Assembly: GCF_001746365.1 (NCBI RefSeq) | Contig: NZ_MJAJ01000015.1 | Coordinates: 1 to 64,000 of the forward strand | DNA: 64,000 nt | Source: Streptomyces sp. LUP30 | GTDB taxonomy: Bacteria; Actinomycetota; Actinomycetes; Streptomycetales; Streptomycetaceae | Direction of reading: 5' to 3' | In this document: positions 1-64,000 of the stretch, piece by piece | Layout of the letters: each line of letters starts with the position of its first letter | How positions within the stretch are numbered: the first letter of the stretch is position 1 | The notes under the pieces: model-generated | Told to the model about the DNA's origin: nothing | What the model saw: only the letters and a program-made list of their open reading frames with translations | The model's database searches: none | Position numbers and translations under genes: made by a program

Positions 1-1644
1 CGGCGCCGGGTCACCCGCGGCCGGCCTCGCGGCCGCCGCCGCGCCCGCCCCCAGCAGCGCCCGGCCGTGCGCCGACAACGCGCCCCGGCCGGTCACGCCC
101 AGCAGTTCGGCCTCGGTCAACGTCCAGCGGGCGAGCCGGGACCGCAGATCGTCGTCCCCCCGGGAGCCATGAGCGCCGTGAGCGCCGTGGGGACTCTGCG
201 AGTTGTAGGGGCCGTGAGCACCCTGGGCGGCCGGGGCGGTCGGGGAGCTCTGCGGACCGTGCGCGGTCGCGGCGCCCTGCGGTTGCGGTCCGCGCAACGG
301 GCGCTCCCAGCGCAACCGCGCCAGCACCGCCTCCGCGTCCGGCACGGCCCCCTCCGGCAACCCCGCCAGCAGCGTCAGCACCCGGCGCCGCACCTCCGGC
401 GCGGCCGACCGGTCCAGGCCGGGACCCAGTGCCGACAGCGCCCGCTCCTTGAGATCCCGGCCGCCGACCACCCCCGACGTCCGGGTCGCCGACAGCCAGG
501 CCTCCGCCAGCTGCGCCCACCGCTCGGCCGGCGGCCGCTCCAGCCAGTCGTCGTACTCCGGGGTCGCCGCGTACCGCTCGTCCGCCTCACCGTCGGAGGC
601 GAGCAGGCCCGCCGCGTACGCCAGCTCCACCCAGAACGCGGCCACCGGCTCGGACACGTCCAGCGCGACGGCCGTCCGCTTGAGGTCGCGCACGCTCAGC
701 CCACCGGCCCGCAGCACCGCCGGACCGCCCTCGTCCCACTCCTTCAGCAGCTCCTCGACCGTCGTCAGCGCGGTGTACGCCTGCCCGGCCGCCGTCGCGT
801 CCACCACCTGGGGACGATGCGTCACCAGCGGCTGAACGGCGGGCGGCGTCGGCTCGGGCGACCGGTGGGCACGGCCCGCCCGCAGATGCAGGGCCACCTC
901 GCGCGGCAGGACGACCGTCCCGGGCGCGGTCGGCAGCAGCAGCCCGCGATCGAGCAGCCACCGCAGATGAGCCGCCGGTTCGGCCGTGACCTGACCGTAG
1001 GGCGGCCCCCACACCAGCCGCTCCAGCACATCGAGGGAACCGGCCGGCGCCTTGGCGAGCAACGCGGCCATCTTCCGGCGACGCGAGAACAGCGAGGAGA
1101 GCGCGGAGACGGCGGACACCGAGTCGTGCGTGGACGGCAGTCCGGCGTTCGCCACGAACTCCTGGATCCGGCCCGGCGACATCCCCGCCGTCGCCTCCCG
1201 CACGCTCGGCCCGAGCCCCGTCGGCGACGGGTGCTGCGGGGACGGCGCGAGCAGCTCCCGGGCGGTCCGCACGAGTCGCAGCCGGTCGTCCGCGCCCCAC
1301 ACCAGAGCCTGTTCGCGCAGGGCCGTCAACGCACCGGGAAGCGCGGCCGCGACCGCCGGGTCGCGCGCGTCGCCCGCCATCAGAGCGAGCAGCTCGTCCC
1401 ACGTCGCCGGATCGCCGGCCACGGCCAGCGCCTCCGCGGTCTGCAGCGCGAACGCGTCGAGCCGTTCCAGCGCACGCACCACGGAGGCACGGGTGCCGGC
1501 CCGGGTGGCGAGCTGGGTGAGGTCCGTGGGGACCGGCGTGATGAGGTCGGGGCGGGCGCGCAGCAGCGCGGCCAGGGAAGCGTCGTCCCGGGCGCGGAGC
1601 GCTTCCGCGAGGGACCGGGGGGCCTGTTGGTCCGCGGTGCTCAT
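1..1644 (-). CDS. Helicase-associated (XPB/Ssl2-type) domain protein, 3' end cut off by window
   Basis: The reading frame runs from ATG at 1644 to the left edge with no stop, so 548 N-terminal residues are visible. It opens with MSTADQQAPRSLAEALRARD and continues as alternating helices (LITPVPTDLTQLATRAGT, ALERLDAFALQTAEALA), resembling a winged-helix-like N-terminal half. Overall it resembles the actinobacterial helicase C-terminal-domain protein (mycobacterial Rv0862c type, about 750 aa) that is encoded beside an XPB/Ssl2 helicase. The diagnostic C-terminal domain and any partner helicase lie outside the window. A low-complexity Ala/Gly/His stretch (about residues 470-500) precedes the cut end. 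A role in DNA repair is inferred from the family only. The nearby cold-shock gene fits similar neighbourhoods in mycobacteria. Confidence 0.8.
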   Translation of the reverse strand, partial: MSTADQQAPRSLAEALRARDDASLAALLRARPDLITPVPTDLTQLATRAGTRASVVRALERLDAFALQTAEALAVAGDPATWDELLALMAGDARDPAVAAALPGALTALREQALVWGADDRLRLVRTARELLAPSPQHPSPTGLGPSVREATAGMSPGRIQEFVANAGLPSTHDSVSAVSALSSLFSRRRKMAALLAKAPAGSLDVLERLVWGPPYGQVTAEPAAHLRWLLDRGLLLPTAPGTVVLPREVALHLRAGRAHRSPEPTPPAVQPLVTHRPQVVDATAAGQAYTALTTVEELLKEWDEGGPAVLRAGGLSVRDLKRTAVALDVSEPVAAFWVELAYAAGLLASDGEADERYAATPEYDDWLERPPAERWAQLAEAWLSATRTSGVVGGRDLKERALSALGPGLDRSAAPEVRRRVLTLLAGLPEGAVPDAEAVLARLRWERPLRGPQPQGAATAHGPQSSPTAPAAQGAHGPYNSQSPHGAHGAHGSRGDDDLRSRLARWTLTEAELLGVTGRGALSAHGRALLGAGAAAAARPAAGDPAP

Positions 1645-1809
1645 CTTGCCCACGGTAGCGGTAGACGCCCCCGGTGGCCGCGCCCCCGGCCCCGCCGCCG
1701 AGCTTCGAAGCTCCCGCGCGCCCGCGCCGGTCCCCGGCGGGCCGCACGTCGCGGCCCGCGTCGGCGACGAGTACCCGGCGGGCGCGGGCGGAAGCGGTAG
1801 CTTCTTCCC

Positions 1810-2826
1810 GTGGGGATCGAGAGCGACCAAGTCGTCTACGAGTATCTGAGCCGCGTCGGCGACGTCGCGCAGCAGCGGCAGTTGTCGTCGGCCACCCGGA
1901 TGCGGCTCGTCTCCGAGCTGCGCGACGAGATCGACCGGCGCCGGGCCAAGGCCGCCGTCGACTCTCCCGCCGCCGTCCGCCGCATCATCGACCGGCTCGG
2001 CAGTCCCGACGACATCGTCGCCGCCGCCGCCGGGACCGGCGCCGGCGCGCCGCAGCCGCCGGCCCCCGCCGTGCCCGTGCAGCGCGACCGCGAGGAGACG
2101 GCGCGGCCGCCGAAGGGGATCCGGCGCGTCGTGCCCCGGCCCCGGACCGGCGCACCGCCCGCCGCCCCCTCCGACGCGCCGTCACCGCCGCACCGCGCCC
2201 CCGCGCACGAGCTGGGCGACAGCCGGGAGACACCCGACTGGTGGCTGCACGAGCCGACCCCGTTCGGCCCCGGCGAGGACGTGCACGGCTTCGTCGGCGG
2301 TGTGGAGATCCCTGACCTGCTCAAGCCCCCGCCCCGCCGGGACCCCGAGAAGGAGGCCGCCGAGCGGAAGGCCGCCGAGGAGCAGGCCGCCCGGAAGGCC
2401 GCCGACGGCGACGAGACGATCGACGACGAGGGCGCCGCCCGCCCGCGCCGTCGGCTCCCCTTCGTCAGGGCGTCCGGCGCGCAGGCCCGGCGCTGGAGCA
2501 ACCCCCTCCTGCTGATCGCCGCCTGCTGCCTGGTCGTCGGCGCGGTGCTCGGGAACTGGTACGGGCTGCTCCTGGGCTGGCTGATCGCCTACGCCTCGCG
2601 GCGGCTGACCGACCGTGAGACGAAGCTCGCGGTCGTGTGGCTGCCGGGGCTCGCGCTCACGGCCGGGCTCGTCTGGCTGTGGGGGCGTTCCGAGGGGCGC
2701 TGGGGCGAGCCCATCGCCGAGGGACACATGAACGAAGCGGTCGCCGGGACCTGGCCGTGGGTGATCCGGGGCGCGGCCGTGACGTCGGCCCTGTTCCTGG
2801 TCTGGCGCTCACAGCGGCAGAGGTGA
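1810..2826 (+). CDS. Conserved membrane protein, soluble N-terminal half and 3-4 C-terminal TM segments
   Basis: 338 aa from GTG at 1810. Residues about 1-75 form a compact helical domain (VVYEYLSRVGDVAQQRQL, RMRLVSELRDEIDRRR, RIIDRLGSPDDIVAAAAG) resembling the HAAS-type domain of actinobacterial membrane proteins. A Pro/Ala/Arg-rich linker follows, then an acidic/Lys-rich coiled segment around 190-215 (EKEAAERKAAEEQAARKAA). Hydrophobic segments begin near residues 230, 250, 275 and 312. The protein ends in a short basic tail. It diverges from the helicase-associated gene across about 165 bp. Function is unknown; a membrane sensor or scaffold is possible. Confidence 0.8.
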   Translation: MGIESDQVVYEYLSRVGDVAQQRQLSSATRMRLVSELRDEIDRRRAKAAVDSPAAVRRIIDRLGSPDDIVAAAAGTGAGAPQPPAPAVPVQRDREETARPPKGIRRVVPRPRTGAPPAAPSDAPSPPHRAPAHELGDSRETPDWWLHEPTPFGPGEDVHGFVGGVEIPDLLKPPPRRDPEKEAAERKAAEEQAARKAADGDETIDDEGAARPRRRLPFVRASGAQARRWSNPLLLIAACCLVVGAVLGNWYGLLLGWLIAYASRRLTDRETKLAVVWLPGLALTAGLVWLWGRSEGRWGEPIAEGHMNEAVAGTWPWVIRGAAVTSALFLVWRSQRQR

Positions 2827-2896
2827 CGGCGCCCGCGGCGCCGCGGGTGACGGCGGCGCCGGCCGGCGCGCGCTCCCGACCGGCGACAATGGCGCC

Positions 2897-3514
2897 ATGA
2901 CCGTCACTCCCGCCCGCACCGTCGGCTTCGACCTCGACATGACCCTCATCGACTCCCGCCCCGGCATCCGTGCCTGCTGGCAGGAGCTGTCGGCGCGGAC
3001 CGGGAGGTACGTCGACGCCGATCTGGTGGTGACCCGGCTGGGGCCGCCGCTGGCGCAGGAGATGGCGCACTGGTTCCCGGCGAGCGAGATACCGGCGATG
3101 GCCGATCTCTACCGCGAGATCTACCCGGAGTTCGCCGTCGCGGGCACGCTCGCGATGCCCGGCGCCCACGAGGCCGTCGACGCGGTCCGGACGGCCGGCG
3201 GACGGGCGATCGTCGTCACCGCGAAGTGGGAGCCGAACGCCAGGCTCCACATGGAACACCTGGGCATGCGGCCCGACGCGGTGATCGGCGACCTGTGGGC
3301 GGCGCAGAAGGCGCAGGCCCTGCGCGAGCACGGCGCGTCCGTCTACGTCGGCGATCACGTGGGGGACGTGCGCGGCGCCCGTGCCGCCGGGGCGTTCTCG
3401 GTCGGGGTGGCCACCGGACCGTGCAGCGCGGCGGAGCTGACCGAGGCCGGCGCGGACGTCGTCCTCGACGATCTGACGCGGTTCGCGCAGTGGTTCGCGG
3501 CCTACGAGGGCTGA
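2897..3514 (+). CDS. HAD-superfamily hydrolase (phosphatase-like)
   Basis: 205 aa, ATG at 2897. All HAD motifs are visible: motif I DLDMTLID near residue 12 (nucleophile Asp and acid Asp), motif II VVTAK near residue 109, a Lys in the AAQKAQAL helix serving as motif III, and motif IV GDHVGD near 152. The helical cap between motifs I and II is of the phosphoglycolate-phosphatase/GmhB-like size. It is predicted to be a cytoplasmic small-molecule phosphatase. The substrate cannot be read from sequence. Its last 13 bp overlap the 3' end of the convergent small membrane-protein gene. Confidence 0.9.
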   Translation: MTVTPARTVGFDLDMTLIDSRPGIRACWQELSARTGRYVDADLVVTRLGPPLAQEMAHWFPASEIPAMADLYREIYPEFAVAGTLAMPGAHEAVDAVRTAGGRAIVVTAKWEPNARLHMEHLGMRPDAVIGDLWAAQKAQALREHGASVYVGDHVGDVRGARAAGAFSVGVATGPCSAAELTEAGADVVLDDLTRFAQWFAAYEG

Positions 3515-3759
3515 CCCCCGCCCCGAGCCTGACGGCGTCCCGCGGCGGCGGACCGCAGGACGCCCGCGGCGGCGACCAGGAAGCCGACGCCCATCAGCAT
3601 GCACAGTCCGAACATGTACGTCGGAAAAGGCGTCGTGCCGAGCAGCAGCGGGGCCACCGTGACGAGTGTGGCCACGGCGCCGACGAAGAACACGACGGCC
3701 CCGGCACGGATCAGTCGGTCACCGGCGGCGGCGGAATTCGTTTGGGTTTTGTCACGCAC
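3502..3759 (-). CDS. Small membrane protein, two TM helices
   Basis: 85 aa from ATG at 3759. Hydrophobic stretches at about residues 17-42 (RAGAVVFFVGAVATLVTVAP) and 48-70 (MFGLCMLMGVGFLVAAAGVL) predict two membrane helices, with a basic Gly/Gln-rich tail. It is convergent with and overlaps the HAD gene by 13 bp, and is divergent from the cold-shock gene. Function unknown. The length and hairpin topology match many orphan actinobacterial membrane proteins. Confidence 0.75.
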   Translation of the reverse strand: MRDKTQTNSAAAGDRLIRAGAVVFFVGAVATLVTVAPLLLGTTPFPTYMFGLCMLMGVGFLVAAAGVLRSAAAGRRQARGGGQPS

Positions 3760-3804
3760 CCGACCAGGGTAGTTCCCAGCCCTGAGGAACAGCCGGGGGA
3801 CGTC

Positions 3805-3832
3805 TTGTCACCGGCCCGAAGACCATTAGCCT
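3805..3832 (+). promoter_or_regulatory. Candidate sigma-HrdB promoter of the cold-shock gene
   Basis: TTGTCA at 3805-3810, 16 nt, then TAGCCT at 3827-3832, close to the Streptomyces TTGACN/TAGRRT pattern. It would leave a 5' leader of about 105 nt before the GTG at 3945. Inferred by eye, no start-site data. Confidence 0.5.
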
Positions 3833-3839
3833 TGGTACC

Positions 3840-3861
3840 GGCGGGTCGTGGACGACCCGCC
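3840..3861 (+). promoter_or_regulatory. Inverted repeat at the start of the cold-shock mRNA
   Basis: Ten-base arms GGCGGGTCGT (3840-3849) and ACGACCCGCC (3852-3861) separated by two bases form a perfect palindrome just downstream of the proposed -10. It may be an operator or a 5'-terminal hairpin. A second weak pairing, AAGAGC with GCTCTT (about 3873-3903), lies further along the leader. Confidence 0.5.
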
Positions 3862-3944
3862 CAAGTGCTATCAAGAGCCGTTCCGCAGCGGTTCAGAGCT
3901 CTTTCCGACGCAGTTTCCCGACGAGTACGAGGACGAGGACAGAC

Positions 3945-4328
3945 GTGCCTACCGGCAAGGTCAAGTGGTTCAACAGTGAGAAGGGCTTCGGCTTTCTCTC
4001 CCGCGACGACGGCGGTGACGTCTTCGTGCATTCCTCGGTCCTCCCCGCCGGAGTCGAGGCACTGAAGCCGGGCCAGCGAGTGGAGTTCGGCGTCGTCGCC
4101 GGACAGCGCGGTGACCAGGCGCTCTCCGTCGTCATCCTCGACCCCACCCCGTCGGTCGCCGCCGCACAGCGCAGGAAGCCCGACGAACTGGCCTCCATCG
4201 TCCAGGACCTGACCACCCTCCTCGAGAACATCACCCCGATGCTGGAGAAGGGCCGTTACCCGGAGAAGACCTCCGGCAAGAAGATCGCCGGACTGCTGCG
4301 CGCGGTCGCCGACCAGCTGGACGTCTGA
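3945..4328 (+). CDS. Cold-shock-domain protein with C-terminal extension (CspA family)
   Basis: 127 aa from GTG at 3945, preceded by a purine-rich GAGGACGAGGACAG ribosome site. Residues 1-66 are a cold-shock domain: KVKWFN, RNP1-like KGFGFLS and RNP2-like DVFVHSS. A roughly 60-residue extension (RRKPDELASIVQDLTTLLEN onward) ends in a helix. This length resembles the larger actinobacterial Csp (mycobacterial CspB-like) rather than the 67-aa class. The predicted role is single-stranded nucleic-acid binding or RNA chaperone. The long structured leader suggests post-transcriptional temperature control as in other csp mRNAs, which is an inference. It is convergent with mqnD. Confidence 0.93.
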   Translation: MPTGKVKWFNSEKGFGFLSRDDGGDVFVHSSVLPAGVEALKPGQRVEFGVVAGQRGDQALSVVILDPTPSVAAAQRRKPDELASIVQDLTTLLENITPMLEKGRYPEKTSGKKIAGLLRAVADQLDV

Positions 4329-4341
4329 GGCGGGCGTCGGC

Positions 4342-4360
4342 GACCGGGCGGCGGCCGGTC
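4342..4360. terminator. Stem-loop between csp and mqnD
   Basis: GACCGG (4342-4347) and CCGGTC (4355-4360) flank a 7-nt GC loop between two convergent genes. It could end both transcripts. There is no T-run, as is common in Streptomyces. Confidence 0.45.
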
Positions 4361-5213
4361 ACGGGAAGTCGAGCGCACCGGGGCCGAGGGGCGGCAGCAG
4401 TCCCTCGGCCGCGGCGCGGGTGAGCAGGCCGCGGACCGCCGCCCGGCCGTCCTCGCCCAGATCCGCCGTGAACTCGTTGACGTACAGGCCGATGTGCTGG
4501 TCGGCGACGGACGGGTCCATCTCCTGGGCGTGTTCCATCACGTACGGGCGGGAGACCTCGGGCTCGTCCCAGGCGGCCCGCACGGAGGCGCGGATCGAGT
4601 CGGCCAGCCGGGTCAGCGCGGCCGCCCCCAGCGAGCGCTTGGCGATGATCGCGCCGAGCGGGATCGGCAGGCCGGTCGTGGACTCCCAGTGCTCGCCCAT
4701 GTCCGCGAGCTTGTGCAGTCCGTAGTTCCGGTAGGTGAAGCGCGCCTCGTGGATGACGAGCCCCGCGTCGACCTTGCCGTCCCGCACCGCCGGCATGATC
4801 TCGTGGAACGGCATGACGACGATCTCGCCGACGCCGCCGGGGACCGTGTCCGCGGCCCACAGGCGGAACAGCAGGTAGGCCGTGGAGCGCTCGCTCGGCA
4901 CGGCGACCGTGCGCCCGGTGAGGTCGGCCCCCGGCTCACCGGTGAGGACCAGCGGCCCGCAGCCCCGGCCCAGCGCGCCCCCGCAGGGCAGCAGCGCGTA
5001 CTCGTCGAGGACGTACGGCAGGACGGCGTACGACACCTTCAGCACGTCGAACTCGCCGCGTTCGGCCATGCCGTTGGTGAGGTCGATGTCCGCGAACGTC
5101 ACGTCGAGCGCGGGCGCGCCCGGCACCCGGCCGTGCGCGAGGGCGTCGAAGACGAAGGTGTCGTTGGGGCAGGGGGAGTACGCGATCTGCAGCGCCGGCT
5201 CAGTCGTGGTCAT
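4359..5213 (-). CDS. mqnD: 1,4-dihydroxy-6-naphthoate synthase (futalosine menaquinone pathway)
   Basis: 284 aa from ATG at 5213. The N-terminus YSPCPNDTFVFDALAHG with later DVLKVSYAVLPYVL and the PSERSTAYLLFRLW segment are typical of MqnD, a periplasmic-binding-protein-like fold that converts cyclic dehypoxanthinyl futalosine to 1,4-dihydroxy-6-naphthoate. A histidine near residue 148 (GLVIHEARFTY) matches the proposed catalytic His region. It overlaps the end of mqnB by 14 bp, so the pair is translationally coupled in the order mqnB-mqnD. The other mqn genes are not in this window. Confidence 0.95.
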   Translation of the reverse strand: MTTTEPALQIAYSPCPNDTFVFDALAHGRVPGAPALDVTFADIDLTNGMAERGEFDVLKVSYAVLPYVLDEYALLPCGGALGRGCGPLVLTGEPGADLTGRTVAVPSERSTAYLLFRLWAADTVPGGVGEIVVMPFHEIMPAVRDGKVDAGLVIHEARFTYRNYGLHKLADMGEHWESTTGLPIPLGAIIAKRSLGAAALTRLADSIRASVRAAWDEPEVSRPYVMEHAQEMDPSVADQHIGLYVNEFTADLGEDGRAAVRGLLTRAAAEGLLPPLGPGALDFP

Positions 5214-5928
5214 GTGCCTTCCAACTCTCCAGGACGGGTGCGAGCTTCCCGAAGGCCACGGTGAGCGCGTCGAGCGCCTCGCCGATGCGCCAGGCGGCGC
5301 GGTCGCGCGGGCCGACGGGGTTGGAGACCGCGCGGATCTCCAGTACGGCCGTGCCGTGCGCGGCGGCCGCCTCGGCCACGCCGAAGCCCTCCATCGCCTC
5401 GGCCAGCGCCCTCGGGTGGCGGGCGCGCAGGGCGGCGGCCCGGGCGGCGGTGCCGGTGACCGTCGACACGGTCAGGACGACGCCGGAACGGGCGCCGGTG
5501 GCGGCCGCGGTCTCCCGTACGAGGGATTCGGGCGGACGGTGGGTGACGGCGCCGAAGCCCAGCTCGGTCACCGGCAGGAAGCCGTCGGCGGTCTCGGCGC
5601 CCAGGTCGGCCGCGGTGATCTCGTCGGCGACGACCAGCGAGCCGACGGGCGCGGCGGGCGCGAAACCGCCGGCGATGCCGGCCGAGACGACGAGGCCGTA
5701 GGGCTCGCCCCGCAGCGCGGCGGCGGTGAGGGCGGCGGAGACGCGGGCGGCGGCCAGGGCGGGGCCGACGCCCGCGGCGAGCAGGTCGCACGCCTCGCCG
5801 GCGCGGTGCAGCGTCGCATCGGGCAGCAGGGGCCGCGGCGCCGGCTGCCCGGGCCATGCCCGTGCCACCGCGTCCCGCTCGGCGGGGACGGCGGTGGCCA
5901 CGAGGACGCGTGGGCGGGACGTGGTCAG
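5200..5928 (-). CDS. mqnB: Futalosine hydrolase (futalosine menaquinone pathway)
   Basis: About 242 aa, phosphorylase/nucleosidase fold: VLVATAVPAERDAV as first strand, SAGIAGGF near residue 75, and the ribose/base-binding EAMEGFGVA segment near 175. The enzyme splits futalosine into hypoxanthine and dehypoxanthinyl futalosine. Start choice is unusual. No ATG lies near the first strand. The best fit is CTG at 5928 in the overlap CTGA with the stop of the upstream lipoprotein gene, behind AGAAGGA. An in-frame GTG further upstream lacks a ribosome site, and GTG at 5901 would delete the first beta-strand. It is coupled to mqnD downstream. Confidence 0.93.
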   Translation of the reverse strand: MTTSRPRVLVATAVPAERDAVARAWPGQPAPRPLLPDATLHRAGEACDLLAAGVGPALAAARVSAALTAAALRGEPYGLVVSAGIAGGFAPAAPVGSLVVADEITAADLGAETADGFLPVTELGFGAVTHRPPESLVRETAAATGARSGVVLTVSTVTGTAARAAALRARHPRALAEAMEGFGVAEAAAAHGTAVLEIRAVSNPVGPRDRAAWRIGEALDALTVAFGKLAPVLESWKAHDHD

Positions 5929-6437
5929 TCGTCCTTCTTGAGCTTGAAGGACCACAGGCCGGTCGCCGCCTGGCTCTTCTTCTTGCCGTCGCCCGCCTTG
6001 ATGGTGACGAGCGTGGAGTTGCCCTGGGCGCCGTACTGCGCGTTGAAGAACACGCTGCCCGGGATCGTCCGGTAGGTCTTGTCGCTGTCCTCGGTGAGCG
6101 GCTGACCGTTCATCAGGATGGTCCAGCGCTTGTCGGCCACGTCGGGGTCGACGCCGATGCGGACGGTCTCGTCCGGGTCGACGCTGATGGACTTGATGTC
6201 CTTGTCTCCGAGGCACTGGGTCAGGGCCGCGGCCTGCAGGGCCTTCCCCTCGCCACCGCAGGTGGCCTCGGAGCTGACCGAGTCGCGGCCGACGGTGATC
6301 GTGGACAGGGGGGTCGGCTTGTCGCAGGCCGACAGGACGAGCAGTCCGGCACAAACGGCGCCGGCGGCGGCGACGGCACGGCGGCGTCGCACCACGCCGA
6401 GGACATCAGCGGCTCCGCCGCGGGGCATCGTGGTCAT
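5925..6437 (-). CDS. DUF2771-type lipoprotein
   Basis: 170 aa, ATG at 6437. A basic n-region (VVRRRRAV), hydrophobic core and lipobox LSAC with Cys near residue 38 predict export and lipidation. The mature part has two further cysteines (near 60 and 75) and ends in a basic FKLKKDD. The sequence matches the actinobacterial DUF2771 family of unknown function. Its stop overlaps the proposed mqnB start by four bases, so it probably heads an operon with mqnB and mqnD. Confidence 0.85.
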   Translation of the reverse strand: MTTMPRGGAADVLGVVRRRRAVAAAGAVCAGLLVLSACDKPTPLSTITVGRDSVSSEATCGGEGKALQAAALTQCLGDKDIKSISVDPDETVRIGVDPDVADKRWTILMNGQPLTEDSDKTYRTIPGSVFFNAQYGAQGNSTLVTIKAGDGKKKSQAATGLWSFKLKKDD

Positions 6438-6498
6438 GGCGGAAGGCTATCGGGCACGTCGGGTGGTCTCTTTACGCGGGGGGCGGCGCGGCTGTGTG

Positions 6499-7932
6499 TT
6501 ACGCCACGCGGGCCTTCGCACCGCTCCCGTGCCGCACCGAGGAGAGCAGCCCGCGGACGGTGGCCAGCCAGCCCAGCGCGACCACGGCGGCGGCCACCGA
6601 CAGGCCCAGCGAGCCGTTGAGCGGCATGACGATGCCGACCGCGCCGCCGAACACCCAGCACACCTGGAGCAGCGTCTCGGAGCGGGCGAACGCCGAGGTG
6701 CGCACGAGTTCCGGCACGTCCCGCTGGATCAGCGCGTCCAGGGACAGCTTGGCGAGGGCCTGCGAGAACCCGGCGACGGCCGCCAGACAGGCCACCAGGA
6801 ACGCGCCGAAGAACACGGCGGCCACGAGCACCGCCCCCAGCACGACGGCGACGACCGCGACGATGATCAGCTCGGGGGCCTTGGAGCGCAGCCATGCCCC
6901 GACCGCCGTCCCGAGCGCGTTGCCGACGCCCGCCGAGACGGCGACCATGCCCAGCGACACGGCCGCGCTCTGCCCGGTGAGCGGGTGCTCGCGCAGCAGG
7001 AACGCGAGGAAGAAGGTCAGGAACCCGGACAGCCAGCGCAGCGCCGCGTTGGCGCCCAGGGCGTGGGTGACGGCGATGCCGACCGTGCGCAGGCCGGGGC
7101 GTTTGACGGGATGGCGGTGGGGGCCGTGCAGGTGCTGTTCGTCGGCGGCGAGGAGGGCGACGTCCTCGCCCTTGGCGGAGTCGACCTTGCGGGGCAGGGA
7201 GAAGGACAGGAAGGTCCCGGCCACGAAGATCAGGAAGGCGCCGTAGAGCGGGTAGCGCGGGCCGAGGGCCTGCAGCCCGGCGCCGACGGGCGCGGCGACG
7301 CCGGTGGCGAGCAGGCCGCCGAGGGTGACCCGCGAGTTGGCCTTGACCAGGGAGAACCCCGGGGGCAGCAGTCGGGGCACGACGGCGCTTCTGACGACTC
7401 CGTAGGCCTTGGAGGAGACCAGTACGCCCAGCGCGGCCGGATACAGCTCGATGCTGCCGGTGGCGACGGCCCCGGACAGCACCAGCGCGAGCAGGGCGCG
7501 GGCGAGCATCGCTCCCGCCATGGCCGCGCGACGGCCGTGCGGGAGCCGGTCGAGCAGGGGGCCGATCACGGGGGCGAGGACGGTGAAGGGGGCCATGGTG
7601 ATGGCGAGGTAGAGCGCGACGCGGCCGCGGGCCTCGTCGGTGGGCACGGAGAAGAAGACCGTGGAGGCGAGCGCGACGGTGATCATGACGTCGCCGGCCC
7701 CGTTCACGGCGTGCAGCTCGATCAGCTTGCCGAGGCCGGACTCGCCGGCTCCGTGCGCGTGCGTGACCTTTCTGATGCCGCGGGCGGCGCCGGTGAACGG
7801 CAGGTTCAGGGCGCGGCCGACCGCGCGGACGGACCCGCTCATCCGGCCCGAACCGCTCACCTGGCTCCTCCCCTTGTTCCCCTTCGTCGCACCGGTCCCG
7901 GTGGCGCCCTGGGGTGTCCTTGCGGCTGCCAC
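6499..7932 (-). CDS. MFS transporter
   Basis: 477 aa from GTG at 7932. In-frame ATG codons about 30 residues in (MSGSGRMSGSVRAVG) are plausible alternative starts because the first 30 residues are low-complexity. About twelve hydrophobic helices are present. The loop after the first helices reads GPLLDRLPHGRRAAM, a DRxGRR-like MFS motif A. A charged central loop (LPRKVDSAKGEDVALLAAD) divides the halves. Substrate unknown. It is divergent from the DUF3027 gene across a 620-bp G-rich gap, and 62 bp upstream of the DUF2771 gene on the same strand. Confidence 0.88.
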   Translation of the reverse strand: MAAARTPQGATGTGATKGNKGRSQVSGSGRMSGSVRAVGRALNLPFTGAARGIRKVTHAHGAGESGLGKLIELHAVNGAGDVMITVALASTVFFSVPTDEARGRVALYLAITMAPFTVLAPVIGPLLDRLPHGRRAAMAGAMLARALLALVLSGAVATGSIELYPAALGVLVSSKAYGVVRSAVVPRLLPPGFSLVKANSRVTLGGLLATGVAAPVGAGLQALGPRYPLYGAFLIFVAGTFLSFSLPRKVDSAKGEDVALLAADEQHLHGPHRHPVKRPGLRTVGIAVTHALGANAALRWLSGFLTFFLAFLLREHPLTGQSAAVSLGMVAVSAGVGNALGTAVGAWLRSKAPELIIVAVVAVVLGAVLVAAVFFGAFLVACLAAVAGFSQALAKLSLDALIQRDVPELVRTSAFARSETLLQVCWVFGGAVGIVMPLNGSLGLSVAAAVVALGWLATVRGLLSSVRHGSGAKARVA

Positions 7933-8555
7933 CCCGTCATAGTGCCCCGGAAACGCCGTGCATAGTGCGGTTACCGCGCGTATGGCCGTGTGATCGTCGG
8001 CGCGTGGGACCGTTCCGGCAACGGTTGCGATGCGATTGTGCCGCGACCCGGAGACGGCGGTGCGGCCGGGGGGCGCGGGAGCGGCGCGGGGAGGGAGGGC
8101 GGCCGGGGGTGGTCGGAAATGCGGTGGGGACGGTGGCGGAAGGGCGTGGAGAGGCTGTGGGGAGGCCGCGAGAAGGGCGTGTGAAGGGCGTGGGAGGGCT
8201 GTGGGAAGGCGGTGGCGCCGCGGTAGTAAGGCGGTGGCAGGGCGGCGGGGAGGCCGCTCCGGGACGGCCGGAAGAGGGGGCCGGGAGGGGTCCGGGAGGG
8301 GTCCGGGGCTTTTCGAAGGGTGGGAAACGTCCCGTCGGTGTAGGCCGAGCGTCCGGGAGCAGGTAGCGTGCGTAGCGCGCCGTGGCGATCGTTCTCGGCC
8401 GCGCGCCTCCCGGACATCCCGCAGAATGGATGACAGCAGGTGCGCCCGAGCGCGATCGGGCGCGGACGTCGACGCGGTCCAGTGGTCCGCTCCGTCCGCA
8501 CCCGCCGCCTTCAGGCAGGCGCACCGAGAGACGGCGTAGGAGAGAAGCGATACCT
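7933..8555. other. 620-bp intergenic region with strong G-over-C strand bias and imperfect repeats
   Basis: No convincing gene. From about 8040 to 8330 the plus strand is packed with GGG/GGGG runs and degenerate units such as GAAGGGCGTG (8148, 8173, 8183 areas), GGGAGGGCTGTGGG and GGTCCGGGAGGGGTCCGGGG. On the minus strand this reads as a Pro-rich frame with no family resemblance. Many four-run G tracts could form G-quadruplexes. Near the MFS start, the minus strand carries two GCACTATG copies about 24 bp apart, possibly operator or -10 elements. Confidence 0.5.
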
Positions 8556-9518
8556 GTGAGCGCAGCGACCACGCGAAGCCGCACCCCCGACCGCCTGTGC
8601 GCCGAGGCCGTCGACCTCGCCCGCGCCGCAGCCGAGGAGGCGGCCGCCCCCGGCGTGGTAGGCGAGCACGCGGGCGTCGTCTCCGAGGGCGACCGTGTGG
8701 TCACCCACTACTTCGAGTGCAAGGAACCGGGCTACCGGGGCTGGCGCTGGGCGGCGACGGTGGCGCGGGCCTCGCGCGCCAAGATCGTCACCCTGGACGA
8801 GGTGGTGCTGCTGCCGGGCCCGGACGCGGTGCTGGCCCCGGAGTGGGTCCCGTGGAGCGAGCGGCTGCGCCCCGGGGACATGGGCCCGGGCGACCTGCTG
8901 CCCACGGACGCGGAGGATCTGCGCCTGGAGCCGGGCTACACCGGCGAGGACGACCCGCGCCTGCAGCCGGGGTACTTCGACGCGGACGAGCCGACACCGA
9001 ACTCGCCCCTCTCCGAGGAGATGGCCGAGCTGGTGGAGGCCGAGGACGCGGAGGTGACGGCGGTCCCGCCGGTGGCCCTCCCCGCGGCCCCGCGCCGCGG
9101 CACGATCGCGGCCGTCGCGGAGGAACTGGGCCTGCGCCGGGCCCGGGTCCTGTCCCGCTACGGCCTGCACACCGCCGCCGACCGCTGGGAAGAGGGCTTC
9201 GGCGCCAAGACGCCCATGGCGCAGGCGGCCCCCGCCTCCTGTGTGAGCTGTGGTTTCCTCACTCCCATCGGGGGCTCGCTGGGCCAGGCCTTCGGTGTCT
9301 GCGCCAACGAGTTCTCCCCGGCCGACGGCCGGGTGGTCTCCCTGGCCTACGGCTGCGGCGGCCACTCGGAGGCGGCCGTGATGCCCACACCGCCGCGGCC
9401 CGCCCCGCCGGTGATCGACGAGACCCGGGTCGACCCGTTCCCGCTGCGTCCGGCAGCGGACTCGGGCTCGGTGCCGGTCGTCTCCGACGAGGACGCGGCG
9501 GAACTCGGACACTCCTGA
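8556..9518 (+). CDS. DUF3027 protein with C-terminal Cys cluster
   Basis: 320 aa from GTG at 8556, chosen because AGGAGAG lies about 12 nt upstream. Longer in-frame readings from 8382 have non-coding composition. The N-terminal half (EHAGVVSEGDRVVTHYFECK ending, then GYRGWRWAATVARASRAK) is the conserved DUF3027 core, followed by an acidic stretch. Near residue 230 CVSCGF and further CxN/GCGGHSE residues suggest a small zinc-binding site. Function unknown. The conserved actinobacterial gene sits directly before the sacsin-like ATPase on the same strand (142 bp gap). Confidence 0.85.
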   Translation: MSAATTRSRTPDRLCAEAVDLARAAAEEAAAPGVVGEHAGVVSEGDRVVTHYFECKEPGYRGWRWAATVARASRAKIVTLDEVVLLPGPDAVLAPEWVPWSERLRPGDMGPGDLLPTDAEDLRLEPGYTGEDDPRLQPGYFDADEPTPNSPLSEEMAELVEAEDAEVTAVPPVALPAAPRRGTIAAVAEELGLRRARVLSRYGLHTAADRWEEGFGAKTPMAQAAPASCVSCGFLTPIGGSLGQAFGVCANEFSPADGRVVSLAYGCGGHSEAAVMPTPPRPAPPVIDETRVDPFPLRPAADSGSVPVVSDEDAAELGHS

Positions 9519-9660
9519 CTCCCGTGACTCCCGGCCCCTCCGAGGCGCACGTCGACGAGGGGTGGAACGACCCCCTCCGGGGGGTTCGGGGAGGGCAGGG
9601 GCGGCGGGGGCGAAGAACATCTCGCGGTACCGTCGACTCCCGTCGACGAGGAGAGCCAAC

Positions 9661-12600
9661 GTGAGCAAGTTCGTGCGGCCGGCGCCCGAGGGCGCGGATC
9701 CCTTCGGCACGGCGCGCCTGCGCCGCGGGGTCCTGGACGCCTGGGCCACCAGCCCGGCCCGTTTCCGGGAGGACGCCAACGCCGAGGAGGACCTCGTCCT
9801 CGGCGGCTACCGGGACCGGCTCGTCGTCGAGCTCGCGCAGAACGCCGCCGACGCGGCCGCCAGGGGCGGAGTGCCGGGACGGCTGCGGCTCACCCTCCGG
9901 GACGGCGTCCTGGTCGCGGCGAACACCGGCGCACCGCTGGACGCGGCCGGCGTGGAGTCCCTGGCGACGCTCCGTGCCTCCGCCAAGCGTGAGGCACGGC
10001 AGTCGGGCGTCGCCGTCGGCCGGTTCGGCGTCGGGTTCGCCGCCGTGCTCGCCGTCACCGACGAACCGGCCGTCGTCGGCCGCCACGGCGGTGTCCGCTG
10101 GGACCTGGCCGAGGCGCGCGCGCTCGCCTCCGAGACCGCCCGGCACAGCCCCGGCCTCGGGGACGAGGTCCGGCGGCGCGACGGCCATGTGCCCCTGCTG
10201 CGGCTCCCGTTCGCCGCCCAGGGCACCGCTCCCGACCCCTACGACACCGCCGTCATCCTCCCGCTGCGCGACACCGCCGCCGCCGACCTCGCCGAACGCC
10301 TCCTCGCCGCGGTCGACGACGCCCTCCTCCTCGCCCTGCCGGGACTGGAGGAGGTCGTGATCGAGATCGGCGACGGCGCCGCCCGCACCCTGCGGCGCTC
10401 CGTCGACGGCGTCCACACCGTCGTCTCGGACACCGAGCAGGGCACGACCCGCTGGCGGACCGCCTCCGCCCACGGCGACCTCGCCCCGGAACTGCTCGCC
10501 GACCGCCCCGTCGAGGAGCGGCTGCGACCCCACTGGTCGGTCACCTGGGCCGTGCCCGTCGACGAGGACGGCGCTCCCGTCCGGCCGCGCACCACGCCCG
10601 TCGTCCACGCACCCACCCCCAGCGACGAGCCGCTCGGCGTCCCCGCCCTGCTCATCGCCTCCTTCCCGCTCGACACCACCCGCCGCCACGCGGCCCCCGG
10701 CCCGCTGACCGACCACCTGGTGCGCCGCGCCGCGGACGTGTACGCCGAACTCCTCGCCGCCTGGCGGCCGGTGGGCGCCGGGATCATCGACCTGGTGCCC
10801 GGACCGCTGGGCAAGGGGGAGCTGGACGGGGCGCTGCGCCGGGCCGTCCTGGAGCTGCTGCCGCGCACCGCCTTCCTGCCGCCCGCCGTCCCGCCCGTGC
10901 CGGAGGAGGAGGCCGAGGGCGGGGGCGAGGGTGAGGACGCGGTCGCGGTCGGGCTCCCCGAAGCGCTCCGCCCGCGTGACGCCGAGGTCGTCGAGGGCGC
11001 CGGCGCGGACACGGTGCGGGTGCTGGCGGAGGTGCTGCCCACGCTGCTGCCCGCCGGACTGGAGCGGCGCGTCGAGCTGCGCACGCTGGGCGTGACCCGG
11101 ATCCCGCTCGCGGACGTCGTCGACCGGCTGGCCGGTCTGGAGAAGGACCCGCAGTGGTGGTACCGGCTCTACGACAGCCTGGCCGGAGTCGACCCGGACC
11201 GGCTGACCGGGCTGCCGGTGCCCCTGGCCGGAGGCGCCTCGCAGGGGTTCGGCGCCGGGGGTCGCCGGACCGCCGTCGGCCCGCGTCAGGTGCTGCTGCC
11301 CACCCCGGACGCGGCCGTCCTCGACCCGGACGTCCTCGCCCGGCTCGGTCTCAAGGTCGTCCACCCGGACGCCGCGCACCCCCTGCTGGAGAAGCTCGGG
11401 GCCCTGCCCGCCACCCCGCGCGCGATCCTGACCACCCCGCAGGTGCGGGCCGCCGTCGCGGCCTCCCTGGACGACGACGGCGGCGCCTGGGACGACCAGG
11501 GTGCGCTGGACGCCGAGGAGCTCGCCGACACCGTGCTCGCGCTGGTCCGCGACGCGGGTCTGGAGCCCGGCGACGAGCCCTGGCTGGGCGCCCTCGCCCT
11601 GCCGGACGAGGACGGCGAACTCGTCCCCGCCGGTGAACTGGTCCTGCCGGGCAGCCCTTTCGCCTCCGTCATCCGCGAGAACGAACTCGCCTCCGTCGAC
11701 GTCGAGTTCGCGCAGAAGTGGGGCGAACAGCCGCTCGCCGCCTGCGGAGTGCTCGCCGACTTCGCGCTGGTGCGGGCCACGGACGTCGTCCTCGATCCGG
11801 ACGAACTGGAGCCGCGCGAGGGCGACTTCGCCGAGCCGGACGACGCGGGACTGCTGGACGCCGTGGACGTGTGGTGCGAGGACGTCCTCGACCGCTTCCC
11901 CGACAGCCCCGTGCCTCCGGTCGCCACCGAGCTGGTCGCCGTCCGCGACCTCGACCTCGTGGACGAGGACCGCTGGCCGCAGGCCCTCGCGATGCTCGCC
12001 CGGCCCCCGCTGCGCGACGCCCTCACCCAGCCCGTCCGCGTCCTCCTGCCCGACGGCACCCACGAGGTCGTACGGCCCTACACCGCCTGGTGGCTGCGCG
12101 GGAACCCGGTCCTCGACGGCCGCCGGCCGGCCGGCCTCCTCGCGGCCGGCGGCGACCCGCTGCTGCACGGCCTGTACGACGAGGCCGACGCCACCGGCTT
12201 CGACGACGAGCAGGTGCTGCGCGCCCTCGGCGTGCGGACCTCGGTGGCGGCCCTGCTCGACGAGCCCGGCGGCGCGGCGGAACTGCTGGACCGCCTCGCC
12301 GACCCGGAGCGTTCCGTCGGCCCCGCTCAGCTGCACGGCCTGTACGGGGCATTGGCCGAACTGGACCCCGAGCAGGTGACCCTGCCGGACGAACTGCGGG
12401 CCGTCGTCGACGGACACGTCGAGGTCGTGGACGCCGCAGACGCGGTGGTCGTCGACTCTCCCGACCTGCTCCCCTTCACCCAGGGCGTCCCGCTGCTCCC
12501 GGTACGCCCCTCCCGGGCGGCCGAACTCGCCGAGCTGTTCCAGGTGCGGCGGCTGAGCGAGTCCGTGACCGGCGGGGTGGACTCCGAGGGCGCCGAACAC

Positions 12601-12861
12601 GACGTCCCGGAGTCGGTGCGCACGCTGCTCGGCCCGCGCACGCCCGCCACCTACGTCGAACACGAGGAACTCGTCGTCGACGGCGTGGAGATCGACTGGC
12701 GTCTGACCGCCGACGGCGTCCTGCACGCGGCCACCCTGGAGGGCGTCGCGGCCGGCCTCGCCTGGGCGGCCCGCCAGTGGCCCCGCCGCTTCGAGGTCGC
12801 CGCCCTCCTGGAGGACCCGTCCCGCACGGCGGAACTGGCCCGGGACCGCTGGTTCGACTGA
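9661..12861 (+). CDS. Large ATP-binding protein with sacsin/HSP90-like (GHKL) N-terminal domain
   Basis: 1066 aa from GTG at 9661 with GAGGAG 9 nt upstream. Around residue 56, VVELAQNAADAAARG is a GHKL N-box (Glu, Asn, Asp). Around residue 118, GRFGVGFAAVLAVTD is the glycine-rich ATP-lid motif. The region beyond residue 250 is a long actinobacteria-specific portion rich in Asp/Glu and Leu, with no recognised domain. By analogy with sacsin-type ATPases, a chaperone-like or clamp function is possible but unproven. A strong bidirectional stem-loop follows the stop. Confidence 0.85.
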   Translation: MSKFVRPAPEGADPFGTARLRRGVLDAWATSPARFREDANAEEDLVLGGYRDRLVVELAQNAADAAARGGVPGRLRLTLRDGVLVAANTGAPLDAAGVESLATLRASAKREARQSGVAVGRFGVGFAAVLAVTDEPAVVGRHGGVRWDLAEARALASETARHSPGLGDEVRRRDGHVPLLRLPFAAQGTAPDPYDTAVILPLRDTAAADLAERLLAAVDDALLLALPGLEEVVIEIGDGAARTLRRSVDGVHTVVSDTEQGTTRWRTASAHGDLAPELLADRPVEERLRPHWSVTWAVPVDEDGAPVRPRTTPVVHAPTPSDEPLGVPALLIASFPLDTTRRHAAPGPLTDHLVRRAADVYAELLAAWRPVGAGIIDLVPGPLGKGELDGALRRAVLELLPRTAFLPPAVPPVPEEEAEGGGEGEDAVAVGLPEALRPRDAEVVEGAGADTVRVLAEVLPTLLPAGLERRVELRTLGVTRIPLADVVDRLAGLEKDPQWWYRLYDSLAGVDPDRLTGLPVPLAGGASQGFGAGGRRTAVGPRQVLLPTPDAAVLDPDVLARLGLKVVHPDAAHPLLEKLGALPATPRAILTTPQVRAAVAASLDDDGGAWDDQGALDAEELADTVLALVRDAGLEPGDEPWLGALALPDEDGELVPAGELVLPGSPFASVIRENELASVDVEFAQKWGEQPLAACGVLADFALVRATDVVLDPDELEPREGDFAEPDDAGLLDAVDVWCEDVLDRFPDSPVPPVATELVAVRDLDLVDEDRWPQALAMLARPPLRDALTQPVRVLLPDGTHEVVRPYTAWWLRGNPVLDGRRPAGLLAAGGDPLLHGLYDEADATGFDDEQVLRALGVRTSVAALLDEPGGAAELLDRLADPERSVGPAQLHGLYGALAELDPEQVTLPDELRAVVDGHVEVVDAADAVVVDSPDLLPFTQGVPLLPVRPSRAAELAELFQVRRLSESVTGGVDSEGAEHDVPESVRTLLGPRTPATYVEHEELVVDGVEIDWRLTADGVLHAATLEGVAAGLAWAARQWPRRFEVAALLEDPSRTAELARDRWFD

Positions 12862-12883
12862 GACGGACGGAGCCGACGGACCC

Positions 12884-12927
12884 GAAAGGGCCGTCCCACC
12901 GGCGAATACCGGTGCGACGGCCCTTTC
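12884..12927. terminator. Strong bidirectional terminator hairpin
   Basis: GAAAGGGCCGTC (12884-12895) pairs with GACGGCCCTTTC (12916-12927). Inside, CACCGG pairs with CCGGTG around loop CGAATA, with one C/C mismatch between the two stems. It lies directly after the sacsin-like gene. Confidence 0.85.
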
Positions 12928-12948
12928 CCCTACGTCACGGTGTCTTCG

Positions 12949-13110
12949 CTACTCCAGGATGTGCGCGAACGTCTCCTGGAACCCGAAGTCGATGATGTTG
13001 TGCCTGGTCCATTCGGCCTTGTACTCGGCGATGGTGTCACCGCCCCGCCCGGTGCAGGCGTCGTGGATCCGCCGACGGACGCTCCGTCAGGAAACCTCGT
13101 CGCCTCGCAC
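12949..13110 (-). pseudogene. Small gene interrupted by an in-frame TGA
   Basis: GTG at 13110 is preceded by a near-ideal GAGGAGGAAC ribosome site. The frame reads V-R-G-D-E-V-S, then TGA (13087-13089), then stays open for 46 more codons to TAG at 12949. The downstream part (IHDACTGRGGDTIAEYKAEW, then TRHNIIDFGFQETFAHILE) has balanced protein-like composition unlike the GC-driven shadow frames around it. I read it as a small gene broken by a nonsense mutation, or the conserved tail of a decayed gene. I do not recognise the family. Selenocysteine recoding cannot be excluded from sequence alone but is unlikely. Confidence 0.5.
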
Positions 13111-13143
13111 AACCGTTCCTCCTCGTCGGCCCTCTGAGTAAGC

Positions 13144-13157
13144 GAGTCAAAAGACTC
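13144..13157. promoter_or_regulatory. Palindrome GAGTC-AAAA-GACTC upstream of secreted paralogue 1
   Basis: A perfect 5-bp-arm inverted repeat with an A-rich spacer, 80 bp before the ATG at 13237. The same element (spacer AACA) stands upstream of the paralogue at 15773, and the following bases (CC, then GATCAC) are also shared. Shared regulator site or conserved 5'-UTR element, inferred. Confidence 0.55.
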
Positions 13158-13236
13158 CCACGATCACTTGGGCCCCGGATGTGGTGCGGGCCGTGCGAGC
13201 GGCGACCGACCGGGCCCCTTTCCTCAGGGGGAATGC

Positions 13237-14163
13237 ATGCGCACACGCGCCACCGTGGTCGCCGTCAGCGGTGCCATGGCTCTGTCCGCCCTCGCCGTGC
13301 CGGCCGCGCAGGCGGCGGGAAGCCGCTCGCACCACCCCGTCGACACCCTGAAGGCCCTGCACGCGGCCGCCTCGGGCAGGAGCGCCCTCAGCGGTGCGGG
13401 TTCCGCCGCCGGCGCCCCGTACCGGCTGGACGCCAGGTTCGGCAGCGTCAGAATCAACAAGGGCCGGGCGATCGTGGCCGGCACCGGTGCCAAGGTCACC
13501 GTCCCGGTCACCTTCAAGGTCACGCACGGTGCGGGCGTCGACCTCACCGCGGAGGACGTCGAGCTGGACCTGGTCCTCTACCGCGGTGCGTCGTTCGCCC
13601 ACCCGGACCACGTCCTGATCGGCGATTTCCGGCCGACCTGCAGCACCGCCTCCGCCACGGTCGCCTCCTGCACGGGCACCGTCGACATCTCCCCGTCCGG
13701 CGAGCTGGACAACGTCGACGCCACGGTCTGGAAGGCGGCCGGCTACGTCATCGACTGGAACGACGTCGACCCGAGGTCCGACGACGTCGACTGGACCAAG
13801 GTCGGATACGCCGAGGGCGACGCCCTGGCCACCGTCAAGCTCCAGCGCTCCGCGCGGCTGACGGCCAACGCCGCCCCCGAGCCGGTGAAGAAGGGCAGGA
13901 CCCTCACCGTCACGGGTGCGCTGACCCGCGCCAACTGGGACACCGACAAGTACGCCGGTTACTCGGCCCAGTCGGTGAAGCTGCAGTTCCGCAAGAAGGG
14001 CAGCAGCGTCTACAGCACCGTCAAGACCGTCAAGACCGGCACCACCGGCGGTCTGAAGACCACCGTGACGGCTTCGGTGGACGGTTACTACCGCTTCGTC
14101 TTCGCGGGCACCTCCACCACCCCGGCGGTCAGTGCCGTGGGAGACTTCGTCGACGTCAAGTAG
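13237..14163 (+). CDS. Secreted protein of unknown function, paralogue 1
   Basis: 308 aa from ATG at 13237 (AGGGGGA upstream). The start matches the paralogue's, both giving M-R-x-R and a Sec signal peptide with cleavage after about residue 27 (PAAQAA). Mature residues up to about 205 are unique (beta-rich; two Cys in PTCSTASATVASC). The last 100 residues, from LTANAAPEPVKKGRTLTVTG to VGDFVDVK, are a beta-sandwich-like domain resembling bacterial Ig-like/calcium-binding repeats. They are almost identical to paralogue 2. An extracellular structural or stress-response role is possible. The M1 peptidase gene is convergent 6 bp away. Confidence 0.85.
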   Translation: MRTRATVVAVSGAMALSALAVPAAQAAGSRSHHPVDTLKALHAAASGRSALSGAGSAAGAPYRLDARFGSVRINKGRAIVAGTGAKVTVPVTFKVTHGAGVDLTAEDVELDLVLYRGASFAHPDHVLIGDFRPTCSTASATVASCTGTVDISPSGELDNVDATVWKAAGYVIDWNDVDPRSDDVDWTKVGYAEGDALATVKLQRSARLTANAAPEPVKKGRTLTVTGALTRANWDTDKYAGYSAQSVKLQFRKKGSSVYSTVKTVKTGTTGGLKTTVTASVDGYYRFVFAGTSTTPAVSAVGDFVDVK

Positions 14164-14171
14164 CCCGCGTC
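13857..14171 (+). repeat. 315-bp near-identical repeat, copy 1
   Basis: It covers the C-terminal 100 codons of secreted paralogue 1 and about 8 bp past its stop. Compared with copy 2 at 16279-16593 I see only about three base differences (one silent C/G, one changing Gly to Ser, one after the stop). Sequence upstream of the repeat is clearly diverged. This points to recent duplication or gene conversion limited to this domain. Confidence 0.9.
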
Positions 14172-15585
14172 ACCGGATGCGGTGGGCTGCCCAGAAGGGG
14201 CCGAGGTCGACGTCCGTCATGGACTGGGCGGCTCGTACGAAGTCCTCGGTGGTGGAGACGCCGTACCAGTGGTCGCGGGCGTACTCCTTGAGCAGACGGG
14301 CCATCGCGTCGGCGCCGAGGGTGCGTTCCAGGTCCGCGAGGGCGCAGGGTCCGGCCGTGTAGACGAGGTGGTACTGACCGCGCTGCTGCGACCAGTAGGC
14401 CATCGAGGCGGTCAGCGCGGCGCTGTCGTCGGGCCAGTAGACGTCCGACCAGCAGTCACGCGTGTCCCAGCCCTGGAAACGGAAGTTGGCGTACTGGGCG
14501 AAGCTCTCGTCCAGCCACGGTGAGGAGTACTCGTCGTTGCCGACGATCCCGTACCACCACTGGTGCGCCACCTCGTGGACGACGGCGCCGCCTTCCTCGG
14601 TGGTGCCGATGAGGACGAGGCCGGGGTATTCCATGCCGCCGCCGAACTCCGGGGTCATCACTACGTCGAGCTCGCCGTACGGATAGCGGCCGAACTCCCG
14701 GCCGAACCGGTCGATCGCGGCGACGGCGTCCGTGCGGGTCAGCCGCACGCCCGCGGCGGGGGTGTCGGGCGCCCAGTACGAACGGACGAGCACGCCCCCG
14801 GGCGTGGTCCGTGTTGCCGAGCGGAACGGGCCCGCGGCCCACGCGAAGTCCCGCACCCGGTCGGCGACGCTGAGCGTGACGGTGCGGCCGGCGTCGCCGG
14901 GCAGGGTCCGGGTGCGGCCGGTCGCGGGCACCTTCAGGGCCGACGGGTGGTCCAGGCGGACCCGGAAGTCGCTCGCCAGGGCGTAGAAGCTCTCACCGAG
15001 CGCCACGTAGGGGTCGAGGTGCCACCCCTTCGCGTCGTGCACGGCGAGGACCGGCAGCGCGTTGCCGAGGAACCGGGACGCACCCTCACGGCCGAAGCGG
15101 GCGTTGCGGTCGGGCACGGTGAGGGAGACGTCGAAGGCGACGGACGTCCGCTCGCCGCGCGCGAGCGGCTCGGGCAGCACGATGCGCAGGGCCGTGCAGT
15201 CCACGGTCAGGGGCCCCGGTGTGCCGCCGACGACGTGCGACACGGCGACGGGGGAGGGCGGCCCACCGGGCGTGCCGCACGCGTCCTCGCCGTTGCCCCA
15301 GAGCCGCAGGTACACCTCACGCAGAGGTTCGGCGGAGGCGTTGCGGAACGACACCCGCTGCCGTCCGGCCCAGTGCCCGCCGTCGGCGTCCGAGCGCAGA
15401 GTCACGTCGTAGCGGGCGCGATCGGGCGTCGCCGCGGCCCTGGACCCCGCCGCGACGGAGGTCGCCGGCCGGGATGCCGCGTCGGCGTCACCCACCCCGG
15501 CGCAGAGCGCAGCCAGCACCACGAGCAGCACGACGGACAGGCGACGGCGACGAGGCACGGGCGGCCACACGGCTGACGGCGACAT
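14170..15585 (-). CDS. Exported M1-family zinc metallopeptidase (aminopeptidase-like)
   Basis: 471 aa from ATG at 15585. GTG at 15603 or TTG at 15621 would add 6 or 12 residues, and no start has a strong ribosome site. Basic RRRR plus a hydrophobic core (LSVVLLVVLAALCAG) forms a signal peptide. After an N-terminal beta domain come GGMEYPG (exopeptidase motif equivalent) and VVHEVAHQWWYG with the downstream zinc ligand Glu in WLDESFAQY, the HExxH-18-E signature. A Tyr in the C-terminal part is available for transition-state stabilisation. It lies between the two secreted paralogues, convergent with the first. Confidence 0.9.
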   Translation of the reverse strand: MSPSAVWPPVPRRRRLSVVLLVVLAALCAGVGDADAASRPATSVAAGSRAAATPDRARYDVTLRSDADGGHWAGRQRVSFRNASAEPLREVYLRLWGNGEDACGTPGGPPSPVAVSHVVGGTPGPLTVDCTALRIVLPEPLARGERTSVAFDVSLTVPDRNARFGREGASRFLGNALPVLAVHDAKGWHLDPYVALGESFYALASDFRVRLDHPSALKVPATGRTRTLPGDAGRTVTLSVADRVRDFAWAAGPFRSATRTTPGGVLVRSYWAPDTPAAGVRLTRTDAVAAIDRFGREFGRYPYGELDVVMTPEFGGGMEYPGLVLIGTTEEGGAVVHEVAHQWWYGIVGNDEYSSPWLDESFAQYANFRFQGWDTRDCWSDVYWPDDSAALTASMAYWSQQRGQYHLVYTAGPCALADLERTLGADAMARLLKEYARDHWYGVSTTEDFVRAAQSMTDVDLGPFWAAHRIR

Positions 15586-15726
15586 GCCAGCCGATGCTGC
15601 CACAAGTCCCCGAAAAAACAACCGACTTGGCCGGCACTCGGGTCGAGGCCGGAACCGCCGAGGGAAAGGATCTTTCTTTACCTTCTCCCGTACAACTCAC
15701 CGGATCCGCCGTCGATCTCACCCCAT

Positions 15727-15740
15727 GAGTCAACAGACTC
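15727..15740. promoter_or_regulatory. Palindrome GAGTC-AACA-GACTC upstream of secreted paralogue 2
   Basis: Counterpart of the element at 13144, 46 bp before the ATG at 15773. It is followed by CCGAGATCAC, close to CCCACGATCAC at the first copy. Conservation outside the coding repeat suggests a functional site. Confidence 0.55.
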
Positions 15741-15772
15741 CGAGATCACTCCTCTCCATCTGGGGAACGCAC

Positions 15773-16585
15773 ATGCGCATACGCGCTCTCGTCGTCGCCG
15801 CCACCGGCGCCGTCGCTCTCTCCGCCCTCGCCGTTCCGGCCGCACAGGCCGCTCCGGCCGCGGCGCCCGCCGTGACCTTCTCCCAAGTGAAGATCAACAC
15901 GGGCAAGCCGGTCGTGGTCGGCCCCACGGCCAAGGTCACCGTCAACGCGACCTACACCGTGACCAAGCCCGCCGGCCTCAACGCGGCCTCCATCGACACC
16001 GGTCCGCTTCTCTACCGCGGCAGCAAGCTCAGTGCGCAGGCCGACATCATCGGCGGCGACGACCCGGGCGTGTGCTCCGCCGTCTCCACGACGGTCCTGC
16101 ACTGCACCGCCAAGCTCCAGTTCCGGCCCATCGGCTCCGACGAGTACGAAGGCCTCGCCAACAGCCAGGCAGGCGCCTGGAAGGTCGGCGCCCTCGCCGT
16201 CCCGAGGAACGCCACCGGCCTCGGCGACTTCATGTGGCAGAGCGACCTGGGCGCGATCAGCGTGCAGCGCCAGGCGAAGCTGACGGCCAACGCCGCCCCC
16301 GAGCCGGTGAAGAAGGGCAGGACGCTCACCGTCACGGGTGCGCTGACCCGCGCCAACTGGGACACCGACAAGTACGCCGGTTACTCGGCCCAGTCGGTGA
16401 AGCTGCAGTTCCGCAAGAAGGGCAGCAGCGTCTACAGCACCGTCAAGACCGTCAAGACCAGCACCACCGGCGGTCTGAAGACCACCGTGACGGCTTCGGT
16501 GGACGGTTACTACCGCTTCGTCTTCGCGGGCACCTCCACCACCCCGGCGGTCAGTGCCGTGGGAGACTTCGTCGACGTCAAGTAG
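15773..16585 (+). CDS. Secreted protein of unknown function, paralogue 2
   Basis: 270 aa from ATG at 15773. The signal peptide (VVAATGAVALSALAVPAAQA) closely parallels paralogue 1. A shorter unique region (about residues 30-165, one CSAVSTTVLHC cysteine pair) is followed by the 100-residue C-terminal domain shared almost identically with paralogue 1. Conserved VKINTGKPVVVGPTAKVTV compares with VRINKGRAIVAGTGAKVTV, so the whole proteins are homologous but only the C-terminal domain has been homogenised. It ends in a strong terminator before the P-type ATPase. Confidence 0.85.
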   Translation: MRIRALVVAATGAVALSALAVPAAQAAPAAAPAVTFSQVKINTGKPVVVGPTAKVTVNATYTVTKPAGLNAASIDTGPLLYRGSKLSAQADIIGGDDPGVCSAVSTTVLHCTAKLQFRPIGSDEYEGLANSQAGAWKVGALAVPRNATGLGDFMWQSDLGAISVQRQAKLTANAAPEPVKKGRTLTVTGALTRANWDTDKYAGYSAQSVKLQFRKKGSSVYSTVKTVKTSTTGGLKTTVTASVDGYYRFVFAGTSTTPAVSAVGDFVDVK

Positions 16586-16593
16586 CCTGCGTC
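16279..16593 (+). repeat. 315-bp near-identical repeat, copy 2
   Basis: Second copy of the repeat at 13857-14171, in the same orientation with an offset of 2422 bp. Recombination between the copies would delete the M1 peptidase gene lying between them. Confidence 0.9.
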
Positions 16594-16616
16594 CGCGGCC
16601 GGTTCGACCGGCCGCG
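16594..16616. terminator. Bidirectional terminator
   Basis: CGCGGCCGGT (16594-16603), loop TCG, ACCGGCCGCG (16607-16616): a perfect 10-bp stem between convergent genes, ending next to the ATPase stop codon. Confidence 0.8.
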
Positions 16617-18995
16617 TCAGTCCGGGAAGCGGCGGTCGACCCAGCGCCAGGAGAACTCCAGGGCGATCGCCGCCACTGCCGCCACGCCCACCGCGATCCA
16701 CGGCATCGTCAATCCGACCAGCTTCAGCGCGAAGAAGTGCTGCAGTGACGGGACCGCCAGCACCAGCAGGAACGCCACGCCCATCGAGGCCACCAGCAGC
16801 ACCCGCCACCAGGTGTAGGGGCGGGCGATGATCGCCAGTACCCACATCGACGCCAGGAACAGCGTGAGCGTGGCCGCGCTCGTCTCGGCCTCCAGCGAGC
16901 CGTCGCCGGTGTAGTGGTGGCGGGCGAGCAGATAGGTCACGAAGGTCGCGACGCCCGCGATCACCCCGCCGGGGACCGAGTACCGCATCACCCGTCGCAC
17001 GAAGTGCGGGCGGGCCCGCTCGGTGTTGGGGGCGAGGGCGAGGAAGAAGGCCGGAATGCCGATCGTGAGCGTGGACAGCATCGTCAGATGCCTCGGCAGG
17101 AACGGGTACTCGACCTGCCAGCACACCACCAGCAGGGCCAGCAGCACCGAGTAGACCGTCTTCACCAGGAAGAGGGTCGCCACCCGGGTGATGTTGCCGA
17201 TGACCCGCCGGCCCTCCGCGACCACCGACGGCAGGGTCGCGAAGCTGTTGTCCAGCAGTACGATCTGCGCGACCGCCCGGGTGGCCTCGGAGCCCGACCC
17301 CATCGCGACCCCGATGTCCGCGTCCTTCAGCGCGAGGACGTCGTTGACGCCGTCCCCGGTCATCGCGACGGTGCGCCCGCGGGACTGCAGCGCCCCCACC
17401 ATGTCCCGCTTCTGCTGCGGGGTGACCCGGCCGAACACCGTGCCCTCGTCCAGCGCCCGCCCCATGCCGTCCTGGTCCGCGGGCAGTCCGCGGGCGTCCA
17501 CGGCGGCGCCCTCCAGCCCGAGCTTGGCCGCCACCGCCCCCACCGACACCGCGTTGTCGCCGGAGACGACCTTGGCCTGCACGTTCTGCTCGGCGAAGTA
17601 GCGCAGTGTGTCGCCCGCGTCGGGCCGCAGCCGCTGTTCGAGCACCACCAGGGCGACGGGGCGGGCTCCGCGCGCGGGCTCCGGATCGCCCAGGTCGCGT
17701 GCGGCGCGGGCCAGCAGCAGCACACGCAGCCCCTGCTCGTTGAGCCGCTCGGTCTCGCCGAGGGCGGGATCGTCGTCGTCCAGGAGCACGTCGGGCGCCC
17801 CGAGCAGCCAGGTGCTGCTCCCGCCGTCGCTTTCGCCGTCGCTCTCGTTGAAGGCGGCGCCGCTGTACTTGCGGGCCGAGGAGAACGGCAGGGACTCGGT
17901 GCAGCGCCAGCCGTCGGCGTGCGGAAAGGCGTCGATGACGGCCTGGAGGGAGGCGTTCGGCCGCGGGTCGGACTCCCCGAGCGCCCCGAGCACCTGCCGT
18001 ACGTAGCCCTCGTCGGCGCCGTCGAGGGCGTGCAGCCCGGTGACGTCCATGCCGCCCTCGGTGAGGGTGCCGGTCTTGTCCAGACAGACGGTGTCGACGC
18101 GGGCGAGACCCTCGATGGCCGGGAGTTCCTGCACCAGGCACTGCTTGCGGCCGAGCCGGACGACGCCGATCGCGAAGGCGACGGAGGTGAGCAGGACGAG
18201 CCCCTCGGGCACCATCGGGACGATGCCGCCGATCGTGCGCGCGATCGAGTCCCGGAAGCCGTTGTTCTTCACGAACAGCTGCGTGACGACGAGGCCGATC
18301 GCCGCCGGGACCATCATCCACGTGACGTACTTGAGGATCGTCGAGATGCCGGAGCGCAGCTCGGAGTGGACGAGCGTGAAGCGGGAGGCCTCCTCGGCGA
18401 GCTGGGCGGCGTAGGCCTCACGGCCGACCTTGGTCGCCCGGAAGGCGCCTCCGCCCGCCACGACGAAGCTGCCCGACATGACCCGGTCGCCCGCCCGTTT
18501 GACGACGGGGTCCGCCTCGCCGGTCAGCAGCGACTCGTCGATCTCCAGCCCGTCGGCCTCGACGCACGTCCCGTCCACGGCGATCTTGTCGCCGGGCCCG
18601 ATCACGATGAGGTCGTCCAGGACGAGCTCGGACGTGGAGACCTGGACCGCGGTGCCGTCGCGCCGGACGGTGGGGCGGGCCTCGCCGACGACCGCGAGGG
18701 AGTCCAGGGTCTGTTTGGCCCGCCACTCCTGGACGATGCCGATACCGGTGTTGGCGAGGATCACGAAGCCGAACAGACTGTCCTGGATGGGGGCGACGGC
18801 GAGCATGACCAGCCACAGGACGCCGATGATCGCGTTGAACCGGGTGAAGACGTTCGCCCGGACGATCTCGCCCACGGAACGGCTGCTGCGCGCGGGGACG
18901 TCGTTGACCTGGCCGCGCGCGACGCGGTCCGCGACCTCGGCGGCGGTCAGACCGCTCGCCGTCGGTGCGAGGGCGGGGACGTCGGTGTGGGGCAT
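16617..18995 (-). CDS. Cation-translocating P-type ATPase, CtpE-like
   Basis: 792 aa from ATG at 18995. Actuator-domain TGEAD; TM4 motif VPMVPEGL; phosphorylation site CLDKTGTLTEGG; nucleotide-domain TGDGVNDVLALKDADIGVAMG region. There are about ten TM helices including a long C-terminal set. There is no N-terminal metal-binding CxxC domain, which excludes the copper/zinc P1B class. The PEGL motif and overall length match the actinobacterial CtpE group, implicated in calcium uptake in mycobacteria; assigning calcium here is inference. Next upstream on the same strand is the DUF2530 gene. Confidence 0.9.
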   Translation of the reverse strand: MPHTDVPALAPTASGLTAAEVADRVARGQVNDVPARSSRSVGEIVRANVFTRFNAIIGVLWLVMLAVAPIQDSLFGFVILANTGIGIVQEWRAKQTLDSLAVVGEARPTVRRDGTAVQVSTSELVLDDLIVIGPGDKIAVDGTCVEADGLEIDESLLTGEADPVVKRAGDRVMSGSFVVAGGGAFRATKVGREAYAAQLAEEASRFTLVHSELRSGISTILKYVTWMMVPAAIGLVVTQLFVKNNGFRDSIARTIGGIVPMVPEGLVLLTSVAFAIGVVRLGRKQCLVQELPAIEGLARVDTVCLDKTGTLTEGGMDVTGLHALDGADEGYVRQVLGALGESDPRPNASLQAVIDAFPHADGWRCTESLPFSSARKYSGAAFNESDGESDGGSSTWLLGAPDVLLDDDDPALGETERLNEQGLRVLLLARAARDLGDPEPARGARPVALVVLEQRLRPDAGDTLRYFAEQNVQAKVVSGDNAVSVGAVAAKLGLEGAAVDARGLPADQDGMGRALDEGTVFGRVTPQQKRDMVGALQSRGRTVAMTGDGVNDVLALKDADIGVAMGSGSEATRAVAQIVLLDNSFATLPSVVAEGRRVIGNITRVATLFLVKTVYSVLLALLVVCWQVEYPFLPRHLTMLSTLTIGIPAFFLALAPNTERARPHFVRRVMRYSVPGGVIAGVATFVTYLLARHHYTGDGSLEAETSAATLTLFLASMWVLAIIARPYTWWRVLLVASMGVAFLLVLAVPSLQHFFALKLVGLTMPWIAVGVAAVAAIALEFSWRWVDRRFPD

Positions 18996-19124
18996 GGAAT
19001 CGACGGTACGTGCGGTTTTGGGGCTTCACCCCCTGAAGCCCCCGAAGATCCGACCTGGGGAGGACGAGCAGGGGAGGGGGATGCTACGACGGTCGTACGG
19101 CTGCCCCGCCGGCCGGCGGGGCGC

Positions 19125-19394
19125 TCACTCCGCGGCCGCCGTCGCCCCGGGCGCCGCCGCCCGCTTGATCGCCGCGTCGCGCCTGCGGACGTACCAGATG
19201 CCGATCAGGCCGAGGCCGGCGCCCGCGAGGCAGGTCCACACCCACCAGGCCCGGCCGCGGTCGTCGAACCAGCCGTAGAAGGGGAGCTGGACGAGGAAGA
19301 GGACGAACCAGAGGATCGTGCCGCCGATGATGGTGGCGACGACGGGACCCTCCAAGGGCTCCGGCGCCTCGTGCTGGGGTGTCCACTTCGCCAT
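19125..19394 (-). CDS. DUF2530 small membrane protein
   Basis: 89 aa, ATG at 19394. Two TM helices at about 21-42 (VVATIIGGTILWFVLFLVQL) and 50-68 are separated by a short FYGWFDDRGRAWW loop. The tail is basic and Ala-rich. The size and the Trp-rich loop are typical of actinobacterial DUF2530. Function unknown. It lies 129 bp upstream of the P-type ATPase on the same strand, and divergent from the purine permease. Confidence 0.8.
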   Translation of the reverse strand: MAKWTPQHEAPEPLEGPVVATIIGGTILWFVLFLVQLPFYGWFDDRGRAWWVWTCLAGAGLGLIGIWYVRRRDAAIKRAAAPGATAAAE

Positions 19395-19510
19395 GGGGAC
19401 AGCTTACGAGGTGGTCACGTCTACGCGCGGAGATGGCCGATCCTCGCGTTATATGTTCATACTGAAACGGTTTGATGTTGACCACTTCTCTTCGTAGGAA
19501 CCGCCAAAAC

Positions 19511-20962
19511 ATGCCCACCTCGGCCCCCGCCAAGACCCCCGCCCCTGACGAGCCGGGAGCCAGGTCCGCCCACGGCGCCCTCGATCGTTACTTCAAGATC
19601 TCCGAGCGGGGCAGCACTCTGTCCAGGGAGATCCGCGGCGGCTTCGCCACCTTCTTCGCGATGGCGTACATCATCGTGCTGAACCCGATCATCCTCGGCA
19701 GCGCGAAGGACATGTACGGGCATCAGCTGGACAACGGGCAGCTGGTCACCGCTACCTGCGTGACGGCGGCCTTCACCACGCTCCTCATGGGCGTGATCGG
19801 CAACGTGCCCATCGCGCTGGCCGCCGGCCTCGGCGTGAACTCCGTGGTCGCGCTCCAGCTCGCGCCCCGGATGTCCTGGCCGGACGCCATGGGCATGGTG
19901 GTGCTCGCGGGTCTCGTGGTCATGCTCCTGGTCGCCACCGGTCTGCGTGAGCGCGTGATGAACGCGGTCCCCTTCGGCCTGCGCAAGGCGATCAGCATCG
20001 GCATCGGCCTGTTCATCATGCTGATCGGGCTCGTCGACTCCGGCTTCGTCAGCCGCATCCCGGACGCCGCCCACACCACCGTCCCGCTCCAGCTCGGCGC
20101 CGACGGTCACCTGAACGGCTGGCCGGTCCTCGTCTTCATCCTGGGCGCGCTGCTCACGCTGGCGCTGATCACCCGCAAGGTGCCCGGCGCGATCCTGATC
20201 TCGATCGTCGCGATGACCGCCCTGGCGCTGATCATCAATGCCGTCGCCACCGTTCCCTCCTGGGGCCTGACCACCCCCGAGTGGCCCGGCAACCCCGTCG
20301 CCTCCCCCGACTTCGGTCTCATCGGCCAGGTCAGCCTGTTCGGCGGCTTCGGCAAGGTCGGCGTGCTGACCGGCGTCCTGTTCGTCTTCACGGTGCTGCT
20401 GTCGTGCTTCTTCGACGCGATGGGCACGATCATGGGCGTCAGCGACGAGGCCAAGCTGACCAACGCCAAGGGTGAGATGCCCGGCATCAACAAGGTCCTC
20501 TTCGTCGACGGCCTCGCGGTCGCCGCGGGCGGCGCCAGCTCCTCCTCCGCCACCACCGCGTTCGTGGAGTCCACGGCCGGCGTCGGCGAGGGCGCCCGCA
20601 CCGGCTTCGCGAACCTCGTCACCGGCGGATTGTTCGCCGTGGCGCTGTTCCTGACCCCCGTGGCCACGATGGTCCCGTCCCAGGCCGCCACCCCGGCGCT
20701 GCTCGCGGTGGGCTTCCTGATCCTCTCCGGCTCGGTCCGGGAGATCGACTGGGCCGACCCCACCATCGCCATCCCGGCCTTCATCACCATGGTGATGATG
20801 CCGTTCACCTACTCGATCACCAACGGCATCGGGATGGGCTTCATCGCCTTCGTCCTGCTGCGCCTCGCGGCCGGCCGCGGCCGGGAGGTCCCGGCGCCGA
20901 TGTACGTGGTCTCCGCCGTGTTCGTCTTCTACTACCTGATGCCGGCCCTCGGCCTCACCTGA
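19511..20962 (+). CDS. NCS2-family purine permease (AzgA-type)
   Basis: 483 aa from ATG at 19511 (AGGAAC 11 nt upstream; a start at 19472 would add an Arg-rich tail without a ribosome site). Hallmarks are the N-terminal RGGFATFFAMAYIIVLNP segment, MGTIMGVSDEAKL in the middle and SSATTAFVESTAGVGEGART, all strongly conserved in AzgA-like adenine/guanine/hypoxanthine permeases. About 12-14 TM helices. It probably imports purine bases by proton symport (family knowledge). Its 3' end forms half of an inverted repeat with the convergent RHH gene. Confidence 0.93.
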   Translation: MPTSAPAKTPAPDEPGARSAHGALDRYFKISERGSTLSREIRGGFATFFAMAYIIVLNPIILGSAKDMYGHQLDNGQLVTATCVTAAFTTLLMGVIGNVPIALAAGLGVNSVVALQLAPRMSWPDAMGMVVLAGLVVMLLVATGLRERVMNAVPFGLRKAISIGIGLFIMLIGLVDSGFVSRIPDAAHTTVPLQLGADGHLNGWPVLVFILGALLTLALITRKVPGAILISIVAMTALALIINAVATVPSWGLTTPEWPGNPVASPDFGLIGQVSLFGGFGKVGVLTGVLFVFTVLLSCFFDAMGTIMGVSDEAKLTNAKGEMPGINKVLFVDGLAVAAGGASSSSATTAFVESTAGVGEGARTGFANLVTGGLFAVALFLTPVATMVPSQAATPALLAVGFLILSGSVREIDWADPTIAIPAFITMVMMPFTYSITNGIGMGFIAFVLLRLAAGRGREVPAPMYVVSAVFVFYYLMPALGLT

Positions 20963-21016
20963 GCCCGGGCTTTCACCCGAGCCGGATCCCGGGAGCGGCG
21001 GACGGGCTCAGGTGAG
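20954..21016. terminator. Long inverted repeat spanning both stop codons of convergent genes
   Basis: CTCACCTGAGCCCG (20954-20967) and its exact complement (21003-21016) flank a 35-nt GC-rich loop. Both proteins end Gly-Leu-Thr-stop and the arms include both stop codons. It is likely a shared bidirectional terminator. Confidence 0.7.
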
Positions 21017-21190
21017 CCCGTAGAACTTCCCGGTCTCGTCGACCGCGGTCTTGAACCGTTCGTCGAAGTCATCGCGGATGAGCGTCTGGACGACATAGTC
21101 CTGGACGCTCATCCCCCTTTTGGCGGCATGCTGCCGGAGCCGTTCGAGCAGCTCCCCGTCTATCCGCAGGCTGAGCACACTGGTCCCCAT
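21008..21190 (-). CDS. Orphan ribbon-helix-helix protein (ParD/CopG-like)
   Basis: 60 aa, ATG at 21190. SVLSLRIDGELLERLRQHA matches a beta-strand followed by an RHH helix, then KRGMSVQDYVVQTLIRDDF as the second helix: a complete RHH DNA-binding fold with a 15-residue tail (ETGKFYGLT). Such proteins are usually antitoxins, but no toxin-like gene is adjacent. The neighbours are a permease and a MarR regulator. It may act as a solitary small transcription factor. Confidence 0.75.
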   Translation of the reverse strand: MGTSVLSLRIDGELLERLRQHAAKRGMSVQDYVVQTLIRDDFDERFKTAVDETGKFYGLT

Positions 21191-21309
21191 GAGACGAGGG
21201 TCGCGGGCGTGTAGCGCAGTCCGGCCGCTTTCCGCTGCCGACTCACCCGTTCGAGTGATGGCCGGGTTTCGTGGCCAGAGTCACGGGAATCCCGGCGCGT
21301 CCCAGCTTG

Positions 21310-21337
21310 TTTAGCCAGAGTAATGAGTTACCCTAAA
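21310..21337. promoter_or_regulatory. Candidate MarR operator/promoter
   Basis: TTTAG (21310-21314) and CTAAA (21333-21337) bracket an AT-rich core with GAGTAATGAGTTAC just before the marR start. The spacing is compatible with autorepression. Confidence 0.35.
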
Positions 21338-21340
21338 GAG

Positions 21341-21778
21341 ATGTCTGACCTCACCCATGGCGACGACGCTGCCGCCGTGAACTCCCTTCGCTCAGCCGTG
21401 ATGCGGCTGTCCCGCCGGCTCAAGCACCAGCGGGTCGACGAGTCGCTGAGCCCGACCGAGATGTCGGTGCTCGGCACCCTCTCCCTCTGCGGCAGCGCCA
21501 CACCCGGCGAGCTCGCCCGCAAGGAGCACGTGCAGCCCCCCTCGATGACACGCATCGTCGCGCTGCTGGAGGCCAAGGGTCTGGTCCGGCTGGAGCCGCA
21601 CCACGAGGACCGCCGCCAGAAGGTCGTCACCAAGACCGAGCAGGCCGAGGCCATGCTCGCGGAGAGCCGCGCCAAGCGGAACGCCTTCCTGGCCGCCCTG
21701 GTCGACGGCCTCGACGAGGACGAGTGGGCGAAACTGCGCGCCGCCGCCCCCGTGCTGGAGAAGCTCGCACACCTGTAG
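21341..21778 (+). CDS. MarR-family transcriptional regulator
   Basis: 145 aa from ATG at 21341, with AAAGAG immediately upstream. An in-frame ATG at 21323 would add six residues and has a weaker site. Winged helix: ELARKEHVQPPSMTRIVALL is the recognition region and EPHHEDRRQKVVTKTE the wing with the conserved D-x-R motif. It forms an operon with the MFS transporter 24 bp downstream, the usual arrangement of a local repressor of an efflux pump. The ligand is unknown. Confidence 0.9.
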   Translation: MSDLTHGDDAAAVNSLRSAVMRLSRRLKHQRVDESLSPTEMSVLGTLSLCGSATPGELARKEHVQPPSMTRIVALLEAKGLVRLEPHHEDRRQKVVTKTEQAEAMLAESRAKRNAFLAALVDGLDEDEWAKLRAAAPVLEKLAHL

Positions 21779-21802
21779 ACCGTCCCCGAGGAGGCGAACC
21801 TG

Positions 21803-23161
21803 TTGAGTACGGGACCCGGAGCAGACTCCGCACCCGCACCGGCCATCCACGACACCCCGCCCGCTCCCCCACCCGCCCGCAGGTCCTCGATGTTCGCCTC
21901 CCTGCGGGTCAGGAACTACCGCCTCTTCTTCATGGGCCAGGTCGTCTCGAACATCGGCACCTGGATGCAGCGCATCGCGCAGGACTGGCTCGTGCTCAGC
22001 CTCACCGGCTCCGCCACCGCCGTCGGCGTCACGACGGCGCTGCAGTTCCTGCCGATGCTCCTCTTCGGCCTCTACGGCGGCGTCCTCGTCGACCGTCTCC
22101 CCAAGCGCCGTACGCTGCTGTTCACCCAGTCGGCGATGGCCCTCACCGGCATCGCGCTCGCCGTCCTCAGCCTCTCCGGCCAGGTCCAGGTCTGGCACGT
22201 CTACGTCGCCGCCTTCGCCGTGGGCCTCGCGACCGTCCTGGACAACCCGGCGCGGCAGACGTTCGTCTCCGAGATGGTCGGCCCCGACCAGCTCCAGAAC
22301 GCGGTCAGCCTCAACTCGGCGAACTTCCAGTCGGCCCGGCTGATCGGCCCCGCCGTGGCCGGCGTGATGATCACCGGCGTCGGGACCGGCTGGGCGTTCC
22401 TCTTCAACGGCCTGTCCTTCGTCGCCCCCCTCGCCGGTCTGCTGCTGATGCGCTCGCGCGAGCTGCACGTCGTCGAGCGCGCCCCGCGCGGCAGGGGGCA
22501 GCTGCGGGAGGGCCTCCAGTACGTCGCCGGCCGTCCCGACCTGATCTGGACGATCGTGCTGGTCGGGTTCGTCAGCACCTTCGGGTTCAACTTCCCCGTC
22601 TACCTCTCGGCCTTCGCCGACGACGTGTTCCACGCGGGCGCCGGCTCCTACAGCCTCTTCAACACGCTGATGGCGGTGGGCTCCCTGGCGGGCGCCCTGC
22701 TCGCGGCCCGGCGCGGCACGGCCCGGATGCGGGTGCTGGTCGCGGGGGCGGTGGCCTTCGGCGCGATGGAGATCGTGGCCTCCACCGCCCCCTCCCTGTG
22801 GCTGTTCGCCCTGCTCATGGCCCCGATCGGCATGTTCGGCATGACGGTCAACGTCACCGCCAACAGCAGCGTCCAGCTGAGCACCGACCCCGCCATGCGG
22901 GGCCGGGTGATGGCCCTCTACATGATGGTGTTCATGGGCGGCGCCCCGATCGGCGCGCCGATCGCCGGCTGGGTCACCGACGCGTACGGCGTCCGGGCCG
23001 GACTGGCGTCGGGCGGTGCGATCTCGGCCGCCGCGGCCGTCACCGTCGGCCTGGTCCTGGCCCGCATGGGCAACCTGCGTCTGTCGGTCGGCTGGCACCA
23101 CGGCCACCCGCGCGTGCGGTTCGTCCCGCGCGAGGACCGGGAGCTCGCCCCCGTCGCCTGA
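21803..23161 (+). CDS. MFS efflux transporter
   Basis: 452 aa starting at TTG 21803, supported by GAGGAGG 8 nt upstream. About 12 TM helices; the N-terminal half contains FRNY/FFMGQVVSNIGTWMQR and DRLPKRRTLLF (motif A-like). The family is the actinobacterial MFS3/enterobactin-exporter-like type with the NIGTWMQ signature. Its position behind marR suggests a drug or metabolite exporter under MarR control. The 3' end is followed by a 15-bp tandem repeat and a hairpin. Confidence 0.9.
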   Translation: MSTGPGADSAPAPAIHDTPPAPPPARRSSMFASLRVRNYRLFFMGQVVSNIGTWMQRIAQDWLVLSLTGSATAVGVTTALQFLPMLLFGLYGGVLVDRLPKRRTLLFTQSAMALTGIALAVLSLSGQVQVWHVYVAAFAVGLATVLDNPARQTFVSEMVGPDQLQNAVSLNSANFQSARLIGPAVAGVMITGVGTGWAFLFNGLSFVAPLAGLLLMRSRELHVVERAPRGRGQLREGLQYVAGRPDLIWTIVLVGFVSTFGFNFPVYLSAFADDVFHAGAGSYSLFNTLMAVGSLAGALLAARRGTARMRVLVAGAVAFGAMEIVASTAPSLWLFALLMAPIGMFGMTVNVTANSSVQLSTDPAMRGRVMALYMMVFMGGAPIGAPIAGWVTDAYGVRAGLASGGAISAAAAVTVGLVLARMGNLRLSVGWHHGHPRVRFVPREDRELAPVA

Positions 23162-23190
23162 CCCTGCGGGACGTCACCCTGCGGGACGTC
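23161..23190. repeat. 15-bp perfect tandem duplication
   Basis: ACCCTGCGGGACGTC occurs twice head-to-tail at the junction of the MFS stop and the GNAT C-terminal codons. A partial third unit (ACCTGCGG) follows. It probably extended the GNAT tail. Confidence 0.85.
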
Positions 23191-23743
23191 GACCTGCGGA
23201 GGGTGCGGGGAGCCGCACCCTCCGGGCCAGCACCTGGCCGGGCCACGCGTGCTCCCCGACGGTGTACGTCTGCGTCGGGGTGAAGCCGTTGGCCTCGTAG
23301 TAGGCGACGAGTCTGCGGTCGTCGCCGGCGTAGCAGTCCACGCGGAGCAGATCGACGCCCGCCTGCCGGGTCGCCTCGGCCGCGTGGGCCAGCAGGGCGC
23401 TGCCGAGACCGTGGCCCTTGAAACGGCGGTCGGAGGCGAGCCAGTGGATGTACCGTTCGGGCTCGCCGGGCGGTGGGAGGTGGGCCAGATAGGCGCCGGG
23501 GGAGTCGGTGAGGGTGAGAGCGGCGGCCGGCACGCCGTCGGCCTCGGCGAGGAACACGTCGCCCTCGGTCATGTACCGGGTGACCGATTCCACCGTCCTG
23601 GTCTGCTTGGACAGGGGGGCCGTGCCCCACTGCCGGGTGCGCCCCTGTGAGACCAGCCACTCGACGCTGCTGTCGAGCATGCCGAGCATCACGGGAATGT
23701 CCGCCGGTCCGCCATCTCTGATCGTGATCCGCATGACGTCCAT
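23174..23743 (-). CDS. GNAT-family N-acetyltransferase
   Basis: 189 aa from ATG at 23743 (alternatives at 23746 and 23734). RITIRDGGPADIP is the first strand. The acetyl-CoA binding motif A is about RFKGHGLGSALLAHA (R/Q-x-x-G-x-G/A pattern) near residue 122. VAYYEANGFTPTQTY is the C-terminal GNAT signature. The last 20 residues are low-complexity, encoded by the tandem repeat and terminator. It is divergent from thpR across 42 bp, sharing a compact promoter region. Substrate unknown. Confidence 0.88.
   Translation of the reverse strand: MDVMRITIRDGGPADIPVMLGMLDSSVEWLVSQGRTRQWGTAPLSKQTRTVESVTRYMTEGDVFLAEADGVPAAALTLTDSPGAYLAHLPPPGEPERYIHWLASDRRFKGHGLGSALLAHAAEATRQAGVDLLRVDCYAGDDRRLVAYYEANGFTPTQTYTVGEHAWPGQVLARRVRLPAPSAGRRPAG
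23197..23224. terminator. 12-bp perfect stem-loop inside the GNAT 3' end
   Basis: CGGAGGGTGCGG, loop GGAG, CCGCACCCTCCG. It sits between the MFS and GNAT stops of a convergent pair, so the GNAT tail codons double as terminator. Confidence 0.8.
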
Positions 23744-23785
23744 CATGGCGCGCGTGCGCCCGCTCCGGCCGGGAAAATCGGCGCC

Positions 23786-24358
23786 ATGAGACTCTTCGCC
23801 GCCGTGCTCCCCCCGGACGACATCGCCGACGAACTCGCCGCCCGGACAGCCGTGTTGCGCGCACTGCCGGGCGCGGACGCGCTGCGCTGGACGGCCCGGT
23901 CCGGCTGGCACTTCACCCTCGCCTTCTACGGCGAGGTCGACGACGTCCTCCTCCCGGAGCTGTCGGCGCGGCTGGAGCGGGCCGCGCACCGGGGTGCGCC
24001 CTTCCCGCTGGCGGTGCGCGGCGGCGGACAGTTCGGGCACGGCCGGGCGCTGTGGGCCGGGGCCGCCGGAGACGTCCCGGCGCTGCGGCTGCTGGCCGAC
24101 CGGGCGGAGGCGGCGGGCCGGAAGGCGGGCGTGGAGATGGGCGAGCACCGCCGCTACAAGGCGCACCTGACACTGGCCCGCAGCCGCGACGCCGTGGAGG
24201 TGCGGCCGTACCTCGAGGCGCTGGAGGCCTTCGAGGGCCGTGCCTGGACGGTGGGGGAGCTGGTGCTGGTGCGCAGCCGTCTCCCGGCCTCGGGGGCGCC
24301 GGGCGAGCAGCCCCGTTACGAGCCGGTCGGGCGCTGGGCGCTCGGCGGGGCCGGTTAG
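23786..24358 (+). CDS. thpR: RNA 2',3'-cyclic phosphodiesterase (2H / LigT family)
   Basis: 190 aa, ATG at 23786. The family's two H-x-T/S-x motifs are present: HFTL near residue 43 (GWHFTLAFYGEV) and HLTL near 127 (YKAHLTLARS). The opening MRLFAAVLPPDD and length of about 190 are typical of bacterial ThpR, a cytoplasmic 2H phosphoesterase that hydrolyses 2',3'-cyclic phosphates and shows 2'-5' RNA ligase activity in vitro. A 29-aa membrane peptide gene follows after 9 bp. Confidence 0.93.
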   Translation: MRLFAAVLPPDDIADELAARTAVLRALPGADALRWTARSGWHFTLAFYGEVDDVLLPELSARLERAAHRGAPFPLAVRGGGQFGHGRALWAGAAGDVPALRLLADRAEAAGRKAGVEMGEHRRYKAHLTLARSRDAVEVRPYLEALEAFEGRAWTVGELVLVRSRLPASGAPGEQPRYEPVGRWALGGAG

Positions 24359-24367
24359 TCTCGACGC

Positions 24368-24457
24368 GTGGACCCGAAGACCCGGAACCGGATCATGGCC
24401 GTTGCCCTTGTGCTGATGTTCGTGGTGGTGGCGGTGGCGGCGGCGGTCGGCAGATAG
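24368..24457 (+). CDS. 29-residue single-pass membrane peptide
   Basis: GTG at 24368 to TAG at 24457. Starts MDPKTRNRIM, then an uninterrupted hydrophobic stretch of 16 residues (AVALVLMFVVVAVAAA), then V-G-R. A positively charged N-terminus followed by one TM helix is classic for a micro-protein. It uses an AGA Arg codon, rare in this genome. No strong ribosome site is seen; it follows thpR by 9 bp and may be translated by reinitiation. Function unknown. Confidence 0.5.
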   Translation: MDPKTRNRIMAVALVLMFVVVAVAAAVGR

Positions 24458-24519
24458 CGCAAGCCGTCGCACCGACCGCCGCCGCGCCCTGCCCGCATGG
24501 GCGGACGGCCCCCGTCTCA

Positions 24520-24580
24520 TGGGCTCGGCGCTGCCGGGCGAAGGCGTCTCCTGGGCTCGCCGCTACCAGGCGAAGGCCTC
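24520..24580. repeat. Imperfect 29-bp direct repeat at the aldo/keto reductase 3' end
   Basis: Copies at 24520-24548 and 24552-24580 match at 25 of 29 positions with a 32-bp period (both start TGGGCTCG and contain GGCGAAGGC). The second copy encodes the last residues (EAFAW) of the reductase. The first is a diverged duplicate beyond its stop. Confidence 0.6.
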
Positions 24581-25552
24581 CGGGGACGGTCCCGGGCCGG
24601 GGAAGACCTCTTCCAGGCCGGCCAGCAGCTCCTCGCTCGGCTCCATCTCGACCGCGCGCAGCGCCGAGTCGAGCTGCCCGGCCGTGCGCGGGCCGACGAT
24701 GGGGCCGGTCACGCCGGGCCGGGTGAGCAGCCAGGCCAGAGCCGCCTCGCCGGGCTCGACCCCGTGCTTTTCGAGGAGGTCCTCGTAGGCCTGGATCCGG
24801 GCGCGTGTCTTGGGGTCGGCGAGGGCGTCGGCGGCCCGTCCGGAGGCGCGGCGGCCGCCCTCGGCCTGCTTCTTGATCACCCCGCCGAGCAGCCCGCCGT
24901 GCAGCGGTGACCAGGGGATGACCCCGAGGCCGTAGTCCTGCGCGGCCGGGATGACCTCCATCTCGGCGCGGCGCTCGGCGAGGTTGTAGAGACACTGCTC
25001 GCTGACCAGGCCCATGCGGCCGTGCCGGGCGGCGGTCTCGTTGGCCTGGGCGATCTTGTAGCCGGGGAAGTTGGACGACCCGGCATAGAGGATCTTGCCC
25101 TGCTGGACCAGCACCTCGACGGCCTGCCAGAGCTCCTCGAAGGGAGTGCCACGGTCGATGTGGTGGAACTGGTAGAGGTCGATGTGGTCGGTGCCGAGCC
25201 GCTGCAGGCTCGCGTCGACGGCCCGCCGGATGTTCACCGCGGAGAGCTTGTCGTGGTTGGGCCAGGCGTCGCCGTCGGCGGACATGTTGCCGTAGACCTT
25301 GGTGGCGAGGACCACCTTGTCGCGCCGTCCGCCGCCCTTCGCGAACCAGCTGCCGATGATCTCCTCGGTACGGCCCTTGTTCTCGCCCCAGCCGTACACA
25401 TTCGCGGTGTCGAAGAAGTTGATGCCCGCACCGAGCGCCGCGTCCATGATGGCGTGGCTGTCGGTCTCGTCGGTCTGCGGGCCGAAGTTCATGGTGCCGA
25501 GGACGAGGCGGCTGACCTTGAGTCCGGTACGTCCGAGCTGCGTGTACTTCAT
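24563..25552 (-). CDS. Aldo/keto reductase (YhdN/tas-like)
   Basis: 329 aa from ATG at 25552; longer readings upstream are Pro/Arg-rich noise. Catalytic tetrad elements are visible: Asp in FFDTANVYG with Tyr, Lys in VVLATKVYG, and His in LYQFHHIDRGTP. C-terminal PIVGPRTAGQLDSAL is the NADPH-binding region of the AKR fold. MNFGPQTDETDSHAIMDAAL matches the potassium-channel-beta-like AKR subgroup. A cytoplasmic NADPH-dependent carbonyl reductase; substrate unknown. Apparently monocistronic. Confidence 0.92.
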   Translation of the reverse strand: MKYTQLGRTGLKVSRLVLGTMNFGPQTDETDSHAIMDAALGAGINFFDTANVYGWGENKGRTEEIIGSWFAKGGGRRDKVVLATKVYGNMSADGDAWPNHDKLSAVNIRRAVDASLQRLGTDHIDLYQFHHIDRGTPFEELWQAVEVLVQQGKILYAGSSNFPGYKIAQANETAARHGRMGLVSEQCLYNLAERRAEMEVIPAAQDYGLGVIPWSPLHGGLLGGVIKKQAEGGRRASGRAADALADPKTRARIQAYEDLLEKHGVEPGEAALAWLLTRPGVTGPIVGPRTAGQLDSALRAVEMEPSEELLAGLEEVFPGPGPSPEAFAW

Positions 25553-25780
25553 GGAGCACAAGCCAACGACCTGGAGTGCGCTCGATGCAAGGGGGGCGGG
25601 CCGAGCCGGAAGGGGACGGGGCGGAGTCGGGGGCGGCCGGGAGGACGGGCGGCCGGGCCGACGGTCGGGGTCGCGGGGGAACTCGCCGTTCCTGGGCCGG
25701 GCGCTCCTCGCCGGCCGCACCCGCTCGAGTGCCGCCGCACGGTACGACGGCACGGACGGCGACGGGGACGGGGCGCCGTC

Positions 25781-26455
25781 TCAGCCCGCGTACTCCCCGC
25801 CCAGTTCCCACCCCTGGTACATCGCCTCCGCGAAGGCCGAGGCCAGCTGGTGTTCGCCGGCGGCGTTGGGGTGGGTGCCGTCGTAGGTGTCCGTGTCGAT
25901 GTCCCAGGTCGGCGGGACCGAGGCCAGCAGGATCGGGGAGGCCGGTTCGTCCAGGTCGGCGGCGGTCTTCGCCAGGAGCTCGTTGAAGCGGGCGACCTCG
26001 GCGGCAAAGGGCTCGTCGTTCGCGGCCCGGACGTTGTGGATGACCGGCAGCCACACCATGGCGATCCGGGGGTTCGCCGCGCGGGCCTCGGCGACGAAGG
26101 CGCGCGCGTTCTCCGCCGTCTGCTCGGCGTTCGTGTAGAAGCCCAGGTCGATCAGGCCGAGCGAGACCAGCAGGACGTCCGCCCGCGACCTGCGGACCGC
26201 CTCGCCGATCAGCGGGGTCATGTGGGCCCAGCCCTCGCCCCAGCCGGCCAGATGCCCGCGCGGGAAGTCGGGTTCGGCGTAGGCGTACGACGAGGGGCTC
26301 TCCGTCGCCTTGTCGTAGAGCGTCTCGCGGGGGCCGACCAGCGTGAAGGGGCCGCCGTACTCAGCGCACAGGTGCTGCCACAGGCGGTAGCGCCAGGTGT
26401 GCTCGCCCGTGCTGCCGATCGTCATCGAGTCGCCTACGGGCATGAACCTGAGCAT
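25781..26455 (-). CDS. SGNH/GDSL-type hydrolase without signal peptide
   Basis: 224 aa, ATG at 26455. Block I FMPVGDSMTIGS carries the Ser nucleophile. Block V near the C-terminus is DGTHPN with the Asp-His pair. Block II Gly lies around HLAGWGEG. Block III, usually G-x-N-D, reads LGLID, so the oxyanion Asn is not obvious. There is no signal peptide or TM segment, so the enzyme is probably cytoplasmic, unlike many secreted Streptomyces SGNH esterases. It is divergent from a secreted protein gene. Confidence 0.85.
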   Translation of the reverse strand: MLRFMPVGDSMTIGSTGEHTWRYRLWQHLCAEYGGPFTLVGPRETLYDKATESPSSYAYAEPDFPRGHLAGWGEGWAHMTPLIGEAVRRSRADVLLVSLGLIDLGFYTNAEQTAENARAFVAEARAANPRIAMVWLPVIHNVRAANDEPFAAEVARFNELLAKTAADLDEPASPILLASVPPTWDIDTDTYDGTHPNAAGEHQLASAFAEAMYQGWELGGEYAG

Positions 26456-26556
26456 CCGCTCATGATGAGGGATCCGGCGTGGATCACCGCGGGCGGGGGC
26501 GTGTGAGACCGGCCACGAACCGGTGAACCGCCGGGCGGGATGGCAGGCTTGGGGGC

Positions 26557-27588
26557 ATGCGCCGACCTTTCGCCGTCCGAGCCGGAGCCCTGGTGACCGG
26601 AGCCCTGCTGCCCGGGGTCCTCCTCTCGGGAGCCCTCGCCGTGCTCGCGGGACCCGCCGCGTCCCCCGCGTCCGCGGCCGACGGCGACAAGGGATTCACC
26701 ATCGAGGACCCGCGCATCACCGAGTCCAGCGGCCTCGCCGCCTCCCGGCAGCACCCGGGCGTCTACTGGACCCACAACGACAGCGACGACGGCCCCTACC
26801 TCTACGCCGTCGACAGCGCGACGGGCAGGACCGTCGCCCGGGTCACCCTCACCGGGATCGGCACGCCTCGTGACGTCGAGGCGATCTCCATCGGTCCGGA
26901 CAACCAGATCTGGGTCGGCGACATCGGCGACAACCTCGGCGGCACCTGGAAGTACGTGTGGGTCTACCGGCTGCCCGAGCCGAAGAAGCTCGTCGACCAG
27001 ACCGTCAGGGCCACGCAGTACGTCGTGAAGTACTCCGACGGCCCCCGCGACGCCGAGTCGCTCCTGGTGCATCCCAAGACCGGGCGCGTCTACATCATCG
27101 ACAAGAAGGAGGACGGCGGGCACCTCTACGAGGGCCCGGCCACGCTCTCCGCCTCCGGGGCGAACGTCTTCCGGCCGATCGCCCCCGTCGACCTGTGGGC
27201 CACCGACGCCGCCTTCTCCCCGGACGGCTCACAGCTCGCTGTGCGCGGCTACTTCGGCGGCATCTCCTACGCCTGGAACGGCGGGAAGATCGAACGCGAG
27301 GGGCGGCTCGACGTGCCGCTGCAACGGCAGGGCGAGTCGGTCAGCTACTCCGCCGACGGCGACAAGCTCCTGTACGGCAGTGAGGGCTCCCACAGTCCCG
27401 TGGTGGCCGAGGACGCGCCCAAGAGTGCCTCGTCCGGCTCCAAGTCCGCTTCCGGGGGCGGGAGTTCCAGCGCCTCCGGCAAGGATGGCGGGTCCTCCGC
27501 GACGGGCGGCGTCAAGGTCGGCGCGCTGGCCGTGGTCGCGGTGTGCGCGGTCTTCTTCGGCCTCCGTCGGTTCCGGCGGCGCGGCTGA
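26557..27588 (+). CDS. Secreted, C-terminally anchored beta-propeller-like protein
   Basis: 343 aa, ATG at 26557. The signal peptide (basic start, long hydrophobic core, ASPASA cleavage near residue 41) is followed by repeating beta-rich modules: ESSGLAASRQHPGVYWTHND, VEAISIGPDNQIWVGDIGDN, AESLLVHPKTGRVYIIDK, DAAFSPDGSQLAVR. These resemble WD40/esterase-type propeller blades. A Ser/Gly/Lys-rich linker (about 287-318) leads to a final TM segment (VGALAVVAVCAVFFGL) and basic RRFRRRG tail, so it should be held outside the membrane. Function unknown; the cellulase follows 150 bp downstream. Confidence 0.85.
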   Translation: MRRPFAVRAGALVTGALLPGVLLSGALAVLAGPAASPASAADGDKGFTIEDPRITESSGLAASRQHPGVYWTHNDSDDGPYLYAVDSATGRTVARVTLTGIGTPRDVEAISIGPDNQIWVGDIGDNLGGTWKYVWVYRLPEPKKLVDQTVRATQYVVKYSDGPRDAESLLVHPKTGRVYIIDKKEDGGHLYEGPATLSASGANVFRPIAPVDLWATDAAFSPDGSQLAVRGYFGGISYAWNGGKIEREGRLDVPLQRQGESVSYSADGDKLLYGSEGSHSPVVAEDAPKSASSGSKSASGGGSSSASGKDGGSSATGGVKVGALAVVAVCAVFFGLRRFRRRG

Positions 27589-27636
27589 GCTCCACCGTCC
27601 GCGGGCGGCGCCGTTCCGGAGCCACCGCTGCCGTAG

Positions 27637-29271
<1,635 letters not shown>

Positions 29272-29276
29272 GGGCG

Positions 29277-29307
29277 GGGTGCCCGGTGAACCGCTTGCCG
29301 GGCACCC
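29277..29307 (+). terminator. Terminator after cellulase
   Basis: GGGTGCCCGG (29277-29286) and CCGGGCACCC (29298-29307) form a perfect 10-bp stem with an 11-nt loop just beyond the stop codon. Confidence 0.75.
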
Positions 29308-29446
29308 GGCCGGAAGCGGCCGTGACGCAAATGAGTTCCCAATTTTCGGTCGAACAGGTCCTCGAGGCCGCACTTCTCCGGAAGGATCCCGCCAGGATCG
29401 CAAACCTTGCGGTCAGGCCGAACCACCCATGGTGTGAAGGAACTTC

Positions 29447-31045
29447 ATGAGAAGAAGCACAGCCGTGCTGTGCGGCGCGACCGTCGTACTGGCCGGAACG
29501 CTCACGGCCGTTCCGGCCGAGGCCACCACCTCCCGGTCCGCACCGGCCGCCCAGGCGTCGAAGGTCACCTGGAAGAAGTGCGCCACGGAGGACTCCCCGA
29601 CCCTGCAGTGCGCAACGGTCAAGGTGCCGCTCGACTACGCCAGGCCGCAGGGGCGGAAGATAACCCTCGCCCTGTCGCGTGTCCCGCACACCGCGCGGAA
29701 GTACCAGGGCCCGCTGCTGGTCAACCCCGGCGGCCCCGGCGGCAGCGGTCTGTCCCTCGCCGGGTTCGTCGCGTCCTCGCTCCCCAAGGCGGTCGCGTCC
29801 CAGTACGACGTCATCGGCTTCGACCCGCGAGGCGTGGGCGAGAGCAAGCCCGCCCTGGACTGCAAGCCGGGCTACTTCAACCCGGTCCGCCCGGACTCCG
29901 TGCCCCGCACCGCCGCGATCGAGAAGGCCAACCTCGCGCGCGCCAAGTCCTTCGCCAAGGCCTGCGGCACGAAGTACACGGACCTCCTGCCGTACATCAA
30001 CACGGTCAGCGCCGTGAAGGACATGGACGCGATCCGCGCGGCGCTCGGCGCCCAGAAGATCAACTACTTCGGCTACTCGTACGGCACCTACCTGGGCCAG
30101 GTCTACGCCAAGCTCTTCCCGAGCCGGGTGCGCCGCCTGGTGCTGGACTCGATCGTCGACCCCGGCGGGGTCTGGTACGACGCCAACATCACGCAGGACT
30201 ACGCCTTCGACGCCCGTCAGAAGGCGCTGATGGCGTGGATCGCCAAGTACGACGCCACGTACAAGCTCGGCACGGACCCGGCCAGGATCGAGGCCAAGTG
30301 GTACGCGATGCGGGCCGAACTCGCCAAGAAGCCGGCCGGCGGCAAGGTGGGCGCCTCCGAGCTCGAGGACACCTTCATCCCCGGCGGCTACTACAACGGC
30401 TACTGGCCCTCCCTCGCGGAGGCGTTCGCCGCCTACGTGAACGACAAGAACGCCACCCCGCTCGTCAAGGCGTACGAGGGCATGGCGGCCATCGACGCCT
30501 CCGGCGACAACGGCTACAGCGTCTACACCGCCGTGCAGTGCCGTGACGTGTCCTGGCCGCGCGACTGGAACCAGTGGCGCAAGGACAACTGGGCCGTGTA
30601 CAAGAAGGCCCCCCTCATGGCCTGGAACAACGCCTGGTACAACGCGCCCTGTGCGTTCTGGCCCACCAGGACGATGAAGCCGGTGAACGTCGCCAACAGC
30701 AAGCTCCCGCCGGTGCTGCTGTTCCAGGCGACGAAGGACGCGGCCACCCCCTACCAGGGCGGCGTCGCCGTCCACCGCCTCCTCAAGCACTCCAGCCTGG
30801 TGGTCGAGAACGGCGGCGGCAACCACGGCATCACGCTGAGCGGCAACGCCTGTCTGGACGCGTACCTGGCGAAGTACCTGACCGACGGCACCGTGCCGCG
30901 CGGCAGCGGCGTGGCCGACGCGGTCTGCCAGAAGACCGCCGACCCGAAGCCGGCGGCCGCGACGCCGTCCGCCCTGGCCGCCGGTCGGCCGGCCGCCGCG
31001 GCCCCCGGCGACGCCCTGCACCGCCTGCTCGGCTCCCGCGGCTGA
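29447..31045 (+). CDS. Exported alpha/beta-hydrolase peptidase, S33/SlpD-like
   Basis: 532 aa, ATG at 29447 with GAAGGAAC upstream. Signal peptide ends around PAEA. KCATEDSPTLQCATVKVPLDY is the N-terminal consensus of Streptomyces tripeptidyl-aminopeptidase/SlpD-type enzymes. LLVNPGGPGGSG forms the oxyanion region; the nucleophile elbow is GYSYGTYLG (Ser). The C-terminal lobe supplies Asp near ATKDAATPY and His in GGGNHGITL. The last 50 residues are Ala/Pro-rich. Likely extracellular peptide trimming. It may share extracellular nutrient acquisition with the cellulase but has its own 175-bp upstream region. Confidence 0.9.
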   Translation: MRRSTAVLCGATVVLAGTLTAVPAEATTSRSAPAAQASKVTWKKCATEDSPTLQCATVKVPLDYARPQGRKITLALSRVPHTARKYQGPLLVNPGGPGGSGLSLAGFVASSLPKAVASQYDVIGFDPRGVGESKPALDCKPGYFNPVRPDSVPRTAAIEKANLARAKSFAKACGTKYTDLLPYINTVSAVKDMDAIRAALGAQKINYFGYSYGTYLGQVYAKLFPSRVRRLVLDSIVDPGGVWYDANITQDYAFDARQKALMAWIAKYDATYKLGTDPARIEAKWYAMRAELAKKPAGGKVGASELEDTFIPGGYYNGYWPSLAEAFAAYVNDKNATPLVKAYEGMAAIDASGDNGYSVYTAVQCRDVSWPRDWNQWRKDNWAVYKKAPLMAWNNAWYNAPCAFWPTRTMKPVNVANSKLPPVLLFQATKDAATPYQGGVAVHRLLKHSSLVVENGGGNHGITLSGNACLDAYLAKYLTDGTVPRGSGVADAVCQKTADPKPAAATPSALAAGRPAAAAPGDALHRLLGSRG

Positions 31046-31068
31046 CGGCCCGCCGCTGAACCGAGACG

Positions 31069-31102
31069 CGAAGGGGGCCCGGTGTTCACCGGGCCCCCTT
31101 CG
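31069..31102. terminator. Very strong bidirectional terminator
   Basis: A 16-bp perfect stem, CGAAGGGGGCCCGGTG with its complement, separated by only two bases, between the convergent S33 peptidase and serC genes. Confidence 0.93.
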
Positions 31103-31120
31103 TCGTCGTACCGAAGACGA

Positions 31121-35348
<4,228 letters not shown>

Positions 35349-35464
35349 CAGTGGGCGGAACGACCGGCCGTCGCCCGGCGGCGCGGGTCTGCGGGGGGAG
35401 GCGGCGTCTCGCAGCCTGAGACGGTGGCCCAGACAGTGGCAAAATCAGTTCACACACCTGACGT

Positions 35465-35482
35465 AGTCCACTACCGTGGACT
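35465..35482. promoter_or_regulatory. Inverted repeat in the promoter of the EamA exporter
   Basis: AGTCCAC-TACC-GTGGACT, perfect 7-bp arms, 13 bp before the GTG at 35495. Candidate operator. No cognate regulator gene is adjacent. Confidence 0.55.
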
Positions 35483-35494
35483 CTGCAGTACATC

Positions 35495-36499
35495 GTGCTG
35501 AACGAACCGAGTCGACCACCTGGACCGCCCGTGACCACCCCCGACGCAGCAGCGACCGCCGCCCCCGTCATCCCACCGCAGATCCGGTCCGACGCGGGAG
35601 CGGGCGGCCCCGGCCGCAGCGGCCGGTTCGGCTCCCTCGGTCCGGTCGGGCTGGTGCTCGCCGGAGGGGTCTCGGTGCAGTTCGGCGGCGCGCTGGCGGT
35701 GACGCTGATGCCGAGGGCGGGCGCCCTGGGCGTCGTCGCGCTGCGGCTGCTGGTGGCCGCGGTCGTGCTCCTGGTCGTCTGCCGGCCGCGCCTGCGCGGC
35801 CACTCCCGCGCCGACTGGGGCACGGTCGTCGCCTTCGGCGTCGCCATGTCCGCGATGAACGGCCTGTTCTATCAGGCGCTCGACCGCATCCCGCTGGGCG
35901 TGGCGGTCACGCTGGAGGTGCTCGGCCCCCTCGCCCTGTCGGTCGTCGCCTCGCGGCGCGCGCTGAACCTGGTCTGGGCCGCACTGGCGCTGGCGGGCGT
36001 CTTCCTCCTCAGCGGCGCGGGCAGTGGCGGTGGCCTGGGCGCCCTGGATCCGGTGGGCGTCGCGTTCGCGCTGGGCGCCGGCGTGATGTGGGCCGCGTAC
36101 ATCGTGTTCAGCGCCCGCACCGGCCGCCGGTTCCCGCAGGCGGACGGGCTGGCCCTGGCGATGGCGGTCGGCGCGTTGCTCTTCCTGCCCCTGGGGCTCG
36201 CGGAGTCGGGCGTCAAGCTGGCCGACCCCGTGACGCTCGGTCTGGGGGCGGGGGTGGCCGTGCTCTCCTCGGTCCTGCCCTACACCCTGGAGCTCCTCGC
36301 CCTTCGCCGCCTGCCGGCCTCCACCTTCGCGGTGATGATGAGCCTGGAGCCGGCCCTCGCCGCCACGGCCGGCTTCCTCGTCCTCGACCAGGCCCTGAGC
36401 ACCGTCCAGGCCGCCGCGATCGCCTTGGTCGTCGCGGCGAGCATGGGCGCCGTCCGCACCCAGACCGCCCGCCCCAAAACGGCAACACCGGAGGCGTGA
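35495..36499 (+). CDS. EamA/DMT-family transporter
   Basis: 334 aa from GTG at 35495; GTG at 35531 (VTTPDAAAT) is an alternative start without the disordered first 12 residues. Neither has a clear ribosome site, so leaderless translation is possible. Ten hydrophobic helices in two EamA repeats (first ending SGAGSGGG, second starting [19 protein letters not shown]). [21 protein letters not shown] and [20 protein letters not shown] are the RhtA/YdcZ-like signature loops. Probably exports amino acids or metabolites. A heptamer repeat array begins 8 bp after the stop. Confidence 0.9.
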
Positions 36500-36506
36500 C
36501 GGGGCC

Positions 36507-36569
36507 GCGGCCTGCGGCCTGCGGCTTGCGGCTTGCGGGCTGCGGCCTGCGGCTCGCGGCCTGCGGCCT
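36507..36569 (+). repeat. Nine tandem 7-bp units (GCGGCCT-type)
   Basis: Units in order: GCGGCCT, GCGGCCT, GCGGCTT, GCGGCTT, GCGGGCT, GCGGCCT, GCGGCTC, GCGGCCT, GCGGCCT. Non-coding minisatellite between the exporter stop and the acyl-CoA operon promoter. Likely variable in copy number. Confidence 0.9.
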
Positions 36570-36606
36570 CGCGGCGCCCCCGCCCCGCGTTCCCGCCCGT
36601 TCCCGG

Positions 36607-36622
36607 TGCATGAATTCATGCA
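36607..36622. promoter_or_regulatory. 16-bp perfect palindrome upstream of the acyl-CoA operon
   Basis: TGCATGAATTCATGCA, 44 bp before the first ATG (36666). It is conspicuously AT-richer than its surroundings. Candidate operator for the TetR protein encoded as last gene of the operon. Confidence 0.65.
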
Positions 36623-36632
36623 AGCGTGCTTG
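36621..36632. promoter_or_regulatory. Second inverted repeat overlapping the first
   Basis: CAAGC-GT-GCTTG shares its first two bases with the end of the 16-bp palindrome, giving a double operator-like arrangement followed by ATTGTTTCTCT. Confidence 0.55.
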
Positions 36633-36665
36633 ATTGTTTCTCTGTCCGCTGCCATGCTCCACCTC

Positions 36666-37496
36666 ATGGCCGACCCGACCCCCGTGCTCGACGACCTCCG
36701 TGCCGAAAGCGACGAACTCGACCGGCTGGTAGCCGAGTTGGGGCCGGAGCAATGGCGGCTTCCCACCCCCGCCCCCGGCTGGACCGTCGCCCACCAGATC
36801 GCGCACCTCGCCTGGACCGACCACTCCTCCGCGCTGGCCGTGACCGACCAGGACGCCTTCGCCCGCGAGGTCGAGAAGGCGCTGGCCGCGCCCGGGGACT
36901 TCGTCGACAACGGCGCCGAGGAGGGCGCGGCGAAGCCGCCCGCACAGCTGCTCGCCGACTGGCGGGCCGGACGCAGGGCCCTGGACGAGGCCCTGCGGGC
37001 GGCTCCGGCGGGAGCGCGTTTCCCTTGGTACGGGCCGCCCATGGCCGCCGCCTCGATGGCCACCGCACGGCTCATGGAGACCTGGGCGCACGGCCTGGAC
37101 GTGGCGGACGCGCTGGGCGCGGTCCCCGTGCCCACCGACCGGCTCCGGCACATCGTCCGCCTCGGCGTGCGCACCCGCGACTTCGCCTTCGGGGTGCACG
37201 GGCTGCCCACGCCGTTCGAGGAGTTCCGCGTCGAACTGCGCGCTCCCTCGGGCGAGACGTGGACCTTCGGCCCCGAGGACGCCACGGACCGCGTCACCGG
37301 CCCCGCCCTCGACTTCTGCCTGCTGGTCACCCAGCGCGCCCACCGCGCCGACCTCGCCCTGCGGGCAGAGGGTCCCGACGCCGACCGCTGGCTGGACGTC
37401 GCCCAGGCCTTCGCCGGTCCGCCCGGCGAAGGCCGCCCGCCGAAGGGCCCGGAAGCGCGCGCGGACGCGAAGGGGCCGACGGGGGCGGGGTCGTGA
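36666..37496 (+). CDS. TIGR03084/DinB-like metal-binding protein (maleylpyruvate isomerase fold)
   Basis: 276 aa from ATG at 36666 (ATG at 36654 also possible). The helical MDMPI/DinB fold: [15 protein letters not shown], then [18 protein letters not shown] with two of the metal-ligand histidines near residues 39 and 43. A third His lies in the [14 protein letters not shown] helix. The C-terminal tail is low-complexity. Family members are thiol-dependent metalloenzymes, often mycothiol-linked. This subfamily recurs beside AtuA/acyl-CoA genes in actinobacteria, but its reaction is unknown. First gene of the operon; its stop overlaps the next start (GTGA). Confidence 0.87.
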
Positions 37497-39205
37497 GCGT
37501 GCTGCGCGTCGGCAACGCCTCGGGCTTCTACGGCGACCGCTTCGACGCCCTGCGCGAGATGCTCACCGGCGGCGAGCTCGACGTCCTCACCGGCGACTAC
37601 CTCGCCGAGCTGACCATGCTCATCCTCGGGCGCGACCGGATGAAGGACCCCGCCGCCGGGTACGCCCGCACCTTCCTGCGCCAGCTGGAGGAGTCCCTCG
37701 GCCTCGCCCACGAGCGGGGCGTGCGGATCGTCACCAACGCGGGCGGTCTCAATCCGGCCGGACTCGCCGACGCCGTGCGGCAGTTGGCGGACCGGCTCGG
37801 CATCCCCGTACGCGTCGCGCACGTCGAGGGCGACGACCTCGGCCCCCGGTACCCCGGCAGTCTCACCGCCCACGCCTACCTCGGCGGGTTCGGCATCGCC
37901 GCGTGTCTGCGCGAGGGCGCGGACGTCGTCGTCACCGGGCGGGTCACCGACGCGGCCCTCGTGACCGGTCCGGCCGTCGCCCGCTTCGGCTGGGAGGCGA
38001 CGCAGTACGACCGGCTCGCGGGCGCCGTCGTCGCCGGACACGTCCTGGAGTGCGGGGCGCAGGCCACCGGCGGCAACTACGCCTTCTTCACCGAAGGCGG
38101 GGCCCGGCGCGGTGGCGGCCACGGGGGCGGCCGCGACCTGCGGCGGCCCGGCTTCCCGCTCGCCGAGATCCACGACGACGGCAGCTGCGTCATCACCAAG
38201 CACCCCGGCACGGGCGGCTTCGTCGACGTCGGCACGGTGACCGCGCAGCTCCTGTACGAGACCGCCGGCGCCCGGTACGCCGGGCCCGACGTCACCGCCC
38301 GCCTGGACACCGTGCGTCTCGCCCAGGACGGCCCCGACCGGGTGCGGATCCAGGGTGTGCGCGGCGAGGCCCCGCCGCCGACCCTCAAGGTCGGCCGCAC
38401 CCGCCTCGGCGGCTTCCGCAACGAAGTGGTCTTCGTGCTCACCGGTCTCGACATCGAGGCCAAGGCCGACCTCGTGCGGGAGCAGATGGCGGACGCCCTC
38501 GCCGAGTCCCGCCCCGCCGAGGTCCGTTGGGAGCTGTCCCGCACCGACCGGCCGGACGCCGACACCGAGGAGACGGCGAGCGCGCTGCTGCGGCTGGTCG
38601 TCCGCGACCCGGAACAGGCCGCCGTGGGACGGGCGTTGAGCGGGGCGGCGATCGAACTGGCCCTCGCCGGCTATCCCGGCTTCCATGTGCTCGCCCCGCC
38701 CGGGAAGGGCTCCCCTTATGGGGTGTTCGAGGCCGCGTACGTCCCGCAGGAGGACGTCGAGCATGTCGCCGTCCTCCACGACGGCCGGCGCGTCCCGGTC
38801 CCGCCGCCCGCCGCCGCGCGCGTCCTCGAACCGGCGGCGGAGCCGGACCTGCCCGAGCCGCCGCCCCCGGGGCCCGTGCGGCGCGCGCCCCTCGGGCTCG
38901 TCGCCGGAGCCCGCAGCGGCGACAAGGGCTCCGACGCCAACGTAGGGGTGTGGGCCCGCACCGACGCGGCCTGGCGCTGGCTCGCCCACGAGCTGACCGT
39001 CGAACGATTCCGGCAGCTCCTCCCGGAGACCCGGACCCTGACCGTCACCCGGCACGCCCTGCCCCGGCTGCGCGCCCTGAACTTCGTCGTCGAGGGCCTC
39101 CTCGGCGACGGCGTCGCCGCCCAGCACCGCTTCGACCCGCAGGCCAAGGCGCTCGGCGAATGGCTGCGCTCCCGCTGCCTGGACATCCCGGAGGCCCTGC
39201 TTTGA
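37493..39205 (+). CDS. AtuA-family (DUF1446) protein, acyclic terpene utilisation-like
   Basis: 570 aa from GTG at 37493 in a GTGA overlap. N-terminal DUF1446 domain: [82 protein letters not shown]. After about residue 455 a separate C-terminal module ([20 protein letters not shown]) matches the AtuA-associated small domain, so this is the fused form. AtuA is required for citronellol/geraniol growth in Pseudomonas but its chemistry is unestablished. The next gene starts inside its stop (TTGA). Adjacent carboxylase genes support acyl-CoA metabolism. Confidence 0.92.
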
Positions 39206-40809
39206 CGGTCATCACGTCCGCCCTGGACATCCACGGCCCCGACTACCGTGCCCACCGCGAGGCCATGCTCGCCAAGCTGGCCGACCTCGACGCCGAGCAC
39301 GCGAAGGCGCTCGCGGGAGGCGGGGAGAAGTACGTCGCCCGGCACCGCGCCCGCGGCAAGCTCCTCGCCCGTGAGCGCGTCGAGCTGCTCCTCGACCCCG
39401 ACACGCCGTTCCTGGAACTCTCGCCGCTGGCCGCCTGGGGCAGCGCCTCCCCCGAGTACGCGGTCGGCGCGTCCCTCGTCACCGGCATCGGCGTCGTCGA
39501 GGGCGTCGAGTGCCTGATCACCGCGAACGACCCCACCGTGCGGGGCGGCGCCAGCAACCCGTGGTCGCTGAAGAAGGCCCTGCGGGCCAACGACATCGCC
39601 CTGGCCAACCGGCTGCCCTGCATCAGCCTGGTGGAGTCCGGCGGGGCCGACCTGCCCTCGCAGAAGGAGATCTTCATCCCGGGCGGCGCCGTCTTCCGCG
39701 ACCTGACCCGGCTCTCCGCCGCGGGCGTCCCGACCGTCGCCGTGGTCTTCGGCAACTCGACCGCGGGAGGGGCGTACGTCCCCGGCATGTCCGACCACGT
39801 GATCATGGTCAAGGAGCGGGCGAAGGTGTTCCTGGGCGGGCCGCCGCTGGTGAAGATGGCCACCGGCGAGGAGAGCGACGACGAGTCGCTGGGCGGCGCG
39901 GAGATGCACGCGCGCGTGTCGGGTCTCGCCGACCACTTCGCCGTCGACGAACACGACGCCCTGCGCCAGGCGCGGCGCGTGGTGGCCCGCCTCAACCACC
40001 GCAAGGCCTACCGGGATCCCGGCCCGGCCCTCCCTCCGAAGTATGACGAGGAGGAGCTCCTGGGCATCGTCCCCGGAGACCTGCGCACCCCCTTCGACCC
40101 GCGCGAGGTGATCGCCCGGATCGTCGACGGCTCCGACTTCGACGAGTTCAAGCCCCTGTACGGCACGAGCCTCGTCACCGGCTGGGCCGCCCTGCACGGC
40201 TATCCGGTCGGGATCCTGGCCAACGCCCAGGGCGTGCTCTTCAGCCAGGAGTCCCAGAAGGCCGCGCAGTTCATCCAGCTCGCCAACCAGCGCGACATCC
40301 CGCTGCTCTTCCTGCACAACACCACCGGCTACATGGTCGGCAAGGAGTACGAGCAGGGCGGCATCATCAAGCACGGCGCGATGATGATCAACGCGGTGTC
40401 CAACTCGAGGGTCCCGCACCTGTCCGTGCTCATGGGCGCGTCGTACGGCGCCGGCCACTACGGCATGTGCGGGCGCGCCTACGACCCCCGGTTCCTCTTC
40501 GCCTGGCCGAGCGCCAAGTCGGCCGTGATGGGCCCGCAGCAGCTCGCCGGGGTCCTGTCCATCGTCGCCCGGCAGTCGGCCACCGCGAAGGGCCTGCCCT
40601 ACGACGAGGAGGCCGACGCCGCCCTGCGCGCCATGGTGGAGCAGCAGATCGAGTCCGAGTCGCTGCCGATGTTCCTCTCGGGCCGGCTCTACGACGACGG
40701 CGTCATCGACCCGCGCGACACCCGCACCGTGCTCGGCCTGTGCCTGTCGGCCGTCCACACGGCTCCGTACGAGGGCGCCCGCGGCGGCTTCGGCGTCTTC
40801 CGGATGTGA
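39202..40809 (+). CDS. Acyl-CoA carboxylase beta (carboxyltransferase) subunit, MCC/geranyl-CoA type
   Basis: 535 aa from TTG at 39202, which overlaps the atuA-like stop; GGAGG lies 7 nt upstream. ALAGGGEKYVARHRARGKLL and GGASNPWSLKK belong to the N-domain. C-domain glycine pairs form the oxyanion holes (FGNSTAGGAYVPGMSDHV; SYGAGHYGMCGRAYDPRF). NTTGYMVGKEYEQGGIIKHG is typical of the methylcrotonyl/geranyl-CoA carboxylase clade rather than propionyl/acetyl-CoA carboxylase. It transfers carboxyl from biotin to a branched enoyl-CoA gamma-carbon in that clade. The partner alpha subunit is 5 bp downstream. Confidence 0.93.
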   Translation: MTVITSALDIHGPDYRAHREAMLAKLADLDAEHAKALAGGGEKYVARHRARGKLLARERVELLLDPDTPFLELSPLAAWGSASPEYAVGASLVTGIGVVEGVECLITANDPTVRGGASNPWSLKKALRANDIALANRLPCISLVESGGADLPSQKEIFIPGGAVFRDLTRLSAAGVPTVAVVFGNSTAGGAYVPGMSDHVIMVKERAKVFLGGPPLVKMATGEESDDESLGGAEMHARVSGLADHFAVDEHDALRQARRVVARLNHRKAYRDPGPALPPKYDEEELLGIVPGDLRTPFDPREVIARIVDGSDFDEFKPLYGTSLVTGWAALHGYPVGILANAQGVLFSQESQKAAQFIQLANQRDIPLLFLHNTTGYMVGKEYEQGGIIKHGAMMINAVSNSRVPHLSVLMGASYGAGHYGMCGRAYDPRFLFAWPSAKSAVMGPQQLAGVLSIVARQSATAKGLPYDEEADAALRAMVEQQIESESLPMFLSGRLYDDGVIDPRDTRTVLGLCLSAVHTAPYEGARGGFGVFRM

Positions 40810-40814
40810 GGCTC

Positions 40815-42671
40815 ATGATTACTTCCGTTCTGGTGGCCAACCGCGGCGAGATCGCCTGCCGGGTCTTCCGGACCTGTCGCGAGGCGGGCATCCGCACCGT
40901 CGCCGTGCACTCGGACGCCGACGCAGGCGCCCTCCACACGCGGGTGGCCGACACGGCCGTGCGGCTGCCCGGCGCCACGCCCGCGGACACCTATCTGCGC
41001 GCCGACCTCGTGGTGAAGGCCGCCGTCGCGGCGGGCGCGGACGCCGTGCACCCCGGCTACGGCTTCCTCTCCGAGAACGCCGGCTTCGCGCGGGCCGTCC
41101 TGGACGCGGGCCTGGTCTGGATCGGGCCGCCGCCCGAGGCCATCGAGGCGATGGCCTCCAAGACCCGCGCCAAGCGGCTCATGGGCCTCGCGCCCCTGCC
41201 CCCGGACGAGGTGACGCAGGCCGACCTGCCGGTGCTGGTGAAGGCGGCCGCGGGCGGCGGAGGACGCGGGATGCGCGTCGTGCGCCGACCGGAGGAGCTG
41301 CGGGCCGCGCTGGAGGGCGCGCGCGCCGAGGCCGCGAGCGCCTTCGGCGACGGCGAGGTGTTCGTCGAGCCGTACGTCGAGAACGGCCGCCACGTCGAGG
41401 TGCAGATCCTCGCCGACACGCACGGCACCGTCTGGGCGCTGGGCACCCGCGACTGCTCGTTGCAGCGACGCCACCAGAAGGTCGTCGAGGAGGCGCCCGC
41501 GCCCGGACTGCCCGACGAGGTGGCCGACCGGCTGCGCACGCTGGCCGTGCGCGCCGCGCGCGCCGTGGACTACGTGGGCGCGGGCACCGTCGAGTTCCTC
41601 GTCGCCGACGGCCGGGCGCACTTCCTGGAGATGAACACCCGCCTCCAGGTCGAACACCCCGTCACCGAGGCGGTCTTCGGCCTCGACCTGGTGGCCGAAC
41701 AGCTGCGGATCGCGGAGGGCGCGGCCCTGCCCGCCGAACCGCCGCCCGCGCGCGGGCACGCGATCGAGGCCCGCCTGTACGCCGAGGATCCCGCGGCCGA
41801 CTGGACCCCGCAGACCGGAGTCCTGCACCGCCTGGCCGTCCCGGACGGCGTCCGCCTGGACACCGGCTACGCCGACGGCGACGAGATCGGCGTCCACTAC
41901 GACCCGATGCTCGCCAAGGCGATCGCCCACGCCCCCACGCGCGCGGAGGCGATCCGCCGGCTGGCGGGTGCGCTGGAACGGGCGGCGGTCCACGGCCCGG
42001 TCACCAACCGCGACCTCCTCGTGCGCTCCCTGCGCCACGAGGAGTTCGCCTCGGCCCGCATGGACACCGGTTTCTACGAGCGTCACCTCGCCGAACTGAC
42101 CGAGGCCGCCCCCGACCCGTACGCCCCGCTCGCGGCGGCCCTCGCCGAAGCGGCGGACACGGCCTCGCGCCGGGGCGTCGGCGGCTGGCGCAACCTGCCG
42201 TCCCAGCCGCAGACGAAGCGGTACGCGGTCGCGGGCGAGGAGTGCGAGGTCCGCTACCGCCACACCCGCACCGGCCTCACGGCCGAGGGCGTCCAGGTGG
42301 TGTCGGCCGCCGCCGACCTGGTCGTCCTGGAGATCGACGGCGTACGGCGCCGCTTCGACGTCGCCCGCTACGGCGACCGCGTCCACGTCAACGCCGACGC
42401 CCTGACCGCCCTGCCCCGTTTCCCCGACCCGCAGGCCCGGCACGCGCCGGGCTCCCTGCTGGCCCCGATGCCGGGCACGGTCGTCAGGCTCGCGGACGGA
42501 CTCGTCACCGGATCGGGCGTCCGGGCGGGTGAACCGCTCCTCTGGCTCGAAGCGATGAAGATGCAACACGTCATCGCGGCTCCGGCGCAGGGCACGGTGA
42601 CGGCGTTGCACGTGACCCGAGGGCAGCAAGTGGAGGTCGGCACGCTCCTGGCAGTGGTGGAGAGCGGCTGA
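40815..42671 (+). CDS. Biotin carboxylase/biotin carrier (alpha) subunit of the acyl-CoA carboxylase
   Basis: 618 aa from ATG at 40815. N-terminal biotin carboxylase: VLVANRGEIACRVFRTCREA, HPGYGFLSEN, the ATP-grasp glycine loop KAAAGGGGRGMRVV, EMNTRLQVEHPVTE. The C-terminal biotinyl domain carries the target Lys in LEAMKMQHV near residue 577. The linker region (about 450-540) is the BT domain that docks beta. The middle of ATP-grasp is slightly short (MGLAPLPPDEVTQADLPVL). With the upstream beta subunit it makes a dedicated two-subunit carboxylase. Confidence 0.94.
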   Translation: MITSVLVANRGEIACRVFRTCREAGIRTVAVHSDADAGALHTRVADTAVRLPGATPADTYLRADLVVKAAVAAGADAVHPGYGFLSENAGFARAVLDAGLVWIGPPPEAIEAMASKTRAKRLMGLAPLPPDEVTQADLPVLVKAAAGGGGRGMRVVRRPEELRAALEGARAEAASAFGDGEVFVEPYVENGRHVEVQILADTHGTVWALGTRDCSLQRRHQKVVEEAPAPGLPDEVADRLRTLAVRAARAVDYVGAGTVEFLVADGRAHFLEMNTRLQVEHPVTEAVFGLDLVAEQLRIAEGAALPAEPPPARGHAIEARLYAEDPAADWTPQTGVLHRLAVPDGVRLDTGYADGDEIGVHYDPMLAKAIAHAPTRAEAIRRLAGALERAAVHGPVTNRDLLVRSLRHEEFASARMDTGFYERHLAELTEAAPDPYAPLAAALAEAADTASRRGVGGWRNLPSQPQTKRYAVAGEECEVRYRHTRTGLTAEGVQVVSAAADLVVLEIDGVRRRFDVARYGDRVHVNADALTALPRFPDPQARHAPGSLLAPMPGTVVRLADGLVTGSGVRAGEPLLWLEAMKMQHVIAAPAQGTVTALHVTRGQQVEVGTLLAVVESG

Positions 42672-42687
42672 CGACGAAGGGGCGCGG

Positions 42688-42707
42688 GGCCGCATCGGCA
42701 TGCGGCC
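42688..42707 (+). promoter_or_regulatory. Intra-operon hairpin
   Basis: GGCCGCAT-CGGC-ATGCGGCC in the 88-bp gap between the alpha-subunit and acyl-CoA dehydrogenase genes. It could be an mRNA stabiliser, processing site or partial terminator. Confidence 0.5.
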
Positions 42708-42759
42708 GCGCCGCGTGAGCGGGACCAGCCACGACGAGCCGGCAGACGAAGGAGTCACC

Positions 42760-43899
42760 GTGACCACCCACATCGAGTCCGACGAGCACAAGGCGCTGCG
42801 AGCGGCGGTGTCGGCCTTCGCGAGGAGCCGCGCCCACGACGGCGACCACAGCGCCCTGTGGCAGGAGGCCGCCAAGCTCGGCTACATCGGCGTCAACCTG
42901 CCGCAGGAGTACGGCGGCGGAGGCGGCGGCATCGCCGAACTCTCGCTGATACTCGAAGAGTTGGGGGCCGCCGGGAACCCGCTTCTGATGATGATCGTCT
43001 CCCCGGCGATCTGCGGCACGGTCATCGCCCGCTTCGGCACGGACGCCCAGAAGCGGGAGTGGCTGCCCGCGCTGGCCGACGGCAGCCGCCTCATGGCGTT
43101 CGGCATCACCGAGCCCGACGCCGGCTCCAACAGCCACCGCATCACCACCACCGCCCGCCGTGACGGCGCGAGCGGCGACTGGCTGCTGACCGGCCGCAAG
43201 GTCTTCGTCTCCGGCGTCGACATCGCCGACGCCACCCTGATCGTCGGCCGCACGGAGGACGCCCGCACCGGTCGCCTCAAGCCCTGCCTGTTCATCGTCC
43301 CGCGCGACGCCCCCGGCTTCACCCGCCGCGCCATCGACATGGAACTCGACAGCGTGGAAAGGCAGTTCGAGCTGGCCCTGGACGACGTCCGGCTCCCCGC
43401 CGAAGCACTCGTCGGCGACGAGGACGCGGGTCTGCTGCAGCTGTTCGCCGGCCTCAACCCGGAGCGCGTCATGACGGCCGCCTTCGCGATCGGCATGGGC
43501 CGGCACGCCCTCGCGCGAGCCGTCGCGTACGCGCGTGAACGCACCGTCTGGAACGCCCCGATCGGCGCCCACCAGGCCATCGCCCATCCCCTCGCAGAGG
43601 CACACATCCAACTCGAGCTGGCCCGGCTGATGATGCAGAAGGCTGCCCACCTGTACGACGCGGGGGACGACGCCGGCGCGGGCGAGGCGGCCAACATGGC
43701 CAAGTACGCGGCGGGAGAGGCCTGTGTGAAGGCGGTCGACCAGGCGGTGCACACCCTCGGCGGCAACGGCCTCACGCGCGAGTTCGGGCTCGCCCGGCTG
43801 ATAACGGCCTCCCGCGTGGCTCGCATCGCCCCGGTGAGCCGGGAGATGATTCTCAACTACGTCTCCCACCAGACCCTGGGCCTGCCCAAGTCGTACTAG
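42760..43899 (+). CDS. Acyl-CoA dehydrogenase
   Basis: 379 aa from GTG at 42760 (AAGGAG 5 nt upstream). FAD/acyl-CoA dehydrogenase landmarks: LGYIGVNLPQEYGGGGGG, FGITEPDAGSNSHR, LTGRKVFVSGVDIAD, and HTLGGNGLTREFGLARL near the C-terminus. The usual EGTSE catalytic-base position reads APVSRE, so the base probably lies elsewhere, as in isovaleryl-CoA-type enzymes. It would introduce the alpha,beta double bond before carboxylation. Same strand, 88 bp after the biotin subunit gene. Confidence 0.93.
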   Translation: MTTHIESDEHKALRAAVSAFARSRAHDGDHSALWQEAAKLGYIGVNLPQEYGGGGGGIAELSLILEELGAAGNPLLMMIVSPAICGTVIARFGTDAQKREWLPALADGSRLMAFGITEPDAGSNSHRITTTARRDGASGDWLLTGRKVFVSGVDIADATLIVGRTEDARTGRLKPCLFIVPRDAPGFTRRAIDMELDSVERQFELALDDVRLPAEALVGDEDAGLLQLFAGLNPERVMTAAFAIGMGRHALARAVAYARERTVWNAPIGAHQAIAHPLAEAHIQLELARLMMQKAAHLYDAGDDAGAGEAANMAKYAAGEACVKAVDQAVHTLGGNGLTREFGLARLITASRVARIAPVSREMILNYVSHQTLGLPKSY

Positions 43900-43927
43900 G
43901 CCGCACATCCCCGTGCCAGGAGGAACC

Positions 43928-45496
43928 GTGTTCCGCAGCCCGTACGCAGACGTCCCGCCCGTCGACCTGCCCATCCACGACGCCGTGCTGGGCCGCGCAG
44001 CGGAGTTCGGCGAGCTCCCCGCGCTCGTCGACGGCACGGACGGCACCGCCCTCACCTACGACCAGGTGGACCGCTTCCACCGCAGGGTCGCCGCCGCGCT
44101 CGCCGAGGCGGGCGTCCGCAAGGGCGACGTGCTGGCCCTGCACAGCCCCAACACCGTCGCCTTCCCCGTCGCCTTCTACGGGGCCACGCGCGCGGGCGCC
44201 ACCGTCACCACCGTGCACCCGCTCGCCACCGCCGAGGAGTTCGCCAAGCAGCTCGGCGACAGCGCCGCCCGCTGGATCGTCACCGTCTCCCCGCTGCTGG
44301 ACACCGCCCGCCGCGCCGCCGAACTCGCCGGTGGCGTCCAGGAGATCCTCGTCTGCGACACCGCGCCCGGACACCGCTCGCTGATCGACATGCTCGCCTC
44401 CGACGCCCCCGAGCCCCAGGTGGACATCGACCCGGCACAGGACGTGGCGGTCCTGCCCTACTCCTCCGGCACCACCGGCGTTCCCAAGGGCGTCATGCTC
44501 ACCCACCGCCAGATCGCCACCAACCTCGACCAGCTGCGGCCGGCGATCTCCGCCGGCCCCGGCGACCGCATCCTGGCCGTGCTGCCCTTCTTCCACATCT
44601 ACGGCCTGACCGCCCTGATGAACGCGCCGCTGCGACAGGGCGCCACCGTCGTCGTACTGCCCCGCTTCGACCTGGAGACGTTCCTCGCGGCCGTCCAGAA
44701 CCATCGCATCACCGCTCTGTACGTGGCCCCGCCGATCGTCCTCGCCCTCGCCAAGCACCCGTCCGTCGCCCGGTACGACCTGTCGTCCCTGCGGTACGTC
44801 GTCAGCGCGGCCGCACCGCTGGACGCCGGCCTCGCCGAGGCCTGCGCGAAGCGCCTCGGCCTGCCGCCCGTCGGCCAGGCCTACGGCATGACGGAACTGT
44901 CCCCGGGCACCCACGTCGTCCCGCTGGACGCCATGCGCGACGCCCCCGCCGGGACCGTCGGCAGACTCATCGCCGGCACCGAGATGCGGATCGTCGCCCT
45001 CGACGACCCCGACCGTGACCTCGACGTCGGCGAGGCGGGCGAGATCCTGATCCGCGGCCCCCAGGTCATGAAGGGCTATCTCGGCCGCCCCGAGGCCACC
45101 GCCGACATGATCGACGCCGACGGCTGGCTGCACACCGGCGACGTCGGACGCGTCGACGCCGACGGCTGGCTGTTCGTCGTCGACCGCGTCAAGGAGCTCA
45201 TCAAGTACAAGGGCTTCCAGGTCGCCCCGGCCGAACTGGAGGCGTTGCTCCTCACCCACCCCGGCATAGCGGACGCCGCCGTCGTCGGCGTCTACAACGG
45301 CGACGGCAACGAGGTCCCCCACGCCTACGTCGTCCGCCAGCCCACCGCACCCGGCCTGTCCGAAGGAGAGGTCGCCATGTTCGTCGCCGAACGCGTCGCC
45401 CCCTACAAGCGCGTCCGCGAGGTCTCCTTCGTCGACGCGGTGCCGCGCGCCGCGTCCGGCAAGATCCTGCGCCGCCTGCTGCGGGAGCGCCCGTGA
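43928..45496 (+). CDS. AMP-forming acyl-CoA ligase, 4-coumarate-CoA-ligase-like
   Basis: 522 aa from GTG at 43928 with AGGAGGAA just upstream. ANL-superfamily motifs: PYSSGTTGVPKGVMLTH (P-loop), GQAYGMTELSPGTH, HTGDVG, VDRVKELIKYKGFQV, and catalytic Lys in PRAASGKILRRLL. It is predicted to activate a free carboxylic acid substrate of the operon to its CoA thioester. The sequence class includes plant 4CL and bacterial fatty/terpenoid acid ligases. The downstream hydratase start overlaps its stop. Confidence 0.93.
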   Translation: MFRSPYADVPPVDLPIHDAVLGRAAEFGELPALVDGTDGTALTYDQVDRFHRRVAAALAEAGVRKGDVLALHSPNTVAFPVAFYGATRAGATVTTVHPLATAEEFAKQLGDSAARWIVTVSPLLDTARRAAELAGGVQEILVCDTAPGHRSLIDMLASDAPEPQVDIDPAQDVAVLPYSSGTTGVPKGVMLTHRQIATNLDQLRPAISAGPGDRILAVLPFFHIYGLTALMNAPLRQGATVVVLPRFDLETFLAAVQNHRITALYVAPPIVLALAKHPSVARYDLSSLRYVVSAAAPLDAGLAEACAKRLGLPPVGQAYGMTELSPGTHVVPLDAMRDAPAGTVGRLIAGTEMRIVALDDPDRDLDVGEAGEILIRGPQVMKGYLGRPEATADMIDADGWLHTGDVGRVDADGWLFVVDRVKELIKYKGFQVAPAELEALLLTHPGIADAAVVGVYNGDGNEVPHAYVVRQPTAPGLSEGEVAMFVAERVAPYKRVREVSFVDAVPRAASGKILRRLLRERP

Positions 45497-46242
45497 CACC
45501 GGCGGAGACCTCCTCGGTCGGACAGTCCCGCGAGCGGGGCGTCCACACCCTCAGCCTCGACTCGCCCGCCACCCGCAACGCCCTGTCCTCGGCGCTGGTC
45601 GGGCGGCTCGCCGCATCGCTCGCCGACTGCGCCGAGGACGCCGACGTGCGCGCCGTCGTCCTCACCCACACCGGCGGCGTCTTCTGCGCGGGCGCCGACC
45701 TGCGCGACCCGCCCGACCCCGAGGCGTTCGTGGCGCTGCTGCGCCGGATCGTGGAGCTGCCCAAGCCGGTCGTCGCCCGCGTCGCCGGCCATGTCCGCGC
45801 AGGCGGCCTGGGACTGCTGGCCGCCTGCGATGTCACGGCCGCCGCCACCGGGTCGACCTTCGCCTTCACCGAGGTGCGCATCGGGGTGGCGCCGGCCGTG
45901 ATCTCGCTGCCGCTGCTCCCGCGCACCGACCCGCGCGCCCTCGGCCGTTACTACCTCACCGGCGAGCGCTTCGACGCCGCGGAAGCCGCCCGCGTCGGCC
46001 TGCTCACCGACCACGGCGACGACGTCGACGCCGTCCTCGCCCCCGTCCTGGACGGTCTGCGCAGATCCGCCCCCCAGGGGCTGGCGGAGACGAAACGGCT
46101 GCTCACGGCTAGGGTGCTGGAGACATTCGACCGGGACGCCGCCGACCTCACCGCGCTCTCGGCCCGGCTGTTCTCCACCCCGCAGGCCCGCGAGGGGATG
46201 ACGGCCTTCCTCGAACGACGGGATCCCGCATGGGTGCTGTGA
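45493..46242 (+). CDS. Enoyl-CoA hydratase/isomerase family protein
   Basis: 249 aa from GTG at 45493 in a GTGA overlap with the ligase. Crotonase fold: SLDSPATRNALSSALV, GVFCAGADLRD (oxyanion), HVRAGGLGLLAACDV, and AFTEVRIGVAPAVISLPLLP containing the acidic residue at the usual catalytic-Glu position. The first catalytic Glu position (after GGLG) appears as Leu, so isomerase or lyase activity is possible. In an Atu-like scheme it would hydrate the carboxylated enoyl-CoA. It overlaps the tetR start. Confidence 0.9.
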   Translation: MTPAETSSVGQSRERGVHTLSLDSPATRNALSSALVGRLAASLADCAEDADVRAVVLTHTGGVFCAGADLRDPPDPEAFVALLRRIVELPKPVVARVAGHVRAGGLGLLAACDVTAAATGSTFAFTEVRIGVAPAVISLPLLPRTDPRALGRYYLTGERFDAAEAARVGLLTDHGDDVDAVLAPVLDGLRRSAPQGLAETKRLLTARVLETFDRDAADLTALSARLFSTPQAREGMTAFLERRDPAWVL

Positions 46243-46850
46243 GCGCAGTCGACCGCGACCGCCTCCCCAAGCAGGACCGCAGCCGGGCCACCCGGCAGCG
46301 GCTCCTGGAAGCCGCCGTGGCCGCCCTCGCCGAACACGGCTGGGCGGGCTCCACCGTCTCCGTCGTCGCCGAACGCGCCGGCGTCTCCCGCGGCGCCGCC
46401 CAGCACCACTTCCCCACCCGCGAGGACCTGTTCACCGCGGCCGTCGAATACGTCGCCGAGGAACGCTCCCGCGCGCTGCGCGCCCTGTTCCCCCAGGGTG
46501 CGGCGGGCGGCGCGGCGGGGGACCGGACCGCCGTCGTCGCCGCCCTCGTGGACCTGTACACCGGGCCCCTGTTCCGCGCCGCCCTGCATCTGTGGGTCGC
46601 CGCGTCCAACGAGGAGCAGCTGCGCCCCCGGGTGACGGAGCTGGAAGCCCGCGTCGGCCGCGAGACCCACCGGATCGCCGTGGAGCTGCTGGGCGCCGAC
46701 GAGTCCGTGCCCGGCGTCCGCGAGAGCGTCCAGGGCCTGCTCGACATGGCCCGCGGCCTCGGCCTCGCCAACCTCCTCACCGACGACGGAGCCCGCCGGG
46801 AACGCGTGGTGGCGCAGTGGGCCGGCCTCCTGGACGAGAAGCTGCGCTGA
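46230..46850 (+). CDS. TetR-family regulator, likely controls the acyl-CoA operon
   Basis: 206 aa from ATG at 46230; GTG at 46239 in a GTGA overlap with the hydratase stop is an equally good start. The HTH (about residues 18-62: TRQRLLEAAVAALAEHGW, VVAERAGVSRGAAQHHFPTR) is typical TetR. The helical C-terminal domain is the ligand pocket, presumably for an acyl-CoA. Being last in the operon implies autoregulation, and the palindromes at 36607-36632 are the obvious target. Confidence 0.9.
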   Translation: MGAVSAVDRDRLPKQDRSRATRQRLLEAAVAALAEHGWAGSTVSVVAERAGVSRGAAQHHFPTREDLFTAAVEYVAEERSRALRALFPQGAAGGAAGDRTAVVAALVDLYTGPLFRAALHLWVAASNEEQLRPRVTELEARVGRETHRIAVELLGADESVPGVRESVQGLLDMARGLGLANLLTDDGARRERVVAQWAGLLDEKLR

Positions 46851-46932
46851 GGGCGTCTTCGTGTCGTGGCGTCGTGGCGTCGGCACGTCGTCGAGCCGGT
46901 CACCGGGCCCCGCCGCTCGGGCGGCCGGACGC

Positions 46933-47613
46933 TCAGGGGCTGAGCCGCTCCACCCGCCAGCTCCCGTCCGGCTGCGCCACGTACCGCAGCCGGTCGTGCA
47001 GCCGGTTCAGACGGCCCTGCCAGAACTCCACCGACTCGGGCGCCACCCGGAAACCGCCCCAGTGCGGCGGCACGGGCACCTGCTCGCCCTCGGGATAGCG
47101 GGCCGCCAGCTCGGCGTACGAGGCGTCGAGGTCGGCCCGCGTGGCGATCACCGAGGACTGGGCGCTGGCCCACGCGCCGAGCTGCGAGCCGTGCGGCCGG
47201 GTGCGGAAGTAGGCGGCCGTCTCGTCGCGTCCGGTGCGCCGGGCCACGCCCCGCACGATGACCTGCCGGGCCATCGGATGCCACGGGAAGAGCAACGAGA
47301 CGTACGGGTTCTCGGCGAGGTCGCGGGCCTTGCGGGAGTCGTAGTTGGTGTAGAAGACGAACCCCTGCTCGTCGAAGTGCTTCAGCAGCACCGTGCGCGA
47401 GCTGGGCCGGCCCTCGGCGTCCGCGGTGGCGACGACCATGGCGTTCGGCTCGAAGAGATGGGCCTCGACGGCCGCGTCCTTGAACCAGCGGGCGAACTGC
47501 TCCACGGGCGTGGCGGCCAGACCGGCCTCGGAGAGCCCCTCGGCCCGGTACTGCTTGCGCATGGCGGCGGGGTCGGGGAAGGACCCGGGGGAGACGGCGT
47601 CTGCGTCGGTCAC
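46933..47613 (-). CDS. pdxH: Pyridoxamine/pyridoxine 5'-phosphate oxidase
   Basis: 226 aa from GTG at 47613; ATG at 47631 would add six residues. FMN-split-barrel: [56 protein letters not shown]. The C-terminal dimerisation region contains [18 protein letters not shown] and ends RVERLSP, the PdxH signature. It oxidises pyridoxine/pyridoxamine phosphate to PLP. Divergent from citrate synthase across 275 bp. Confidence 0.95.
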
Positions 47614-47671
47614 CCGGCCATCTTGCCGCATGCCCCACCCACGCGGATCACCCGTCGGCGGCAACCCATCG

Positions 47672-47712
47672 GGTGGCACTGAGTGCCGCAACCACTCCCC
47701 AAAGGTGGCACT
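47672..47712. promoter_or_regulatory. Repeated GGTGGCACT elements in the pdxH-citrate synthase gap
   Basis: GGTGGCACT occurs at 47672-47680 and 47704-47712, 32 bp (three helical turns) apart. The first is part of the palindrome GGCACT-G-AGTGCC (47675-47687). Candidate shared operator for the divergent genes. Confidence 0.45.
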
Positions 47713-47888
47713 CGGGGATATGGTGCAGATGCCGTCCCCGTCGGGTGACCGCCCGCCCCACGGGGCATCAGTGGGATGACCGCCCAGGACCGCGAGTCCT
47801 TCCGAGGACCGCGGAACCAGGGGCGCCGCCCGTCCCGCACCCGCTGTCGCCCGCACGTCCCGTCGTACACATCACGAGGAGCCGCCCG

Positions 47889-48989
47889 ATGTCCGACTTC
47901 GTACCCGGACTCGAAGGAGTCGTCGCGTTCGAGACGGAGATCGCCGAACCCGACAAGGAGGGCGGCGCCCTGCGGTACCGGGGCGTCGACATCGAGGACC
48001 TGGTCGGCCACGTGTCCTTCGGCAACGTCTGGGGCCTGCTCGTCGACGGCGCCTTCAACCCCGGCCTGCCGCCCGCCGAGCCGTTCCCGATCCCCGTCCA
48101 CTCCGGCGACATCCGCGTCGACGTCCAGTCCGCGCTCGCCATGCTCGCGCCCGTCTGGGGCCTCAAACCCCTCCTCGACATCGATGCCGAGCAGGCCCGC
48201 GCGGACCTCGCCCGCGCCGCCGTCATGGCCCTCTCCTACGTGGCCCAGTCCGCGCGCGGGCAGGGCACCCCGATGGTCCCCCAGCGGGAGATCGACAAGG
48301 CCACCTCCGTCGTCGAACGGTTCATGATCCGCTGGCGCGGCGAGCCCGACCCCAAGCACGTGAAGGCGGTCGACGCCTACTGGACGTCCGCGGCCGAACA
48401 CGGCATGAACGCCTCCACGTTCACCGCCCGGGTCATCGCCTCCACCGGCGCCGACGTCGCCGCCGCCCTCTCCGGCGCCGTGGGCGCCATGTCGGGCCCC
48501 CTGCACGGCGGCGCCCCGTCCCGGGTCCTCGGCATGATCGAGGAGATCGAGCGCACCGGCGACGCGGACGCCTACGTCAGGCAGGCCCTCGACAAGGGCG
48601 AGCGCCTCATGGGCTTCGGCCACCGCGTGTACCGCGCCGAAGACCCCCGCGCGCGCGTGCTGCGCCGCACCGCCCGCGAACTGGGCGCGCCCCGCTTCGA
48701 GGTGGCCGAGGCCCTGGAGAAGGCGGCCCTCGCCGAGCTCCACGCCCGCCGCCCGGACCGCGTCCTGGCGACGAACGTCGAGTTCTGGGCGGCCATCGTG
48801 CTGGACTTCGCCGAGGTGCCCGCCCACATGTTCACCTCGATGTTCACCTGCGCCCGAACGGCCGGCTGGTCGGCGCACATCCTGGAGCAGAAGCGCACCG
48901 GCCGCCTGGTCCGCCCGTCGGCCCGCTACACCGGCCCCGGCTCCCGCGACCCGCGCGACATCGAGGGCTACGACGACATCGCCGACTGA
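47889..48989 (+). CDS. Citrate synthase (short type, citrate synthase 2)
   Basis: 366 aa from ATG at 47889 (GAGGAGCC upstream). VPGLEGVVAFETEIAE and LRYRGVDIEDLV begin the protein; active-site His in GPLHGGAPS, second His in GFGHRVYRAEDPRAR, catalytic Asp region in EFWAAIVLDFAEVP. At 366 aa it is the compact actinobacterial form, lacking the roughly 50-residue N-terminal domain of hexameric type II enzymes. Citrate or methylcitrate synthase activity cannot be separated by eye. It could use acetyl-CoA released by the neighbouring catabolic operon. Confidence 0.93.
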   Translation: MSDFVPGLEGVVAFETEIAEPDKEGGALRYRGVDIEDLVGHVSFGNVWGLLVDGAFNPGLPPAEPFPIPVHSGDIRVDVQSALAMLAPVWGLKPLLDIDAEQARADLARAAVMALSYVAQSARGQGTPMVPQREIDKATSVVERFMIRWRGEPDPKHVKAVDAYWTSAAEHGMNASTFTARVIASTGADVAAALSGAVGAMSGPLHGGAPSRVLGMIEEIERTGDADAYVRQALDKGERLMGFGHRVYRAEDPRARVLRRTARELGAPRFEVAEALEKAALAELHARRPDRVLATNVEFWAAIVLDFAEVPAHMFTSMFTCARTAGWSAHILEQKRTGRLVRPSARYTGPGSRDPRDIEGYDDIAD

Positions 48990-49002
48990 ACCGGACCGGC
49001 CG

Positions 49003-49030
49003 TCACGCGGGGCTGAGCAGCCCCGCGTGA
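49003..49030. terminator. Terminator using the dioxygenase's last codons
   Basis: TCACGCGGGGCT-GAGC-AGCCCCGCGTGA, perfect 12-bp stem between convergent genes. On the minus strand the same bases encode the last eight residues (HAGLLSPA) and stop codon of the dioxygenase. Confidence 0.85.
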
Positions 49031-50040
49031 TGCCGCTCGGCCACCGGCGGATGGGCGCGCAGCTTGCCCTTCAGCTCGTTGAAGCCGTACTCGGCGAACA
49101 GCGGGTTGGCCGGATCGTCGGTCACACCGGGCGCGGCCGAGGCGTAGGGGAACGGCAACGGCTCCACGCGCGCGTCCAGGCGGGGGTTGTAGAAGAACGG
49201 CACCGAGAACCGCTCCACGGCGCTCGGCGGTGACACCACCCGGTGGTTGGTGGCGACCAGGTACCCGGCGGTCGCGACCTCCAGCAGCTCGCCGAGGTTG
49301 ACCACGAACGCGCCCGGCAGCGGCGGGACGTCGTGGAACGCGCCGTCCTCCCGCTGCACCTGGAGGCCGCCCACCTCGTCCTGGAGCAGCAGCGTCAGGA
49401 ACCCGTAGTCCTTGTGTGCCCCGACCCCCTGCCCGGCGCCGTCCCCGGCGCTGCCCGGATACCGCACGAGCTTCAGGTGCGGATGCGCCCGGTCGCCGAA
49501 CACCGGGTCGTAGAAGCCGGCCGGCGCGCCGATCGCGGCGAGCAGTTCGTGCAGCAGTTTCTCGGCGACGGCGCTCAGCCGCTCGATCCAGGCGAGCGCG
49601 GCCGTGCGCAGCTCGGGCAGCCCGGCGGGCCACTGGTTGGGTCCCTGGAGCCACCAGTAGGCGGGCTCGTCCGGTCCGGGCCTCCGCGCGGGCCGCTCGG
49701 CCCCTATGTCCAGCTGGTCGCGCCAGTCCTGCCGGCCGCCGGTGCGCTCGTCGCCGGTCCGCGTGTACCCGCGGAAGTGGGGCGAGTTCACGTTGTCGAG
49801 GGCGAGCCGCCGGTCCTCGGGCAGCGCGAAGAAGGCGCGCATGGCGGACAGCAGCGCTTCCGTCTCACGCTCGCCGACCCCGTGCCCGACCAGCTGGAAG
49901 AACCCCACGTCATGGGCGGCGCTGTGCAGCTGGGCGTGGAGCAGCGCCCGTGCCTGGGGGCCGCGGTCGGCGGCGGAGAGATCGATGATCGGCAACTGCC
50001 GGTAGGACGGGTTCGTCGCGAGGGCTGTCACGTTCGTCAT
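49003..50040 (-). CDS. Isopenicillin N synthase-family Fe(II)/2-oxoglutarate-type dioxygenase
   Basis: 345 aa from ATG at 50040. N-terminal DIOX_N region LPIIDLSA...GFFQLVGHGV; the catalytic jelly roll has His-x-Asp in VGAHKDYGFLTLLLQD (about residue 210), the distal His in ATNHRVVSPP and the Arg-x-Ser substrate/2OG residues in ERFSVPFFYNP. No beta-lactam cluster genes are nearby, so true isopenicillin N synthase is unlikely. The substrate is unknown. The upstream leader with two micro-ORFs suggests attenuation-type control. Confidence 0.92.
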   Translation of the reverse strand: MTNVTALATNPSYRQLPIIDLSAADRGPQARALLHAQLHSAAHDVGFFQLVGHGVGERETEALLSAMRAFFALPEDRRLALDNVNSPHFRGYTRTGDERTGGRQDWRDQLDIGAERPARRPGPDEPAYWWLQGPNQWPAGLPELRTAALAWIERLSAVAEKLLHELLAAIGAPAGFYDPVFGDRAHPHLKLVRYPGSAGDGAGQGVGAHKDYGFLTLLLQDEVGGLQVQREDGAFHDVPPLPGAFVVNLGELLEVATAGYLVATNHRVVSPPSAVERFSVPFFYNPRLDARVEPLPFPYASAAPGVTDDPANPLFAEYGFNELKGKLRAHPPVAERHHAGLLSPA

Positions 50041-50165
50041 GGTGCGTCCGTGGGTGTACGGGGGCCCGCGGCCGGCGTCGGGTGGGACGGCGCACGGGTG
50101 CCAGGTGGGCGGAGGGAGGAAGAGCGCGTGAACGCGGGCGGCGTGAACCGCGAGGGGCCGGAGGC

Positions 50166-50240
50166 TCAGACGGAGCGTCGACAGCCCATGCTCGTGACGC
50201 GGACGTAGTCCACGTGGCGGCGTCGAACGAGCGAAAGCAT
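50166..50240 (-). CDS. RRHVD-type leader peptide upstream of the dioxygenase
   Basis: 24 codons from ATG at 50240 to TGA at 50166. It opens MLSLVRRRHVDYVRV and ends TSMGCRRSV. The VRRRHVD core followed several residues later by a Cys is the pattern of short actinobacterial leader peptides found upstream of sulfur-metabolism and transport operons, where translation of the Cys codon is thought to sense cysteine supply. It ends 125 nt before the dioxygenase ATG on the same strand. No strong ribosome site is visible. It is too short for standard gene callers. Function is inferred from the motif and position. Confidence 0.7.
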   Translation of the reverse strand: MLSLVRRRHVDYVRVTSMGCRRSV

Positions 50241-50364
50241 GCGCCCAGAGTACTGCCTGACGAAAGATCCGTACGTGGCGCGGGTCACGCGCCGCAGAAC
50301 CTGCGGGCGCGCAGTGCCGCAGAAGCCGAATTCGCCGCGGCCGGGGGCGCCGGAGAACGCAGAC

Positions 50365-50425
50365 GACCCGCGAGTCTGGTCCTCGCTCAGGAGGGCCGGC
50401 CGGACTTACCGGCGACTCGCGGGTC
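50365..50425 (-). promoter_or_regulatory. 12-bp perfect long-range inverted repeat in the dioxygenase leader
   Basis: GACCCGCGAGTC (50365-50376) and GACTCGCGGGTC (50414-50425) enclose 37 nt that can fold further (CCGGCCGG core). It lies between the micro-ORF and the RRHVD leader peptide. Candidate RNA switch, attenuator or protein-binding structure. Confidence 0.65.
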
Positions 50426-50503
50426 GGGTGACTGCTGGGTATGGGCCGGCTGCACGTGTCTCACGTACTGGTCCGGCACCGCACAGAGTGTGGTGGCGAG
50501 CCG

Positions 50504-50542
50504 CTAGCCCGCAGCCACCTCACGAGTCCGGGAATCACACAT
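50504..50542 (-). CDS. 12-codon micro-ORF with extended Shine-Dalgarno
   Basis: ATG at 50542 to TAG at 50504 encodes MCDSRTREVAAG. It follows the 15-nt ribosome-binding site by 5 nt and a good promoter. Being so short and so strongly primed for initiation, it is best seen as a regulatory upstream ORF or ribosome-loading site rather than a functional protein. Confidence 0.5.
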   Translation of the reverse strand: MCDSRTREVAAG

Positions 50543-50547
50543 CTACC

Positions 50548-50562
50548 GGATCACCTCCTTTC
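50548..50562 (-). promoter_or_regulatory. Extended Shine-Dalgarno complementary to the 16S rRNA 3' end
   Basis: The minus strand reads GAAAGGAGGTGATCC. The plus strand GGATCACCTCCTTTC is the 3'-terminal sequence of 16S rRNA, so pairing could extend over 15 bases. Ordinary sites in this window pair over 4-7. Confidence 0.8.
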
Positions 50563-50574
50563 GCGTGTACTGGA

Positions 50575-50603
50575 ACCCTAAGAAGTGTTCCCTCGCCAAT
50601 CAA
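50575..50603 (-). promoter_or_regulatory. Near-consensus vegetative promoter for the dioxygenase leader
   Basis: On the minus strand TTGATT (50598-50603), 17-nt spacer, TAGGGT (50575-50580), matching the Streptomyces HrdB pattern. Transcription would start near 50568, only a few bases before the extended Shine-Dalgarno. Confidence 0.7.
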
Positions 50604-50691
50604 CTGTTTTTCCGACATGGCTGCCGCGAGGGCCCGGTCGCGGACGACGCGGGCTGTTGACGTCCTCGCGGCGACGCGGTTCGCTGGTGGT

Positions 50692-51150
50692 GTGAATGAT
50701 CTTCGTCTGCGTACGGAGGCAGTGGCCGACGAGGCCGCGCTGGAACGGTGGCGGTACGTCCACAACATGATCGTGCCGCCGGCCGCGATGTCCCTCGACG
50801 AGGTACGCGAACGGGCAGGGCGCTTCCGGCTGCGGAACGCCTACGTCGGTGACGTCCTGGTCGGCTGCTCGACCGTACGGCCGCCCGACGGCGAGCGGGC
50901 CGTGGCGACCGTCATCGCGCGCGTACTGCCCGAGTACAGGGGTAGAGGCTACGGAGCCGCCCTGTACGACGACGGTCTCGCCCACGCGCGCGGCCTCGGC
51001 GCCCGGGTGGTCGAGACCTGCGTGCTCGCCGTCAACGAGGACGGTCTGCGGTTCGCGCAGGCGCGCGGTTTCGTCGAGGTCGAGCGATACGTGCTGGACG
51101 ACGGGACGGCGGAATGGGTCGACCTGCGGCTCCTGTCCCGCCAAGGCTGA
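50692..51150 (+). CDS. GNAT-family N-acetyltransferase
   Basis: 152 aa from GTG at 50692; an in-frame ATG at 50617 would add 25 residues that overlap the divergent promoter and look non-coding. An N-terminal helix (ADEAALERWRYVHNMIVPPA) precedes strands GRFRLRNAYVGDVLVGC and AVATVIARVLPEYRGRGYGA, the acetyl-CoA-binding R-x-x-G-x-G/A motif. LAVNEDGLRFAQARGFVEVE is the C-terminal GNAT signature. Divergent from the dioxygenase leader. Substrate unknown. Confidence 0.87.
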   Translation: MNDLRLRTEAVADEAALERWRYVHNMIVPPAAMSLDEVRERAGRFRLRNAYVGDVLVGCSTVRPPDGERAVATVIARVLPEYRGRGYGAALYDDGLAHARGLGARVVETCVLAVNEDGLRFAQARGFVEVERYVLDDGTAEWVDLRLLSRQG

Positions 51151-51252
51151 GGTGCGGTACAACGATTCCTCTGCAATCTTGCGGGAACCTATGTGGGCTG
51201 CGTCACGTTCGAGTTGAATGAGGGCAAGTGAGCGAACCTGCAGGGGGTCCAG

Positions 51253-52716
51253 GTGAGTGCTTCCCGGCGTAGTGGGACCACCGACGAACTCGGGCCGGAC
51301 GAGCCCGAGCGGCCCGGGCGGGGCGACGACGGCCCGGAGCCCCCGGACGGCGCGCAGCCCGGCGTCGGCCCGGACGGCGCCGACCTGCTCGCCGCACTGC
51401 TCGACGGCATGGACGCGGCGCTGTGCGCCTTCGACGGCGACGGCGTCGTCACCCACTGGAACCGCGAGGCCGAGCGCATCCTGGGCTGGAGCGCCGAGGA
51501 GGCCGTCGGCCGCCAGGGCTTCGCCGGCTGGGCCGTGCGCGAGGCCGACGCGGAGGACATCGAGGGGCGGCTGATGGCCGCCATGCACGCCTCCGGCCGC
51601 CAGGTGCACGAGTTCGCGCTGCTGACCAAGGACGGCGGCCGGGTGCTCGTGCGCACCCAGTCGGCCGCCGTGCCGGGCCCGGACGGCAAGCCCGCAGGGC
51701 TGTACTGCGCCTTCAGCGAGGTGCACGCCCAGATCGACCTGGAGCGTTCCATCGCGCTCAGCGAGGCCCTCTTCGACGACGCTTCCTGGGGAGTCGTCCT
51801 GGTCGACGCCGATCTGCGCCCCGCCGTCGTCAACGCGCACGCCGCCCGCGCGCTGGGCACCGGCCGCACGGCCGTGCTGGGCCGCCCGCTGGGCGAGCTG
51901 CTCACCCGGGGCGCGGAGGAGCTGGAGAACGCGCTGACGCACGTCCTCGCCGAGGGCGCCCCGCCGGCCCCGGCCGAGCTGTGGGTGGGGGTGCGCACCC
52001 CGGACGGCGAGAAGCGGCGCTGCTGGCGCAGCGGCTTTCTGCGGCTGGCCTCGCCGCTCGCGGAGGAGCCGGTGCCGCTGGGGGTCGGCTGGATCTTCCA
52101 GGACGTCACGGAGGCCAAACAGGGCGAGCAGGAGGCCTCGGTGCTGCGGTTCCGGGCCAACCAGCTGCACCGGGCGGTCCGGGCGGCCGCCGAGTGCGAG
52201 GACCCCGCCGAGGCGGCCACGGTCCATCTCGACTTCGCCCTCGCCGGTTTCGCCGACCACGCCCTGGTGGACCGGGTGATGGGCGACGCGGAGGGGGCGG
52301 GGCCGCTGCGGCTGATGCGGGTCGCGTCCACCCCCTCGGGCGGGCCCGGCCCGAGCACGCTCACCGGACACGCGGGCCTGCCGGTGCGCTATGCCGAGGG
52401 GCATCCGGCGCTGCAGTGCGTCGCGCGCGCCGGTTCGGTGCGGGCGGGCTCCGGCTCGGTGCCGGCCGACGAGGCGCGGGAATGGGCGCGGGCACGGCAG
52501 TGGCCCGACGACACGGTGCACGCGCTGTGCGCGGTGCTGCGCAGCCGCGGTCGCACCCTGGGCGTGGTGACGTTTCTGCGCGGCGGCGGCCGTACCGCCT
52601 TCGATCGCTCCGACGCGAACTACGCCGAGGACGTCGCCGTACGCATCGCCTCGGCGCTGGACCTGGCGGACCTGGCGGACCTGACGGCGAGGGCGGGCGG
52701 CCGCGGCGACGGCTGA
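51253..52716 (+). CDS. PAS-PAS-GAF sensory protein without an output domain
   Basis: 487 aa from GTG at 51253. A disordered acidic/Pro N-terminus (1-42) is followed by PAS1 (about 43-160: LLDGMDAALCAFDGDGVVTH, NREAERILGWSAEEAVGR), PAS2 (about 170-295: FDDASWGVVLVDADLRPAVV) and a C-terminal GAF-like domain (about 305-475: LHRAVRAAAECEDPAEAATV; TLGVVTFLRGGGRTAFD). Usually this Streptomyces architecture continues into a PP2C/SpoIIE phosphatase. Here the chain stops, so it probably works through a partner, for example in an anti-sigma or kinase network. Confidence 0.85.
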   Translation: MSASRRSGTTDELGPDEPERPGRGDDGPEPPDGAQPGVGPDGADLLAALLDGMDAALCAFDGDGVVTHWNREAERILGWSAEEAVGRQGFAGWAVREADAEDIEGRLMAAMHASGRQVHEFALLTKDGGRVLVRTQSAAVPGPDGKPAGLYCAFSEVHAQIDLERSIALSEALFDDASWGVVLVDADLRPAVVNAHAARALGTGRTAVLGRPLGELLTRGAEELENALTHVLAEGAPPAPAELWVGVRTPDGEKRRCWRSGFLRLASPLAEEPVPLGVGWIFQDVTEAKQGEQEASVLRFRANQLHRAVRAAAECEDPAEAATVHLDFALAGFADHALVDRVMGDAEGAGPLRLMRVASTPSGGPGPSTLTGHAGLPVRYAEGHPALQCVARAGSVRAGSGSVPADEAREWARARQWPDDTVHALCAVLRSRGRTLGVVTFLRGGGRTAFDRSDANYAEDVAVRIASALDLADLADLTARAGGRGDG

Positions 52717-52750
52717 CCCGCCCGCCCGGACGCCCGCGTGCGGGGGCCGC

Positions 52751-53506
52751 TCAGTGCCGGTAGAAGATGCGGTCCCGGTACTCCTCCATGATCCGGCCGT
52801 TCCAGTCGTGGCCGCCGTCGACGTTGCCCGAGCGCAGCAGCGGGGGCTCGATGCCTCGCTCGGCGAGGGCGCCGGCCGCGGTGGCCATGACGGCCTGCAG
52901 GAGGGCCGAGGTCACGACGGTGGAGGCGGGGGCGAAGGGCGCGGGGACGGTGTCGAGGGTGAGCTCGGCGTCGCCGACGGCGATCTTCGAGTCGAGGACG
53001 ACGTCGCAGTGGTCCTTCAGGAAGGTCCCGGTGACGTGGCGGGACGTGGTCTGCGTCGCGTACGCCACCGAGGTCACGCCGATGACCTTCACGCCCAGGG
53101 CGCGGGCGTTGAGGGCCATCTCCACGGGCAGGGCGTTGCGGCCGGAGAGCGACACGACGACGAGGGCGTCGCCCGCGCGCACGGGCGAGGTGTCGAGCAC
53201 GGCGCCCGCCAGGCCGTCGACACGCTCCAGGGCGGAGCCGAGAGTGGCGGGGACGACGTCCACGCCGACGACGCCGGGCACGGCGAGCAGGTTCATCAGG
53301 GCGAGGCCGCCCGCCCGGTAGACGACGTCCTGGGCGGCGAGCGAGGAGTGCCCGGCGCCGAAGGCGAAGAGGCGGCCGCCGGCGGCGACGGTGTCGGCGA
53401 GGAGCGTGCCGGCGGCGTCGACGGCCTCGGCCTCCTCGTCGCGGACCCGTTGCAGCAGGGCGACGGCGGCGTCGAAGAACTGGGCGGCGAGCTTGCGGTC
53501 GCTCAT
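52751..53506 (-). CDS. SIS-domain phosphosugar-binding protein (UPF0309-like)
   Basis: 251 aa from ATG at 53506. N-terminal helix QFFDAAVALLQRVRDEEAEA, then the SIS core GGRLFAFGAGHSSLAAQDVV and VVVSLSGRNALPVEMALNAR, the Ser-x-Ser phosphosugar-binding motif, and VIGVTSVAYATQ. The C-terminus is NVDGGHDWNGRIMEEYRDRI. Probably an amino-sugar-phosphate isomerase or a MurQ-related regulator in the cytoplasm. A DasR-like operator in its promoter region supports an aminosugar role. Divergent from dmdR1. Confidence 0.9.
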   Translation of the reverse strand: MSDRKLAAQFFDAAVALLQRVRDEEAEAVDAAGTLLADTVAAGGRLFAFGAGHSSLAAQDVVYRAGGLALMNLLAVPGVVGVDVVPATLGSALERVDGLAGAVLDTSPVRAGDALVVVSLSGRNALPVEMALNARALGVKVIGVTSVAYATQTTSRHVTGTFLKDHCDVVLDSKIAVGDAELTLDTVPAPFAPASTVVTSALLQAVMATAAGALAERGIEPPLLRSGNVDGGHDWNGRIMEEYRDRIFYRH

Positions 53507-53564
53507 CCGAGGGGCCCCTTTGCCGTGTCGGTGGAGGTGTCGGTGTCCGTGTCGCGGATCACCG

Positions 53565-53590
53565 TGCGGTCTGGACCAGTGCGCTGTCAA
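53565..53590 (-). promoter_or_regulatory. Candidate DasR-responsive element and promoter of the SIS gene
   Basis: The plus strand 53565-53580 reads TGCGGTCTGGACCAGT, 12 of 16 matching the DasR palindrome ACTGGTCTAGACCAGT, with the core GGTCTGGACC intact. On the minus strand a perfect -35 TTGACA lies at 53585-53590. The operator would sit in the promoter spacer; the -10 (CACGGT, 18-nt spacing) is weak. Confidence 0.55.
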
Positions 53591-53779
53591 TATGGCCGGC
53601 ACCGGTGGGACGGCACGGGCGCGTGATGCTCCGGGCGCGGCCGCCGGCGCCCGGACGCGACCTCCCCGTTCGGGCGGCGAGGCACGCTTGTCAGTGGTAT
53701 CCGGCAGAATTGGGTGCAGGGCCAGCGCACGCGCCGTAGAGCGGTCGAGCTTTTCGGCAGAGCTAATCGAGGGGCACGA

Positions 53780-54472
53780 ATGTCCGGACTGATCGACACC
53801 ACGGAGATGTATCTCCGCACCATCCTCGAGCTGGAGGAGGAAGGTGTGGTCCCCATGCGTGCCCGGATCGCCGAGCGGCTCGACCAGAGCGGCCCGACGG
53901 TCAGCCAGACGGTGGCGCGCATGGAGCGCGACGGACTGGTCGCGGTGGCCAGCGACCGCCACCTGGAGCTCACCGACGAGGGCCGTCGGCTGGCCACGCG
54001 CGTGATGCGCAAGCACCGTCTCGCCGAGTGTCTGCTCGTCGACGTGATCGGCCTGGAGTGGGAGCAGGTCCACGCGGAGGCGTGCCGCTGGGAGCACGTG
54101 ATGAGCGAGGCCGTGGAGCGGCGGGTGCTGGAGCTGCTGCGGCACCCGACCGAGTCGCCGTACGGCAACCCCATCCCGGGCCTGGAGGAGCTGGGCGAGA
54201 AGGACGGCGCGGACCCGTTCCTGGACGAGGGCATGGTCTCGCTGGCCGATCTCGACCCGGGCCTGGAGGGCAAGACGGTCGTCGTGCGCCGGATCGGCGA
54301 GCCGATCCAGACGGACGCGCAGCTGATGTACACGCTGCGTCGCGCGGGAGTGCAGCCGGGCTCGGTCGTGAGCGTGACGGAGTCGCCGGGCGGTGTGCTG
54401 GTGGGCAGCGGCGGCGAGGCCGCGGAGCTGGAGTCGGACGTCGCGTCGCACGTGTTCGTCGCGAAGAAGTAG
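53780..54472 (+). CDS. dmdR1: DtxR-family iron-dependent repressor
   Basis: 230 aa from ATG at 53780. Three DtxR domains: winged HTH (1-73, IAERLDQSGPTVSQTVARME), metal/dimer domain, and SH3-like domain (from about 150). All classical ligands are visible: Met10 (DTTEMYLRT), His79 region (RKHRLAE), and the C-x-x-E-H triad in EACRWEHVMSE. The length equals DmdR1 of S. coelicolor, the main repressor of siderophore genes. It represses iron-uptake genes when loaded with Fe(II). A long antiparallel frame, as described for dmdR1/adm, is also open here. Confidence 0.95.
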   Translation: MSGLIDTTEMYLRTILELEEEGVVPMRARIAERLDQSGPTVSQTVARMERDGLVAVASDRHLELTDEGRRLATRVMRKHRLAECLLVDVIGLEWEQVHAEACRWEHVMSEAVERRVLELLRHPTESPYGNPIPGLEELGEKDGADPFLDEGMVSLADLDPGLEGKTVVVRRIGEPIQTDAQLMYTLRRAGVQPGSVVSVTESPGGVLVGSGGEAAELESDVASHVFVAKK

Positions 54473-54977
54473 CGCCCGTCCGCCGCCCGTCGCCTGGCGT
54501 CCGCCGGCGTCGTCACGCTGAGTGTTGTTCAACTCCTGGTGCTGGCGGGGAAGTTGTGGCGCTTCGTCGATCTCGTCGAATCGGAGATTCCCTGCGTCGA
54601 ATCGCAGCGCGCCGACGCTTGTCGTGCCAGGCTGTCGCGTGAGGCATATGACCTGAGGGGGCGGGGATGGTGTGCCGCGGAGCAAGGGAGGGCCCCGACG
54701 CCGTGCGGCGCCGGGGCCTGTCCTCCCCTGTGTCGACCCGGAGCCCCGAGCTCTCAGGGTCGTTCCCCTCGGACCGTTTTCCCCGAGCGGTCCGCCTCCC
54801 GCTGAAGATCTCCCCTCGGCGGAGGGGATCATTCCTTGAGAGTGGTCACTCGAACGAGGGGTGTTGTGCGCGGAGAGTGCAATTCTCGAAAGAGCATTCG
54901 ATAGCCTGCAGGTGATCGAAGGCGGTACGGAGCATCGGCAGCGCAGCGGTACGACGGCTAGGGGGGTGCCAGGACCT
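54473..54977 (+). other. 500-bp structured intergenic region before the alpha/beta hydrolase
   Basis: No convincing protein gene. It contains a GC hairpin at 54691-54718, then CGGACCG/CGGTCCG (54770-54794) and TCCCCTC/GAGGGGA (54811-54827). An AT-richer stretch follows with TTGAGAG (about 54836) and CGATAGCCT (about 54898) as possible promoter parts. A small plus-strand frame at 54667-54915 looks like composition noise. Confidence 0.5.
54691..54718 (+). terminator. Terminator-like hairpin after dmdR1
   Basis: GGCCCCG-A-CGCC, loop GTGC, GGCG-C-CGGGGCC, followed by TGTCCTCCCC. It is 220 bp past the dmdR1 stop, so it may instead belong to a leader or small RNA. Confidence 0.55.
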
Positions 54978-55883
54978 ATGGCGCGACGCATCGACGTGAC
55001 CGGGGCGGGCGGCGTACGTCTGGCGGCCTGGGAGTTCGGGGACCCGCCCAAGGGGATCCCGGCGCAGTCCTCCGGCGGGCGGCAGCGGCCGGCGGAGCCC
55101 GAGCGGACCTCCGGGGTCCTGTTACTGCACGGCCTGATGGGCCGTGCCTCGCACTGGGCGTCCACCGCCCGCTGGCTCTCCGAGCGGCACCGGGCGGTCG
55201 CCCTCGACCAGCGCGGCCACGGGCAGAGCGAGAAGCCGCCGCAGGCCGCGTTCACCCGCGAGGCCTACGTCGAGGACGCGGAGGCCGCCCTCGAACAGCT
55301 CGGGCTCGCCCCGGCCGTCCTCATCGGGCACGCCATGGGCGCGCTCACCGCGTGGCAGCTCGCCGCGAAACGCCCCGACCTGGTGCGCGGTCTGGTCGTC
55401 TGCGACATGCGGGCCTCGGCGCTCGGAGCGGCCTCGCAACGCGAGTGGGCCGACTGGTTCACGTCCTGGCCGCTGCCCTTCGCCACCCTCGCCGACGTCC
55501 GCAAGTGGTTCGGCGAGGACGACCCCTGGGTGGAGCGGCCGAACCCCTCCCGGGGCGAGTTCTACGCCGAGGCGATGCACGAGTCGCCGGACGGCTGGCG
55601 TCCCGTCTTCGAGCCCGAGCAGATGCTCAAGTCCCGTGAGACCTGGGTCTACGACGCGCACTGGGAGGAACTCGCCCAGGTCCGGTGCCCGGCCCTGGTG
55701 GTGCGCGGCCTGGACGGCGAACTGGGCCGGGCCGAGGCCCAGGAGATGGTGCGCGTCCTGCCGCGCGGCGAGTACGCCGAGGTCGCCGACGCCGGGCACC
55801 TCGTCCACTACGACCAGCCGGAGGGCTGGCGTACGGCGATCGAGGCCTTCCTGGACACCGTGCTCAGCCCCGACGCCCCCTGA
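54978..55883 (+). CDS. Alpha/beta-hydrolase-fold protein lacking the nucleophile; contains a TTA codon
   Basis: 301 aa from ATG at 54978 (AGGA 4 nt upstream; GTG at 54966 possible). Fold landmarks: VLLLHGLMGRASHW, DQRGHGQSEKP, and acid/His regions VRGLDGELG and VADAGHLVHYDQP. At the nucleophile elbow, where active enzymes have G-H-S-M-G, this protein reads IGHAMGALTAW: the serine codon is GCC (Ala). Codon 49 is TTA (55122-55124), the rare leucine codon read by bldA tRNA, implying developmental control. It may be a ligand-binding pseudoenzyme. Confidence 0.88.
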   Translation: MARRIDVTGAGGVRLAAWEFGDPPKGIPAQSSGGRQRPAEPERTSGVLLLHGLMGRASHWASTARWLSERHRAVALDQRGHGQSEKPPQAAFTREAYVEDAEAALEQLGLAPAVLIGHAMGALTAWQLAAKRPDLVRGLVVCDMRASALGAASQREWADWFTSWPLPFATLADVRKWFGEDDPWVERPNPSRGEFYAEAMHESPDGWRPVFEPEQMLKSRETWVYDAHWEELAQVRCPALVVRGLDGELGRAEAQEMVRVLPRGEYAEVADAGHLVHYDQPEGWRTAIEAFLDTVLSPDAP

Positions 55884-55910
55884 GCCCGAGCGGAGCGGCC
55901 TTCGGGACCG

Positions 55911-57545
55911 TCAGCCCTTGCTCACGGCCGCCAGGATCTCCGGCAGCCGCGCCGCCGTGCGCGGCGCGGCCAGCCGCAGCCCCAGCAGCGTGACGCCCGC
56001 GCCGTACAGCGAGCCCCCCGGCAGCAGCAGCCATGTCCACGCGTCCCCGTCCTCGCTGACGTTGAGCCAGATCGTCACCGCGATGACGGGCGCGCACAGC
56101 AGCGCCGCCGAGACCATTCCGCCGAAGACCGCGATCCAGGCGAGCCCGGCCTGCCCCGGGGCGACGTTCTTGTAGCCCTCCTGCGGGATCGAGTAGGGAA
56201 AGCGCGCCGAGGTCCACGCCCCGGTCGCGAGCATCGCGCCGAGCAGCGCGAGGGACAGTCCCAGCACCTCGGGCAGCTTCGCCCAGTCGCCGAGCATCGC
56301 GGTCGTCAGCACGGTCACCGAGGTCGCGTACGGCAAGGTGATCAGCAGCAGGGCCAACGCCCGGGCGCGCAGCTCCTCGTACGCGTCCCGCGTCGACGAG
56401 ATGGTCATGGCGACCATCCAGAACGCGGAGGTGTCCTGCCCGAACTGGTTGTACATCTGGATGCCGAGCATCCCGGCGGCGAAGCACGCGAAGTAGACCG
56501 AGCCGGTGCCCTGCAGCGCGTTGAACACGGGCACGATCAGGCCGATGGCCAGCGACGTCACCCAGGCCGCCTTGGTCTTCGGATCACGCCAGACATAGCG
56601 CAGGCTGCGTTCCATCACGGTGCCGGTGCGCCCGCCCGGCAGCAGCCGGGCCGGCCCCGCCCGGCCCCGCCGCTTCTGCGCGACCGGTTCGGCTGCCTGC
56701 AGGGTCGAGCCGTCGGGCGAGGTCATCAGCCGCGTCATGCTCCGCGCCCACGCCGTCACCAGCAGGGCCAGCGCCGCCGCGCTGACGGCGAGCTGCGCGG
56801 CCGCCACGCCGTAGTCGCCCTCGCTCACCGAGTCCACCGCGCCGACCGCCGACGCGGGCGGCAGCCACCGCAGCACGGCCGCCGTCGGATCGAGCTCCCC
56901 CAGACCGGACGTGCCGAGCCGCTGCACCCCGAAGTTGACGACCTGCACCCCGACCGCGATGACCAGTCCGCTCAGCACCGCCAGATCGCGCCCCTTGCGG
57001 CTGGTCAGCAGCCGGATGTTGGCGGTGGCCACGGCCCGCGCCAGCGCCACGCACACCAGCAGCGCGAGCGCCACGGCGAGCACGCCCACCGTCCACGCCG
57101 CCGCTCCGTGCGCCACCGACACCACCGATCCGGCCAGTATCAGCAGCGTGAGCGTCGGCCCGATGCCCACCAGCGAGGCCACCAGCAGCGCCCGCACCAG
57201 CGGCAGGGGGCGCAGCGGCAGCATCACCAGCCGGGTGGGGTCGAGCGTCTCGTCGCCGCTGGGGAAGAACAGCGGCATCACCGCCCACCCCACACCGAAC
57301 ACCGCGACCAGCAGCACCACCAGCGACACCGCGTGCGCGTGTCCCCGCAGGGCGATCAGTCCGAGCAGCAGCAGCGCGGCGAACAGCAGGGTGAGGACGG
57401 CGGAGGCGACGTACGCGGCCCGCCGGCCGCTCGACTGCCGCAGCCCGTTGCGCAGCAGTGACAGCTTCAGCCGGACGACGGTGGCGACGAGGCCGGGCGC
57501 GGAGGCGGTCGTGGCGGGGGCCGGCGTGCCGGCGCGGGTGCTCAA
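55911..57545 (-). CDS. ABC transporter permease subunit
   Basis: 544 aa from TTG at 57545, which overlaps the ATPase stop (TTGA). A GTG further in (VVRLKLSLLRNGLRQ) is an alternative. About twelve hydrophobic helices; the loop after TM3-4 (FFPSGDETLDPTRLVMLPLR) and central RSLRYVWRDPKTKAAWVTSL are typical of the actinobacterial ABC-2-like large permease. It forms an exporter with the overlapping ATPase. The substrate is not deducible. Confidence 0.88.
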   Translation of the reverse strand: MSTRAGTPAPATTASAPGLVATVVRLKLSLLRNGLRQSSGRRAAYVASAVLTLLFAALLLLGLIALRGHAHAVSLVVLLVAVFGVGWAVMPLFFPSGDETLDPTRLVMLPLRPLPLVRALLVASLVGIGPTLTLLILAGSVVSVAHGAAAWTVGVLAVALALLVCVALARAVATANIRLLTSRKGRDLAVLSGLVIAVGVQVVNFGVQRLGTSGLGELDPTAAVLRWLPPASAVGAVDSVSEGDYGVAAAQLAVSAAALALLVTAWARSMTRLMTSPDGSTLQAAEPVAQKRRGRAGPARLLPGGRTGTVMERSLRYVWRDPKTKAAWVTSLAIGLIVPVFNALQGTGSVYFACFAAGMLGIQMYNQFGQDTSAFWMVAMTISSTRDAYEELRARALALLLITLPYATSVTVLTTAMLGDWAKLPEVLGLSLALLGAMLATGAWTSARFPYSIPQEGYKNVAPGQAGLAWIAVFGGMVSAALLCAPVIAVTIWLNVSEDGDAWTWLLLPGGSLYGAGVTLLGLRLAAPRTAARLPEILAAVSKG

Positions 57546-58309
57546 CGGCCCGCTCCGCCCAGCCAGTCGAGGTCGGAGCCGGTGTCCCGGCCCTGCGCCC
57601 CGACGAGTTCGAGGAACGCCCGCTGCAACGAGGGCGCCGCCCCCCGCACCTCCTCCAGTGTGCCGTGCGCCCGGATGCGCCCGGCCGCCATCACCGCCAC
57701 CCAGTCGCACAGCGACTCGACGAGCTCCATCACATGGGAGGAGAACACGACCGTCGCCCCGGACGCCGTGTACCGCTCCAGCACGCCCCGGATGATCTGC
57801 GCGGACACCGGGTCCACGCCCTCGAACGGCTCGTCGAGGAAGAGCACTTCCGGGTTGTGCAGGAGCGCCGCCGCGAGCCCGATCTTCTTGCGCATGCCGG
57901 TCGAGTAGTCGACGACGAGCTTGTGCTGGGCGCCGGCCAGGTCCAGGACGTCGAGCAGCTGTGTGGCGCGCTTGTCGACCTCGGCGCCGGGCAGCCCCCG
58001 CAACCGGCCGCTGTAGGCCAGCAGTTCACGCCCGGACAGTCGTTCGAACAGCCGCAGCCCCTCGGGGAGGACCCCGATCCGGGCCTTCACCTCGACGGGA
58101 TCCCGCCACACGTCGTGCCCGACGACCTCGACGGACCCCTGATCGGGCCGCAGCAACCCGGTCACCATCGACAGGGTGGTGGTCTTCCCGGCTCCGTTCG
58201 GTCCGACCAGCCCGATGAACTTCCCCGAGGGCAGGTCGAGATCGATCCCGGCGACGGCGACCTGCTGACCGAACCGCTTCCAGAGGTTGCGCACGCGTAC
58301 GGACGTCAT
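57542..58309 (-). CDS. ABC transporter ATP-binding protein
   Basis: 255 aa, ATG at 58309. Walker A GLVGPNGAGKTTTLSM (about 33-48), signature DYSTGMRKKIGLAAALL, Walker B VLFLDEPFEGVDP, H-loop SSHVMELVE. The signature SxG is present as S-T-G-M rather than LSGGQ, common in ABC-2 exporters. Its stop overlaps the permease start, so the two are coupled. Upstream is the prim-pol protein gene (34 bp gap, same strand). Confidence 0.94.
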   Translation of the reverse strand: MTSVRVRNLWKRFGQQVAVAGIDLDLPSGKFIGLVGPNGAGKTTTLSMVTGLLRPDQGSVEVVGHDVWRDPVEVKARIGVLPEGLRLFERLSGRELLAYSGRLRGLPGAEVDKRATQLLDVLDLAGAQHKLVVDYSTGMRKKIGLAAALLHNPEVLFLDEPFEGVDPVSAQIIRGVLERYTASGATVVFSSHVMELVESLCDWVAVMAAGRIRAHGTLEEVRGAAPSLQRAFLELVGAQGRDTGSDLDWLGGAGR

Positions 58310-58343
58310 GCACGAACCCTACGCATGCGGCTGAGGGCGCGCC

Positions 58344-58997
58344 CTACCGATCCCGCCCGCACGCGTAGGCGAGCGGCGAGATCAACTCCTCGGCGTCCGG
58401 CAGCCACCGGTTCGCGGCGGTCGGCCGGCAGGCCCACTGCACGGCCCCCCTGGACCCGAACCGGGTGGGCGGCGCGGCCACGTACGTGCCCTCGCCGAGC
58501 GTCACGAGATCGAGGGCGCCCAACGACCAGCCCAGTTTGCGCACCAGGTCCGGCAGCTTCGCCGACGCGCCCGGCAGCACGAAGAACTGCATGCGCCGGT
58601 CCGGCGTCAGGGTCACCGGTCCGAGCGTCAGTTCCATGCGCTCCATCCGGGCCAGGGCGAGAAACCCGGCCGTCTCCGGCACGGAGATCGCGTCGAACGT
58701 GCGCCCGGTCGGCAGCAGGATCGAGGCGGTCGGCTGCTTCTGCCACATCCGGCGTGCGACCGTCGCACTGCCGGTGGCCTGTGTCGCCCAGTCCGGGCGG
58801 GCGGGGTGCGCCCCAGGGGCGGCACACGCACCGTCGCCGCAGGAGCAGAGCTGCACCCCGTCGACGGCTTCCAGCCAGGTGCCGGGGAACACGTCCCAAT
58901 GACGTTCCTCGGCGTAGCGAACAGCGGTCTCGAGCAGCGATTCCCCGCGCTGCTTCGGGATTTGAGTGGCTTCGGCGCCCGCGATGGTCTCTTCCAC
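58344..58997 (-). CDS. Stand-alone prim-pol (bifunctional primase/polymerase N-terminal) domain protein
   Basis: 217 aa from GTG at 58997; GTG at 59006 and 59021 are alternatives, and TAGAGT just upstream could be a -10 giving a leaderless mRNA. RGESLLETAVRYAEERHWDV and CSCGDGACAAPGAHPARPDW are the opening of the actinobacterial prim-pol family (Cys cluster, G-x-H-P). The later part lacks the D-x-D catalytic acids I would expect (only AISVPETAGFLAL), so polymerase activity is doubtful. It may be a DNA-binding relic of the fold. Upstream of the ABC ATPase on the same strand. Confidence 0.8.
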   Translation of the reverse strand: MEETIAGAEATQIPKQRGESLLETAVRYAEERHWDVFPGTWLEAVDGVQLCSCGDGACAAPGAHPARPDWATQATGSATVARRMWQKQPTASILLPTGRTFDAISVPETAGFLALARMERMELTLGPVTLTPDRRMQFFVLPGASAKLPDLVRKLGWSLGALDLVTLGEGTYVAAPPTRFGSRGAVQWACRPTAANRWLPDAEELISPLAYACGRDR

Positions 58998-59175
58998 GAT
59001 GAACACAACTCTAGCGGTCACCAGGGGTTACGCCCGCCCGAATGCGCGGGGGAGGAGCATCGATTCGGCGTCCGGGGCGCATGGGTGCATGGGCGGGGGC
59101 GCGCGGGAGGAACGGGCGCGGGAACGGGTAACCAGATAGCGGGGGTGACTTCCGCCGGTATCCCGGCATTCTCCG

Positions 59176-59235
59176 CATTGCCCGTCATTGCTCTTCATTG
59201 CCCGTCAATGCTCGGTATTACCCGGCAACCATCAG
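59176..59235 (+). repeat. Three 20-bp direct repeats upstream of the NsdA-like regulator
   Basis: CATTGCCCGTCATTGCTCTT, CATTGCCCGTCAATGCTCGG and the diverged TATTACCCGGCAACCATCAG follow head-to-tail in an AT-richer stretch about 145-200 bp before the ATG at 59379. A two-helical-turn period suits cooperative protein binding on one DNA face. Confidence 0.7.
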
Positions 59236-59378
59236 CAATCCTCACATGCCTCGCATTTTCGGTCGATCCGTGGGGCATTGATCTGCTCGGCCGGAACTTT
59301 TCGGTGGAAGACACGTCAACTCGGTGTGTGGGCGGGCACCCGCCGCCCCGGTCACCGCAGCCACAGGGGGTAGTGCCC

Positions 59379-60764
59379 ATGGCCGCAAGGCCGCTAGTCG
59401 CGCGGCAGCCGAACGAACGGCTGCAGGCGCTCATCCAGGAGGCGGGGTGCTCGAACGCCGGGCTCGCCCGCCGCGTCAACATGTGCGGCGCCGAGCACGG
59501 TCTCGACCTGCGCTACGACAAGACGTCCGTGGCCCGTTGGCTGCGCGGACAGCAGCCGCGTGGACGCGCTCCGGCGATCATCGCGGAGGCGCTGGGCCGC
59601 AAGCTCGGCCGGACGGTCACCATCGACGAGATCGGCATGGCCAACGGCAAGAACCTCGCGTCGGGCGTGGGTCTGCAGTTCTCGCCGACGGTGCTGGGGG
59701 CCATCGAGCAGGTCTGCGAACTGTGGCGCAGCGACGTGGGCCGGCGCGACTTCCTGTCGGGCTCGTCCGTGGCCGCCTCGGCTCTGGTCGAGCCGAGCCG
59801 CGACTGGCTGATCTCCTCGCCCGACGCCCAGGTGGCGCGGTCTGCGGGCCCCCGGGTGGGCCCGTCCGACGTGGCGGCCGTCAAGGCGATGACGCAGGCG
59901 CTGGTCGACCTCGACCACCAGTACGGCAGCGGGCATGTGCGCCCGGTCGTCGTGCACTACCTCAACAGCGTCGTCTCGGGCCTGCTCGCCGGCTCCTACC
60001 GGGAGGCGGTGGGACGCGAACTCTTCGCGGCCGTCGCCCGCTTGACGGAGCTCGCCGGGTACATGGCCGTCGACACCGGTCAACCCGGCCTCGCCCAGCG
60101 CTACTACATCCAGGCGCTGCGGCTGGCCCAGGCGGCCGGCGACCGCGGGTACGGCGGCTACGTCCTCGCCGCCTCCATGAGCCACCTCGCCGCCCAGCTC
60201 GGCAACCCGCGCGAGATCGCCCAGTTGGCGCGGGCGGCGCAGGAGGGAGCGCGCGGGCGGGTGACCCCGCGCGCGGAGGCGATGTTCCTCGCGGCGGAGG
60301 CGCGCGGGCACGCCCTGCTGGGCGACGCCCGGGGCGCGCAGGCGGCTTCCGGGCGCGCGGTGTCGGCGCTGGAGGCGGCGGACCCGGCCGCCGGGGACGA
60401 CCCGGCCTGGATCGCGCACTTCGACGAGGCCTACCTGGCCGACGAGTTGGCGCACTGCCACCGCGACCTGGGCCAGGCCGAGGCGGCCGCGCGCTGCGCC
60501 GAGCAGTCGCTGGCCGGACATCCGCCGAGCCGTGCCCGGCGGCGCGCGATCGGGTACGTCCTGCTGGCGACCGCGCAGGTGCAGCAGCGCGAGATCGAGC
60601 AGGCCTGCAACACCGGCCTGAAAGCGGTCGAGTTGCTGGGGACGCTCCGCTCCAACCGGGGCGCGGAGTACCTGGAGGACCTCCAGCAGCGGCTGGAGCC
60701 GTTCCGTGAGGAGTCGGTGGTGCGGGAGTTCGGGGCGCGGCTGGAGTTGCAGACCGCGGCGTGA
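59379..60764 (+). CDS. NsdA-like regulator with HTH-type N-terminus and TPR-like repeats
   Basis: 461 aa from ATG at 59379 (AGGGGG 8 nt upstream). The N-terminal domain (about 8-75: RLQALIQEAGCSNAGLARRV, TSVARWLRGQQPRGRAPAII) is the XRE-like module of Streptomyces NsdA-type developmental regulators. The remaining 300 residues are alpha-helical TPR-like repeats (QRYYIQALRLAQAAGDRGYG, RAEAMFLAAEARGHALLGDA, CHRDLGQAEAAARCAEQSLA). NsdA itself represses sporulation and antibiotic production; this is a paralogue-type protein, so the exact role is inferred. Confidence 0.85.
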   Translation: MAARPLVARQPNERLQALIQEAGCSNAGLARRVNMCGAEHGLDLRYDKTSVARWLRGQQPRGRAPAIIAEALGRKLGRTVTIDEIGMANGKNLASGVGLQFSPTVLGAIEQVCELWRSDVGRRDFLSGSSVAASALVEPSRDWLISSPDAQVARSAGPRVGPSDVAAVKAMTQALVDLDHQYGSGHVRPVVVHYLNSVVSGLLAGSYREAVGRELFAAVARLTELAGYMAVDTGQPGLAQRYYIQALRLAQAAGDRGYGGYVLAASMSHLAAQLGNPREIAQLARAAQEGARGRVTPRAEAMFLAAEARGHALLGDARGAQAASGRAVSALEAADPAAGDDPAWIAHFDEAYLADELAHCHRDLGQAEAAARCAEQSLAGHPPSRARRRAIGYVLLATAQVQQREIEQACNTGLKAVELLGTLRSNRGAEYLEDLQQRLEPFREESVVREFGARLELQTAA

Positions 60765-60766
60765 AC

Positions 60767-60811
60767 GGACGGGGCGCCGTTGCGTGAACGTGCGGGGAAC
60801 GGCGTCCGTCC
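60767..60811 (+). terminator. Imperfect hairpin after the NsdA-like gene
   Basis: GGACGGGGCGCCGTT (60767-60781) pairs, with one bulge, to AACGGCGTCCGTCC (60798-60811), immediately after the stop. Confidence 0.55.
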
Positions 60812-60975
60812 GCACGACGGCGACGGATACAGCGCACGGCGCTCCGGATCTGTTACGGACGTCACTGCCCGGCCCTGAAGCGGCAGGTCACGTTCTGAGC
60901 TGCGTGGCACGGGGTTCCGGGGACCCGGTAGCGTGAGCCGACGATTCCGAAGGTCCCCCATTCGTAGGAGTCCCG

Positions 60976-62880
60976 GTGACGCAGAGTGGACAGGGCGAGG
61001 AGCCCTCGGCGCAGCCCGCGCGCGAAGGCATCGTGCTGCCCTCCGACGGTGGGGAACCCCTGCTGCCGGGAACGACCCCGAGCGTGCCGCGGCCGGGAGC
61101 CCGGCCGGGCCCGCAGCCAGGTCCGCAGCAGGGCGAGCACTCCGGCGGGTACGGCGCTCAGCAGTACGGACAGCCGGACCCCGGGCGCCAGGAGTACGGG
61201 CGCCAGGAGTACGGGCAGCAGGAGTACGGGCAGCAAGGGCAGCAGGAGTACGGGCAGCAAGGTCAGCAGGAGTACGGGCAGTCGCCCTACGGTCCGCCCG
61301 GACAGCAGCCGCAGCCCGGACAACAGGACTACGGCCGCCAGGACTTCGGGCAGCAGGCCCCGTCCGGCGGGCAGACCTGGGGGCAGCCCTGGGGGTCCGA
61401 CCGGCAGGCGCCCGCCGCGCAGCAGTCGGCCCAGGGCTGGCCGCTCCCGGCGGACCAGCCGGCCCCGGCGCACCAGCAGGGCCACCAGGGGCAGGCCGGG
61501 CAGCAGGACCGGTGGAACGCCTCGCAGGAGCCCTGGGACGGCGGCTCCCGGGCGGGCGCCGGCCCGCTCCCGCCCGAGGGCGCCCCGGCCCGGGGCGGCG
61601 CGACGTACGGCCAGGGCGCGCCCCTGCCGCCGGCCGTGGCCTCGGCCGACGAAGGCGCCACCCAGTACATACCGCCCGTACCGGCCGCCCCGGCCGACGA
61701 GGGCGCGACGCAGTACATACCGCCGGTCCCCGCCGACGAGGGGGCGACCCAGTACATACCGCCGGTCCCCGCGGACGAGGGCGCGACGCAGTACCTTCCG
61801 CCGGTCGCTCCGGGGGCGATGCCGCCCGAAAGCCCGGCCGAGTCGACCCATTTCCTGGGGCGCGCCCCGCGGAACGCTCCGGGGCCGATGCCCGGTGCGG
61901 GCGCCTTCCCCGGCGCACAGCAGGGCGCACACCCCGACTCCGAGGCCACTCAGTACATTCCGCCCGTCCCGGGCCAGGGCGGCGGGGACGGGCAGCCGCC
62001 CGCCGGGTTCGAGAACCTCTTCCGCGGCGGCCCGGGAGACGACGGCCAGGCCGGGTCCACGCAGCAGCTTCCGCGGTTCAGTGAGCCGGACGTCCCTGTA
62101 CACGGCGCCCGGCAGGGCTACGGGGCCGGGCCCGCCGCCCGCTCTCCGCAGCCCGCCTACGCCCAGCCCGCCTACGCCCAGCCCGGCGGCCCGGCGGCGG
62201 GCGGGAGACGCGGGGCCTATGACGACGGTGGCGACGGCGGAGACGGCCGTCGCCGCTCGCGGGTGCCGCTGTTCGTGGCGATCGGCGTGGCGCTGGCGGC
62301 CCTCGGCATCGGCGCGGGCGCGATGCTCGCGGGCGGCGGCGGGGACAAGGCCGGCGACGGCAAGACCGTCGCCGCGTCGGCCCCCGTCTCCGGTGACTCC
62401 GGGGCGACCTCCACCGACGCGGCCCGCCAGCAGGCCGTCGAACTGGACAAGCTGCTGGCCGACAGCGGCAGCAGCCGGGCCAGCGTGATCAGCGCGGTGG
62501 CCGATGTGAAGGGATGCGACAACCTGTCGCAGGCCGCCACGGATCTGCGGGACGCGGCCGGGCAGCGCGCGGGCCTGGTCACGAAGCTGTCCGCGCTGAA
62601 GGTCGACCGGCTGCCGGACCACGCCGCGCTGACCGCCGCTCTCACCAAGGCCTGGCAGGCGTCCGCGTCGGCGGACGACCACTACGCCGCCTGGGCCGAC
62701 CAGGTCAACGGCGACAAGAAGAAGCACTGCAAGAAGGGCTCGGCCCGCGCCACCGGCGAGGCGCAGGCGGGCAACCGGGCGAGCGGCACCGCCAGCGCCC
62801 AGAAGAGCCAGGCCGCGAAGCTCTGGAACGAGATCGCGAAGAAGTACGAGCTCACGCAGCGCGGGCCCACCCAGCTGTAG
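60976..62880 (+). CDS. Repeat-rich single-pass membrane protein (YGQQ and TQYIPPVP repeats)
   Basis: 634 aa from GTG at 60976 with AGGAG 7 nt upstream. Residues 58-115 are Gln/Tyr/Gly repeats ([12 protein letters not shown]). Residues about 225-275 hold four [12 protein letters not shown]-type units, with a fifth [11 protein letters not shown] near 325. One TM helix ([20 protein letters not shown], about 436-455) follows a basic RRRSR. The outer domain of about 180 residues is helical with two Cys and a Lys-rich tail. The long disordered cytoplasmic part with repeated Thr-Gln-Tyr motifs suggests a phospho-Thr docking or scaffold protein. Function unknown. Confidence 0.85.
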
Positions 62881-62886
62881 TCCCCG

Positions 62887-62979
62887 CCCGGCCGGTCGGC
62901 GTGCCCGGCCGGTCGGCGTGCCCGTCCGGCCGGTGTCCCGCCCGCCGGGCCGGGCCGGTGTCCCGCCCGCCGGGCCGGG
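62887..62979. repeat. Two short tandem repeats between convergent genes
   Basis: A 17-bp unit CCCGGCCGGTCGGCGTG occurs twice (62887-62920). A 25-bp unit beginning CCGGTGTCCCGCCCGCC then occurs twice (62930-62979), with a partial third copy. GC-only sequence able to form several hairpins, so it may act as terminator. Confidence 0.85.
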
Positions 62980-62985
62980 CCGGTG

Positions 62986-64000
62986 TCAGCCCACGGCTGC
63001 CTTCTGCAGGGTCTTCGTCGTGTCGACGAAGCCCTTCCTGGCGGCCACCAGCCGGCCCTTGCGCACCGTCTGCAGGGTGACGTCGGCGTTGACCAGGCGG
63101 GGGAAGCCGATGGAGGCGAGCCGGTCGGAGAACTGCCAGCGCAGGGTCGGCGTGAGACCGCCCGTGGAGATCTGCAGGCCGTCGTCGAGGGCGCCTCGGA
63201 CGGTGCGGGCGGTCACGTCGCCGCCGGCCAGCGACTCCACGGCCTGCCGGAACACGGTGTAGGCGATCCAGGTGGTCTGCACCCCGGTGTCGGTCGGGTC
63301 GATCCGGGTGTCGGAGAAGGCCGCCTCGCTGATCACCTTCTTCATCTGCGCCCAGGCGGGGTCGCTCGCCTCGGGGTACCAGCCGGTGACGTACGCCCCC
63401 TCGAAGGGGCCGGAGCCGGCGCCGGCCGCGTCGATCACCGTCTGGTCGACGCTGCCGAGGACGGTGGCGGTGCGCACCTCCGGGTGGTCCGCCCGGGTGC
63501 GGCGGAAGGAGTCCATGAAGGTGCTGGTGCGGTCCCCGAGCGCGGTGACCACGCAGCCCTTCCCCGTTCCCTTGCCCTGCCCGCCGGTCCCGTTCCTCGG
63601 GCCGGTCCCGTCGTCGGTCGCGTGCGCCAGGGCGGTCTCGGCCTGTGTCGCGTACTCGGCGGCGTCCTCCGGGGCCCGCTGGTCGGCGGCCTCGTCGTGC
63701 CCGCCCGCCGTCAGGCCGGCGTCGAGCATCGTGGGCAGCGTGTCGCCGGCGATGGTGTCCGGGCGGACCAGCGAGACGGGACCGCAGCTCGTGGCCAGCG
63801 CCTTGCCGAGGCCGGCCAGCAGTGCGGGCTGACCGCCGTTGACCGGATAGGACAGCGGGCTGGTGAACTCGGCGTTCGTGACGCCGTAACCGCCGATGTA
63901 GGGGATGCCGGCGCCTTCGAGGTGGGGGAAGAAGGCGTCGGAGTGCTGGCTGTAGGAGCCGACGACGGCGACCGCGTGCTCCTTGACGGCCTGCCGGGCG
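62986..64000 (-). CDS. Branched-chain-amino-acid-type ABC substrate-binding protein, N-terminus outside window
   Basis: The frame is open from the right edge to TGA at 62986 (about 338 residues visible). Type I periplasmic-binding fold: AVVGSYSQHSDAFFPHLEGA, GIPYIGGYGVTNAEF, YPVNGGQPALLAGLGKALAT, then GAYVTGWYPEASDPAWAQMK and TWIAYTVFRQAVESLAGGDV. It ends with a domain-closing segment (TLRWQFSDRLASIGFPRLVN). This matches LivJ-like (Peripla_BP_6) proteins. A Gly/Lys-rich insertion (GTGGQGKGTGKG) is unusual. The signal/lipobox region lies beyond 64000. Convergent with the repeat-rich membrane protein gene. Confidence 0.88.
   Translation of the reverse strand, partial: ARQAVKEHAVAVVGSYSQHSDAFFPHLEGAGIPYIGGYGVTNAEFTSPLSYPVNGGQPALLAGLGKALATSCGPVSLVRPDTIAGDTLPTMLDAGLTAGGHDEAADQRAPEDAAEYATQAETALAHATDDGTGPRNGTGGQGKGTGKGCVVTALGDRTSTFMDSFRRTRADHPEVRTATVLGSVDQTVIDAAGAGSGPFEGAYVTGWYPEASDPAWAQMKKVISEAAFSDTRIDPTDTGVQTTWIAYTVFRQAVESLAGGDVTARTVRGALDDGLQISTGGLTPTLRWQFSDRLASIGFPRLVNADVTLQTVRKGRLVAARKGFVDTTKTLQKAAVG

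Follow-up and report, generated by a model that had tools for sequence, protein, structure and literature searches.

Cysteine leaders of mycobacteria are described as leaderless in PMC9031893, and as translation attenuators in PMC13236596. In Streptomyces, a leaderless arrangement has been reported for several mapped leader peptides of S. lividans (PMC8079986); the table of Streptomyces leaders in the same paper holds no cysteine leader with an RRHVD motif, and the paper does not speak of conservation in the residues that surround the regulatory codons. The window analysed here – a stretch of 64,000 nucleotides from Streptomyces sp. LUP30 – carries a short ORF with this motif ahead of an oxygenase gene:

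50166..50240, minus strand: ORF of the leader peptide, MLSLVRRRHVDYVRVTSMGCRRSV, 24 codons plus TGA (ATG at 50240, TGA at 50168-50166)
49003..50040, minus strand: downstream gene, start ATG at 50040, product of 345 aa in the 2OG-Fe(II) oxygenase superfamily ('isopenicillin N synthase family')

Both lie on the minus strand, with 125 nt between the leader stop and the oxygenase ATG. The 24-codon ORF is exactly where the original prediction had placed it (minus strand, 50240-50166), and its motif is kept upstream of the orthologous oxygenase. A longer, GTG-started frame of 40 aa was dropped because the residues N-terminal to MLSLV vary among orthologs.

Conservation was assessed in a close set of 80 orthologous loci from public genomes, extended by 30 more through whole-genome searches. 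At 110 Streptomyces loci of this set the motif LV[RK]RRHVDxxRVT[ST]xxC stands upstream of the orthologous oxygenase; the sole close-set locus lacking the leader (L109) has almost no upstream sequence. A recognisable leader also precedes most orthologs of 66-85% identity. In a more distant set, where the oxygenases are about 57-85% identical, 32 of 40 regions contain recognisable versions (for example, MTVLLVKRRHVDHMRVTTTSC and MPTLVRRRHVDFVRVTSMSC), two of which, beside 57-58% homologs, point the opposite way. No leader was found at 17 examined loci with oxygenase homologs of 41-57% identity from other genera, nor, in the distant regions examined, at several 70%-identical Streptomyces paralogs of the oxygenase.

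Synonymous bias at the codon level, on which the original prediction had staked the reality of the peptide, is evident. Across 48 distinct cores of 51 nt the mean pairwise difference at codon positions 1, 2 and 3 is 0.017, 0.051 and 0.169, respectively; the DNA flanking the leader has diverged beyond alignment (mean pairwise difference 0.61-0.66). Codons 2-10 show synonymous variation around fixed residues, which argues for selection on the peptide. Codons 11-17 (CGC GTC ACG AGC ATG GGC TGT) are near-frozen, even at silent sites, and this points to the RNA or the particular codons as a further target of selection. Judged by this pattern of variation, the small ORF is real and conserved and its coding is under selection; we infer that it is translated. 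Leader and oxygenase, moreover, stay together while the upstream neighbors change by species (PAS/GNAT genes with the Ms_IGR-5 RNA, TetR/enoyl-CoA hydratase, and others), so that the linkage is to the oxygenase and not to the genes upstream.

In the window an RNA gene lies upstream of the leader:

50358-50568, minus strand: gene for the Ms_IGR-5 sRNA (Rfam RF02471, 100.8 bits)

This RNA is found in 80 of 81 Streptomyces genomes, apparently as a single copy per genome, and its position relative to leader and oxygenase changes between species. The idea that it forms one unit with the leader was rejected: depending on the species it is found upstream, or on the other strand, or several kb off, or is missing from the interval. 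Its 5' part (50548-50568, minus strand) contains GAAAGGAGGTGATCC, which looks like the full complement of the 16S rRNA 3' end. A conserved block, GTGAGGTGGCTGC, follows and can be read as a short frame beginning VRWL (ORF 50461-50538). Identity with the RNA-polymerase-binding Ms1 RNA was also considered and could not be confirmed; the paper searched makes no mention of IGR-5, and the Ms1 papers place Ms1 between SCO3558 and SCO3559.

The peptide contains the framework R-R-H-V-D-x-x-R ending in S/T-x-x-C and lies, as do members of the cis_reg_atten family, a short distance upstream of its gene and on the same strand. It matches two NCBIfam models, both below their cut-offs: NF042936, leader_Ms4527A (E 3e-6, 26.6 bits, cut-off 45) and NF042934, cis_reg_atten (E 7.5e-4, 19.1 bits, under the 27-bit cut-off). 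In the profile search proposed for it, the source peptide itself thus stays under the cut-offs and an orthologous one passes: the leader at L147, ahead of a 75%-identical ortholog, reaches 42.6 bits against 27 on the cis_reg_atten model. Other dioxygenase-linked leaders score 14-22 bits on the same model, and existing leader models miss a subfamily of RRHVD leaders. In the source genome nine other places reach the cis_reg_atten cut-off and one more falls just below it. The genes that follow these sibling leaders include those for CysM with a ThiS/MoaD-like protein, an NtaA/DmoA-type monooxygenase, a cysteine dioxygenase, a nitrite/sulfite reductase, an SsuE-type FMN reductase, a rhodanese-type sulfurtransferase and a cystine-type ABC permease. 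The resemblance to actinobacterial sulfur-gene leaders on which the original prediction was built is borne out by the two matches, by the L147 leader and by these siblings. The family was found in all 41 Streptomyces and in 44 of the 66 genera that were sampled from the class, and in none of the 14 control genomes.

One sibling deserves separate mention. At L164 a family leader precedes a cysteine dioxygenase, which consumes cysteine, together with a rhodanese; induction by a shortage of cysteine would make little sense there. With a leadered cysteine dioxygenase in the same genome, the rule that low cysteine switches genes on need not hold for every member, and the RRHVD family may not always exert control in the same direction.

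The gene downstream was originally described as an IPNS-type oxygenase. Its Pfam matches are DIOX_N and 2OG-FeII_Oxy, and sequence and alignment give a metal-ligand motif H209-x-D211...H266 (HKD...H) and a 2OG-binding R277-x-S279 (RFS). Kinship with IPNS did not stand: the best PDB matches, and with them the nearest structures, are other 2OG/Fe(II) oxygenases, namely 2OG-dependent enzymes of the ethylene/succinate-forming type and 'iron/ascorbate' oxidoreductases, and IPNS is absent among the 49 PDB matches listed. By these comparisons 'IPNS-type' is a family label only. The neighborhoods of homologs give some indication of function. Two oxygenases of 57-58% identity (L154 and L155) lie divergently beside a metY-metX operon (methionine sulfhydrylation), and that operon has its own leader of the same subfamily, MTVLVTRRHVDYVRVTTTGC or nearly so. 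One 70%-identical oxygenase sits between a homocysteine S-methyltransferase (MmuM-like) and an SfnB/DszC-like sulfur acquisition oxidoreductase. These neighbors point to a likely sulfur-related role for the oxygenase.

How the leader is transcribed is suggested by two elements upstream of its start codon:

50247..50252, minus strand: predicted -10 box, TACTCT, 6 nt before the ATG; the A of the ATG is the predicted start (+1)
50275..50288, minus strand: Crp-type site, GTGACCCGCGCCAC (consensus GTGN6GNCAC), centered at -41.5 from the predicted start

A TANNNT box is found 6-7 nt before the ATG at 95 of 96 distinct loci (6 nt at 85, 7 nt at 10), compared with 2% in shuffled sequences. With this spacing transcription should begin at the first letter of the start codon, and the transcript is accordingly predicted to be leaderless. 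GTGN6GNCAC is present at 63 of the 96 loci, in 52 of them centered at -41 (shuffles 0.8%). A center at -41.5 is the classical position for an activating CRP dimer. Binding of Crp at the candidate site may be supposed from this geometry, and an input of Crp to the leader promoter is likely. PMC10033298 quotes GTGN6GNCAC as the strong consensus for Crp in S. coelicolor.

The codon at which such a leader would sense its signal is itself unusual:

50181..50183, minus strand: conserved Cys codon, TGT, the proposed stall or sensing codon

It is TGT in 48 of 48 distinct close cores and in 34 of 34 distant leaders. The Cys at the fixed position is likewise encoded by TGT in all 51 distinct other leaders of the family examined (L251-L309 and L162-L171), which come from many genera and several families and precede unrelated genes. 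Background usage of TGT in ordinary genes is 12-13%, and the other Cys codons inside the same 51 leaders comprise 56 TGC and 16 TGT (56/72 TGC). Local pairing contexts differ among the leaders, and hence the codon itself seems to be under selection. A limited search of the literature found no paper on the subject of the invariant TGT codon.

The RNA around this codon is constrained as well:

50182..50187, minus strand: 5' arm, GGGCTG, of a terminator-like hairpin, overlapping the Gly-Cys codons of the Met-Gly-Cys stretch
50155..50160, minus strand: 3' arm, CGGCCC, of the same hairpin, beyond the stop codon and outside the ORF
50190..50232, minus strand: possible hairpin inside the leader ORF, GCTCGT (50232-50227) with ACGAGC (50195-50190) in the predicted fold
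50041..50062, minus strand: conserved pre-start element of the oxygenase, CCCGTACACCCACGGACGCACC, with a weak GGA-type ribosome-binding site

A 3' arm C[AG]GC[CT][CT], able to pair with GGGCTG, is present at 85 of 96 loci (shuffles 11.7%). T content in the 12 nt after this arm is 34%, against 12% in the remaining gap, and the segment folds better than shuffled sequences (z about -2.0). The pyrimidine tail is weak in the source genome (CTCGCGG) and T-rich in many relatives, where the hairpin looks like an intrinsic terminator. Distant orthologs (the L113 group) have other hairpins after the stop and no U-tract; together with the weak tract here, this indicates that canonical intrinsic termination is not general. 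The stop codon falls inside the hairpin and the Cys codon in its 5' arm, an arrangement in which the arm would be masked as long as a ribosome pauses on UGU. The hairpin inside the ORF showed no excess stability over the same peptide encoded by random synonymous codons (distant set; z +0.28), although the synonymous pair V2/T14 changes together (GTC-ACG in 8 of 8 cases, GTG-ACC in 9 of 10) in a sample that is small and composed of related sequences.

We consider the best explanation to be that a leaderless, translated cysteine leader controls the oxygenase by ribosome-mediated attenuation, and give this a probability of about 0.7. RNA polymerase would begin with the A of the leader's start codon, probably aided by a Crp-type activator at -41.5, and a ribosome would initiate directly at the 5' end of the transcript. 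With ample cysteinyl-tRNA the ribosome would pass the single UGU, finish and leave; the hairpin whose 5' arm is GGGCUG, from the Gly-Cys codons, could then form and either end transcription or block access to the oxygenase start. Under cysteine shortage the ribosome would stall on UGU and cover the 5' arm, the oxygenase would be expressed and, presumably, would free sulfur from an organic compound. A single Cys codon, as against the polycysteine leaders of mycobacteria, counts against an attenuator. Control by cysteine or sulfur, as originally proposed, is nonetheless the best reading of the likeness to the family, the sibling leaders and the neighbors of oxygenase homologs.

A possible though clearly less probable alternative keeps the leader and the signal and moves control to translation: the stalled ribosome would open a pairing that hides the ribosome-binding site of the oxygenase, and the hairpin at the Cys codon would be no terminator. 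The conserved pre-start element with its weak GGA-type site fits such a scheme, as do the duplexes between leader and pre-start region, which are somewhat better than shuffles (mean z -1.05), and the distant orthologs devoid of U-tracts; translational control is also what has been proposed for the mycobacterial polycysteine leaders (PMC13236596). When the leader was blocked at the Cys codon in a model, however, accessibility of the start region was not raised (mean unpaired 0.45 free, 0.41 stalled), and the T-rich tail directly after the hairpin at the Cys codon is a requirement of a terminator.

It is also conceivable, if rather unlikely, that the product is an arrest peptide, in which the nascent RRHVDxxR together with UGU stalls the ribosome and sensing is by the peptide sequence and not only by a hungry Cys codon. 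Ahead of the Cys the residues stay fixed and their codons change, and RRHVDxxR turns up again in leaders from unrelated genera and before unrelated genes; for simple attenuation by a hungry codon, fixed residues upstream would be superfluous. The motif could, however, serve otherwise, for instance by making the nascent chain slow or ordered and so tuning the timing. As a guess, UGU may be read slowly by wobble with tRNA-Cys(GCA), perhaps in a manner sensitive to charging or modification. A broader and speculative proposal, which we regard as doubtful at about one chance in four, is that the RRHVD family senses sulfur by a double signal, namely the nascent chain RRHVDxxR and the wobble-read UGU, with the oxygenase leader as one member of a genome-wide set, tied to an oxygenase that scavenges sulfur. 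If this is true, stalling could depend on how well tRNA-Cys reads U (for example, on its charging or a sulfur-dependent modification), and not merely on the presence of Cys at the codon.

That the ORF encodes a functional small protein, or the precursor of a modified peptide that is the substrate of the oxygenase, and is no cis regulator, is very improbable: a conserved peptide does adjoin a 2OG-Fe(II) oxygenase, but the same motif stands before many unrelated sulfur genes, the examined homologs of the oxygenase from other genera, 41-57% identical, have no leader, and the RNA itself is constrained at the Cys codon and beyond the stop. An ORF that arose by chance, with only promoter or RNA conserved, could be entertained from the source genome alone, where the HMM match is below cut-off (E 0.06 genome-wide), and has a negligible probability given the codon pattern that already contradicts it – third-position bias, fixed residues, and a start and -10 geometry fixed in 95 of 96 loci.

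Attenuation by a cysteine leader would link an oxygenase common in Streptomyces to sulfur supply, which offers a handle for the search for its substrate (organosulfur compounds, sulfate limitation). The invariant UGU, combined with upstream positions that are fixed in residue and free in codon, poses a testable question: is the sensor a counting of cysteine, or is the state of nascent peptide and tRNA-Cys part of it?

Among known systems, the Streptomyces attenuators of the leuL, trpL and ilvL type (PMC8079986) share with this locus a short leader ORF, often on a leaderless transcript, with hairpins after it; they differ in sensing the amino acid that the controlled gene makes or uses. Ms4527A and the mycobacterial leader ORFs with polycysteine on leaderless transcripts, as described in PMC9031893 and PMC13236596, have in common with it a predicted leaderless mRNA, a Cys-containing peptide and a setting in cysteine metabolism. 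There, a run of Cys and a structure that masks the ribosome-binding site are described, whereas the source leader has one Cys codon, TGT, and a terminator-like hairpin at that codon. NF042934 cis_reg_atten, the actinobacterial 'putative leader peptide' (RRHVDLxRxxSxxC), has the same framework R-R-H-V-D-x-x-R-x-x-[ST]-x-x-C, the same TGT Cys codon and a short ORF shortly before the gene, in a family with sulfur genes downstream. The oxygenase-linked subfamily departs from it in having Y, F or H for L after the Asp, RVT[ST], and a 2OG-Fe(II) oxygenase as target. The leader described here is, on these comparisons, probably a member of the known actinobacterial class of cysteine leaders with a new target gene.

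Follow-up and report, generated by a model that had tools for sequence, protein, structure and literature searches.

Several described systems resemble in part the small RNA of Streptomyces sp. LUP30 that is analysed here. The dual-function sRNAs SgrS/SgrT and RNAIII are small RNAs with an open reading frame (ORF), as is the LUP30 RNA; they differ from it in that the LUP30 peptide is not conserved and the codons of the ORF are themselves structural RNA. The attenuator-derived sRNA rnTrpL, which acts in trans, is comparable to the LUP30 RNA. Leader-peptide attenuators and the trans-acting sRNAs derived from them, such as peTrpL of S. meliloti (PMC7298713), share with it a short ORF whose translation would choose the RNA structure, and the LUP30 RNA may likewise act in trans; it has, however, neither a conserved downstream operon nor a run of regulatory codons, and is not a released attenuator. 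In Staphylococcus aureus, extended start-proximal Shine-Dalgarno (SD) sequences precede small regulatory ORFs (PMC13009471), although there the upstream ORF controls a gene in cis, whereas the LUP30 RNA stands alone. The unrelated alphaproteobacterial sRNA CC2171 (RF01867) of Caulobacter vibrioides starts with GAAAGGAGGUGAUCC close to its 5' end and is a possible convergent case; since the LUP30 RNA scores only 14.4 bits with its model, where the gathering score is 75, and the two are otherwise dissimilar, this resemblance would be convergent at most, and RF01867 had no match in the LUP30 genome.

The closest described system is a family already on record. The Rfam scan of the window, i.e., the whole 64,000-nt stretch of DNA that was analysed, returned a single match, to RF02471 (Ms_IGR-5), at 50568-50358 on the minus strand (100.8 bits, E 1.7e-21, model positions 1-184 by cmscan; gathering score 45), and the 6S RNA model gave no match at its gathering score in the window. 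The LUP30 RNA is a full-length member of the family, with the same terminator arms and the same 5' end, and is predicted to measure 211 nt, from A50568 to a 3' end near 50358; the model begins where transcription is predicted to start, 7 nt past the -10 hexamer, and extends to the terminator hairpin. Judged from sequence comparison, the SD and micro-ORF stretch is thus the 5' end of a stand-alone RNA of known family. Rfam, in contrast, treats RF02471 as non-coding, and its printed structure contains neither the helix P2 nor the pseudoknot described below.

The RNA was present in 54 of 61 relatives and in 198 of the 297 genomes sampled from the class, nearly always in one copy, and pattern matches were also obtained in a few deeper Actinomycetota genomes, from other classes of the phylum. 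A phage or plasmid origin was discarded, as neither the phage collection nor the plasmid collection held a match. Homologues of Ms_IGR-5 have been listed as an own transcription unit in S. avermitilis (PMC8780764) and validated by RNA-seq in S. lividans (PMC8079986), and in M. smegmatis Ms_IGR-5 overlaps a transcript (PMC10454040). Furthermore, ribosome profiling placed significant ribosome reads on the homologues of M. abscessus and M. smegmatis, reads that are here not resolved to the micro-ORF and that, as the same study cautions, occur on many non-coding RNAs (PMC4974804). No functional study of the Ms_IGR-5 RNA was found in the open-access literature searched. The proposal that the M. tuberculosis homologue is the essential sRNA ncRv0810c was rejected because the RNA at the mycobacterial locus L118 lies between genes that we take, by sequence recognition, to be pabC-like and nitrobindin-like.

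Upstream of the RNA, the minus strand carries a putative -35 element, TTGATT (50603-50598), and, after a spacer of 17 nt, a -10 element, TAGGGT (50580-50575), as an earlier reading of this DNA from its letters alone (hereafter, the sequence-only reading) had described. The -10 element fits TANNNT, a motif of S. coelicolor promoters (PMC4895711), and, of 212 distinct homologous promoters, about 75% share the TT near -35; the generic sigma-70 scan did not call the promoter at 50603-50575.

The extended SD, GAAAGGAGGTGATCC (50562-50548, minus strand), is complementary over 15 nt to the genome's own 16S 3' end, GGATCACCTCCTTTCT, and 5 nt separate the complementary stretch from the ATG, which bears out what the sequence-only reading had claimed. 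Apart from this site, the exact 14-mer AAAGGAGGTGATCC is present in the 9.18-Mb genome solely as the antisense of the 16S 3' end; with no more than two mismatches allowed, 0.36 chance hits would be expected in the window for a 13-mer, and the match found here is exact. The same reading had asked whether conservation extends beyond AGGAGG, and it does: 170 of 170 distinct homologous SD segments retained 12 or more contiguous pairs with the 16S tail (mean of 17, G-U allowed), against 3% of 337 background GGAGGTG sites. On this comparison of sequences, the complementarity is not due to chance, since the homologous segments keep a long pairing that background sites seldom reach. Moreover, among 187 segments the positions from -4 to +10 around GGAGGTG were invariant where they face a C or an A of 16S rRNA, and where they face a U or a G they changed almost only from A to G or from C to T, so that the 16S pairing is kept through G-U wobbles.

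Such long pairing may hold or stall the 30S subunit. The pairing takes in almost the entire 16S tail and has been retained across all lineages, as would be expected of a 30S sponge, whose product would be the bound 30S subunit itself: the over-long SD would titrate free 16S 3' tails and shift the balance between SD-led mRNAs and leaderless mRNAs, the latter being common in actinobacteria, and the micro-ORF would only let the ribosome leave. Capture rather than output would also suit the lower efficiency of SDs longer than six nucleotides in E. coli (PMC2176067). Nevertheless, a sponge leaves unexplained both the fixed stop position of the micro-ORF and the covarying P2 and pseudoknot formed by its codons, and we consider it unlikely, though one of the two main rivals to the reading preferred below.

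The 12-codon micro-ORF, MCDSRTREVAAG plus a TAG stop, extends over 50542-50504 of the minus strand (ATG at 50542, TAG at 50506-50504) and holds up as the sequence-only reading had proposed it, its frame being kept across the 194 distinct 5' segments to which 220 homologous loci were reduced. A start codon ATG, TTG or GTG lies at the same place in 191 of the 194, two of these one codon earlier, and the remaining three segments have CTG, ATT or no start codon; the ORF counts 12 codons in 189 segments and 13 in two. The position of the stop was identical in all 194 (TAG 168, TGA 14, TAA 12), and none of the homologue searches relied on a start or a stop codon. In addition, the spacing from SD to start drifts between 10 and 13 nt, whereas the length from start to stop shifts by whole codons only, and C stands as the first base of the NTG start in only 2 of 187 cases, in loci of 71% G+C. 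The sequence-only reading had made its case depend in part on the conservation of the extended SD and the ORF in related species, and both are kept. Rfam files RF02471 as an sRNA, in line with a plain non-coding RNA whose ORF is accidental; with start, in-frame length and stop conserved across 194 distinct segments despite the interchange of codons, we find this explanation hardly credible.

Codons 2-4 contain 33% G+C, against 71% for the loci. Together with the strong SD, these A/U-rich codons predict heavy ribosome occupancy, which would suit an explanation in which translation protects or matures the RNA: the ribosome would keep RNase or Rho off the RNA, and a separate part of the sRNA would act in trans. 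Coupling of translation to RNA protection is common in bacteria. However, such protection creates no need for ORF codons to pair with a 3' element or a terminator-side loop, and we regard translation-dependent stability, the other main rival, as quite unlikely.

Codons 8-9 form a second SD-like stretch, GAGGTG (50521-50516, minus strand), 9 nt before the stop, a distance that is constant in all homologues. These codons read GAG GTG in each of the 194 segments, with no synonym ever used; a search pattern containing GAGGTG yielded loci L100-L219, and the loci L001-L099, which came from the Rfam model, all carry it too. The invariance might stem from P2 alone. The remainder of the peptide is far from constant, as replacements are radical at position 5 (R/W/G), position 6 (T/I/M) and position 7 (R/C/G/S), and positions 2-4 are near-free in amino acid. 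A conserved peptide sequence, as looked for in a dual-function sRNA, was accordingly not found among the 194 segments. The conserved frame, length, start and stop would agree with a dual-function RNA whose 12-residue peptide is the functional product, but the radical replacements, the near-free positions 2-4 and the third bases of codon 6, which follow RNA pairing, speak against it, and the absence of synonyms in the invariant E-V codons points to selection on nucleotides; we therefore judge a functional peptide improbable. Since the start and stop of the frame are exactly conserved and the amino acids are not, the best reading of these comparisons is that the act of translation is selected, not the peptide.

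Two helices are predicted to be made of ORF codons. In the long-range helix P2, the 5' strand GGTGGCTGC (50519-50511, from the end of codon 8 to codon 11) pairs with GCAGTCACC (50435-50427), located just before the terminator; in the pseudoknot, GGACT of codons 5-6 (50529-50525) pairs with AGTCC (50406-50402) in the loop of the terminator-side hairpin (50413-50395). Both strands of P2 are supported by covariation and folding, and the hairpin by sequence, by the Rfam structure and by folding. The terminator stem, recognised from sequence and from the Rfam structure, consists of the 5' arm CGACCCGCGAGTC (50426-50414) and the 3' arm at 50376-50364, all on the minus strand. The ORF strand hence takes part, through P2 and the pseudoknot, in structure that adjoins the terminator.

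The 3' element of P2 was located in the homologues by its place before the terminator, without use of complementarity, and its natural strand pairs include GGTGACCATC/GATGGTCACC, GGTGTTCGCC/GGTGGACACC and GGTGTCCGTC/GACGGACACC. Matched P2 pairing exceeded all 5000 shuffles, where the shuffle p-values, like the covariation statistics, ignore the tree, i.e., the relatedness of the sequences. For the pseudoknot, the combinations were GGAC/GTCC in 150 cases, GGAT/ATCC in 16, GGAT/GTCC in four and GGAC/ATCC in two, an association between GGAY and the loop RTCC of p 5e-17 (Fisher, without tree correction), and the GGAT/ATCC type occurred in both Kitasatosporales and Propionibacteriales. Furthermore, covariation links the base preceding the loop motif to the third base of codon 6. 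In an alignment of 63 sequences, 97.2% of the cells of P2 and the pseudoknot were paired, with 30 double changes against 7.3 +/- 2.1 in shuffled data, a signal that collapses when the strands are slid; RNAalifold recovered both helices unprompted and extended the pseudoknot by a fifth pair, which shows 23 double changes. From these alignments we conclude that the ORF, through codons 5-6 and 8-11, contributes one strand to each of two covarying helices, the opposite strands of which flank and cap the terminator hairpin. A ribosome that translates the ORF has to open P2 as well as the pseudoknot.

When 159 homologues were folded as ensembles by a thermodynamic model without the pseudoknot, the pair probability of P2 averaged 0.75; once the nucleotides under a ribosome at the stop codon were blocked, the probability that the P2 3' strand is unpaired rose from 0.14 to 0.45. 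In LUP30's own RNA, this modelled ribosome effect on the P2 3' strand was absent (0.31 to 0.29). Other pairings were considered and set aside. A hairpin of the SD tail (RTYC) with GGAC was 97.6% paired, yet showed no covariation; the helix of the SD with codons 9-11 that is printed in the Rfam structure has no covariation support either and was discarded. A local hairpin around the stop codon was weakly better than in swapped sequences (mean z -0.33), and an internal mimic of the 16S tail did not stand as a general feature within the class (5% versus 2% in shuffled sequences). Such internal mimics, GGTCACCTCCTTC, GGATCACCCCC and GGGATCACCTA, were seen in three deep homologues, L227 and L228 (both of other classes) and L214 (an unclassified member of Actinomycetota), respectively; by their sequences, these could pair with their own SD.

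Downstream of the RNA in LUP30, on the same strand, lies a 2OG-Fe(II) dioxygenase gene (49003-50040, minus strand), and the sequence-only reading had proposed an attenuation system for it. This position favours a cis attenuator in LUP30 itself, but among the Streptomyces loci examined the dioxygenase lies between the RNA and pdxH only in LUP30, and thus looks like a recent insertion on the gene order; in other Streptomyces, pdxH comes next after the RNA, in convergent orientation, with citA behind it. Among 25 named loci, which represent many orders, the genes downstream were mostly unrelated and in nine cases convergent, and no conserved same-strand downstream gene was found across the loci compared. 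Moreover, the RNA closes with a terminator hairpin of its own, the codon table of the micro-ORF shows no run of regulatory codons as in a leader, and the dioxygenase has a possible separate leader in a 24-codon ORF, MLSLVRRRHVDYVRVTSMGCRRSV (50240-50166, minus strand), about 125 nt upstream of it. The proposed control of the dioxygenase is contradicted by these findings, and we hold a cis attenuator to be very improbable; the RNA would work like an attenuator leader but fails on the conserved downstream gene, and is therefore not filed as an attenuator.

The MLSLVRRRHVDYVRVTSMGCRRSV ORF resembles the Ms4527A Cys-rich leader peptide family at 26.6 bits, below the cut-off of 45. On the opposite strand, a mechanically called GNAT ORF (50239-51150, plus strand) runs antisense across the entire small RNA and constitutes an annotation hazard; its true start probably lies beyond the RNA promoter.

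The sequence-only reading had also suggested a ribosome-sensing or ribosome-loading regulatory element. Attenuation of the dioxygenase falls away from this proposal, and what stands is a conserved element that engages ribosomes, to judge by its SD, its ORF frame and the ribosome reads in mycobacteria (PMC4974804). Our preferred reading, to which we give an even chance, is that of a stand-alone RNA with a regulatory activity that ribosomes gate. As long as no ribosome is bound, the RNA would fold into the form with P2 and the pseudoknot; the extended SD would capture a 30S subunit, which would initiate on the micro-ORF, and the translating or terminating ribosome would occupy codons 7-12, breaking P2 and the pseudoknot and freeing GCAGUCACC and the GUCC loop, a gating step proposed on thermodynamic modelling without the pseudoknot. 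The second SD-like stretch, GAGGUG, at its constant distance from the stop, may slow the release of the terminating ribosome. With the fold lost or gained, the pairing capacity or the stability of the RNA would change, so that its activity would report ribosome availability; the active form could be either the opened or the closed fold. The fuller version is a phylum-wide class of stand-alone RNA switch that would sense ribosome availability: a maximal SD would capture the 30S subunit, a fixed 12-codon ORF without a selected peptide would lead the ribosome through the pseudoknot and the long-range helix formed by the ORF's codons, and the RNA so opened would act in trans. This version is put forward tentatively and is on balance doubtful.

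In brief, the micro-ORF, the 16S-tail pairing, P2 and the pseudoknot of RF02471 appear to be undescribed in the literature searched. The family is conserved in most of the actinobacterial orders sampled, including Streptomyces, mycobacteria and others, and has so far been filed as non-coding; a conserved micro-ORF, a 16S-complementary leader and covarying helices of ORF codons make it a testable ribosome-coupled RNA. To our knowledge, no Hfq-type sRNA system has been established in actinobacteria, and the RF02471 RNA may connect translation capacity to gene control in these bacteria.

Follow-up and report, generated by a model that had tools for sequence, protein, structure and literature searches.

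The best-supported reading of the gene at 54978-55883 of the window (the whole 64,000-nucleotide stretch of Streptomyces sp. LUP30 DNA analysed here) is that it encodes a conserved alpha/beta-hydrolase-fold protein that would work independently of a nucleophile and is probably developmentally timed. Across its orthologues the residue at the nucleophile elbow has been exchanged repeatedly among Ser, Ala and Gly amid fixed surroundings, and the conserved function is probably something other than ordinary cleavage. The preliminary description of this DNA held ordinary ester hydrolysis to be impossible for the window protein; our results extend that statement to the family, whose conserved function cannot be ordinary hydrolysis through an acyl-enzyme. 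The exchangeable nucleophile points to either His-Asp general-base chemistry or ligand sensing, and routine esterase screens would therefore be a poor guide to function.

Identity, neighbourhood and distribution of the gene

Three genes define the locus:

54978..55883, + strand: coding sequence of 301 amino acids with an alpha/beta-hydrolase fold, very probably the SCO4395 orthologue (open reading frame and Pfam matches; dmdR1 and nagS orthologues flanking, PMC12680351)
53780..54472, + strand: orthologue of dmdR1/desR, DtxR-type iron repressor, SCO4394 (gene order, PMC12680351)
52751..53506, - strand: orthologue of nagS, SIS domain, SCO4393 (gene order, PMC12680351)

Pfam family PF00561 covers residues 47-280 of the protein (E 1.1e-25), and PF12697 and PF12146 also match well over their cut-offs. 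On these whole-domain profile matches the product is a member of the alpha/beta-hydrolase fold superfamily, and PF00561 and PF12697 bear out the earlier remark that the fold outside the elbow is intact. In NCBIfam, PcaD, MenH and similar hydrolases matched only below threshold, far under every equivalog cut-off, so no named function can be attached to the product. The divergent arrangement of nagS (SCO4393) beside dmdR1 (SCO4394) has been described throughout the Streptomycetaceae, with His53 and Arg64 as critical residues of nagS (PMC12680351), and the SIS protein of the window has both. Since our gene is the next one after dmdR1, in the order nagS, dmdR1/desR, 54978-55883 with nagS divergent, it is very probably the direct orthologue of S. 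coelicolor SCO4395, which has the same two neighbours and a frequently conserved TTA codon. The divergent pair directly upstream of the TTA gene (52751-54472) thus combines a GlcNAc-6P dehydratase with an iron repressor, and its position makes a link between SCO4395 and the GlcNAc/iron developmental checkpoint directly testable.

The gene is present in 289 of 295 Streptomyces genomes. Several of the 17 Streptomycetaceae genera sampled have a full-length orthologue, and in others the nearest proteins are paralogues with identities no higher than about 40%; a class-level sample gave no orthologue outside the genus Streptomyces. The best explanation is that the SCO4395-type protein is specific to the Streptomycetaceae. 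The 196 orthologues on which the counts below are based are weighted towards close relatives and include species sampled from both of the genome collections. A DmdR1 gene lies upstream in the same direction for 142/142 orthologues with Ala at the elbow, 35/42 with Ser and 10/11 with Gly, some of these loci being too short to show it; in one Gly-elbow locus (L191) it is present and inverted. In another genus of the family, the orthologue L194 (G301:C44:286830-287755) gives a match divided between two overlapping stretches that lie in different frames, and is apparently frame-disrupted.

The nucleophile elbow

55332..55334, + strand: Ala119 (codon GCC), at the nucleophile elbow

The elbow reads V-L-I-G117-H118-A119-M120-G121-A, which confirms the G-H-A-M-G reported from the sequence. 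Of the 196 orthologues, 142 have Ala here, 42 have Ser and 11 have Gly, and one is unreadable. In a genus-wide motif scan, whose pattern requires a Met following the elbow residue and therefore overlooks some orthologues, the 150 matches listed comprise 98 Ala, 48 Ser and 4 Gly. The share of orthologues with Ser thus lies between roughly a fifth and a third. A serine hydrolase would be expected to have Ser, Cys or Asp at this position, which is Ala in the window and any of Ala, Ser and Gly in the orthologues. The earlier idea of a pseudoenzyme with Ala was right in that the Ala is real and lineage-wide; it understated the case because Ala is not universal and the nucleophile position is interchangeable. 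The orthologues do not all carry Ser, as they would if the Ala were a sequencing error or a strain mutation, and that explanation is ruled out with near certainty by the 142 orthologue records with Ala and the 133 with TTA at codon 49, although some species contribute a record from each of the two collections.

A maximum-likelihood tree built from the window protein and 84 non-redundant orthologues, with the elbow and TTA columns excluded, requires about 15 parsimony changes at the elbow, and its well-supported branches force at least five for the Ser or Ala label. Position 119 stands at the 71st percentile of change among alignment positions, and the residue switches even between close relatives such as L163/L164 and L231/L186. 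In all tested pairs, including Ala/Ser, Ala/Gly and Ser/Gly neighbours, dN/dS was about 0.1-0.3, and outside the elbow residue the protein is under purifying selection. The frequent elbow changes at such dN/dS values indicate that the protein is constrained and that the elbow side chain is unconstrained beyond being small. We found no earlier report of an interchangeable elbow nucleophile in open-licence papers, which is not proof of novelty.

One alternative is that catalysis has become superfluous and the gene is slowly decaying under relaxed constraint. Its absence from 6 of the 295 Streptomyces genomes and the single disrupted copy in another genus would fit, but the dN/dS values, the 48 invariant columns of the orthologue alignment and the conserved promoter palindrome described below make decay very improbable. 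A second alternative is that the ancestor was a Ser hydrolase, that the Ser lineages are still active and that the Ala and Gly lineages were separately recruited to other functions. The Streptomyces paralogues (e.g. L195 and L203), which resemble the orthologues at about 40% identity in fold and in the His and Asp/Glu positions, have Ser at the elbow in 35 of 38 cases, and the Ser codons TCC and TCG are one step from Ala. The paralogues nevertheless differ in a GQSLG or GHSMG elbow and in having the palindrome upstream in 0/38 cases. The switches between the close relatives named above left pocket, promoter box and synteny unchanged, with similar dN/dS across them, so we consider separate recruitment unlikely.

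Remaining active-site machinery

Two further residues are central to the proposed function:

55404..55406, + strand: Asp143, probable acid after strand beta-6 (Asp or Glu in all Ala, Ser and Gly orthologues tallied)
55797..55799, + strand: His274, catalytic-base position (one true substitution among orthologues)

On the tree G117, H118, G121, L123, W126, W160, W164, R243 and R251 show no change and His274 shows one, and the pocket Trp residues are invariant among orthologues. The exceptions at His274 are L190, with Pro, and one row that is an alignment gap. Asp246 on beta-7 was considered as the triad acid and is disfavoured because it varies among Asp, Glu, Asn, Ala, Gln and Gly, while position 143 stays Asp or Glu. 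Glu at 143 occurs in 6 of the 11 Gly-elbow orthologues (L232, L137, L138, L139, L191 and L192) versus 2/184 others, a pairing that could possibly reflect compensation or shared ancestry.

These residues bear on whether the protein is an enzyme at all. It could be a receptor or other ligand-binding protein without catalytic activity, sensing a small molecule through its hydrolase pocket, the dyad being kept for hydrogen bonds to the ligand. A dispensable nucleophile, the invariant pocket Trp residues and the position next to a developmental/iron locus (PMC12680351) are all compatible with such a pseudoenzyme, and the strongest single hint of a binding role is L190 (G305:C1), a full-length orthologue that has lost both active-site residues, having a Gly elbow and a Pro where His274 would be. 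On the other side, His274 and Asp/Glu143 are kept nearly everywhere, more strictly than one would expect of a protein that does no more than bind a ligand, and we regard a purely binding function as possible but less likely than not. An enzyme acting independently of the nucleophile is somewhat likelier than a pure receptor because the His-Asp dyad is kept.

Comparison with cofactor-free dioxygenases and proposed function

The cofactor-free 2,4-dioxygenases HOD and AqdC share with the SCO4395-type protein the alpha/beta-hydrolase fold, a dyad of His and a post-beta-6 Asp, and natural Ser/Ala variation at the elbow. In our alignment to HOD, Asp143 corresponds to Asp126, His274 to His251 and elbow residue 119 to Ser101. 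The S101A variant of HOD has a raised Km and keeps its kcat, so that Ser is dispensable, and Ala occurs naturally at the elbow of HOD-related enzymes (PMC10548524; PMC3961685); we also see Ala in two plasmid-borne HOD relatives by alignment. The window protein thus has the HOD-type arrangement of a His-Asp dyad, an Asp after beta-6 and a dispensable elbow, a likeness of arrangement only and not of activity. In contrast, HOD reaches only 21 bits with the SCO4395 family profile, compared with 91 for AAMSH and 135-221 for the paralogues, most of which bear Ser, and the HOD-type G-W-C-H segment is absent from the SCO4395 family. Membership of the HOD family is ruled out by these scores, and because of the 21 bits, which also count against a HOD-like enzyme, we use HOD as a mechanistic analogy only. 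No quinolone pathway genes were found beside the gene. The profile's top match among solved structures, at 91.8 bits, is AAMSH (alpha-(N-acetylaminomethylene)succinic acid hydrolase, PDB 3kxp), which has an Asp aligned at the post-beta-6 position; it differs in having a Ser elbow, in being an amidohydrolase and in its distant sequence.

By analogy with HOD we propose, with confidence that stops a little short of even, that the SCO4395-type protein is a His-Asp general-base enzyme that makes no use of the elbow side chain. The His274-Asp143 dyad would act as general base on a small ligand in the Trp-rich pocket, in chemistry that is either lyase-like or resembles that of HOD and other cofactor-free dioxygenases. 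The conserved function would then be independent of the elbow side chain, residue 119 would merely shape the pocket, and Ser, Ala and Gly would for that reason be interchangeable. In favour of the general-base enzyme we count the elbow exchange amid unchanged residues and low dN/dS, the alignment of the dyad with that of HOD, the dispensable and naturally variable Ser of HOD-type enzymes, the synteny shared by Ala, Ser and Gly lineages and the placement of the TTA codon; against it stand L190 and the Glu143 of Gly-elbow orthologues. More speculatively, these proteins may form an unrecognised genus-wide class of nucleophile-independent enzymes with an alpha/beta-hydrolase fold, perhaps cofactor-free oxygenases or lyases, that handle a developmental or iron/GlcNAc-linked metabolite, are made only in the presence of bldA tRNA and have their own operator.

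The TTA codon

55122..55124, + strand: TTA codon 49, within the L48-L49-L50-H51-G52 motif (TTA at codon 49 in 133 and at codon 48 in 13 of 196 orthologues)

The preliminary description also pointed out a TTA codon in this gene, and we confirm it as the single one in frame. It noticed no other TTA in any coding frame of the window, which is supported, without being proven, by a GC-frame gene call that is heuristic and has gaps; by the same call the one other in-frame TTA falls in what is probably an extension, on the upstream side, of the open reading frame at 58806-60764. Conservation of the codon, like that of Ala119, is wide and not universal: the 196 orthologues have 151 TTA among 5142 Leu codons, 146 of them at codons 48/49 and 5 elsewhere, a concentration that exceeds chance, and the genus-wide scan gave TTA at 48 or 49 in 107 of the 150 matches listed. 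On the tree, presence of TTA at 48/49 needs 7 changes, and its placement at 48 or 49 among carriers needs 2. No association between elbow residue and TTA was detected, among few independent pairs.

SCO4395 belongs to a small set of genes in which a TTA codon has been retained across Streptomyces. This conservation is already known from published work, as SCO4395 appears in the TTA table (Table 2) of PMC4255298 with TTA in 12/14 genomes. The label given in that table, 'Hydroxylase', may be a slip, since the sequence has an alpha/beta-hydrolase fold. A position-conserved TTA was also reported in an alpha/beta hydrolase, FQ762_RS22740 (PMC10327506), probably the SCO4395 orthologue. In the parts consulted, these two papers discuss neither the elbow residue nor the operator. 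The literal string 'SCO4395' was not found in open-licence papers, and the main text of the bldA proteomics study (PMC2000904) does not mention 4395. The retention of TTA at one or other of two neighbouring codons in many species makes a bldA link plausible, and this rare, 'late' codon suggests that expression is probably timed through the bldA tRNA.

The upstream promoter signature

Three elements lie upstream of the gene:

54886..54901, + strand: palindrome TCGAAAGAGCATTCGA, putative operator (TCGAA-N6-TTCGA in 185/196 orthologues)
54902..54907, + strand: TAGCCT, putative -10 element adjoining the palindrome on its 3' side
54856..54866, + strand: second conserved block GAGGGGTGTTG, whose conserved columns lie 19-29 bp away on the 5' side of the palindrome

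The palindrome TCGAA-N6-TTCGA was found upstream of 136/142 Ala, 41/42 Ser and 8/11 Gly orthologues, with most others one base off. The TA...T of the putative -10 is invariant in 76 of 76 palindrome-containing upstream regions after removal of redundancy; a sigma-70-type promoter scan gave no match. A palindrome just before a putative -10 would most naturally be read as a repressor site, and expression may be set by this dedicated promoter operator and probably also by the bldA tRNA through the TTA codon. The palindrome resembles the LexA box (tCGAAC-N4-GNNCGa) and departs from it at position 6, which is T in 148, A in 26 and C in 7 of the 185 sequences, while the listed S. venezuelae LexA boxes have C there almost throughout; a canonical LexA box is therefore disfavoured. 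G003, the sole Streptomyces without the gene among nine genomes searched, gave no match to the extended motif. Exact matches in the nine lie at the SCO4395-type gene only, and the signature at 54856-54907, made up of GAGGGGTGTTG, the palindrome and the putative -10, is conserved across orthologues and nearly unique in each genome.
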